Of a stretch of 34,687 nucleotides of DNA, positions 1 through 34,687 are shown piece after piece; the first letter of the stretch is position 1, and each line of letters opens with the position of its first letter. The stretch spans positions 1 to 34,687 of the forward strand of contig VFJK01000188.1 in assembly GCA_009886125.1 (NCBI GenBank). Direction: 5' to 3'. Source of the DNA: Geobacter sp. (lineage in GTDB: Bacteria; Desulfobacterota; Desulfuromonadia; Geobacterales; DSM-12255). A program made the translations under genes and the position numbers. The notes beneath the pieces were generated by a model, which ran no database searches, had not been told where the DNA came from, and saw nothing but the letters and a program-made list of their open reading frames with translations.

Positions 1-113
1 GGTTGGTGTATGCTATATAATTTTATTATGGTTAAAAAACTACTCGGTTTTTAACGGATTAATGTCCCCTTAGTTTTAGTTATAGTAAATATTGCTCTGT
101 ATCGAGGGTTGTA
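1..113 (+). promoter_or_regulatory. leader region of the hdr-flx operon
   Basis: This is AT-rich DNA before hdrC. TATAAT at 16-21 and TATAGT at 81-86 could each be a -10 box, but neither has a convincing -35 box inside the window. A weak, AT-only stem pairs about 30-38 with 47-55. GAGGG at 104-108 is the likely ribosome binding site for the ATG at 114. The promoter cannot be fixed from this sequence alone. Confidence 0.3.
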
Positions 114-698
114 ATGAAAAATTCCAAGATGACACTCTCCACCGAGACGATGAACCTCGACTTTGTCAAAAAAGTGGAGAAACTGTCTGACAGCTCGGTG
201 AGGCGCTGCTTCCAGTGCGGGAAATGTTCTGCAGGCTGTCCGATGCGTACGTTCATGGAACATCCACCCAACAGGATCGTCCGCCTCCTCCAGCTCGGGC
301 AGTACGAAAGGGTCCTGGCAGGCCGTTCCATCTGGTACTGTGCGTCCTGCGAAACCTGTTCCACGCGCTGTCCCAACAAGGTCGATCTTGCCGCGATCAT
401 GGACGCCCTGCGCAAATGCTCCTGGGATGCCCAGGGGGCTTCCAAGGAGTCGCTCGTCCAGCTGGCCAACAGGCTTTTTCTCGAGAACATCCGCACCTAC
501 GGCCGACAGTACGAAATGCGCCTTGCTGCAGCCTTCAACCTCCATAGCGGCAAACTGCTCAAAGATTTCATGCTCGGACCGAAGCTGTTTACCAAAGGAA
601 AATTGAAGATGTTTCATCAGAAAAACAAGAACCTGGCCGAGATCGAGAAAATCTTCAGCAGAATCGAAGAGTTGCGTCGGAAGGGCGAAGCACCTTAA
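114..698 (+). CDS. hdrC: HdrC-like iron-sulfur subunit of heterodisulfide reductase-type complex
   Basis: The 194-aa protein has two four-cysteine ferredoxin motifs of the form CxxCxxCxxxCP, at C32/C35/C38/C42 and C76/C79/C82/C86. This is the HdrC/GlpC-like pattern for two [4Fe-4S] clusters that pass electrons between HdrA and HdrB. The C-terminal third is helical and basic, without recognisable motifs. No membrane segment is visible, so a soluble complex fits better than a membrane-bound HdrDE type. The ATG at 114 has GAGGG five bases upstream. It is the first gene of a seven-gene run on the same strand, and the heptad inverted repeat 703-794 separates it from hdrB. Family assignment is firm; the physiological disulfide substrate is unknown. 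Confidence 0.88.
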   Translation: MKNSKMTLSTETMNLDFVKKVEKLSDSSVRRCFQCGKCSAGCPMRTFMEHPPNRIVRLLQLGQYERVLAGRSIWYCASCETCSTRCPNKVDLAAIMDALRKCSWDAQGASKESLVQLANRLFLENIRTYGRQYEMRLAAAFNLHSGKLLKDFMLGPKLFTKGKLKMFHQKNKNLAEIEKIFSRIEELRRKGEAP

Positions 699-702
699 AA
701 GC

Positions 703-794
703 AGTGTTGAGTTTTGAGTGCTGAGTTTTGAATTAAAGCCTTAAGGCCTTTTACTCAACACTCAAAACTCAACACTCAGAACTAAGAACTAGAA
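703..794 (+). repeat. heptanucleotide inverted repeat in hdrC-hdrB gap
   Basis: The left arm is four 7-nt units (gttgagt, tttgagt, gctgagt, tttgaat; 706-733). The right arm is six units (actcaac, actcaaa, actcaac, actcaga, actaaga, actagaa; 753-794). About 24 nt of the arms are complementary with one mismatch, so the transcript can form a long hairpin with a small palindromic AAGGCCTT-type tip. The hdrB ribosome binding site AAGGG (796-800) follows directly. It resembles short tandem heptad repeats described in cyanobacterial genomes. Confidence 0.85.
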
Positions 795-807
795 AAAGGG
801 ATTAACT

Positions 808-1689
808 GTGAAAAATATCCTCGAGTATTCCTACTACCCCGGATGCTCACTCCATGCATCTGCCAAAGAGTACGACGAATCGACCCAGGGGCTTTTCAAG
901 GCCCTCAGGATCGGGCTGAAAGAGGTGCCGGACTGGCTCTGCTGCGGGGCTACGCCCGCGCACAATGTCGATGAACTGCTTTCTCTCTCACTCTGCGCCA
1001 AGAACCTGGAGCTGGCAAAACCGGTCGAGGGTGACCTTGCGGTAGCCTGTGCCGCCTGTTTTTCACGGCTCAAGACGGCCCAGCACAAACTGGCCGGAAA
1101 CGAAGAGAAACGTCGCCAGGTCGAGTATGCACTTGATGCCCCTCTTGCTCTTGACAAGCCGGTCAAGCATTTGCTGGAGATTCTTGCCAAGGACTTCGGT
1201 CTGGAGCGGCTGGCCGAAGCCATGAAAAAACCGTTGGACGGTCTCAAGGTCGCCTGTTACTACGGGTGCCTGCTTACCCGTCCGGCAGATGTGCCGGAGC
1301 TCGACTGTGCCGAGGCCCCGACCATCATGGAGCGGGTCATCGGTGCGACCGGTGCGGAGGCGGTCAGCTGGAGCCATCGTCTGGAATGCTGCGGCGCGAA
1401 CTTCACGTTGTCGCGCCCCGGAGTCGTTATTCAGCTTTCCAACGAGATCCTAGCTTCGGCCAGGCGTGCCGGTGCCGACTGCATCATGGTGGCCTGCCCC
1501 TTGTGTCACGGCAACCTGGATATCCGGCAGAAGGAGATCGAAGAGGCGAGCGGCGAGAAATACAATATGCCGGTTTTCTATATGACTCAACTGCTGGCAC
1601 TCTCCGCAGGAGTCTCGCCGACCAGACTCGGATTCGACAGCATGATGGTCAGTCCGATGCCGTTATTGAGGGAAAAACAACTAATCTAG
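808..1689 (+). CDS. hdrB: HdrB-like CCG-domain subunit
   Basis: The 293-aa protein has two cysteine-rich CCG domains. The first comprises a YYPGC element near the N-terminus, then WLCCG, then ACAACF. The second comprises CYYGC, LECCG and ACPLCHG. In methanogen HdrB these motifs hold the noncubane [4Fe-4S] clusters that reduce the disulfide, so this should be the substrate-reducing subunit. Translation starts at GTG 808, supported by AAGGG seven bases upstream; no ATG is better placed. It lies between hdrC and hdrA, as expected for an HdrABC module. In bacteria without coenzyme M or B the acceptor is unknown (for Desulfovibrio FlxABCD-HdrABC, a DsrC-type disulfide has been proposed). Confidence 0.88.
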   Translation: MKNILEYSYYPGCSLHASAKEYDESTQGLFKALRIGLKEVPDWLCCGATPAHNVDELLSLSLCAKNLELAKPVEGDLAVACAACFSRLKTAQHKLAGNEEKRRQVEYALDAPLALDKPVKHLLEILAKDFGLERLAEAMKKPLDGLKVACYYGCLLTRPADVPELDCAEAPTIMERVIGATGAEAVSWSHRLECCGANFTLSRPGVVIQLSNEILASARRAGADCIMVACPLCHGNLDIRQKEIEEASGEKYNMPVFYMTQLLALSAGVSPTRLGFDSMMVSPMPLLREKQLI

Positions 1690-1750
1690 GTAATAGGTAA
1701 TAGGAACCAAAAGCCTGTAGCCAATAGTCTATTGCCCATTGCCCCAAAGG
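1688..1750 (+). repeat. heptad-type repeat in hdrB-hdrA gap
   Basis: After the hdrB stop there are units aggtaat, aggtaat, aggaacc, then a second block gcctgta, gccaata, gtctatt, gcccatt, gcc. The two blocks are imperfectly complementary. The period is seven bases, as in the other repeats of this operon, but the sequence family differs. The hdrA ribosome binding site AAAGG lies at its end. Confidence 0.65.
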
Positions 1751-1756
1751 TCTTAT

Positions 1757-3754
1757 ATGTCTCGAATCGGCGTATTCATCTGCCACTGCGGCGAAAACAT
1801 CTCAAGAACAGTTGACGTAGAACGGGTTGCAAAGGCCGCGGAGAAGATCTCCGGTGTTGCCTATGCCTGCGAATATAAGTACATGTGCTCCGATCCGGGG
1901 CAGAATCTCCTGAAAAAAGCTGTTATCGACCAGAATCTTGACGGCATCGTTGTAGCGGCCTGCTCTCCGCGGATGCATGAAAAGACCTTCCGGAAGGCTG
2001 CCCAGAGTGCGGGGCTCAACCCTTACCTGGTGGAGATGGCCAACATCCGCGAGCACTGCTCCTGGGTCCACGAGGACAGGGAAGAGGCGACGACCAAAGC
2101 GACCGAGATCGTCACCATGCTGGTGGAGCGGGTGAAGATGAACAAGAAGCTCCAGCCGATCACCGTGCCGGTCACCAAGCGGGCGCTCGTCATCGGCGGC
2201 GGGATCGCCGGCATCCAGGCGGCACTCGACATCGCCGACTGCGGTCATCACGTGGTTCTGGTCGAGCGGGAGCCCTCCATCGGCGGCCACATGGCCCAGC
2301 TCTCCGAAACCTTTCCGACTCTCGACTGCTCCCAGTGCATCATGACCCCGAAGATGGTTGATGTTGCCAACCATCCGAACATAACCCTTCATACCTACAG
2401 CGAGATCGAGAATGTCGACGGCTATATCGGCAATTTCCAGGTCACCATCAAGAAGAAGGCCAGAAGCGTCGATATGGACAAATGCACCGGTTGCGGTGTC
2501 TGCATGGCCAAGTGTCCGCAGAAGAAGATCCCCAACTCGTTCGACAAGGATCTCGGGATGCGCCCCGCTATTTATGTCCCGTTCCCGCAGGCAGTGCCGA
2601 ATACGCCGGTGATCGACCGGGAGAACTGCACATATTTCAAGAGCGGCAAGTGCGGCGTCTGCCAGAAGGTCTGCGGCCCCGGCGCGGTCGATTACACCCA
2701 GGAAGACCAGCTCGTTGTCGAAGATATCGGCGCTATCGTCGTTGCCACCGGTTTCGAGCTGTACAGCATCGGTGAAAAGCCGAAAGGCTCAGCTATAAAG
2801 GGTTACGGCGAGTTCGGTCACGGCAAGATCCCGGATGTCATCGACGGGATGACCTTCGAGCGGCTTGCCTCTGCATCCGGCCCGACCGGCGGCAAGATCC
2901 TTCGCCCCTCTGACGGCAAGGAGCCGCAGCAGGTGGTCTTCCTCCAGTGCGTCGGCTCCCGCGCCCGGGAGAAGGGGATCAGCTACTGCTCGAAGATCTG
3001 CTGCATGTACACCGCAAAACATACCATGCTCTACCACCACAAGGTCCACGACGGCCAGGCCTACGTCTTTTTCATGGACGCACGGACGCCGGGCAAAGGA
3101 TATGACGAATTCTGGCGCCGTTCCATAGAGGACGAAAATGCGGTCTATATCCGCGGCGCCGTCTCCCGGCTGTATCAGAAAGGGGACAAGATCGTTGTCA
3201 TGGGGAGCGATATCGCTCTCGGCATCCAGGTGGAGATCGAGGCGGATATGGTGGTCCTGGCCACGGCCGTCCAGCCAAGGCAAGGCGCCGATCTTCTGGC
3301 CCAGAAGCTCGGGATCTCCTATGACATGTACAATTTCTACTCCGAAGCCCACGCGAAACTCCGGCCGGTCGAGTGCGCCACTGCCGGTGTCTATCTGGCC
3401 GGGGCCTGCCAGGGACCGAAGGATATCCCCGACTCCGTCTCCCAGGCATCTGCGGCAGCAGCCAAGGTCATGACCCTGTTTGCCAAGGACGAACTGGAAC
3501 GTGAGCCGATCGTCGCCAAGGTGAACGATAAAAACTGCGTTGCCTGCTTCTACTGCAAGAAAGTCTGTCCCTACGGTGCAGTCGAGGAGAAGGAGATCAG
3601 GGACCGTCAGGGGAACCTGATCAAGGTCGTTGCATGGGTAAATCCCGGCGTCTGCGGCGGCTGCGGTACTTGCCAGGCCAGCTGCCCGTCGAAGAGCGTC
3701 GAGCTGGACGGGTATACGGATGAACAGATCATGGCACAGATAGAGGCACTGTAA
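1757..3754 (+). CDS. hdrA: HdrA-like FAD/iron-sulfur electron-bifurcating subunit
   Basis: The 665-aa protein has an N-terminal Cys-containing HdrA domain (ICHCG near residue 10). An FAD-binding GGGIAG motif follows at about 147. A first ferredoxin pair comprises CTGCGVCMAKCP near 242 and CGVCQKVCG near 297, and a CSKICCMYTAKH segment lies in the middle. A C-terminal two-cluster ferredoxin comprises CVACFYCKKVCP near 594 and CGGCGTCQASCP near 632. This is the full-length HdrA layout. In the family, the FAD is the proposed site of flavin-based electron bifurcation. The ATG at 1757 is preferred over the upstream TTG at 1739 because AAAGG sits just before it and the family begins with a RIGVFICHCG-type stretch. 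Confidence 0.9.
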   Translation: MSRIGVFICHCGENISRTVDVERVAKAAEKISGVAYACEYKYMCSDPGQNLLKKAVIDQNLDGIVVAACSPRMHEKTFRKAAQSAGLNPYLVEMANIREHCSWVHEDREEATTKATEIVTMLVERVKMNKKLQPITVPVTKRALVIGGGIAGIQAALDIADCGHHVVLVEREPSIGGHMAQLSETFPTLDCSQCIMTPKMVDVANHPNITLHTYSEIENVDGYIGNFQVTIKKKARSVDMDKCTGCGVCMAKCPQKKIPNSFDKDLGMRPAIYVPFPQAVPNTPVIDRENCTYFKSGKCGVCQKVCGPGAVDYTQEDQLVVEDIGAIVVATGFELYSIGEKPKGSAIKGYGEFGHGKIPDVIDGMTFERLASASGPTGGKILRPSDGKEPQQVVFLQCVGSRAREKGISYCSKICCMYTAKHTMLYHHKVHDGQAYVFFMDARTPGKGYDEFWRRSIEDENAVYIRGAVSRLYQKGDKIVVMGSDIALGIQVEIEADMVVLATAVQPRQGADLLAQKLGISYDMYNFYSEAHAKLRPVECATAGVYLAGACQGPKDIPDSVSQASAAAAKVMTLFAKDELEREPIVAKVNDKNCVACFYCKKVCPYGAVEEKEIRDRQGNLIKVVAWVNPGVCGGCGTCQASCPSKSVELDGYTDEQIMAQIEAL

Positions 3755-3763
3755 CTAACCAAT

Positions 3764-3803
3764 GATCGGACCGATCGGTCTGATCCGACGGATCGGTCCG
3801 ATC
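3764..3803 (+). repeat. GATCGG-type palindromic repeat in hdrA-flxD gap
   Basis: A 40-bp run of GATC-rich words has perfect 13-bp outer arms (GATCGGACCGATC at 3764-3776, its reverse complement at 3791-3803) and a partly palindromic centre. It lies directly before the flxD ribosome binding site AAGGA (3804-3808). It is the only repeat in this operon built from this word. Confidence 0.8.
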
Positions 3804-3815
3804 AAGGAAATGATA

Positions 3816-4319
3816 ATGCACGCTGAGAAACTCAAACACGACTTCGAACCGAAACTCGTCGCCTTCGTCTGTACCTGGTGTACCTACGCCGGGGCGGATC
3901 TCGCCGGAACCAGCCGAATGCAGTATCCGAGTAACGTCCGGGTACTTAAATTCCCCTGTACCGGTCGCATCGACCCGGTCTTCATCCTTCGCGCCTTTCA
4001 GAAAGGGGCGGACGGTATCCTCGTTTCCGGCTGTCATCCGGGCGACTGCCACTACATGGCAGGCAACTTCCACGCCCGCCGCCGTTTTGCCACTTTCAGG
4101 AAACTCCTCGAATTCATAGGCGTCGATCTGGAACGTCTCCAGTTCTCCTGGGTCTCTGCTGCCGAAGGGGGGAAGTGGGTTGAGGTGGTCACCGAGCTGA
4201 CGGAACGGGTGAGAAGTATGGGGCCGATGCATGAGTTCAAGGAGCTGGAGCTGGAGGAGTGTTGGTCGGGGAAGCTGGATACAGCGGAACTGAAAGAGGC
4301 ATACGAAGCGATACCATGA
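3816..4319 (+). CDS. flxD: FlxD/MvhD-like [2Fe-2S] electron-transfer subunit
   Basis: The 167-aa protein begins MHAEKLK and carries the MvhD/FlpD cysteine set: FVCTWCTYAGAD near the N-terminus, FPCTGR in the middle and SGCHPGDCHY after that. MvhD links hydrogenase or other electron-input subunits to HdrA. Here it is the bridge between the HdrABC genes and the downstream flavin/iron-sulfur genes. The start at 3816 is chosen because AAGGA lies seven bases upstream; the longer reading from 3762 would translate the GATCGG palindrome. There is no sign of truncation. The name flxD follows the FlxABCD-HdrABC nomenclature from Desulfovibrio and rests on family plus context. Confidence 0.85.
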   Translation: MHAEKLKHDFEPKLVAFVCTWCTYAGADLAGTSRMQYPSNVRVLKFPCTGRIDPVFILRAFQKGADGILVSGCHPGDCHYMAGNFHARRRFATFRKLLEFIGVDLERLQFSWVSAAEGGKWVEVVTELTERVRSMGPMHEFKELELEECWSGKLDTAELKEAYEAIP

Positions 4320-4321
4320 TT

Positions 4322-4386
4322 TGTAGGGGCGCATGGCATGCGCCCGCCTTCGATCGAAATCAGGGCGAACGCCGTTCGCCCCTACA
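4322..4386 (+). repeat. nested double-hairpin repeat in flxD-flxC gap
   Basis: Outer arms TGTAGGGGCG (4322-4331) and its complement (4377-4386) enclose two perfect 19-nt hairpins. One is GGGCGCATG/CATGCGCCC (4327-4345) and the other GGGCGAACG/CGTTCGCCC (4363-4381). The layout is that of a dispersed intergenic repeat, and the transcript could fold into two adjacent GC-rich hairpins between genes of one operon. Confidence 0.85.
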
Positions 4387-4401
4387 TAGGGCATAAATTC
4401 C

Positions 4402-5343
4402 ATGAACAATACCAAAGAAAATACCACCCCGCTCGTCGATAACAGCTACTACGAAGCCGTGACCACCGCCATCCGCAGTGAAGCCAGGCGCGTGATGGAG
4501 TCCGGCGAAGTCAGCGCGGTCATTGGTTACAAGTCCGGCCGCCGTAAAGGTTCGGCTCAACCAGTAATTATCAGTGATGTTTCCCGAATCGATGAACTGG
4601 TTTTTGCCCCGACCTGCACCAATAACCTCTCTCTTTACCTCACCAAGGCGAAGAAAGAGGTGAGTAAAAAGGGAAAGATCGCCATCGTTGCCAAGGGGTG
4701 TGATCTGAAGGCGCTCGCCGGGCTGATGAGTGAATCGCAGCTGAAGCGGGAGAACCTTCACCTGATCGGCATATCCTGTGCCGGGGTGCACGGCAGCAAC
4801 GTCAAACCATCGGAAGCCCTTTCAGCCGCCACGATCGCCCGCAAATGCCGGGAGTGCACGGTGCATGTTCCGGAAGGGGTCGATTGCATCGCCGGCACAC
4901 TGCCTCAGCTGGAGCAGCTTTCCGCTCTGGAGTCTGCGGAGCTGGAGAGACTCGAAGCGATGTCCCCTGCCGGGCGCTGGGCTTTCTGGAAAGAGCAGTT
5001 TTCGCGCTGCATCAGGTGCATGGCCTGTCGCCAGGTCTGCCCGTTCTGCTACTGCGAGCAGTGCCTCTGCGACCGCAACCGGCCTCAGGGTGTCGAGACG
5101 ACCCCGCGTCCGGCCGGAAACATGGGGTGGCATATCGTCCGCGCCATGCATCTGGCAGGAAGATGCGCCGGCTGTGCCGAATGCGAACGCTCCTGTCCGA
5201 TGGATATCCCGCTGAACCTCCTGAACCGGAAGATGGCGAATGAGCTGAAAGAGCTGTATGGCCAGGAGGCCGGGATGCAGCCGCAGGAGAAGGGGCCGCT
5301 GGCTACATACAAGGAAGACGACGACGAAAGTTTTATAAAATAG
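4402..5343 (+). CDS. flxC: FlxC-like iron-sulfur protein with FrhB-like N-terminal region
   Basis: The 313-aa protein has an N-terminal half resembling the F420-hydrogenase beta-subunit (FrhB/FdhB) fold, with the stretch IAIVAKGCDLKALAGL. Its C-terminal half is rich in cysteine: CIRCMACRQVCPFCYCEQCLC, then CAGCAECERSCP. These can bind at least two [4Fe-4S] clusters plus an extra site. Its place between flxD and the HydB-like gene suggests the FlxC iron-sulfur subunit of an NAD(P)H:Hdr complex. The B versus C letter is assigned from mirrored gene order only and is uncertain. The tail is acidic, with a run of Asp/Glu before the end. Confidence 0.7.
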   Translation: MNNTKENTTPLVDNSYYEAVTTAIRSEARRVMESGEVSAVIGYKSGRRKGSAQPVIISDVSRIDELVFAPTCTNNLSLYLTKAKKEVSKKGKIAIVAKGCDLKALAGLMSESQLKRENLHLIGISCAGVHGSNVKPSEALSAATIARKCRECTVHVPEGVDCIAGTLPQLEQLSALESAELERLEAMSPAGRWAFWKEQFSRCIRCMACRQVCPFCYCEQCLCDRNRPQGVETTPRPAGNMGWHIVRAMHLAGRCAGCAECERSCPMDIPLNLLNRKMANELKELYGQEAGMQPQEKGPLATYKEDDDESFIK

Positions 5344-5444
5344 CCTAGGCTATGGGTAATGGGCAATGGGTAATAGGGAAATCCCAAGCCTATTCTATTA
5401 CCTATAGCCTATAACCCATTACCGATTACCGATTACCGATTGCC
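5344..5444 (+). repeat. GGTAATG-type heptad inverted repeat in flxC-flxB gap
   Basis: The left arm has 7-nt units gggtaat, gggcaat, gggtaat. The right arm has cccatta, ccgatta, ccgatta, ccgattg. Inner segments (taggctat / atagccta) are also complementary. The repeat fills the whole gap of about 110 bases and ends just before the flxB ribosome binding site AGGA. Confidence 0.8.
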
Positions 5445-5453
5445 AGGATTTTT

Positions 5454-6464
5454 ATGCCCAATACGATTACCGAACAGAATCTACGCGCCCTTATCGACAC
5501 CCTGGTCAAGGATGGCAGCCGGGTAGTCGGCCCGAAAGCTGCCGGAGATATGACCCTGTATGAACCACTGGCTGGTGGTACCGAGCTTGTCCTCGGGGTG
5601 CTGCCGCGCCGCTCGGCCAAGGAGACCTTCTTTCCGCTCTGTGAGGATATCCTCTCCTACCAGAAAATGGAGGGGAAGATGACGGTAGAGGATATCGATC
5701 TCTCCCGCCTTCCTTCGACCGTGCTGATCGGTGCGCTGCCTTGCGATGCAGCAGCTCCCGGTATTCTGGACGCGGTCTTTTCCTGGGACTATCAGGACGA
5801 GTTCTACCTGGAGCGGCGGAAGAAAACGACAATCATCGGTCTTGCCTGTACGAAGTCGGATGATGCCTGTTTCTGTACGGCTGTCGGTTACTCACCGGCC
5901 GAGAGCAGGGGGTCGGACATCTTCCTCCTGCCGCTTGAGGGGGGCAGGTATCGCTGCCAGATCATCAGTGACAAGGGGAACCTGCTGGTGGAGCGGTACA
6001 AGTCTTTTTTCACCGATGAGGAGGGGGGAAATGCGCTCCCGTTGTCGCAGCCGTCCATGGAAAAGCTTGATCTGCAGAAGATCCGCGAGTGGCTGGAGAA
6101 CAACTTCGAGAGCGATTTCTGGAAGGAGATCGCCGAGCGGTGTGTCGGCTGCGGAGCCTGCGCCTTCATCTGCCCGGCCTGTCACTGTTTCGACATCAAT
6201 GACGAAGGCTCGGAAGGGAAAGGGGTCCGCCGCAAACACTGGGACGCCTGCGGTTTCAGCAAGTTTACCAATCATGCCTCCGGGCATAATCCACGCGATG
6301 TCCAGCCGCAGCGCTACCGCAACCGGATCATGCACAAGTTCAAATATTATGACGACAAATTCGGTCAGACCCTCTGCACCGGCTGCGGACGCTGTGTCCG
6401 GGCCTGTCCGGTGGGGATCGATATTGCAGCGGTGCTGCAAGAAATTATGAAGTATGAATTATGA
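5454..6464 (+). CDS. flxB: FlxB-like 4Fe-4S dicluster protein (sulfhydrogenase beta/HydB family)
   Basis: The 336-aa protein resembles HydB-type subunits that carry electrons between a flavin subunit and a partner enzyme. Its N-terminal 200 residues include LIGALPCDAAAP and the Cys-containing segment GLACTKSDDACFCTAVGY. The C-terminal half has two ferredoxin motifs, CVGCGACAFICPACHC and CTGCGRCVRACPVG. It is followed by the flavin subunit flxA, as in sulfhydrogenase operons. The ATG at 5454 has AGGA upstream. The last residues (EIMKYEL) and the stop are encoded by the heptad repeat that starts at 6443, so the natural C-terminus may have been rewritten by the repeat. Confidence 0.75.
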   Translation: MPNTITEQNLRALIDTLVKDGSRVVGPKAAGDMTLYEPLAGGTELVLGVLPRRSAKETFFPLCEDILSYQKMEGKMTVEDIDLSRLPSTVLIGALPCDAAAPGILDAVFSWDYQDEFYLERRKKTTIIGLACTKSDDACFCTAVGYSPAESRGSDIFLLPLEGGRYRCQIISDKGNLLVERYKSFFTDEEGGNALPLSQPSMEKLDLQKIREWLENNFESDFWKEIAERCVGCGACAFICPACHCFDINDEGSEGKGVRRKHWDACGFSKFTNHASGHNPRDVQPQRYRNRIMHKFKYYDDKFGQTLCTGCGRCVRACPVGIDIAAVLQEIMKYEL

Positions 6465-6572
6465 AGTATGAAATTAAAAACAAAGGCAATTATGAGGTAC
6501 TAATGATGAAGCATGATAAACGGTAACGTTTTTAGGCTTTTACTCATAATTCATACTTCATAATTCATAATT
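6443..6572 (+). repeat. AATTATG-type heptad inverted repeat overlapping the flxB 3' end
   Basis: Left units aattatg, aagtatg, aattatg, aagtatg (6443-6470) pair with right units cataatt, catactt, cataatt, cataatt (6545-6572). 21 bp (6443-6463 with 6545-6565) are perfectly complementary. The left arm lies inside the final codons of flxB; the right arm ends 12 bases before the flxA ATG. Confidence 0.88.
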
Positions 6573-6584
6573 GGACTTTAAACT

Positions 6585-7430
6585 ATGTGCATTCCAGACA
6601 AGAATATCTACAAACCCCATCTCGCAACTATAGAGCAGATCATCGATGAAACTCCGGATGTCCGCACCTTTCGCCTCGTATTTGAAGATGAGGCAGTCCG
6701 TGACAGCTTCTCCTTCCGCTCCGGCCAGTTTGCTGAATACTCTGCTTTCGGTGCCGGCGAGTCGACCTTCTGCATTGCATCATCTCCGACAAGAACCGGC
6801 CATATCGAGTGCTGCTTCCGTGCAGTCGGCAAGGTGACCGAAGCGCTGCGACGCCTTGAAGTGGGTGACAGCGTCGGTGTCCGCGGCCCCTACGGCAACT
6901 CGTTTCCGATAGAGGATTTTTACGGCAGGAACCTGGTCTTTGTCGCCGGCGGGATCGCCCTGCCGCCGCTGCGCACCCTGATCTGGAATGCGCTCGACCA
7001 GCGTGACAGGTTCGGCGACATCACCATTGTCTACGGAGCCCGGACGGAAAGCGACCTGGTCTACAAGCGGGAGCTGAAGGAGTGGCAGGAGCGGAGCGAT
7101 GTGCGTCTGGTAAAAACGGTCGATCCGGGCGGCAACGGGCCGGATTGGGACGGGCAGGTCGGTTTCGTGCCGACGATCCTGGAAGAGGCGGCGCCTTCAG
7201 CCGAGAACACCATCGCGCTGGTCTGCGGACCGCCGATCATGATCAAGTTCACCCTGCCGGTACTGGAAAAGCTCGGTTTCGGTGACGAGCAGATCTACAC
7301 CACCCTGGAGAACCGGATGAAATGCGGTCTGGGGAAATGCGGCCGCTGCAATGTGGGGAATGTCTATGTCTGCAAGGATGGCCCGGTCTTTACTGCCGGT
7401 CAGGTGAAGGCGATGTCGCAGGAGTTCTAG
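6585..7430 (+). CDS. flxA: FlxA-like FAD/NAD(P)H-binding oxidoreductase subunit
   Basis: The 281-aa protein is of the PyrK/HydG (sulfhydrogenase gamma) family in the ferredoxin-NADP reductase superfamily. An FAD-binding barrel includes FCIASSPT and VRGPYGNSFP. A nucleotide-binding fold follows (NLVFVAGGIALPPLRTLI, then LVCGPPIMI). The C-terminal [2Fe-2S] motif has C247, C252, C255 and C263. It should be the NAD(P)H entry point of the complex, delivering electrons through FlxB/C/D to HdrA. It is the last gene of the operon. No alcohol dehydrogenase or hydrogenase gene lies beside the operon in this window. Confidence 0.82.
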   Translation: MCIPDKNIYKPHLATIEQIIDETPDVRTFRLVFEDEAVRDSFSFRSGQFAEYSAFGAGESTFCIASSPTRTGHIECCFRAVGKVTEALRRLEVGDSVGVRGPYGNSFPIEDFYGRNLVFVAGGIALPPLRTLIWNALDQRDRFGDITIVYGARTESDLVYKRELKEWQERSDVRLVKTVDPGGNGPDWDGQVGFVPTILEEAAPSAENTIALVCGPPIMIKFTLPVLEKLGFGDEQIYTTLENRMKCGLGKCGRCNVGNVYVCKDGPVFTAGQVKAMSQEF

Positions 7431-7459
7431 GAACAGAGACGAATTGAGTTGAATCCCGA

Positions 7460-7487
7460 AAAAGCCCGGCATATGCCGGGCTTTTTT
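7460..7487. terminator. symmetrical terminator between flxA and sulP
   Basis: A perfect 12-bp-arm palindrome (AAAGCCCGGCAT at 7461-7472, complement to 7484) is flanked by an A-run on the left and six T on the right. It can stop transcripts from both the hdr-flx operon and the convergent sulP gene. Confidence 0.9.
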
Positions 7488-7562
7488 GTTATCCAGTCGA
7501 GTTCATACGTAAGGCATAAAAAGATCTCCTGTAAATCTGACAAGTGGATGAGAAGCGGGAAT

Positions 7563-9776
7563 CTATCTTTCCTCCAATACCTGCAGCTCGGCATCGGCCT
7601 GGCGGAGACGTTCGGCAATGGCCAGTGCCAGGCGGGCAAAGAGCTGGACGCCGAAGGCCGTGTCAGTCTCGACCTTGCTGTTGAACCGGGCTCGAGACAG
7701 GACGTACAGCTCGCCGGGACATTTGGCCTCGACGTCAGCCGAGCGGATACCGCTGTCCAGAAAAGAGAGCTCGCCGAAAAAGTCGCCACAGCAGATCGTT
7801 GCCAGGTGATGGCGTTTGCCCCCTTCCAGGGGGAGCATGACCCGGACACTGCCGCGCCTGATGATAAAGAGTTCATCCCCCCGGTCCCCATGGGAGAAGA
7901 CCATGTCGCCCTGCGCCAGAGTCATGGTCCTCATGCAGCCTGCCAGCCCTGCCAGCTCAGCTTCACTGAAATCCTGAAACAGCTGGATGTCACGCAGGTC
8001 AAGCAGCGACTCTTCGAATGCCGGTTCAGCGCCGGCTTCTTTCAGGAGCTGGTCTTCCATCCATTCCAGTGCGCTGTCCTGGGTCTCGGCCACCTTCACG
8101 CCGCTCCCTTCCCGGACCAGACCCATCTGGGCCAGGTAGCGTTCGAAGTCGCGCTGTTCGATCAGCCCTGACGGCATGCCGCTGAAGAGGAGCTGTCCGC
8201 CGCGTTCGGCCAGTTGGCTCTGCATCTGCTCAAGGAGGTGGACCGCGGTATAGTCGATGGAGTGGACCAGACGCATGTCGAGCAGCAGGTAGCGACAGCT
8301 GCGCAGATCAGGTTCAAGCTGGCTGAACAGCTGGTCGGTGGTGCCGAAGAAGAGGTTGCCCTGCAGTTCACAGCAGACTGCCCTATCGCCGGCCTGGTTC
8401 AGGATCTCGCGGTCAGCCGGCAGTCGGCGGGTTTTGGATGACATCTGGTTGAGGGAGCGTTTCCGACGGATGACCGAGCCCTGGACCTGGTCACGGATGA
8501 AGAGGAGGATGGCCAGGAAGATCCCTACTCCCGAAGCGGCGATCAGGTCGACGGTCAGGGCGACGATGATGACTCCGGCAATGACGGCAAAGTCGAGCCG
8601 ACCGGCCGGATGACTCAGCAGGTGGAACATGGTACGGTCGAACATCCGCCAGGCGATCACCAGCAGAATACCGGCCAGGGCACCGATCGGCACCCAGGCG
8701 ATCAGCCTTCCCAGCAGCAGTACGGCGAGGATCACACAGCTCCCCTCGATGATGCCGGAGCGGTAGCTGCGACCGCCGCTGGTGATGTTTACCAGAGTCG
8801 GTCCCATCGTTCCGGCACCCGGCATACCTCCTACCAGGAACGAGGTCAGGTTGCCGATCCCTTGACCGATCAGTTCCCGGTTTGAGTTGTGGCGGCTTCG
8901 GGTCAGGGCGTCCAGGCCGACGCAGGTTTTGAGGGTGTCGATGGAGAGGAGGACCGAAAGGGTCAGCGCCGGTACCAGGATGATGTGAAGCGAGGCGATG
9001 CTGAAGGTCTGCAGTGAAGCTGCCCGCCCTGTCAATGACTCAAGAAAAGAGCCGCTGGTCCTGATCGGTCCTATCACCAGCGGGTTTCCCGTCAGAGTGA
9101 ACAGCTCCGGTGAGTAGAGGGCTATGACGAAATAGGCAGCGATGCCTGCGGAAAGACCCAGAATAGCGGCCGGGAGGGTACGGGTAAGCCGTGGTGCCAG
9201 CAGCATGACACCAATGGTTATGATGCCGACCACCAGCCCCTGCCACTTCCAAATGTCTGGCGAGAGCAGGCCGGTGAAGAGGCTGGTCCCTTTGGGAAGT
9301 CCGAACAGCTTGGGAAGCTGGCCGATGGCTATGATCAGGCCGACGGCCGAGAGATAGCCGCTGACTACCTGAAAGGGGATGAATTTTATCAGCCGGCCGC
9401 CGCCGATCAGGCCGTAAAAGATCTGCAGCAGAGCTGCCAGAAGGGCGGTGAGCGCCATCAGCGGCAGGATTATCCCGGCATCTGCCGTTCCGGGTCTTTC
9501 TGCAAGTATGCCGGCGATAAAGGCGGTAAGGACCGCGGCAGCCGGAGCACAGGGGGCTGAGATCAGTCCCGCGGTCCGGCCGCACAGTGGGGCGACAATA
9601 CCGATCGCCGCCGCTCCCAGCAATCCGGCCATGGCTCCCTGGCCGGCATATTCCGCTCCCAGGGACGTGTACACCAGGATGCCGAAGGCAACGGAAGAGG
9701 GCATCGCGACCAGCATGGCGGCAAGGCCGCCCCACAGGTCACCTGCCCAGCGGGATGTCGCAGTGTGACTGTCCAT
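7563..9776 (-). CDS. SulP family anion permease with STAS and cyclic-nucleotide-binding domains
   Basis: The 737-aa protein has three parts. Residues about 15-440 form a SulP transporter with some ten to twelve hydrophobic segments and family motifs such as PCAPAAAVLTAF and GGMPGAGTMGPTLVNI. Residues about 455-555 form a STAS domain (LLLDMRLVHSIDYTAVHLLE). Residues about 585-730 form a CRP-type cNMP-binding domain with GDFFGELSFLDSGIRSADVEA, which keeps the Glu and Arg usual for phosphate and ribose contact. Substrate may be sulfate, bicarbonate or another anion and cannot be told from sequence. The third domain implies gating by cAMP, cGMP or a related ligand. It stands alone, convergent with the redox operon. 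Confidence 0.88.
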   Translation of the reverse strand: MDSHTATSRWAGDLWGGLAAMLVAMPSSVAFGILVYTSLGAEYAGQGAMAGLLGAAAIGIVAPLCGRTAGLISAPCAPAAAVLTAFIAGILAERPGTADAGIILPLMALTALLAALLQIFYGLIGGGRLIKFIPFQVVSGYLSAVGLIIAIGQLPKLFGLPKGTSLFTGLLSPDIWKWQGLVVGIITIGVMLLAPRLTRTLPAAILGLSAGIAAYFVIALYSPELFTLTGNPLVIGPIRTSGSFLESLTGRAASLQTFSIASLHIILVPALTLSVLLSIDTLKTCVGLDALTRSRHNSNRELIGQGIGNLTSFLVGGMPGAGTMGPTLVNITSGGRSYRSGIIEGSCVILAVLLLGRLIAWVPIGALAGILLVIAWRMFDRTMFHLLSHPAGRLDFAVIAGVIIVALTVDLIAASGVGIFLAILLFIRDQVQGSVIRRKRSLNQMSSKTRRLPADREILNQAGDRAVCCELQGNLFFGTTDQLFSQLEPDLRSCRYLLLDMRLVHSIDYTAVHLLEQMQSQLAERGGQLLFSGMPSGLIEQRDFERYLAQMGLVREGSGVKVAETQDSALEWMEDQLLKEAGAEPAFEESLLDLRDIQLFQDFSEAELAGLAGCMRTMTLAQGDMVFSHGDRGDELFIIRRGSVRVMLPLEGGKRHHLATICCGDFFGELSFLDSGIRSADVEAKCPGELYVLSRARFNSKVETDTAFGVQLFARLALAIAERLRQADAELQVLEER

Positions 9777-9940
9777 GACTATAGCCTACCTCGGAAGGGT
9801 GGGGTGTCAATACGGCGTCAGGTCGGTTTTCGTTACTATCTCTGCAAGAACGATTTTCATCTGTTCGATATTCATGGTCTGATTCGGTCTTCCATGGTTT
9901 AAAAGTAGAAAGACCTGAGCCTTACGTCAATGATTTTCAC

Positions 9941-9969
9941 TATTTTGCCATGGACAGAACTGATATAAT
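9941..9969 (+). promoter_or_regulatory. extended -10 promoter of the ybgC-ispF genes
   Basis: TGATATAAT at 9961-9969 is an extended -10 element (TGn plus a consensus TATAAT). A weak -35 (TATTTT, 9941-9946) lies 17 bases upstream of it. Transcription would start near 9976, giving a leader of about 27 bases to the ATG at 10003. The rest of the gap 9777-9940 shows no gene; the sulP promoter must lie in it, but no clear box was seen. Confidence 0.5.
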
Positions 9970-10002
9970 ATGTAACACTGTTTGAAAATAATGGGGAATG
10001 CG

Positions 10003-10389
10003 ATGGAGTTCAGGATCTATTATGAGGATACTGATGCCGGAGGGGTTGTTTACCATGCACGGTATCTTGGCTTTTTCGAGCGCGGCAGAACCGAATTTTT
10101 CAGGGATAGAGGGCTTTCAGTCCATCAGCTTCACGAAGAGGGGAGTTTTTTCCCGGTAGTGCGGATGGAGATTGATTTTCGATTTCCCGCTCGGCTCGAT
10201 GACCTTGTCAGGGTCGAAACTGAAATGGTGGAGGCCGGAAAGACATCGTTCATCATGCTGCAGCGTCTGGTCAGGGTCGATGACCATAAACTCCTCGCAG
10301 AGGGGCGGGTCACGCTGGTATGTGTTGACACGGATATGAAGCCGAAACGTCTTCCTCCCCGGATTCAGGAAATAGCTTCAGGTGACTAG
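10003..10389 (+). CDS. ybgC: YbgC-like acyl-CoA thioesterase (4HBT hotdog fold)
   Basis: The 128-aa protein starts MEFRIYYEDTDAGGVVYHA, the signature of the YbgC/4-hydroxybenzoyl-CoA thioesterase family; D11 is the expected catalytic aspartate. YbgC enzymes hydrolyse acyl-CoA thioesters and are often near tol-pal genes, but none are present here. The start at 10003 fits the family; GGGGAA at 9993-9998 is the ribosome binding site, though closely spaced. An ATG at 9991 and a TTG at 9982 are alternatives. It overlaps the next gene by eight bases, which suggests translational coupling. Confidence 0.85.
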   Translation: MEFRIYYEDTDAGGVVYHARYLGFFERGRTEFFRDRGLSVHQLHEEGSFFPVVRMEIDFRFPARLDDLVRVETEMVEAGKTSFIMLQRLVRVDDHKLLAEGRVTLVCVDTDMKPKRLPPRIQEIASGD

Positions 10390-11386
10390 CCCGCTCGTTT
10401 CGATCCTGATGCCGGTAAGGAATGAAGAGCGTTTCCTGAAGAGTGCGCTTGCCTCGATCAGATCACAGAGTTTCAAGCAGTGGGAACTTGTGGTCGTAGA
10501 CGATGGCTCGGTTGATGGCACCTCCGGTATTCTGGAGTCGTTTGCAGCTGATCCACGGGTGAAACTGCTCAAAAATCGCCAAAGTGGACTTGTTGCTGCC
10601 CTGAATTACGGATTATCAGAGTGCAGGGCACCTTTTCTTGCACGGATGGATGGAGATGATGTCATGCATCCGGAGCGGCTGGCAACACAGCTGGGCATAT
10701 TCAGCGCCAACCCTGATGTCGGGCTTGTCGCTTCCTCATTCAGACATTTTCCGCGAGTGTCGATCAAGGTCGGGATGCTTGCCTATGAAGAGTGGCAGAA
10801 CTCGCTCGTAAGCCATGAGCGGATACTGGCTGATCTGTTTGTCGAGTCGCCGTTTGTTCACCCCGGAGTCATGTTCAGGCGGGAGATACTTTCCGCTACC
10901 GGCGGTTATCGCGATATGGGGTGGGCAGAGGATTACGACCTCTGGCTCAGGATGGCAGCTGCCGGAGTACGCTTTGCCAGAACAGAAAAGCCTCTTCTGT
11001 TCTGGCGCGACAGACCGCAGCGTGCAACTCGCACAATGAAAGAGTATTCCTCAGAGGCTTTTCGGCGCTGCAAGATCCACCACTTGCAAAACGGATTTCT
11101 GAACGGAGCTTCAGAGGTGATCCTTGCCGGGGCGGGTAAAGAGGGACGAGCCTGGCAGCGAGTCCTTGCCGAAGTCGGCATCAAAGTCTCTTCCTGGGTG
11201 GATGTGGATCCGAAAAAAAGAGGAATGATCCTTCATGGTGCCAAGGTCGTCGGTGCTGAAGATTTTGCCTCGATCTCAGGCAGAATGCTGGTGACGGTCG
11301 GGACACGCGGTGCGAGAGCCGGAATAAGGGAGTGGGCTGCCAAAGCCGGCTTTAAAGATGGTTCGGATTTCATCTGCGTTACGTAA
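10382..11386 (+). CDS. family 2 glycosyltransferase with C-terminal Rossmann-like domain
   Basis: Of the 334 residues, about 1-210 are a GT-A fold family 2 glycosyltransferase: VSILMPVRNEE, then VVVDDGSVDGT (nucleotide-sugar binding) and ARMDGDDVMHPERL (DxD-type metal motif), followed by WAEDYDLWLRM. The last 90 residues look like a separate nucleotide-binding fold, with VILAGAGKEGRAWQ and VTVGTRGARAGIREW. That is reminiscent of the N-terminal part of PglD-type sugar acyltransferases, but no catalytic acyltransferase repeat is present. The GTG start overlaps the end of the thioesterase. No membrane segment is seen. The sugar donor and acceptor are unknown. Confidence 0.8.
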   Translation: MTSPLVSILMPVRNEERFLKSALASIRSQSFKQWELVVVDDGSVDGTSGILESFAADPRVKLLKNRQSGLVAALNYGLSECRAPFLARMDGDDVMHPERLATQLGIFSANPDVGLVASSFRHFPRVSIKVGMLAYEEWQNSLVSHERILADLFVESPFVHPGVMFRREILSATGGYRDMGWAEDYDLWLRMAAAGVRFARTEKPLLFWRDRPQRATRTMKEYSSEAFRRCKIHHLQNGFLNGASEVILAGAGKEGRAWQRVLAEVGIKVSSWVDVDPKKRGMILHGAKVVGAEDFASISGRMLVTVGTRGARAGIREWAAKAGFKDGSDFICVT

Positions 11387-11429
11387 GATTCGATCTGCAG
11401 ACAGCGGATGTGAATGAAAGGAACAGACG

Positions 11430-12128
11430 TTGAAAAGAGTTGTCTTGATACCTGCCGCCGGAATGGGGAAGCGGATGGGGGCTTCGCTAAACAAGCAGTA
11501 TCTGCTTCTTGATGGAAAGCCGATCCTGGCTCATACACTGGAGCTTTTTCAGAAGGCTGATTTTATCGATGAGATCTATCCGATAGTCCCTTCTGAAGAG
11601 ATCGAATACTGCCGCATCCATGTAGTCGAAAAATACGGTCTGGACAAGGTGGTTCAGATAATCGCCGGTGGGGCGGAACGGCAAAATTCCGTGCTCAACG
11701 GGCTTCGGGCTATAGATGCTTCTGAAGATGATGTTATACTGATCCATGATGGAGTCCGGCCGTTTGTCCCGCTGCATGCTGTTCAGCGCTCCATAGAGAT
11801 CGCTCTTGAGTTTGACGGAGCGGTGACTGCAGTCCCGGTCAAAGATACGGTCAAAGTTGTCAAGGATGCCATGGTGGTCGCGACCCCGGCCAGGGAATCA
11901 CTCTGGCTGGCCCAGACTCCGCAGACATTCAGGTATGCAGCCATACGTTCTGCCCATGAGCTTGCAGATTCCGAGGGTTTTTCAGGGACAGACGATGCAT
12001 CGCTTCTGGAGAGGATGGGAAAGAAAGTCCACGTGGTCATTGGTGATTACCGGAATATAAAGATTACGACGCCGGAGGACCTGATCCTGGCGCAAGCTTT
12101 TCTGAACGCAGCCACAATTCAGCGCTAA
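11430..12128 (+). CDS. ispD: 2-C-methyl-D-erythritol 4-phosphate cytidylyltransferase
   Basis: The 232-aa protein is full-length IspD of the MEP isoprenoid pathway, making CDP-methylerythritol from MEP and CTP. Family motifs are [18 protein letters not shown] (CTP-binding glycine-rich loop with Arg and Lys), [23 protein letters not shown] and TDDASLLE. Translation starts at TTG 11430, with AAAGGA seven bases upstream; no ATG fits the family N-terminus ([11 protein letters not shown]). ispF follows on the same strand. Confidence 0.93.
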
Positions 12129-12151
12129 CTTCGTTGGCAACTTATAAATCT

Positions 12152-12226
12152 AACCCCCCTCAGTCCCCCCTTGTCAGGGGGGAAGACTTTAAGCCTCCCC
12201 TGACAAGGGGAGGTTTGGAGGGGTTT
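12152..12226 (+). repeat. C-rich dispersed inverted repeat in ispD-ispF gap
   Basis: CCCCTTGTCAGGGG (12167-12180) is repeated exactly as its complement at 12197-12210. Flanking runs (AACCCCCCTCAGT and GGTTTGGAGGGGTT) extend the pairing imperfectly. It lies in the 125-base gap before ispF and reads open in the ispF frame, but is not part of the gene. Confidence 0.75.
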
Positions 12227-12253
12227 GCAGGACCGGAGCAACAGGAATTGTCA

Positions 12254-12727
12254 ATGCGGATTGGACATGGTTATGATGTGCACCGGCTGGTGCCGGGGCG
12301 CAGACTGATACTGGGGGGGGTGGATATCCCCCATGAGACCGGGCTGCTGGGGCACTCTGATGCAGATGTGCTGCTGCATGCAATCAGTGATGCGATACTC
12401 GGAGCGATCGGTGAAGGTGATATCGGCAGGCACTTCCCTGATACAGACCCTGCCTACAAAGGGGCTTCAAGTATCAAGCTCCTGAAGCATGTCATGGGGA
12501 TTGCCGTCAGCAGGGGTTACCGGATCGGAAACGTAGATGCGACGATTGTTGCGCAGAAGCCGAAACTTTCACCATTTATACCGCAGATGGCAGAGAATAT
12601 CGCTGAAGCCCTCGGGTGTGAGTGCGACAGGATCAATGTGAAGGCGACGACGACAGAAGAGCTTGGCTTTGCAGGGCGAAAAGAGGGGATAGCGGCATAC
12701 GGAGTAGTACTTCTTGACAGGGAGTAG
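12254..12727 (+). CDS. ispF: 2-C-methyl-D-erythritol 2,4-cyclodiphosphate synthase
   Basis: The 157-aa protein is a typical full-length Isp[11 protein letters not shown] holds the metal ligands D8 and H10. [23 protein letters not shown] and the C-terminal [10 protein letters not shown] are family motifs. It converts CDP-methylerythritol 2-phosphate to the cyclic diphosphate, the step two after IspD. The ATG at 12254 with AGGAA at 12243-12247 is certain; the 40 codons upstream in the same frame are repeat DNA. Confidence 0.95.
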
Positions 12728-12736
12728 ATAATAAAA

Positions 12737-14590
12737 GTGTTTCTGAACATTCTTATCATACACCAGAACGAGGAGTTTTGCGGGTCTCTCAGCCGCTTTC
12801 TTGTCTCGGAAGGTCATACGGCACTCTGCGTCAGCAGTGAAAAGGGCCAGTTGAACAACGCTCTGGAAACCCACTACGATCTTATCGTGATCGAGGTCTC
12901 GATGCCTGAACTCACGGCGATAGAGATCGTGAACCGGCTTCACCGGAGCTCTTCTTCCCGGCATATACCGGTTATTGTGATCTCTGATTTCCCGGAACTT
13001 GAATTCGAGCTTCTCAATATCTTCGATTTCATCTGCAAGCCTTTAGACACCGGCCGTTTACGCGAAGACCTCACTATCCTTTCTGCTGGGAGGAAGAAGC
13101 GTGCCTCTGTCGCCAGGCAGCAGCTTACCCAGGAGGAGCATCTGCAGTTTCATGACTATCTGATCCTGCACTCCGGGCTGCACTTTGAGCGGCACAATAT
13201 CAAGATGCTGGAGCGAGGTCTTGAAAGCAGAATGGCGTCCCTCAGGATCAATTCGTTCAGCGACTATTTCAAATATCTGGAGCTGAACAGGGAGCGGCGC
13301 AAGGAACTTCAGAAGCTTCTTCAGTTCCTTGCAGTCGGTGAAACGTTCTTCTTCCGTTATCAGGCACATTTCGAGGCCCTTAAAAAGGTGGTTACCCCTG
13401 GACTGATAGCGGCCGGAAACCGGAAGATCAGGATATTCTCTGCCGGCTGTTCGACAGGGGAAGAGCCTTACTCGATTGCCATGGCGATCATGGATGAACT
13501 TCCTGACTGGAAGAAGCGTGATATCAGGATTTACGCTACTGACATAAACAGCCGCTCTCTCAGACGGGCACGAGACGGGGTGTACAATGCCTGGAAGCTC
13601 AGGGTGACGGATAATGCCTGCATCGAGCGCTATTTCTCCCGGGTCGGTGAAAGTTATGTAGTCAAAGATGAGGTAAAGTCTCTGATAGACTTCTCATATC
13701 TGAACCTTCAGTCACCTGAACAGCTCCCGGAAAGCACGTTTGATATCATATTCTGCCGGAATGTCATGATCTACTTTACAACTGCCACGACCAAAAAAGT
13801 GGTGGAGAGGTTCTCTGCAGCATTGAACCCCGGAGGATTCCTTTTTCTCGGGCATTCGGAGACTCTTTCAAATATCTCCTCGAAGTTCGACAGGCATATA
13901 TGGTCCGGCGGCTTTTATTATACCAAAAAGAGCGAGACCTCTGTCCAGGTGGAAAAGCCTCTGGTCAGGAGTCAGCTCCCCGCCCAGGCTAAAATCGACA
14001 ATAAGCCGGCCGAAACGCAGCAGCTTTCAGGAAAAAGTCCAACGAGCACTGTTCTTCAGGACGAAAAACCGGATATCAATGCACTTTTTACAAAAGGCCT
14101 GAATCTCATGCACCGGGGTAAATATTCTGAAGCTTACGAGCTGTTCAGGAAGTTGTTGGAGATCAAGCCTGACCATATCTGGGCTATTATGGCACAAGGG
14201 GAGATCCATCTTGTTGGCGGGAGGCCTGAAGAGGCTCTGAGCTGCTTCAACCAGGCTCTTGTCCTGGATGATCTTCTGGCGGAGGGGTATTTTCTCCGGG
14301 GGCTTCTTTTCGAGATGCGGGACAGAATCAATGAGGCTTTTGAAGAGTACCGCAAGGCGGTACTGCTGAAAATGGATTTTGTCATGCCTCACTACAATCT
14401 CGGCAAGCTGTATTTCCGATCAGGGGATGCACGGTCCTCTTCGAGAGAGTTGAAAAACAGTCTCAAAATGCTGGAAAAGGCGGGGAGAGAAAAGATAATC
14501 CCGTTTTCAGGAGGGCTTACCAGAGAGGTTTTTCTTGAGCAGCTCCGCAGCGAAATAACGATGGTCGAGACAGTGCTAACGGATTCATAA
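12737..14590 (+). CDS. cheR: CheR-type protein methyltransferase with degenerate receiver and TPR domains
   Basis: The 617-aa protein has three parts. Residues 1-115 form a receiver-like domain lacking the usual N-terminal Asp pair (IIHQNEE) and with Glu (E53, VIEVSMPE) at the phosphorylation position. Residues about 130-395 form CheR, with the SAM-binding AGCSTGEEPYSIAMA and FCRNVMIYF. Residues about 440-600 carry TPR repeats (ALFTKGLNLMHRGKYSEAYELF and successors). CheR methylates glutamates of chemoreceptors; TPR-bearing versions such as WspC usually serve alternative-function systems. The GTG start has GGGAG twelve bases upstream, which is loose. It is the first gene of the chemosensory operon. 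Confidence 0.88.
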   Translation: MFLNILIIHQNEEFCGSLSRFLVSEGHTALCVSSEKGQLNNALETHYDLIVIEVSMPELTAIEIVNRLHRSSSSRHIPVIVISDFPELEFELLNIFDFICKPLDTGRLREDLTILSAGRKKRASVARQQLTQEEHLQFHDYLILHSGLHFERHNIKMLERGLESRMASLRINSFSDYFKYLELNRERRKELQKLLQFLAVGETFFFRYQAHFEALKKVVTPGLIAAGNRKIRIFSAGCSTGEEPYSIAMAIMDELPDWKKRDIRIYATDINSRSLRRARDGVYNAWKLRVTDNACIERYFSRVGESYVVKDEVKSLIDFSYLNLQSPEQLPESTFDIIFCRNVMIYFTTATTKKVVERFSAALNPGGFLFLGHSETLSNISSKFDRHIWSGGFYYTKKSETSVQVEKPLVRSQLPAQAKIDNKPAETQQLSGKSPTSTVLQDEKPDINALFTKGLNLMHRGKYSEAYELFRKLLEIKPDHIWAIMAQGEIHLVGGRPEEALSCFNQALVLDDLLAEGYFLRGLLFEMRDRINEAFEEYRKAVLLKMDFVMPHYNLGKLYFRSGDARSSSRELKNSLKMLEKAGREKIIPFSGGLTREVFLEQLRSEITMVETVLTDS

Positions 14591-14602
14591 GAGAGGTGGG
14601 TA

Positions 14603-15139
14603 ATGTCTGAGAACAGTGGATATGATATACGCTCGATCCTCAATGAGATGCGGGAGGAGTATTGGCAGGGCCTCTCAGAGAAAGTCGAGGTTCAGGATGA
14701 TCTGCTTGAATGCATAACCTTTATTCTTGGAGGAGAGACATATGCATTTGAAACAGGGTACGCGTCTGAAGTCATACGGGTTCCGAAACTGATCAGGGTC
14801 CCAGGTGTGCAGGGCTTGATATCCGGTATTTTTAACCTTAGAGGAGAGATCATTGCGGCAATGGACATACGGTCACTTCTGGGGATCCCTTTGCTGCCGA
14901 TCGATGCCGCTGCCCGGATAATAGTCATCAAGAGTGAAAGTTTTACAACCGGTATCATCGTTGAGTCTGTACGCGGTGTTCATCCGCTTCCGCTGGAGCA
15001 GTTCGAAGCGGTTGTCAAGTCAGTCGACCAGTCTGCACGCGAGTTCCTGCGTGGGCAGATAAACCTTGATGGAGAGATGACCGTTCTGCTCGACCTCAAG
15101 AGACTGCTTGCCTCTCCGTCACTCATTGTCGATAACTGA
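14603..15139 (+). CDS. cheW: CheW-like coupling protein
   Basis: The 178-aa protein contains a single CheW domain from about residue 35 (ECITFILGGETYAFE, GLISGIFNLRGEIIAAMDIRSLLG, INLDGEMTVLLDLKRLL). An N-terminal extension of about 35 charged residues is longer than in minimal CheW proteins. It couples the receptor (next gene) to CheA. AGAGGTGGG precedes the ATG. It lies 12 bases after cheR. Confidence 0.9.
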   Translation: MSENSGYDIRSILNEMREEYWQGLSEKVEVQDDLLECITFILGGETYAFETGYASEVIRVPKLIRVPGVQGLISGIFNLRGEIIAAMDIRSLLGIPLLPIDAAARIIVIKSESFTTGIIVESVRGVHPLPLEQFEAVVKSVDQSAREFLRGQINLDGEMTVLLDLKRLLASPSLIVDN

Positions 15140-15172
15140 TGCAGGATTAAATTTATAAATAAGGAGTCAGTC

Positions 15173-16909
15173 ATGTCTGAAAAGCTCTCAATAAAGATCG
15201 CCGGGATTCTGATAATGGTCATGATTGTGATCATGTCGGTTTTCACCTTATATTTCGTTAACTCCAGAAGCAAGAACATGGAGGAGGAACTTCTCTCCAA
15301 AGGGAGGATAGAGGCGCTTTCCGGTGCCAAGGTCATGGAGCAGGTGATCGAGGAGCAACTGAACAGCGGCAAGTTGAAACTGGAAGATGTCTTTGACGTA
15401 AATTATATTCCGATTCCCAATACTGATCCGCAGAAATACCATACGAAATATGACAGCATTATCGATAAGTCGATACTTGAGATCCAGGATGAATATCTGA
15501 AAGACGATGAGGTCGTTTTTGCGGTCCTGGTCGACAGAAACGGGTATCTCCCTACCCATAACAGCAAATATTCAAAACCGCTGACCGGAGACAAGGAGAA
15601 GGACAAGGTCGGCAACAGGACAAAGCGGCTTTTCAACGATCCGGTCGGGCTGGCTGCGGCAAAGAACGAAAAGGAGCTGCTGAAGCAGGTCTATGCAAGG
15701 GATACGGGTGAAAAGATGTGGGACATCTCTGCACCGGTCTTTGTGAAGGGAAAGCACTGGGGGGGGTTCCGGATCGGTTTCTCCATGCTGAAGACCGAAA
15801 AAAAGATAGCTGAACTGAAGATGCAGATTATTGGCGCGATGCTGCTGATGCTGATTGCTACCAGCTTTACGATCTATTTTGTCGTGAGCCGTTACACAAA
15901 GCCTTTGCTCCGCCTTACCGAGACAGCCCGCCGGATAGCTGACGGGAATCTTGATGAAGAAGTGCCGGTAGAAAGCCGGGATGAGATCGGGAAGCTTGCA
16001 GAGGCCTTCAACAAGATGACGACCGTCATTGTGAAGAACCTGAAGGTAGAGGTTGAGAAGAGCAATCGCCTGATGGCATCGATCAAGGATGCGATAGTCC
16101 ACCTCTCAAGCTCGGCAAACGAGATGATGGCGATAAGCGTTCAGCAGTCTTCAGGCTCTACTGAGCAGGCAGCAGCGGTACAGGAGGTGACTACCACCTC
16201 GGAAGAGATCGCTATAACCGCAAAGCAGATAACCTCGAATGCCCAATCAGTAGAGAGGATGGCTGAATCGACGAGCGAGAGCTGCCATGTCGGCACCGGT
16301 GAAGTCACCAATGCGATCAACGGTATGTCGATCCTGAAACAGCAGGTTCAGGGGATAGCAACCAGTATGCTGAAGCTTGGCGATAACAGCCAGAAGATCG
16401 GCGGGATTGTCGAGATCATCGACGAGATCAGCGACCAGACGAACCTGCTTGCGCTGAATGCTGCAATCGAGGCGGCTGGTGCAGGTGAGGCCGGGAAAAG
16501 GTTTGCCATAGTCGCTCAGGAGGTACGCCGTCTTGCCGAGCGGACTGTTGAGGCGACCAGACAGATCAAAGGGCTGATCGAAGAGATCCAGAAGGCGACA
16601 AATTCAACGATAATGGTCACTGAAGAGGGTACAAAAGCAGTTGACTCGGCAGCGCATCTGGTTGACAAGGTGCAGCTCTCTTTTGACAGCATTATCGGCC
16701 TGGTAGAGGAGACGGCCCGTTCTGCCAAAGAGATCACTTTTTCTACTCAGCAGCAGACATCTGCCTGCGAGCAGATGGCAGAGACGATGACCGAAGTGCG
16801 CGATGTTGCCCAGCAGGTTGCCGGCAGCGCCAGAGAGACCGAACGAGCTATAACCGAGATAATAGCGCTGACGGAAAAACTTCAGACCCTGTCTGAGGAA
16901 GATGCCTGA
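15173..16909 (+). CDS. methyl-accepting chemotaxis protein
   Basis: The 578-aa protein has membrane segments at about 8-28 and 217-238 that bracket a periplasmic sensor of about 185 residues ([32 protein letters not shown]). This is a Cache/PAS-like ligand-binding type without a CxxCH heme motif. A HAMP domain ([24 protein letters not shown]) follows, then a long signalling coiled coil with the hairpin tip [21 protein letters not shown]. No NWETF-type pentapeptide for CheR/CheB docking is at the C-terminus, which agrees with use of a TPR-equipped CheR. The ligand is unknown. Confidence 0.9.
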
Positions 16910-16955
16910 AATATTCATCTGCTAACTGACCACAAGATTTTGTAAAGGGATATCA

Positions 16956-19010
16956 ATGTCTACCAAGTATCTCGATATCTTCCTGAAAGAGGCTGAAGAG
17001 CATATTGGATCGCTGCAGACACGTCTGCTTGTCCTGGAGAAAGAGCCGGGCAACGGTTCGCTTATCCATGAGCTGCTTCGCAATGCCCATACCTTGAAAG
17101 GTTCGGCGCGTATGCTCGGCTTTGAAGATATAAGCGTGATCGCCCACCGGATGGAGGATTTCCTCAAGGAGATGGAGGACGGGGAGCGCGCTGTCGATTC
17201 GGATTCTGTCGATCTTCTTCTGCAGGGTACCGATGCCATCAGCCGGATGATATCCGCCCTTGAAAAAGGGGTCGATTCACCCGTTGATGTCGAACGCTTC
17301 ATCGAGGCATTCGATAAGGGCTTGTCCACTTCTGACGCCATACTGCAAAGTCCGGCAGCAGAGACTGAAGTAATGGGAGACACGGTACGGGCAAGCGTAA
17401 AGACCCTGGACAGCCTGGTCAACCTTCTGGGTGAACTTATCATCAACAAAAAAAGATTTGAAGACAAGACATTGGAGCTGAAAACGCTCTGCAAGAACTC
17501 GGGAGGAACAGTCCCTGCTGCCAGGATAATGGAGTTCCAGCAGGCTCTTGATGAGGATGTCCTCTACCTGGGATATGTCATTCAGGAGCTTCATGCAGAA
17601 GCAATGGCTCTCAGGATGCTGCCGCTCAGGACAATAACCGATGGTTTCATCCGGATGGTCCGTGATCTCTCCAAATCACAGGGAAAAGAGGTTGATCTTG
17701 AGATCAGGGGAGAGCACATCGAGGTTGACCGGCTTCTTCTTGAGAGCCTCAAGCCGATGTTCCTCCATATGCTTACCAATGCTGTCGATCACGGGATAGA
17801 GCTTCCTGAAGAGAGGCTCGCACGGGGCAAGCCGCGGAAAGGGACAATACGGCTCTCTGCCCGTCATGAAGGGAACAGCGTCCTGATCGAAATACGTGAT
17901 GACGGCTCCGGAATGGATCCGGAGAGGATCAGGCAGACCGCTCTGAAGCGTGGAGTGATTAACAAGGAAGAGGCGGAGATGCTTCGCGATGATGAAGCGC
18001 TCTATCTCACCTTGCGCCCGGGTTTTTCTACCAGTGAGATTGTCACCGACATTTCCGGTCGTGGTGTCGGGATGGATGTCGTCAAGATGAGCATTGAAAA
18101 GGTCAAGGGGAACCTGACGCTGAAGAGCGAAGTCGGCGTCTACTCGGAGATCCAGCTTCGTCTTCCGCCTACCCTTGCTGTCATAGATGCCCTGATGGTC
18201 ACCTGCAGCGGCGAGCAGTATGCAATTCCGCTTTCCTATGTGCAGGAGACAATAAAAATTCGCGTGGAAGACATAGCAACAGTTGCCGGCAAGGAGATCG
18301 TCTCGGTACGGAACAGTTCAGTGCCGCTCTTCTCGCTCGCCACTATGCTGGGATTCGGGGAAAAGGGGGCGATAATCGCCGGCGGAAAAGTCTCTGCAGT
18401 CATACTCAAGCAGAGGGACCAGACAATCGCCTGTACGATCGATAAAAACAACGGCACTTCGGAAATAGTCGTGAAAAGTCTTGGGGGGCAGTTGAAGAAG
18501 GTGCGGCATACATTTGGCGCCACGATCATGGGTGATGGAAATCCGGCGCTTATTCTGGACGTGTCTGATATCTTCTCTTCAGCTGAAGGCGCATCAACCG
18601 CCGGGCTCCGCAAGGCCTTACAGCAGAGCCAGGTCTTTGTCTCACGAGGGAAAGTCCTTGTCGTCGATGATTCGATAACAACCAGAACCATGGAGAAAAG
18701 TATTCTGCTCTCTAACGGTTATGAAGTGACAATTGCGATCTCTGCCGAGGATGCTCTTGAGAAGGTGGCGGAAAACACTTTTGATCTTGTGATCTCGGAT
18801 GTCGAGATGCCGGGTCTGAACGGGTTTGAGCTTACTGCCCGGCTCCGCCAGATGGATGTCTACAGGAATGTTCCCGTGATCATAGTCTCTTCCCTGGCAA
18901 AGGACGAGCATAAGCGAAAGGCTATAGAGGCAGGTGCACAGGCGTACATCGTCAAGGGCGTTTTTGAGCAGGGGACACTGCTCGATACCGTTGAATCATT
19001 AATAGGCTGA
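16956..19010 (+). CDS. cheA: CheA-type hybrid histidine kinase with C-terminal receiver
   Basis: The 684-aa protein begins with an Hpt domain (H45 in AHTLKGSARM is the phosphohistidine). There is no evident P2 domain. Then come the dimerisation helices, the HATPase (N-box HMLTNAVDHGIE, DDGSGMD, GRGVGMDVVK), a CheW-like regulatory domain, and a receiver from about residue 565 (KVLVVDDS, VISDVEMPG). CheA-REC fusions occur in Wsp-, Frz- and Pil-type systems; the receiver often acts as a phosphate sink or modulator. It follows the receptor gene by 46 bases and precedes cheB. Confidence 0.93.
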   Translation: MSTKYLDIFLKEAEEHIGSLQTRLLVLEKEPGNGSLIHELLRNAHTLKGSARMLGFEDISVIAHRMEDFLKEMEDGERAVDSDSVDLLLQGTDAISRMISALEKGVDSPVDVERFIEAFDKGLSTSDAILQSPAAETEVMGDTVRASVKTLDSLVNLLGELIINKKRFEDKTLELKTLCKNSGGTVPAARIMEFQQALDEDVLYLGYVIQELHAEAMALRMLPLRTITDGFIRMVRDLSKSQGKEVDLEIRGEHIEVDRLLLESLKPMFLHMLTNAVDHGIELPEERLARGKPRKGTIRLSARHEGNSVLIEIRDDGSGMDPERIRQTALKRGVINKEEAEMLRDDEALYLTLRPGFSTSEIVTDISGRGVGMDVVKMSIEKVKGNLTLKSEVGVYSEIQLRLPPTLAVIDALMVTCSGEQYAIPLSYVQETIKIRVEDIATVAGKEIVSVRNSSVPLFSLATMLGFGEKGAIIAGGKVSAVILKQRDQTIACTIDKNNGTSEIVVKSLGGQLKKVRHTFGATIMGDGNPALILDVSDIFSSAEGASTAGLRKALQQSQVFVSRGKVLVVDDSITTRTMEKSILLSNGYEVTIAISAEDALEKVAENTFDLVISDVEMPGLNGFELTARLRQMDVYRNVPVIIVSSLAKDEHKRKAIEAGAQAYIVKGVFEQGTLLDTVESLIG

Positions 19011-19024
19011 TCAGGATACCGTTG

Positions 19025-20050
19025 ATGATAAGAATTCTCATTGCTGATGACTCTCTGCTGGTACGAACGATTCTGCGTGACGCCCTGAACTCTTCAGGCG
19101 ATATGCGGGTTATCGGTGAGGCCGGTGATGGAGCAGAAGCTGCACATCTTGTCGAAGTACTGAAGCCGGACATTGTCATCATGGATATCCTCATGCCGGT
19201 CATGGGAGGATTGGAAGCCACGGAGACCATTATGGCGAAGTCTCCCGTCCCGATTCTGATTCTTTCGTCCACACTTGATGACAAGGACGTCAAGCTTGCC
19301 TTTACCGCCATAAAGAAGGGTGCGCTGGATGTCATGGGAAAGCCCTCCCTGAATGGTGCAGCAAGTCAGGAGGAGTTCATCTCCAGGCTTTTTGAAAAGA
19401 TCAGGCTGCTGTCTCGTATCAAGGTGATCCATCATATCCAGAGGAGTAAAGGGCCTGCTGTAACTGTCCCTGTTAAAGGTTCATTCCGCACTATTCTTGC
19501 TATCGGGGCATCAACAGGAGGCCCCAAGGCAGTCATGAGTATCGTGAAGAGTCTGCCGGCAGGATTCAAAGGTGCAGTGTTTATCGTCCAGCATATCTCT
19601 TCCGGTTTTGCAAAAGGCTTTGCACACTGGCTTGATCTGGAAAGCCATATTCCGGTGCGTCTTGCAAGGAGCGGTGATATTCCGCTACCCGGTGAAGTAC
19701 TGGTAGCGCCGACAGATTGCCATATGGTTCTTGAAAACGGAGCAATACGGTTTCTGGATACGCCGCCGGTAAACTGCTGCAGGCCCTCCATCGATGTGTT
19801 TTTCAACTCGATCGCCCCTGGAAAGGCGCGGGATACCGTGGGGGTACTTCTTACGGGTATGGGGAAAGATGGTGCTCAGGGCCTTTCGAAGCTGAGGTCG
19901 AGCGGGGCACTTACCATAGTTCAGGATGAAAAGAGCTGTGCAGTCTTCGGTATGCCTAAAGCAGCAATCGCCCTGGGTGCAGCTGATGAAGTACTTAATA
20001 TTGATGAAATACCTGATGCGGTTTCAAGAAATTTCTGCAATGCAAATTGA
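19025..20050 (+). CDS. cheB: CheB-type protein-glutamate methylesterase
   Basis: The 341-aa protein has an N-terminal receiver (DD at 8-9, phosphoacceptor D54 in IVIMDILMP) and a C-terminal methylesterase. The catalytic triad is visible: Ser in AIGASTGGP, His in IVQHIS, Asp in GMGKDGA. It removes receptor methyl groups in balance with CheR. The ATG at 19025 is chosen over the TTG directly before it. Its stop overlaps the AAGGAGG ribosome binding site of the next gene. Confidence 0.93.
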   Translation: MIRILIADDSLLVRTILRDALNSSGDMRVIGEAGDGAEAAHLVEVLKPDIVIMDILMPVMGGLEATETIMAKSPVPILILSSTLDDKDVKLAFTAIKKGALDVMGKPSLNGAASQEEFISRLFEKIRLLSRIKVIHHIQRSKGPAVTVPVKGSFRTILAIGASTGGPKAVMSIVKSLPAGFKGAVFIVQHISSGFAKGFAHWLDLESHIPVRLARSGDIPLPGEVLVAPTDCHMVLENGAIRFLDTPPVNCCRPSIDVFFNSIAPGKARDTVGVLLTGMGKDGAQGLSKLRSSGALTIVQDEKSCAVFGMPKAAIALGAADEVLNIDEIPDAVSRNFCNAN

Positions 20051-20061
20051 AGGAGGCTTTT

Positions 20062-20436
20062 ATGGCAGGCAAAAAAATCCTGGTGATAGACGATAGCGAA
20101 CTGGTTCTGGCTATGGCAAGTGACGCTCTCAAGGGTGCCGGGTATGAAGTGTTCACTGCAACAAACGGGATCGAAGCAAACAGCTTCATCTTCTCTACGA
20201 CAAGCAGACCCGACCTTATTATTATGGATATAATGATGCCTCTTCTTGACGGGAACAAAAAAGCGAAAATCCTGAAAGAAAAGGATTTCAGTAAAGATAT
20301 TCCGATCATGTTTATCTCTTCCAAGAGTGAAGCCGAGCTTGAAAAACTTGTTGAAGAGTCGGGAGCAGACGGCTATATCACCAAGCCGTTCACCAGCCAG
20401 GGGATTGTAAACTCTGTCCGGACAGTTCTGAAGTAG
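20062..20436 (+). CDS. single-domain response regulator, CheY-like
   Basis: The 124-aa protein is one receiver domain: acidic pair D10/D11, phosphoacceptor D56 (LIIMDIMMP), a Ser at the Thr/Ser position (MFISSKS) and Lys in YITKPF. There is no output domain, so it works through protein contact, as CheY does. A strong AAGGAGG lies five bases before the ATG, and it is the last gene of the operon. Because the flanking gene on the other strand is a diguanylate cyclase, this regulator is a candidate link to c-di-GMP output. That is inference only. Confidence 0.9.
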   Translation: MAGKKILVIDDSELVLAMASDALKGAGYEVFTATNGIEANSFIFSTTSRPDLIIMDIMMPLLDGNKKAKILKEKDFSKDIPIMFISSKSEAELEKLVEESGADGYITKPFTSQGIVNSVRTVLK

Positions 20437-20463
20437 ACGCAGCCGTATATTTAATCCTGAAAA

Positions 20464-20660
20464 CGGCAGTTGGAAGTTGCCGAAATGAGAGCCTCAGGGC
20501 TATTTCGTTGCAATTCTTAGTGAAATTGAGCGTAAACAGCCGATATTGTCTGAACCCGAAGGGTGAGAACATACACAGAACCTTTGGCGGCTGTAGCTCA
20601 ATGAGCTTAGAAGTGCAGAAATAGCACGTCCGCTCGAATGCAGGCAGCTTTCAACTGCCG
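20464..20660. repeat. structured dispersed element, copy A
   Basis: This 197-bp element sits between the convergent response regulator and diguanylate cyclase genes. Terminal arms (CGGCAGTTGGAAGTTGCCG, 20464-20482, against 20642-20660) are complementary at 16 of 19 positions. Internal pairs include GCTATTTC with GAAATAGC, a TGCA-centred stem, CAGCCG with CGGCTG, and a small ACCC-GAA-GGGT hairpin. The blocks GAGAGCCTCAGGGC, GCCGATAT(T)GTCTGA, CGGCTGTAGC and GCTCGAATGCAGGC recur in copy B at 27243-27417 in the opposite orientation. No ORF is present. The remainder of the gap 20437-20682 shows nothing else. Confidence 0.8.
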
Positions 20661-20682
20661 AATCTAGGTTATTTGCCAGGTC

Positions 20683-21915
20683 TCAGCTACAGACCTGATT
20701 CCTCCCCTTGCTTTTCGCACGGTAAAGCGCCTTGTCTGCAGCTTTCATGACTTCTGCCGGCCCCCCCTGCCTTTCGCCCGATTCGGCAACGCCTATGCTG
20801 ATGGTGACAGAGACCTCGGTTAAGCCGCTTTTGCTCCCCCGTTTGCCCTCCCCCTGCTTTGCATCCCTGGGTCTGTCGTCGTTTCTGATAGCAAGACTGT
20901 ACCCTTCGATCGCCCTTCTCAGCTCTTCAAGATGAGGGAGGGCATCTGCGCTCCTCTTCCCCGGAAAAAGCACGGTGAACTCTTCTCCTCCATAGCGGAA
21001 TGCCTTGCCGTTTCCACCTACCGACATCATCTTCTTGGCCACCATCTTGAGGACCTGATCCCCGACATCGTGCCCATAGGTATCGTTGAAACGCTTGAAA
21101 TGATCTACATCCAGCATGGCAACTGCATAGCGTCTCCCCAGACCGTGAAGGTTTTCATTCAGCGCCCTCCTCGAGGGCATGCCGGTCAGGTCGTCTCTGA
21201 ACGCCATGTTGTAGGAGTCCTGGAGGATGCTTAACGTGATGATCAATCCTGCTGCAAAGCAGAAGAGTGGAGGGATGTCAGGTGAGGTGATTTTTGAGAG
21301 TGTTATGACCACCGCCGTAAGGGCTCCGAGGAGACCGCTTTCTATGGGCAGCTGGCGTTTAACGGTCAGTGATGCGATGAGGAGAATGAAGAGCGATGCG
21401 AGGAGGAGCAGCGGCTGAGGAAGGAGGAGTCTGTCGAGTACTGCAAACGGAAACAGCTTGCGGGTAAGCAGCGGGAGCAGCTCTTCAAAATAGTGCCGGA
21501 ACAGAAGCCACACTGAGGCTGTCTGGATAAGTATAAAGCCGAGGCGGAGTCTTCCTGCAACTGAAAAGACACCTTTTTCCCGCATTGCGGCCAGCAGGGC
21601 AAAGTTGAAGGGAAGCAGCAGTGAAAGGCCGAGATACAGCCCCTGATGGTCAAAGCCGATGATCCCTTCGCTGAGATGTGTCCTGGATAAAAAGTAGAGA
21701 ATGCTGATAAGAAGAAGCGCTGTGAATGGCCGCCCGCGGTGGAAATGAACCGAGAGGAACATCCCGATCATTGCGGAAAGATAGGGGGATATCAGTAACA
21801 GCTCTCTGTGTGCAGGGGTAAGTTCGGCCAGTTTCGGCAGCATGAAAAAAGCAGCAGCCAGTAGTGCCAAAGGTACAGAAAATATAAGAGTCTTTTTTGC
21901 TGTCACTTTAACCAC
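20683..21915 (-). CDS. membrane-bound GGDEF diguanylate cyclase
   Basis: The 410-aa protein has an N-terminal half with about seven hydrophobic segments and no recognised sensor name. Residues about 240-410 are a GGDEF domain with FRDDLTGMPSRRAL, AMLDVDHFKRFNDTYGHDVGD, RYGGEEF (active-site signature) and SIGVAES. The signature is intact, so c-di-GMP synthesis is expected. The RxxD product-inhibition site just before GGEEF is absent. A charged insert of about 20 residues (rich in Lys, Arg, Asp) interrupts the domain after the signature. The start is GTG at 21915. It is convergent with the chemosensory operon, with only copy A of the structured repeat between. Confidence 0.87.
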   Translation of the reverse strand: MVKVTAKKTLIFSVPLALLAAAFFMLPKLAELTPAHRELLLISPYLSAMIGMFLSVHFHRGRPFTALLLISILYFLSRTHLSEGIIGFDHQGLYLGLSLLLPFNFALLAAMREKGVFSVAGRLRLGFILIQTASVWLLFRHYFEELLPLLTRKLFPFAVLDRLLLPQPLLLLASLFILLIASLTVKRQLPIESGLLGALTAVVITLSKITSPDIPPLFCFAAGLIITLSILQDSYNMAFRDDLTGMPSRRALNENLHGLGRRYAVAMLDVDHFKRFNDTYGHDVGDQVLKMVAKKMMSVGGNGKAFRYGGEEFTVLFPGKRSADALPHLEELRRAIEGYSLAIRNDDRPRDAKQGEGKRGSKSGLTEVSVTISIGVAESGERQGGPAEVMKAADKALYRAKSKGRNQVCS

Positions 21916-21934
21916 AAAGGGAGGAGCTCCTCTT

Positions 21935-22555
21935 TCAGCGCTCGGACAGCGCCAGTTTTAAGCCGAGTGAAGCAAAGACGCCGGCGGTAAGCCAGTCAAA
22001 ATACCGCGAAAAAACAGGTTTAGAGAGAAGATACCGACCGATTGTCCCTGAAAACCAGCCGATAAGAGAGAATATCACGACCGCCTGTATCATGAAGAGC
22101 ATCCCCAGCAGCAGCATCTGCACAGGGAGATGCCCGGAGGATGGTGTAACGAATTGCGGCAGGAATGCGAGGAAGAAGAGCGCCACCTTCGGGTTCAGCA
22201 CATTCATGATAAAGCCTCTCCGGAAAAGCGCAGACACCGGAAGGCTCTCTTTCGGGCCAAGGGTGATCGATGACCGGGTCAGAAGCGTTCTGACTGCCAG
22301 ATAGAGAAGATAGATCGCCCCGGCATATTTTAAAAGATTGAAGGCAACTGCCGAAGAGTAGAAAAGCGCTGATATGCCGAGTGCCGCTGCTGTTGAATGG
22401 ATGCTGATCCCGCTGCACATCCCGAACGCGGTCACTATGGCAGCTTTTCTCCCCCTGGTTATCCCCTGGGTAATGACAAATATATTGTCCGGCCCGGGAG
22501 AAATGGTAAGAGCCATGGATGCACAGAGAAAAACGAAAAGAGCGTAGAGAGTCAT
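21935..22555 (-). CDS. LysE/RhtB family exporter
   Basis: The 206-aa membrane protein has about six hydrophobic segments and the family N-terminus SMALTISPGPDNIFVITQGI. RRGFIMNVLNPKVALFFLAFLPQF is the other conserved stretch. Members export amino acids such as homoserine, threonine or lysine; the substrate cannot be assigned. It lies 20 bases upstream of the diguanylate cyclase on the same strand and may be co-transcribed with it. Confidence 0.9.
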   Translation of the reverse strand: MTLYALFVFLCASMALTISPGPDNIFVITQGITRGRKAAIVTAFGMCSGISIHSTAAALGISALFYSSAVAFNLLKYAGAIYLLYLAVRTLLTRSSITLGPKESLPVSALFRRGFIMNVLNPKVALFFLAFLPQFVTPSSGHLPVQMLLLGMLFMIQAVVIFSLIGWFSGTIGRYLLSKPVFSRYFDWLTAGVFASLGLKLALSER

Positions 22556-22591
22556 GAGAGGACCATTTAAAAAAGCCGGATGCCGGTAACA

Positions 22592-22619
22592 AAAAAACCC
22601 CGTTTATGCGGGGTTTTTT
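22592..22619 (-). terminator. rho-independent terminator of the HU gene
   Basis: An 11-bp stem (CGGGGTTTTTT with its complement) has a six-base loop and a T-run on the minus strand. It lies just after the hup stop codon and before the RhtB-type gene. Confidence 0.9.
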
Positions 22620-22641
22620 CGAAACGTGCTGTCAGGCGGAA

Positions 22642-22926
22642 TTATTTCTTCTTGGAAGCAACAGCATCCTTGAGAGCCTTGCCCGGGCGGAACTTGGGAA
22701 CCTTGGCAGCAGCAATCTTGATCTCTTTGCCTGTCTGCGGATTACGACCTGTGCGAGCTTTGCGGGTCGAGACTTCGAAGCTGCCGAAGCCGACCAGGGT
22801 CACTCTGTCGCCCTTTTTGAGCGCGTCAGTTACTGCGGCGATGAATCCGCCGACGGCTTTTTCTGCTGAAGCTTTCGTAAGAGCTGCCGATTTAGCTACT
22901 GCATCAATGAGTTCTGCCTTGGTCAT
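22642..22926 (-). CDS. hup: DNA-binding protein HU
   Basis: The 94-aa protein is a canonical HU/IHF-family DNA-bending protein: [11 protein letters not shown] at the start, [11 protein letters not shown], then the DNA-arm [14 protein letters not shown] and [11 protein letters not shown]. Closeness to HU and not to IHF is judged from overall pattern. It has its own promoter and terminator, so it is a single-gene unit. AGGAGGG lies close before the ATG on the minus strand. Confidence 0.95.
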
Positions 22927-22961
22927 GTTAGCCCTCCTGCTGAAAAGTTAAATTTTGAATT

Positions 22962-22989
22962 ACTATAAACTCATTTTTGCTCTTTGCAA
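22962..22989 (-). promoter_or_regulatory. sigma-70 promoter of hup
   Basis: On the minus strand, TTGCAA (22989-22984) and TATAGT (22967-22962) are 16 bases apart, with AT-rich DNA upstream. The leader to the ATG is about 30 bases and includes AGGAGGG. Confidence 0.7.
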
Positions 22990-23056
22990 GAGAATATTTT
23001 GTGCTCTTAAAATTATTTTCGTTTCTTAAAGCCGCGCTTAAAGCCGATTCACAACA

Positions 23057-25522
23057 TTACTTTGGTTCAGTTCCCCTGATGAAGCACTCTTGCAGGCTCC
23101 CTTCGCTCCCCTCCCGCGCCAGTCGGCCCGTTTTGGGGTTGATATGAGCAAAAACTATGTCTGGAGGAGGAGTGAAATTCTGGGCCGGCATCCCGGCTAC
23201 CGAGCGCTGCATGAACTCGGTCCATATCGGTGCTGCTGCCTGTCCACCGGAACCGCCTGGACCGAGCGAACGCTCCTGGTCAAAACCGACCCATACACCT
23301 GCTACCAGCTGCGGGATGAAGCCGACAAACCAGGCATCCTTGCTCTCGTTAGTTGTCCCTGTTTTCCCGGCAACGGGCCTTCCGACCGCTTTTGCGCGCT
23401 GGCCTGTGCCGCTGTTTACCACGCTCTGCATCAGATTCGTTATGACATAGGCGACTTCGGGAGAGACCGCCTGTACCGGCGGCGGTAAAGGTGACGGGGC
23501 GGCAGTTCCGGCAGGAGCCGAGACCTCCGGAGAAGCGGGAGCTGTTTTCCCCGGCACTTCATTGTCCCCGGTTATGGTTATCCTGACTGCAGTAGTGTTG
23601 TTGGAAAAAGGAGTGAGCGTCGGAGTCGGGATCTCCTCCAGCACTTTACCATCACGGTCAGTAACCTTTGTTATGAAGTAAGGGGTCACACGATACCCGC
23701 CTGAAGCATACACCCCGTAAGCTGCGGTGAGCTCCTGCGGAGTGACGCTGGAAGCTCCCAGGGCAAGGGCGAGGTTTGGGTCCAGAGGAGATGCGATTCC
23801 GAGTTTCTTTGCAAATTCTACAGCAGTAGAAGCTCCGATCTTTTCAAGGATCTTGATGCTGACACTATTGATCGAGTTGGTCAGAGCTTCCCGCATGGTG
23901 ACATTCCCGCGATAGATATTGTCGTAGTTCTTCGGCTTCCACAGTTTGCTCATGCCGCTGTCATATTCGACCGGAGAGTCCTCGATGATTGATGCGGCGG
24001 TCATGCCGCTCTCGATGGCAGCGCCGTAGATTATCGGTTTGAAAGCCGAACCCGGGTTTCTTTTTGCCTGGGTGGCCCGGTTGAACTGGCTCTTCTTGAA
24101 GTCATAGCCGCCGACCATCGCTTTGACACCGCCGGTCCGCGGGTCCATGGCAAAGAGCGCAGCCTGAGCTTCAGGTGTCTGGTCTAGGACAAAAACTGCA
24201 CCTTTCTTTTCGCTGTCAGGGGTCATGACCTGAACCTCTACGACGCACCCCAGAGAGAGCCCCTTCACTTTGTCCGGGATCTTTCCGAAGCTGTTCTGGA
24301 GGAGAAGCTTGCCTGCCCAGGCCATATCCTTCTTGTGAAGGGTGCCGAGCCTGTCGCCGACCCGTATGGTCACGTCACCGTGAGCCGGATCGACGGCAGT
24401 AACAACCCCCTGGTATGAGCCTCCCTGCTTCAACGAGGCAATGTCTATCCCGTCTTCGGTCTTTTTGCAGAAAGCATCGACCTCGGACTCCTTGAGATAT
24501 TTTATCGGCCCCCTGAACCCCTGCCGCTTGTCCAGTGCCTTGAGCCCGTTTACAACAGCATCATAGGCACCCTTCTGCATCTCGGCGTTCATGGTCGTAT
24601 AGATCTTGAGCCCCTGCTTGTACAGCATCTCCTCCCCGTATTTCTCTTCGAGCTGGATCCTGATATGCTCCAGGAAATAGGCGGACTGATCATTATTAAC
24701 CTTCTTCATGGAGCTGATGATTATCGGGGTGCTCTTGGCGTGGTCGGCTTCAGCCTGGGTTATGTAACCCTCCTTGACCATCCGCTCAAGCACATAATGC
24801 TGACGCTCCTTTGCCTTTGCCATGTTCTTGATCGGCGAGTAGCTGTTCGGCGCCTTCGGCAGACCGGCCAGCATGGCCATCTCGGCAAGATTCAGCTGCT
24901 CCACGTTCTTGGCAAAATACGTCTCGGCTGCCAGCTGGACCCCGTATGAACCGGCACCCATGTAGATCTGATTCAGATAGATGTAGAGTATCTCGTCTTT
25001 CGAGAGCTTCTTCTCCATCTTTGTCGCGAGGATGGCTTCTTTCAGTTTGCGGGAGAACTTCTTTTCAGGGGTGAGAAGCATCGATTTAGCCACCTGCTGG
25101 GTGATAGTCGAAGCCCCCTCCTTTTTCCGGAGGTGGACTATGTTCTTGACCATCGCCCGCAGTATGCCGAGGTAGTCGAGCCCTTTGTGCTGATAGAAGT
25201 TCGAGTCCTCTGCTGCGACAAAAGCCTGAATCAATCTGCGCGGCAGCTTGTTGACCTCGATCACCTTTCTCCGTTCAAGGAAGAACTCGCCCACCAGAAT
25301 ACCGTTGTCCCCGAAGACCTGGGTCACTATGGGGGGTTTGTAGTCGGCAAGCCGGTCGACTTTCGGCAGGGTGATAGAAAGGTAGAAGATGTAGATGAAC
25401 AAGGCGCTGAGCAGGATCGCCCCCAGGGCTACCACTGCAAACAGAATCTTTTTGCGGAAGTCGCCCCCCTGCTGGCGAGGAAGTTTTCTGTTTACGTGCT
25501 GCTGTCCCTGATAAAGCTGCAT
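23057..25522 (-). CDS. mrcA: class A penicillin-binding protein (PBP1A type)
   Basis: The 821-aa bifunctional murein synthase has one membrane anchor (about 26-50). A glycosyltransferase domain follows, with E105 in AAEDSNFYQHKG, the EGASTITQQVAKS motif and LNQIYMGAGSYGVQ. An OB-like middle region and a transpeptidase domain come next: active-site S492 in PGSAFKP, a SIN motif and K720 in KTGTT. A Pro/Ala-rich stretch of about 40 residues sits between the last two motifs, an insert compared with many PBP1A proteins. It polymerises and cross-links peptidoglycan in the periplasm. Confidence 0.92.
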   Translation of the reverse strand: MQLYQGQQHVNRKLPRQQGGDFRKKILFAVVALGAILLSALFIYIFYLSITLPKVDRLADYKPPIVTQVFGDNGILVGEFFLERRKVIEVNKLPRRLIQAFVAAEDSNFYQHKGLDYLGILRAMVKNIVHLRKKEGASTITQQVAKSMLLTPEKKFSRKLKEAILATKMEKKLSKDEILYIYLNQIYMGAGSYGVQLAAETYFAKNVEQLNLAEMAMLAGLPKAPNSYSPIKNMAKAKERQHYVLERMVKEGYITQAEADHAKSTPIIISSMKKVNNDQSAYFLEHIRIQLEEKYGEEMLYKQGLKIYTTMNAEMQKGAYDAVVNGLKALDKRQGFRGPIKYLKESEVDAFCKKTEDGIDIASLKQGGSYQGVVTAVDPAHGDVTIRVGDRLGTLHKKDMAWAGKLLLQNSFGKIPDKVKGLSLGCVVEVQVMTPDSEKKGAVFVLDQTPEAQAALFAMDPRTGGVKAMVGGYDFKKSQFNRATQAKRNPGSAFKPIIYGAAIESGMTAASIIEDSPVEYDSGMSKLWKPKNYDNIYRGNVTMREALTNSINSVSIKILEKIGASTAVEFAKKLGIASPLDPNLALALGASSVTPQELTAAYGVYASGGYRVTPYFITKVTDRDGKVLEEIPTPTLTPFSNNTTAVRITITGDNEVPGKTAPASPEVSAPAGTAAPSPLPPPVQAVSPEVAYVITNLMQSVVNSGTGQRAKAVGRPVAGKTGTTNESKDAWFVGFIPQLVAGVWVGFDQERSLGPGGSGGQAAAPIWTEFMQRSVAGMPAQNFTPPPDIVFAHINPKTGRLAREGSEGSLQECFIRGTEPK

Positions 25523-25555
25523 CCGGAAGAACCCCTTGGTAATAAACTTTGAACC

Positions 25556-25716
25556 TACGTAACCGTCGGGAGCCGTCTCTCACTACAACGCCTCTGCTTC
25601 TGCACCAACAGTGGTTTGCTCCGCAGCGAAGAAGATCAGCGGCAGTGTCGATTTTGGCGACATCTGGCCATGTGCCCCGGCCATTTCCGTTCGAACCGGC
25701 TCCCGACGGTTACGTA
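25556..25716. repeat. hairpin-bounded 161-bp element before mqnL
   Basis: Perfect 20-bp inverted arms (TACGTAACCGTCGGGAGCCG at 25556-25575 and its complement at 25697-25716) enclose 121 bp without a recognisable gene. It lies in the 311-base divergent gap between mrcA and mqnL, where both promoters must be. I could not align the inside with copies A or B of the other element beyond short words such as GGCCATTTC. Confidence 0.85.
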
Positions 25717-25781
25717 TTCAGACATAAATTCTATGCATTATCGCAGATTGAGTTACGAATACAAGCAGAAACAGGCAGGCG

Positions 25782-25817
25782 ATGGACCTTAAAAACCTTG
25801 TCTGGGAGGCGCTGTAG
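25782..25817 (+). other. 11-codon mini-ORF upstream of mqnL
   Basis: ATG at 25782 reads MDLKNLVWEAL then TAG, 16 bases before the mqnL ATG; AGGCAGG lies before it. The peptide resembles the start of MqnE/MqnC-type radical SAM proteins, so it may be the stub of a lost gene. It could also be a leader peptide or chance. Confidence 0.25.
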
Positions 25818-25833
25818 TGGTAGAAACGTGCAT

Positions 25834-27231
25834 ATGATCTGCCTTGACCTGAGAGCCCTGTTTCACATCCTTGAAATCGCAGGTGAGCTGCACTCTGTCA
25901 AGGTAACGGTCGATCCGCAGCTGGAGATTGCAGCGCTTACAAACAGGGTCTGCAAGAGCGAGAACAATAATAAAGCACTCCTGTTCGAAGATGTCCGCGG
26001 GAGCAGCTTCAGGGTGGCAACAAACCTTTTCGGGTCAGCCCGGCGGATGGCGCTGGCGCTCGGGATCGATGACCTATCCGACCTGACCTGTCGGTTTGAT
26101 GAACTCCTTAATGGCCTTCCCGGAAAGGATGCCAGTGAGAAGATCTCTTCTTTGGCTGCTTCAGCTGCCTGGAGGGATACCACGGCAGAGCTGTGCGAGG
26201 ATGGCCCGCCGGACGACCTGATCGCTGCAACTCTTGACCTTCGATCATTACCTCTCATCAAGGGTAGCCCGCTGGATGGTCAACCTGACCATGACGGGAG
26301 ATTTTTTACCCTGCCGCTGGTCGTAACTGCTGATCCGGACTTTTCAGAATGCAACTGCGGGATGTACCGCGTCGCTCAGACAGGCTCGGACAGCGTTGCA
26401 CTCTGCTGGTCGAGTAGTAGCGGAGCTGCGGAGCATGCTGCGAAATGGGCAACAGCAGGAAAGCCCATGCCGGTCGTTATCGCTCTGGGCGGTCCGCCTG
26501 CCCTGACCTTTGCCGCTTCCCTGCCGCTGCCTGTTCAGATCGATGAATTCAGTTTTGCCGGCCTGCTGCAGCGGGAGCCGATCAAGCTCTATCGTTGCGC
26601 GAACGGCCTGCCGGCTCCTGCCGGAGCCGAGCTCGTCATCGAAGGGTATCTTGAAACAGGAGAGAGCGGGCTCTCAGGGGCTTTCGGCAATCATACCGGT
26701 TTCTATACCCCATCCGGACCTGTTCCGGCGATGAAGGTGACATCGATTCGGCACCGCCCGGACATGATCCTCCCGGCAACTGTCGTCGGCAGACCTCCCA
26801 TGGAAGACTGCTGGCTTGCCCGGGCAGGCGGCTGCCTGCTGCTCTCTCTGCTCAAGATCGACGTGCCTGAAGTGACCGGACTCCACTACCCGTTTGCCGG
26901 TATTTTCCATGGCGGGGTCATCATCCCGGTCCGGAACGCTGCGGGAAGAGGCGCTGAACTGATCTCGTCAATACGGAATAATCGCTGGTTCAGCGGATCG
27001 AAGCTGCTCGTGCTCGTCGATGACGGGGAGGATCCTTCGGATGAGGCCGGGATCTGCTGGCGGGTCATGAATCTGGTCGACTGGGAGCGCGATCTGATCG
27101 TCTCGGAGGGAAGGCTTTCCGTGGATGCGACTTTGAAGCCCGATATGAAAAAAGTTCTGGCAACAGCAGATGCAGATACGCTTGCTTTGGTCGGGCGTCG
27201 CTGGAAAGAGTACGGTTTTGCGGACGATTAA
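25834..27231 (+). CDS. mqnL: UbiD-like decarboxylase of the futalosine menaquinone pathway, with altered active site
   Basis: The 465-aa protein is of the UbiD family, and its neighbours mqnP and mqnM mark it as the menaquinone version. The N-terminus MICLDLRALFHILE and CGMYR (N174, R179) are as expected. However, where canonical UbiD enzymes have EGPFG(E/D), with both acids catalytic, this protein has S281-G-A-F-G-N286. The usual His near CWSSSSG is also missing. It may be inactive, act on another substrate, or be a lineage variant. The ATG at 25834 lacks a strong ribosome binding site. The open frame upstream runs through the hairpin element and is not credible coding. Confidence 0.75.
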   Translation: MICLDLRALFHILEIAGELHSVKVTVDPQLEIAALTNRVCKSENNNKALLFEDVRGSSFRVATNLFGSARRMALALGIDDLSDLTCRFDELLNGLPGKDASEKISSLAASAAWRDTTAELCEDGPPDDLIAATLDLRSLPLIKGSPLDGQPDHDGRFFTLPLVVTADPDFSECNCGMYRVAQTGSDSVALCWSSSSGAAEHAAKWATAGKPMPVVIALGGPPALTFAASLPLPVQIDEFSFAGLLQREPIKLYRCANGLPAPAGAELVIEGYLETGESGLSGAFGNHTGFYTPSGPVPAMKVTSIRHRPDMILPATVVGRPPMEDCWLARAGGCLLLSLLKIDVPEVTGLHYPFAGIFHGGVIIPVRNAAGRGAELISSIRNNRWFSGSKLLVLVDDGEDPSDEAGICWRVMNLVDWERDLIVSEGRLSVDATLKPDMKKVLATADADTLALVGRRWKEYGFADD

Positions 27232-27242
27232 TGCTACGAGCA

Positions 27243-27417
27243 GGTCGGCACCAAGCGCCTGCATTCGAGCTGACGGGCCATTTCTGCAGTTCCGCGGCTC
27301 ATTACGCTACAGCCGATAAACTCGCTACGCTCAGACATATCGGCTTTTTTGCTCCATGTCGCCGGGAACTGCAACGAAACGGCCCTGAGGCTCTCTTTAC
27401 GGCACTTGATGCCGACC
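27243..27417. repeat. structured dispersed element, copy B (inverted relative to copy A)
   Basis: This 175-bp element fills the mqnL-mqnP gap. Terminal arms GGTCGGCACCAAGCGCC (27243-27259) and GGCACTTGATGCCGACC (27401-27417) are complementary at 15 of 17 positions, though their sequence differs from the arms of copy A. Internal stems are also kept: GGCCATTTC with GAAACGGCC, GCAGTTCC with GGAACTGC, AGCCGAT with ATCGGCT. Read on the minus strand it matches copy A block by block. It is transcribed with the operon as antisense to copy A orientation. Confidence 0.8.
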
Positions 27418-27444
27418 CGGGTATTGATAAAAGGATTACAATTC

Positions 27445-28317
27445 ATGACGCTGTTTGGCCGCATATCCGTTTTTCTGGAGATGATCAAGTTTTCCCACAC
27501 GCTTTTTGCGCTGCCGTTCGCCTTTACCGGAGCTCTTCTAGCCGCCCGCGGACTCCCTTCAGCTGCTCAGTCGCTCTGGATCCTTCTGGCAATGGTCGGG
27601 GCGCGGAGTGCGGCAATGGGGCTGAACAGGCTCGTCGATGCGGATATCGACGCACAGAATCCGCGCACCGTCTCAAGGGCTATTCCGGCCGGCCTGATCA
27701 GCAAGGGGAACGTCGGCGTTTTCATAACGCTTTCGATCCTGCTGCTGCTCTATGCAGCATACAGGCTTAATCCGCTCTGCCTCAAGCTTTCACCGGTCGC
27801 GCTCTTCTTTCTCGCGCTCTACTCCTACTGCAAACGCTTCACTGCCTTTGCGCACATCGTGCTCGGCATCTGTCTCTCCGCTGCACCGGTCGGTGCATGG
27901 ATAGCGATCCGCGGCGAAGTCTCCCTGCCGCCGATCATCCTTGGTGCCGCGGTCCTCTTCTGGGTCGCCGGATTCGATATCCTCTATGCTCTTCAGGACC
28001 TGGAGTTCGACCGTCAGGCAGGTCTGCACTCCATTCCGGTAACTCTCGGGGTAAAGGGGTCACTCTGGCTGTCCCGGAGCTTTTCGGCGGTGATGATCCT
28101 GCTCCTTCTCTGGCTCTACGTCACCCTCGGATTGGGAGTACCGTTCCTCTGCGGCATCGGGGCTGCTGCGCTGCTCCTTTTATACGAGCACCTGCTCCTG
28201 AAAGACGGTGACCTGGCAAAACTCGATCTCGCTTTCTTTACCATGAACGGCTATGTCAGCATCATCATCCTGATCGCTACCTGTGCCGAAATTTTCGTAT
28301 CCGGAGGTGGGAGATGA
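27445..28317 (+). CDS. mqnP: UbiA-type prenyltransferase of menaquinone synthesis
   Basis: The 290-aa polytopic membrane protein has both Asp-rich motifs of the UbiA family: NRLVDADIDAQNPRT (Mg-prenyl diphosphate binding) and DLEFDRQAGLHSIP. It would attach the polyprenyl chain in the futalosine pathway. The ATG at 27445 has AAAAGGA nine bases upstream. A longer in-frame reading from 27349 would translate repeat copy B and is rejected. The stop overlaps the start of mqnM (ATGA). Confidence 0.85.
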   Translation: MTLFGRISVFLEMIKFSHTLFALPFAFTGALLAARGLPSAAQSLWILLAMVGARSAAMGLNRLVDADIDAQNPRTVSRAIPAGLISKGNVGVFITLSILLLLYAAYRLNPLCLKLSPVALFFLALYSYCKRFTAFAHIVLGICLSAAPVGAWIAIRGEVSLPPIILGAAVLFWVAGFDILYALQDLEFDRQAGLHSIPVTLGVKGSLWLSRSFSAVMILLLLWLYVTLGLGVPFLCGIGAAALLLLYEHLLLKDGDLAKLDLAFFTMNGYVSIIILIATCAEIFVSGGGR

Positions 28318-28952
28318 AACATCACTATTGCGTCGCGATTACCGGGGCTTCCGGGGCGATCTACGGGGTCCGGCTGATTCAGGAGCTGCTGGCGGCCGGA
28401 AACCGGCTCAGCATCCTCATCAGCAGCAGCGGCTTCACGGTGCTGAAGGAAGAGCTGGGGCTCGACTGGTCCGGGTATGAAGAGTTGACCAACAAGCTTC
28501 TGCATACGCACTTCAATGCCGCTCCGGACGAGCTGACCTATTACGCTGATAACAACTTTTTCTCTCCCCTGGCGAGCGGCTCCGCTGCCCCGGATGCGAT
28601 GATCGTCGCCCCCTGCTCCATGGGGAGCCTCGCCCGGATCGCAGCCGGACTCTCCGGCAATCTTCTTGAGCGGGCCGCAGATGTCATGCTGAAAGAGGGG
28701 AGACCGCTGCTGCTGCTGCCGCGTGAAACACCGCTCTCGGCGATCCACCTGGAGAACATGCTCAAGCTGGCCCGTCTCGGCGTCAGGATCATCCCCCCTA
28801 TGCCCGGATTTTACGGGCATCCGCAGTCGATTGACGATATCGTAAATTTCGTGGTCGGCAAGGTTCTGGACCAGCTGGGGATCGAGCGGAACCTGTTCAA
28901 GCGGTGGGGGAGTGATAGCGCTATTCAGCATTTCTCATTTATTAAAAAGTGA
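28314..28952 (+). CDS. mqnM: UbiX-type flavin prenyltransferase
   Basis: The 212-aa protein is full-length UbiX. The N-terminal ITGASGAIYGVRL binds FMN phosphate, and ISSSGF, APCSMGSLARIAAG and LLPRETPLSAIHLENML are family motifs. It makes prenylated FMN, the cofactor of UbiD enzymes, so it should serve mqnL. It starts four bases inside the end of mqnP (translational coupling). The order ubiD-ubiA-ubiX matches the Streptomyces SCO4490-4492 cluster. Confidence 0.9.
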   Translation: MKHHYCVAITGASGAIYGVRLIQELLAAGNRLSILISSSGFTVLKEELGLDWSGYEELTNKLLHTHFNAAPDELTYYADNNFFSPLASGSAAPDAMIVAPCSMGSLARIAAGLSGNLLERAADVMLKEGRPLLLLPRETPLSAIHLENMLKLARLGVRIIPPMPGFYGHPQSIDDIVNFVVGKVLDQLGIERNLFKRWGSDSAIQHFSFIKK

Positions 28953-28999
28953 ATTGTGTAGCTTTGCGACCCAGTGTTAACATTTAAGGAGCAAGTGGC

Positions 29000-29604
29000 A
29001 TGAGCAACATAAAACTATTTGAATCGAAGCAGGTTCGCACTGAATGGGACTCAAAAGCGCAAAAATGGTACTTTGCCATTGTTGATGTTATTGCGGTTCT
29101 TACTGAAAGCGCAGATCCAGGCGCTTATTGGCGAAAGCTGAAAGAGAGGCTTAAAAAAGATGGAAATGAAACCGTGACAAATTGTCACGGTTTGAAAATG
29201 ACCGCTGCAGATGGTAAGCAACGGTTGACTGACGTAGCCGACACGGAGCAGCTGCTACGACTTATCCAGTCCATTCCTTCCCCCAAGGCCGAGCCGTTCA
29301 AGCTCTGGCTGGCGCGGGTGGGTTATGAGCGGCTGGAGGAGATCGAAAACCCCGAACTGGCCGCAAAGCGGATGCGCGAGCTGTACAAGGCCAAAGGTTA
29401 CAGCGACGAATGGATTGAAAAGCGGGTGCGAGGCATTGCCATCCGTGATGAGTTGACCAGTGAATGGCAGAAGCGCGGGGTTATGCCCGGCGCGATCTGG
29501 AGAAGAAGTCAGGACGGCGCGTCTCCACAAAGGAGAATTTCAAGGAGATCCCGGAAGCGGAGAAGTGCAAGCAGCTTAAGAGGGGTGCCAGGGTGGAAGA
29601 GTAA
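29000..29604 (+). pseudogene. BRO-N/antirepressor-like gene with internal deletion and frameshift
   Basis: The first 158 or so codons encode a BRO family N-terminal domain (VRTEWDSKAQKWYFAIVDV, SIPSPKAEPFKLWLA, VRGIAIRDELTSEWQKRGV). After GV the frame gives unrelated Arg/Ser-rich residues. From 29491 a different frame encodes the expected C-terminus: RRDLEKKSGRRVSTKENF, then KEIPEAEKCKQLKRG and a TAA at 29602. The middle of the usual protein, roughly 90 residues, is missing. The join is at about 29478-29490. The out-of-frame reading continues to 29626. A TAAGGAG site precedes the ATG. Such genes are phage-derived. Confidence 0.75.
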
Positions 29605-29689
29605 CACGAATGAAATTGGAAAGTAAATTGTGTGTAAGTTTGACACCGTATGAATTCACCAAAGGCCAAAAACCGCAAAAGGAGATTCT

Positions 29690-29938
29690 ATGTCTTGCGT
29701 AATTCCAGGTTGTCATAATCATGCGCCTCACAATCTTAGTGTCCGTCTTCGTAGGCCGGATACCACCGCTATTTGGGCACCAAATACAGAAGCTTTTCTA
29801 TGTGACACACATGCTGCACAAGGACTAAGCATAACGATAATTCTGGAGCCAACAACGACAGCCCAGATAGAGACTAAGGTTTGTGGAATTGCACCGCCAA
29901 CACTCGATAGGATCACACCCATCTCGAACATTCCCTAG
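29690..29938 (+). CDS. small Cys/His-rich hypothetical protein
   Basis: The 82-aa protein has no family I recognise. The N-terminus MSCVIPGCHNHAPHN and a later LCDTHAAQG give a possible zinc site (C-x4-C, then C-x2-H). AAAAGGAG lies five bases before the ATG, so translation is likely. It lies between the BRO pseudogene and a restriction-modification pair and shares their lower G+C look. It could be a phage or defence accessory protein; function unknown. Confidence 0.55.
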   Translation: MSCVIPGCHNHAPHNLSVRLRRPDTTAIWAPNTEAFLCDTHAAQGLSITIILEPTTTAQIETKVCGIAPPTLDRITPISNIP

Positions 29939-30032
29939 CCTAAGCTTATAAAATAGGTACATAAAGTCAGTACAGATTTTTCCTGATAAATAATGTATAG
30001 TTTTTTCATCATGGTTTCAGGGAGGGATAGAG

Positions 30033-30950
30033 ATGATTGCAGTCACGGCAAAAACAATATTGGGCGATTGCCGGGAAGCTTTACAGGAGCTAAGTGACAA
30101 CTCAGTTGACTTAATTTTCACATCACCTCCGTATGCAGACCAACGCTCACAAACATACGGTGGTATCAAGCCCGATCAGTATGTTGAATGGTTTACACCA
30201 ATAGCAGCAGAACTGCTCCGCGTACTCAAGCCAGATGGAACTTTTGTACTCAACATTAAAGAAAAAGCCCAGAACGGAGAACGACACACATACGTTCTTG
30301 AATTGATTCTTGCCATGAGAAAAATAGGCTGGCTCTGGACTGAGGAAATGATTTGGCATAAGAAAAACTGTTATCCGGGAAAGTGGCCTAACCGCTTCAG
30401 AGATTCATGGGAACGACTGCTACAATTCAATAAATCTAGACACTTCAACATGTACCAAGAAGAAGTCATGGTTCCTATGGGAAGCTGGGCAGAGAAAAGG
30501 CTCCAGAACCTGAGTGAAACCGATAAAATCCGTGACAATTCAAAAGTCGGCAGCGGTTTCGGAAAAAACATTTCAAACTGGATAGGAAAAGAGAAAGCTT
30601 ATCCTACCAATGTTCTGCAACTGGCAACAGAATGTTCAAACAAGAGCCACAGCGCGGCATTCCCGGAATCTCTGCCTGAATGGTTCATTAAACTATTTAC
30701 CAAAGAAGGAAATACAGTGCTGGACCCATTCATGGGATCAGGTACGACTCTTAAAGTTGCACAGCGAATGAAAAGAAACTCAGTCGGCATAGACATCCTT
30801 CCGCAGTATTACGACATGGTAAATGCAGCTATCCAACCAACTGAATGCTATCTTTTTGAAAAGAGGGAAGAATATGCCGCCGATAACAAAAAACGAAGTG
30901 GAACGGTACGTAAGAGAAAACATAGCGAGCTTCCACAACAAGCGTCTTGA
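30033..30950 (+). CDS. type II DNA methyltransferase (class beta, SPPY motif)
   Basis: The 305-aa protein has the catalytic motif IFTSPPYADQ (SPPY at 31-34) ahead of the SAM-binding motif LDPFMGSGTTLK near residue 235. This is the beta order of N4-cytosine or N6-adenine methyltransferases; the SPPY form is more common in N4-cytosine enzymes. It should protect DNA from the endonuclease whose gene overlaps its 3' end by 77 bases. GGGAGGG precedes the ATG. Codon use is AT-richer than in the menaquinone and che genes, suggesting horizontal acquisition. The recognition sequence is not readable from sequence. Confidence 0.9.
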   Translation: MIAVTAKTILGDCREALQELSDNSVDLIFTSPPYADQRSQTYGGIKPDQYVEWFTPIAAELLRVLKPDGTFVLNIKEKAQNGERHTYVLELILAMRKIGWLWTEEMIWHKKNCYPGKWPNRFRDSWERLLQFNKSRHFNMYQEEVMVPMGSWAEKRLQNLSETDKIRDNSKVGSGFGKNISNWIGKEKAYPTNVLQLATECSNKSHSAAFPESLPEWFIKLFTKEGNTVLDPFMGSGTTLKVAQRMKRNSVGIDILPQYYDMVNAAIQPTECYLFEKREEYAADNKKRSGTVRKRKHSELPQQAS

Positions 30951-31620
30951 AAGTATCAACAAAATCAAACTGGAACAAATCCTGAAACGTAAAAACCCTT
31001 ATCTGTTCAAAGCAAAAAACATTATTGCCGCCCCCGATCTTGTTAAAACGTTGCTGGATGCGCACCTCTCTTCACAAGAAGAAACTATTTTCGGCGATTT
31101 TCTTGAGGGTCTTGCAATCCACATAAACAAAACCGTTTTCAGTGGCGACAAATCAGCCGCTGAGGGTATTGACCTTGAGTTTAATTCTGATGGAGTCCGG
31201 TATATCGTCGCGATCAAATCAGGCCCGAACTGGGGCAACAGTTCCCAAATCCAAAAAATGAAAGACTGCTTTAACAAAGCCAAGAGAATTTTACGGACTT
31301 CAAATTCAAAGATGAATATCATTGCAGTCAATGGCTGTTGTTACGGAGTAGATAGCCAACCGGATAAAGGCGAATATCGGAAGCTGTGCGGACAGAGTTT
31401 CTGGGAGTTTATGTCTGGTGACGAATCCCTGTATACGCAAATCATCGAACCACTTGGACATGAAGCACGAGAGCGGAACGAAGAGTTTCTTGAACGATAC
31501 GCCCAGATTATTACGAAGTTTACATGCAGCTTTGCAGAGAAGTTTTGCGACGACGGGAAAATTGACTGGGAGCGGCTTGTCGTGTTCAACTCTGGAAACA
31601 AAAAAAGCATATGCGTGTAA
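30874..31620 (+). CDS. type II restriction endonuclease, PmeII-like family
   Basis: The 248-aa protein resembles the PmeII-type endonucleases. Conserved blocks are NPYLFKAKN, LSSQEETIFGDFLEGLAI, GIDLEF (D100), IVAIKSGPNWGNSSQ (K115) and CGQSFWEF. D100 and K115 are the visible parts of a PD-(D/E)xK site. The ATG at 30874 has AGAGGGAAG just upstream. An in-frame ATG at 30823 would add 17 residues and lies further into the methyltransferase gene. Its last ten bases overlap the start of the next gene. The family name is from recall of conserved blocks, not a search. Confidence 0.75.
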   Translation: MPPITKNEVERYVRENIASFHNKRLESINKIKLEQILKRKNPYLFKAKNIIAAPDLVKTLLDAHLSSQEETIFGDFLEGLAIHINKTVFSGDKSAAEGIDLEFNSDGVRYIVAIKSGPNWGNSSQIQKMKDCFNKAKRILRTSNSKMNIIAVNGCCYGVDSQPDKGEYRKLCGQSFWEFMSGDESLYTQIIEPLGHEARERNEEFLERYAQIITKFTCSFAEKFCDDGKIDWERLVVFNSGNKKSICV

Positions 31621-32327
31621 TCTTCATTGCTGATGCCCATCTTCGCAGCCCATCTGATAACAACTATCAGCTTATGCTCAAGTTTCTTGGCGAGTTGCCC
31701 GGCAGGGTCGAGATGTTGATCATTGCTGGCGATTTCTTTGAGTTTTGGCTAGGTGATTCGCCGGAAGAATTCCCTCACTATAAGCCGGTACTCGATGCTC
31801 TCGAAAAACTTACCAATTGCGGTATCAAGCTAATTTTCATAGAAGGAAACCACGACTTCCATCTGCAAAAATACTTCAGCAGTGCTTTCAACGCCGACGT
31901 ATCTCCCAATGCGATTACAATTAACCTTGACGGGAAAAAATTGTTCATTTGTCATGGCGATCTAATTAACATGAAAGATTATGGCTACAGAGCATTGCGG
32001 TTCCTTTTCCATAACCCTGTTACAAAGTTACTTGCCAATATTCTCCCGGCTTCTATTCCAGCATCGATAGCCAATAGGCTCGGCAATCACTCTAAAGGCA
32101 ACCACAAGGCAGCGGCAGAGAAATGGGACTCTAAACAACTTACAAGGAGCTTTGCCGCAAAATATTTTACAGCTGGCTACGATGTAGTTATAGCCGCACA
32201 TTATCACCGTCCGTTCTTAGAGGAAACAGACAACAAGTGCCTGTTGTCGCTTGGCGATTGGATCACCCAGTTTTCTTATGGAGAGTGGCTGGACGGTGAA
32301 CTTACCTTGAAGCGCTACGCCGGATAA
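31611..32327 (+). CDS. LpxH-like UDP-2,3-diacylglucosamine hydrolase/metallophosphoesterase
   Basis: The 238-aa calcineurin-type phosphoesterase has ordered metal motifs: FIADAHL (DxH), IAGDFFEFW (GD), EGNHDFH (GNHD), ICHGD and AAHYHRP (HxH). The FEFWLG and the Tyr/Lys-rich middle match LpxH, which cleaves UDP-2,3-diacylglucosamine in lipid A synthesis. It overlaps the restriction endonuclease by ten bases and shares its AT-rich style, so it may have moved with it. Whether it is the cell's only LpxH cannot be told from this window. Confidence 0.8.
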   Translation: MRVIFIADAHLRSPSDNNYQLMLKFLGELPGRVEMLIIAGDFFEFWLGDSPEEFPHYKPVLDALEKLTNCGIKLIFIEGNHDFHLQKYFSSAFNADVSPNAITINLDGKKLFICHGDLINMKDYGYRALRFLFHNPVTKLLANILPASIPASIANRLGNHSKGNHKAAAEKWDSKQLTRSFAAKYFTAGYDVVIAAHYHRPFLEETDNKCLLSLGDWITQFSYGEWLDGELTLKRYAG

Positions 32328-32368
32328 GACCGGACAATTCACAATACCTTTTATTAAATTTTCAAGGA

Positions 32369-32405
32369 AACCCTTGGGGGACGCTGTTATCTATTTATCT
32401 ATTGA
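32369..32405 (+). repeat. left terminal inverted repeat
   Basis: This is exactly complementary to 33411-33447. Its inner edge holds the first bases of the TTGACA -35 box of the transposase promoter. Confidence 0.9.
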
Positions 32406-32429
32406 CACCTTTTCGTCTTTTGGTATATT
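32402..32429 (+). promoter_or_regulatory. promoter of the transposase gene, probably leaderless
   Basis: TTGACA (32402-32407) and TATATT (32424-32429) are 16 bases apart. The expected start of transcription, six to seven bases on, coincides with the ATG at 32436. There is no ribosome binding site. Confidence 0.7.
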
Positions 32430-32435
32430 TCGCCC

Positions 32436-33425
32436 ATGCCCCGTTTAGCCAGACTTGACATTTCCGGCCTGCTGCAACACGTGATCGTGCGAGGGATTGA
32501 ACAGCGTGACATTTTCAATGATGATCACGACAGGCAATCTTTTACTGACCGTCTCTTTTCCTTACTCCCCGAAACCGGCGTTCGCTGCTTTGCGTGGGCA
32601 CTTTTGTCCAATCACTTTCACTTGTTGTTGATGCCTACCTCCACACCACTATCGCACTTCATGCGCCGGCTTCTTACCGGCTATGCGGTCTCGTTCAACC
32701 GCCGTAACAAGCGGTCCGGGCATCTGTTCCAGAATCGGTACAAGTCAATTGTCTGCGAAGAAGAACCCTACTTGTTGGAACTGGTCAGATACATCCACCT
32801 GAATCCGCTCCGGGCTCGAATGGTTGCAAGTCTGGAAGAGCTGGACCATTACCAGTGGAGTGGTCATGCGGTTCTGCTCGGCAACCGCCAGATTGACGGC
32901 CAGGATACAGACGTAATTCTTGAGCGTTTCGGAAAAAGAATCACTACAGCGAGACAAAAATATCGTCAGTTCGTAATGGACGGGATTAAGACCGGCCGGC
33001 GTGATGATCTTGTCGGTGGCGGCCTTAAGCGAAGTCAGGGAGAACGGCCAATTAATGAATACGAGAGTTTTGACGAGAGGGTGCTTGGTGGCGGTGTTTT
33101 TGTAGATGGACTTAAACAGGAATTCACCCTGCGAGATAAGATGAAAAGTGCTATAACGCTCATCAGATTGGTGGAGATTGTTGCGCTGGCATTATCGCTT
33201 GACCCTGATGCAGTGCGCAAACCGAGCAAGAACAGGGCTCCGGCAACTGCACGCGGCATTATCTGCCATCTGGCGATCTATGAATTTGGTTATACCGGCA
33301 GTGAAGTTAGCAAAACTCTTCACCTGGGACCAACTGGGGTCAGTCTGGCATCAAGGCGAGGCGAGAAGGTACTGAAGACCGATCCACTGCTGCTACAGAA
33401 GATAATGGCTTCAATAGATAAATAG
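32436..33425 (+). CDS. REP-associated-type Y1 tyrosine transposase
   Basis: The 329-aa protein has residues about 1-150 as a Y1_Tnp (IS200/RAYT-type HUH) domain: SNHFHLLL holds the HUH histidines, and GHLFQNRYKS and RYIHLNPLRA are family motifs with candidate catalytic Tyr. The C-terminal 120 residues include a helix-turn-helix-like stretch resembling the DnaA DNA-binding domain (ARGIICHLAIYEFGYTGSEVSKTL), as in some RAYT proteins. It is intact. Unlike the subterminal hairpins of classical IS200, its flanks are long inverted repeats. Confidence 0.88.
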   Translation: MPRLARLDISGLLQHVIVRGIEQRDIFNDDHDRQSFTDRLFSLLPETGVRCFAWALLSNHFHLLLMPTSTPLSHFMRRLLTGYAVSFNRRNKRSGHLFQNRYKSIVCEEEPYLLELVRYIHLNPLRARMVASLEELDHYQWSGHAVLLGNRQIDGQDTDVILERFGKRITTARQKYRQFVMDGIKTGRRDDLVGGGLKRSQGERPINEYESFDERVLGGGVFVDGLKQEFTLRDKMKSAITLIRLVEIVALALSLDPDAVRKPSKNRAPATARGIICHLAIYEFGYTGSEVSKTLHLGPTGVSLASRRGEKVLKTDPLLLQKIMASIDK

Positions 33426-33447
33426 ATAACAGCGTCCCCCAAGGGTT
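33411..33447 (-). repeat. right terminal inverted repeat
   Basis: This is exactly complementary to 32369-32405. It encodes the transposase C-terminus (SIDK, stop). Confidence 0.9.
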
Positions 33448-33537
33448 CCCCTAAACCGGCCGGTCAGCCTAGCGTTATGCGCCACAGGCGGAAAGGCCGG
33501 CAAAGATTTTCGGCGATCATGGAATGGAAAAAAACTG

Positions 33538-34548
33538 ATGGGATCCAACAAGGCTGCCACGCTTATTGTGAGAATCAGGAAGGTATTTGCCTGGCTCATT
33601 TTCCTGGCCATGACGTGCTGGGGAACAATGGCGATCGCTTACTCCAATCTCTCTGCCGGTCTGCGTATCGTTGCAGCAGGGTCCTTTGTAATATTGGCGC
33701 TTGCCAGCGTCTTTCTCCCCCGAAGCAACATCTGGAAAATAACTTTATTTTCATCACTATTCGTACTGCTGCTGGCATGGTGGCTGGCCCTCCCCCCGAG
33801 CAATGACCGGGACTGGCAGCCTGATGTGGCAAAGCGTTCCTCCGCCGCCATCATGGGCAACACCGTTACCATTCACAATATCCGCAACTGTGATTACCGG
33901 AGCGAGTACGATTATGCCGTCCGGCATTATGACAGGACCTTCAATATTGAATCCTTGCGCAGTATGGACCTTTTTCTGGTTGACTGGGGTTTCCCTCATA
34001 TTGCACATACCATGCTCAGCTTCGGGTTCGACAACGACGAATATGTCTGCATCTCGATCGAGACCCGAAAGAAAAAAGGCTCCCGGTTTTCTGCTGTCAG
34101 AGGTTTTTTCAAACAGTATGAATTGATCTATGTCGTTGCTGACGAGCGCGACGTGGTGCGTCTTCGCACCAATTACCGCAAAGGGGAGGACGTTTACCTG
34201 TATCGCCTTAAAGCATCGCCGGAACTGATCCGGCTGATCTTTATGGACTATCTGCGCAGCGTCAACACGCTGACAGAGAGCCCTGAATGGTATAACGCCC
34301 TGACCGTGAACTGCACCACCGCTATCTGGAGGCATATTGTGCCCTACTATCCTAAGGCAAAGTTCGACTGGCGCATACTTGCCAGCGGTCATGCAGATGA
34401 AATGGTGTATGAGCTAGGAGCGGTGGATCAAACCCTCCCATTCCAGGAGCTCAAACGTCGCAGTCTCATCAACGAACGGAGTAAGGCCGCTGACCGCGAC
34501 CCGGCATTTTCCAAAATTATTCGACACGGACTGCCTGGTTTTGAATAA
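33538..34548 (+). CDS. DUF4105 (Lnb N-terminal-like) membrane protein
   Basis: Of the 336 residues, the first 85 contain three hydrophobic segments (AWLIFLAMTCWG; GLRIVAAGSFVILALASVFL; LFSSLFVLLLAWWLAL). The rest is a periplasmic-side DUF4105 domain: FGFDNDEYVCISIETRKKKG, YELIYVVADERDVVRLRTNYR and NCTTAIWRHIVPYYP, where the Cys of NCTT is the likely active-site residue in the family. DUF4105 is related to the N-terminal part of the lipoprotein acyltransferase Lnb, but the reaction of stand-alone members is not settled. No good ribosome binding site precedes the ATG at 33538. It lies 90 bases after the mobile element. Confidence 0.7.
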   Translation: MGSNKAATLIVRIRKVFAWLIFLAMTCWGTMAIAYSNLSAGLRIVAAGSFVILALASVFLPRSNIWKITLFSSLFVLLLAWWLALPPSNDRDWQPDVAKRSSAAIMGNTVTIHNIRNCDYRSEYDYAVRHYDRTFNIESLRSMDLFLVDWGFPHIAHTMLSFGFDNDEYVCISIETRKKKGSRFSAVRGFFKQYELIYVVADERDVVRLRTNYRKGEDVYLYRLKASPELIRLIFMDYLRSVNTLTESPEWYNALTVNCTTAIWRHIVPYYPKAKFDWRILASGHADEMVYELGAVDQTLPFQELKRRSLINERSKAADRDPAFSKIIRHGLPGFE

Positions 34549-34589
34549 AGCAGTATAGGAACATGAAATTAGAGAGTACAGGTGTCGCA

Positions 34590-34687
34590 GGTGTCGCGTC
34601 TACACATTGACAGAAATAGGCTAACCAGCGGGTTGCACACCGCCCTGCCCGGAAAAAGCGACCGGGCGAAGCGGGTGAACCGGGCAC
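34590..34687 (+). other. structured GC-rich DNA at window edge, possible group II intron 5' part
   Basis: After a direct repeat (AGGTGTCGC twice, 34580-34597) there is GCCCGG (34647-34652) paired with CCGGGC (34662-34667) around AAAAAGCGA, then GAAGCGGGTGAACCGGGCA. This pattern recalls domain I of bacterial group II introns, but the window ends before any maturase gene or domain V. TTGACA at 34607-34612 could instead belong to another transposon end. No gene is seen from 34549 on. Confidence 0.25.

What the first reader, a model, noticed from the sequence alone, without database searches (positions are those of the whole stretch)
20464..20660. Dispersed structured element with covarying stems (copy A)
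Two elements 7 kb apart, in opposite orientation, share conserved blocks (GAGAGCCTCAGGGC, GCCGATAT(T)GTCTGA, CGGCTGTAGC, GCTCGAATGCAGGC) in the same order. Their terminal arms and several internal stems differ in sequence yet stay self-complementary within each copy: CGGCAGTTGG... pairs with its own partner here, GGTCGGCACC... with its own in copy B. Compensating change of this kind points to selection on folding, either of an RNA of about 175-200 nt or of a single-strand DNA hairpin for mobilisation. I do not recognise it as a named RNA family.
Basis: seen in the sequence. Interest (0 to 1): 0.72.

Follow-up and report, generated by a model that had tools for sequence, protein, structure and literature searches.

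The report
Mobile DNA rod with covarying stems
A bacterial chromosome related to Geobacter carries dozens of scattered copies of a roughly 180-210 base sequence that folds into one long hairpin with a nearly unchanging tip; the youngest copies carry transposon ends and the same fold turns up in other bacterial phyla, so it looks like a structured mobile element that Rfam does not list.

Summary
The own genome gives 34 BLAST matches, 21 nearly full-length. On 70 non-redundant copies, 49 of 56 base pairs change on both sides; covariation score 0.475, against 0.167 shuffled and at most 0.086 slid. Rfam has no match. The rod and its tip, TGTCTGA-[stem-loop]-GAGTTT, recur in 16 of 297 genomes of the phylum and in contigs labelled Nitrospirae, Campylobacterota, Flavobacterium, Clostridium and Bacillota. 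Copy A looks mobile: of 20 copies with both CCT..AGG ends recognisable, 17 have flanking 5-mers alike at 4 or 5 of 5 bases. IS1380-type transposons with such ends exist in relatives, not in the host assembly. Stem cells favour G.U over A.C (195:21), so one strand folds; changes private to one copy do not, which suggests selection on the spreading lineage. Tip loops fit the GNA/GNNA rule of ultra-stable DNA mini-hairpins (81 of 88), less well in an independent set. Best reading: a MITE-like element kept for a single-strand, probably ssDNA, fold; RNA is not excluded.

The parts
20456..20668 (+). Copy A, whole MITE-like element from CCT to AGG
   Evidence: terminal repeats CCTGAAAACGGCAGTTG / CAACTGCCGAATCTAGG, exact matches of the end pattern
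20451..20455 (.). left 5-mer TTAAT, candidate target-site duplication
   Evidence: 4 of 5 bases equal to the right 5-mer
20669..20673 (.). right 5-mer TTATT, candidate target-site duplication
20464..20481 (+). left arm of the outer stem (18 nt)
   Evidence: helix 1, all 18 pairs with two-sided changes among 70 copies
20643..20660 (+). right arm of the outer stem (18 nt)
20547..20567 (+). tip of the rod: TGTCTGA - ACCC GAA GGGT - GAG
   Evidence: nearly invariant columns in A1 and A4; recurs in other phyla
20568..20582 (+). 15-nt insertion after the tip, seen in A1 only in copies L001, L002 and L004
   Evidence: alignment A1
27240..27418 (-). Copy B, rod without recognisable CCT..AGG ends; outer arms of a different sequence that still pair
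   Evidence: not among the copies with recognised ends
27317..27337 (-). tip of copy B: TGTCTGAGCGTAGCGAGTTTA
20047..20436 (+). neighbour of copy A: response regulator receiver domain
   Evidence: Pfam PF00072
20683..21915 (-). neighbour of copy A: GGDEF (diguanylate cyclase) domain
   Evidence: Pfam PF00990
25549..27231 (+). neighbour of copy B: UbiD family
   Evidence: Pfam PF01977
27445..28317 (+). neighbour of copy B: UbiA prenyltransferase family
   Evidence: Pfam PF01040

Best explanation
Copies A and B belong to a family of short, non-coding, dispersed elements whose conserved part is a rod: one strand folds into a long imperfect hairpin with recurring internal loops and a nearly fixed tip, while stem sequences are free as long as they pair. 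SHOWN by computation: strong covariation of the fold; the folding strand is the one carrying TGTCTGA..GAG, whichever way the neighbouring genes run; the rod recurs in other families of the phylum and in contigs of other phyla; many young Geobacterales copies, copy A among them, carry terminal inverted repeats and 5-bp duplications as MITEs do; IS1380-type transposons with such ends exist in relatives. INFERRED: such a transposase, now lost from the host or missing from its assembly, moved copy A in trans. INFERRED, less sure: the rod is kept because the element passes through a single-stranded DNA stage in which the tip, a GNA or GNNA loop on two or more G-C pairs (the published recipe for ultra-stable DNA mini-hairpins), starts folding and is bound or protected; landed copies then decay.
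For: Covariation far above both controls. G.U 195 against A.C 21, the same bias in copies antisense (47:3) and sense (41:5) to their neighbours. All 21 A.C cells belong to pair types held by at most 3 of 70 copies, whereas 145 of 195 G.U cells belong to types held by more. Tip loops GNA in 75 and GNNA in 6 of 88 elements, matching the DNA mini-hairpin rule (PMC4686876, passages); the complementary strand would read GCTNCGC. Ends and duplications: 11 of 20 at 5/5 and 6 at 4/5, against 0.99 (5/5) and 4.56 (4/5 or better) on average when right 5-mers are shuffled. IS1380-type transposons with such ends. No fixed relation to gene direction. Cross-family recurrence found without the tip pattern.
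Against: No experiment shows a single-stranded stage; G.U tolerance is equally expected of RNA. IS1380-type transposition is thought to use double-stranded ends (recalled), so the MITE step does not by itself need the fold. No transposase with these ends in the host assembly. Copy B and many older copies lack the ends. The loop rule holds for only 7 of 17 elements found by the model alone (9 if a G.T pair is allowed). Copies at orthologous places show excess compensation, and among changes private to one copy 52 pairs changed on both sides, 24 still Watson-Crick, 7 G.U and 21 unpaired, so selection in place or block replacement cannot be excluded. The motif strand is more often on the negative GC-skew strand, the opposite of the lagging-strand template. 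Nearest-neighbour DNA folding gives the isolated tip no stability.
Confidence: 0.45

Rival explanations
1. A structured non-coding RNA, transcribed from its own promoter, that is spread by a mobile element; the tip and internal loops bind a conserved protein.
For: Strand-specific covariation with many G.U pairs, one pair 26 U.G of 70; conserved internal loops with GA next to GC in several places; a pseudoknot-like downstream module in Thermotoga-MAG and Campylobacterota copies (read off); a few GNRA-type loops (2 GCAA, 1 GAGA, 1 GTAA, 1 GAAA of 88).
Against: Copies lie 20-50 nt from both neighbours in many cases and in every orientation, which leaves little room for own promoters; tip loops are mostly GNA triloops; no Rfam family. 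No promoter scan of the copies was run.
Confidence: 0.27
2. An ordinary palindromic MITE: the fold is a by-product, and template switching between the two arms keeps them complementary without selection (quasipalindrome correction).
For: MITE ends and duplications; one-step private changes show no fold preference (13 A.C, 11 G.U, 36 other); private two-sided changes come in numbers that suggest block events.
Against: Correction would treat G.U and A.C alike and would erase internal loops; instead shared changes are strongly G.U and loops and tip persist across families and phyla.
Confidence: 0.13
3. A cis-acting element of the neighbouring mRNA, such as an RNase III site or operon insulator.
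For: Copies sit between genes of operons, at the same junction in several genomes (argF|argG, hemC|cobA-hemD, a glcD-like|glcF-like pair).
Against: The folding strand is the motif strand even where it is antisense to both neighbours (47 G.U, 3 A.C); antisense copies are not rarer than sense (27 and 14).
Confidence: 0.06
4. A REP/REPIN-like element moved by a RAYT (Y1, HUH) transposase.
For: Intergenic strand-specific hairpins; Y1 genes in 11 of 16 carriers searched and in the host.
Against: No tip with up to 5 substitutions in any of 24 Y1 loci, some of them pieces of one gene; 5 of 16 carriers have no Y1 match.
Confidence: 0.05
5. An integron attC-like site for a tyrosine recombinase.
For: Long imperfect hairpin of one strand, variable stems, conserved unpaired bases.
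Against: The outer stem of the young copies reads GTT on the left and AAC on the right, the reverse of the attC core (RYYYAAC..GTTRRRY, recalled); copies are dispersed, not in cassette arrays. No integrase search was run.
Confidence: 0.03

Closest known systems
MITEs of IS1380-family transposons (ISEcp1-type ends, 5-bp duplications; recalled, with CCTAGATTC and ISEcp1 together in 5 papers by listing only)
   Same: short, non-coding, CCTAGATTC-type ends, 5-bp AT-rich duplications; full transposons with such ends in relatives
   Different: contains a rod that covaries on one strand, has a nearly invariant tip, and also exists without these ends in other families and phyla
REP / REPIN elements with RAYT transposases (PMC3733652, PMC6006769, PMC3116915: listings and abstract starts only)
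   Same: intergenic, dispersed, palindromic, no gene of their own
   Different: REPs are 20-40 bp (abstract of PMC3733652); this is about 180-210 nt; no Y1 gene next to it
Integron attC sites (recalled)
   Same: function as one folded DNA strand with variable stems and fixed unpaired bases
   Different: arm polarity reversed, no arrays, conserved tip
Multicopy palindromic sequences of Geobacter and Pelobacter genomes (PMC2700814: passages and two whole sections; PMC2996986 and PMC3543383: passages)
   Same: multicopy, partly palindromic, intergenic, same bacterial order
   Different: their alignments are in supplements that could not be read here, so identity with one of those families is open; the text seen names no cross-phylum rod, tip motif or transposon ends

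Membership tests
MITE of an IS1380-type transposon | terminal inverted repeats shared with a transposon | tested here: met
   copy A: CCTGAAAACGGCAGTTG / CAACTGCCGAATCTAGG; same ends in L237. Not met for copy B
MITE of an IS1380-type transposon | target-site duplication of 5 bp | tested here: met
   20 core-bearing copies with both ends: 11 at 5/5, 6 at 4/5, 1 at 3/5, 2 at 1/5; copy A itself 4/5
MITE of an IS1380-type transposon | no transposase inside | tested here: met
   no ORF of 100 aa or more overlaps 20456-20668
MITE of an IS1380-type transposon | autonomous partner in the same genome | tested here: not met
   none in the draft host assembly; present in G130, a relic in G005
MITE of an IS1380-type transposon | partner transposase is IS1380 family | tested here: inconclusive
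   PF13701 81.9 bits, over its cut-off; NF033539 4e-45, 154.2 bits, under its cut-off of 180
Rfam RNA family | match at the gathering score | tested here: not met
   0 matches in the window and in 16 loci of other phyla
REP/RAYT | copies next to a Y1 transposase gene | tested here: not met
   0 of 24 Y1 loci
REP/RAYT | 20-40 bp palindrome with GTAG or CGTC tag | tested here: not met
   the rod is about 180-200 nt; the tag was not searched for
Integron attC | RYYYAAC left and GTTRRRY right (recalled) | tested here: not met
   by eye on A1: arms read CGGCAGTTG..CAACTGCCG
Integron attC | arrays with an integron integrase | not tested
   copies are spread over many contigs; no integrase search was run
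Structured RNA | discrete transcript | not testable with these tools
   no expression data

The most novel reading that the evidence does not exclude
A cross-phylum class of genetic elements whose heritable core is a single-stranded DNA rod with an ultra-stable DNA mini-hairpin tip, recognised by a still unknown factor; different lineages have put it on different mobile vehicles (IS1380-type ends in Geobacterales, other flanks elsewhere), so that the fold rather than the sequence of its arms is what spreads.
Probability: 0.33. Interest if true: 0.87.

Novelty: new variant of a known kind. Interest (0 to 1): 0.72.

Why it matters
Palindromic MITEs are common, but here the stems covary on one strand, the tip is nearly invariant, and the same rod recurs in unrelated bacteria. 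That combination is typical of structured RNAs and in part of attC sites, not of MITEs moved by a DDE transposase. If the fold acts as single-stranded DNA, it would be a new structure-borne signal of mobility with a compact motif that can be tested at the bench; if it acts as RNA, it is a widespread RNA family missing from Rfam. Either way the tip motif is a simple handle for finding it.

Tried and rejected
Companion gene: an all-against-all comparison of ORFs around the 145 loci held at that time gave no recurring transposase-like gene, only syntenic genes and large generic or antisense clusters, read by eye; neighbours in 13 loci of other phyla looked ordinary by eye. Y1/RAYT: none of 24 Y1 loci holds the tip. 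PF13701 in 12 carriers: one piece under the cut-off in G005. Plasmids and phages: no BLAST match with the window copy or a Clostridium copy. Viral contigs: strict pattern 0; relaxed pattern 18, of which by eye only L300 sits on a hairpin like the rod. Empty site for copy A: sought in 12 genomes of its family; in the 7 loci compared the two flanks lie apart, so no empty site was seen. Replication strand: motif strand on the negative-skew side in 56 of 87 loci, 6 of 9 copies of G048 (places, some incomplete) and 6 of 6 in Clostridium (4, 2 TGTTTGAGC variants in L290), with skews; not separable from gene direction. Isolated 28-nt tips fold poorly in both nearest-neighbour models. Paper searches: tip strings gave 189 papers, the 30 listed all on unrelated subjects by title; searches listed no description of this family; two searches were about DNA mini-hairpins and ISEcp1 ends.

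Rows dropped: one search kept 88 of 100 tip sites (crude stem check; 12 real-looking copies such as L004 were lost); one search used 70 of 134 model matches (antisense, short, tip-less, duplicate and over 95% alike left out); one search placed 68 sites, 5 more fell inside an ORF and 2 were far from genes, the rest lacked an ORF on one side or were repeats; one search matched 23 of 28 sources at E up to 1, missing L052, L061, L079, L129 and L143. In one search the script picked a wrong place for L335 and L336; one search has the right ones.

Full report
WHAT WAS CHECKED. Copy A lies at 20464-20660 (+) and copy B at about 27240-27418 (-), both between genes: A between a response regulator and a GGDEF gene, B between a UbiD and a UbiA gene. 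Each folds into one long rod, -91.2 and -105.3 kcal/mol, z -8.98 and -10.43, with 0 of 200 shuffles as stable. The window has no tRNA and no Rfam family at the gathering score; the one weak match near copy A is far below its family's threshold.

MANY COPIES. BLAST of copy A against its own genome gives 34 matches; the 21 nearly full-length ones were aligned (A1). Five more share only part of the core and have other outer parts (L023-L027), and L019, L028 and L029 match only at the right end, L019 being a cut-down element. RNAalifold finds 50 pairs in A1, 27 with two-sided changes. BLAST with one copy finds the element in 12 of 58 relatives, the own genome counted.

COVARIATION. A covariance model from A1 (R1) gave 134 matches in 84 loci, many of them the weaker antisense reading of the same place. 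Seventy non-redundant copies were kept and realigned by MAFFT without the model (A4). On A4, 95.4% of 3890 cells pair, 49 of 56 pairs have a two-sided change, and the covariation score is 0.475; 500 shuffles average 0.167 and none reaches it; sliding the partners by 1-3 columns gives 0.050-0.086. The structure was derived from these same copies, which favours it, above all on cells paired.

WHICH STRAND. In the model-fitted alignment of the 70 copies there are 3554 Watson-Crick, 195 G.U, 21 A.C and 128 other cells. If both strands mattered alike, or neither, G.U and A.C should be about equal. Copies antisense to both neighbours show 47 G.U to 3 A.C, sense copies 41 to 5, convergent 35 to 3, divergent 13 to 2 (orientation). 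So the strand with TGTCTGA..GAG is the one that folds, whatever the neighbours' direction, which speaks against a role in the neighbours' mRNA. Cells count inherited states many times; still, all 21 A.C cells are in pair types held by at most 3 copies, while 145 of 195 G.U cells are in types held by more. One-step changes private to one copy show no preference: 13 A.C, 11 G.U, 36 other mismatches. I read this as selection on the lineage that spreads, with decay after landing. Against that reading: 52 private pairs changed on both sides (24 Watson-Crick, 7 G.U, 21 unpaired), and copies at the same gene junction in different genomes (argF|argG, hemC|cobA-hemD, a glcD-like|glcF-like pair) differ by more still-paired double changes than the number of double changes expected by chance in eight of nine comparisons: 7 against 2.2, 12 against 5.0, 14 against 6.3, 3 against 1.0, 15 against 6.8, 5 against 0.9, 10 against 3.5, 8 against 3.1; the ninth has 0 against 0.3. 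These comparisons share copies, and replacement by another subfamily at the same place could produce them too.

MOBILITY. Young copies extend to CCTGAAAAC..GAATCTAGG. Of 20 core-bearing copies with both ends recognisable, 10 of them in the host, 11 are flanked by identical 5-mers, 6 match at 4 of 5, 1 at 3 and 2 at 1. Shuffling the right 5-mers gives on average 0.99 identical pairs (maximum 6) and 4.56 with 4 or more (maximum 11) in 20,000 trials. Copy A has TTAAT/TTATT, 4 of 5. In the own genome the end pattern occurs 39 times with up to 2 mismatches, against 8 for the control pattern, and 12 times exactly. Short elements without the rod carry such ends with identical 5-mers too (L232, L265). 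In G130, at the start of a contig of 17,499 bases, locus L237 has the ends at positions 3 and 1616 around a 502-aa ORF, and L239 from G131 is built alike. The protein matches Pfam DDE_Tnp_1_4 at 81.9 bits, over the cut-off, and NCBIfam IS1380 at 4e-45 but under that model's cut-off. In a search of 24 genomes only G130 and, as a short piece, G005 match it; the host does not. The transposase step is therefore an inference.

HOW FAR IT REACHES. A pattern for the tip found 64 stretches in the collection of species genomes: 39 labelled Geobacter or Geobacteraceae and 25 labelled Thermotoga, Bacillota, Eubacterium, Nitrospirae, Campylobacterota, Flavobacterium agri, Clostridium sp. OS1-26 or uncultured bacterium. 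The contexts folded show the tip capping a long hairpin, cut short by a contig end in L052, with arms that differ widely between sources and, in the rumen Bacillota, between copies. A relaxed pattern occurs 22 times in the own genome and 1-17 times in each of ten such genomes, with 0 control hits; these genomes were chosen for having it. R1 matches 23 of these 28 loci at E up to 1: 2e-11 and 8e-9 for the two Nitrospirae MAGs, 2e-8 at best for the Thermotoga MAG, 6e-8 and 5e-6 for Campylobacterota, 8e-6 to 2e-3 for Clostridium, 5e-4 to 5e-3 for Flavobacterium; part of each score is the tip itself. Independent of the tip pattern, R1 matched 16 of 297 genomes drawn from the phylum, the own one counted, in 10 of 199 genera and 10 families, and all 16 loci re-scored match again. 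The Thermotoga label is a MAG's and its copies closely resemble the Campylobacterota ones, so binning may be wrong. Viral contigs hold almost none.

RNA OR DNA. The tip loop is GNA in 75 and GNNA in 6 of 88 elements, on stems of 2-5 pairs. A GNA or GNNA loop with at least two G-C pairs is the published recipe for extraordinarily stable DNA mini-hairpins (PMC4686876, passages). Only the motif strand has it. In the 17 elements found through R1 alone, 7 fit by the script and 2 more if a G.T pair is allowed; one genus has larger loops such as GAGGTA. RNA favours GNRA tetraloops (recalled). Sites lie 27 antisense, 14 sense, 17 convergent and 10 divergent. I favour ssDNA, about 0.45, over RNA, about 0.27. 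GC skew does not settle it.

NOVELTY. As a MITE, copy A is a new variant of a known kind. The rod matches no Rfam family, and the paper searches made here listed no description of it. Genome papers on Geobacter and Pelobacter report multicopy, partly palindromic sequences whose supplementary alignments, not readable here, may include it.

Noticed in passing
L054, L087, L095, L100, L101, L109 (also L060, L130, L136), just 3' of the rod: A second module follows the rod: a stem of TTTGGTTCTTTT..AAAAGAAC type whose loop (e.g. ATCAAGG) can pair with bases upstream (CCTTGAT), so a pseudoknot is possible; in Flavobacterium the would-be pairs differ between copies yet fit (CGCA/TGCG, CGCC/GGCG). Read by eye.
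   Followed up: partly
L061, L079, L083, L129 (rumen Bacillota): Inner rods nearly identical between copies, but outer arms of some 40-70 nt are different in each copy and still self-complementary, as if each landed in, or made, its own inverted repeat.
   Followed up: partly
L019, L029, L194 (own genome): Cut-down relatives that keep the ends or right end without the middle; L019 (77 bp) has an identical 5-mer on both sides.
   Followed up: partly
L013, 3' of the element: The right arm GAATGCCGGCGGTTTTCAACTGCCGGATCCA is repeated in tandem after the element.
   Followed up: no
L232, L265 and other loci: Several short elements without the rod share the CCT..CGGCAGTT ends in Geobacterales, so one transposase type may drive several MITE families.
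   Followed up: partly
L115 (G000:C154): The host's single Y1 (RAYT-like) gene lies between repeats of another kind (GGACATTAG.. and GGGGGACGTTGC..).
   Followed up: no
L306 (viral contig), about 2122-2200: Tip-like motifs (GTCTGAACGGAGTGAGTTT, GTCTGAGCGTAGTGAGTT, GTTTGAATGTAGTGAGTT) follow each other in tandem without rod stems.
   Followed up: no
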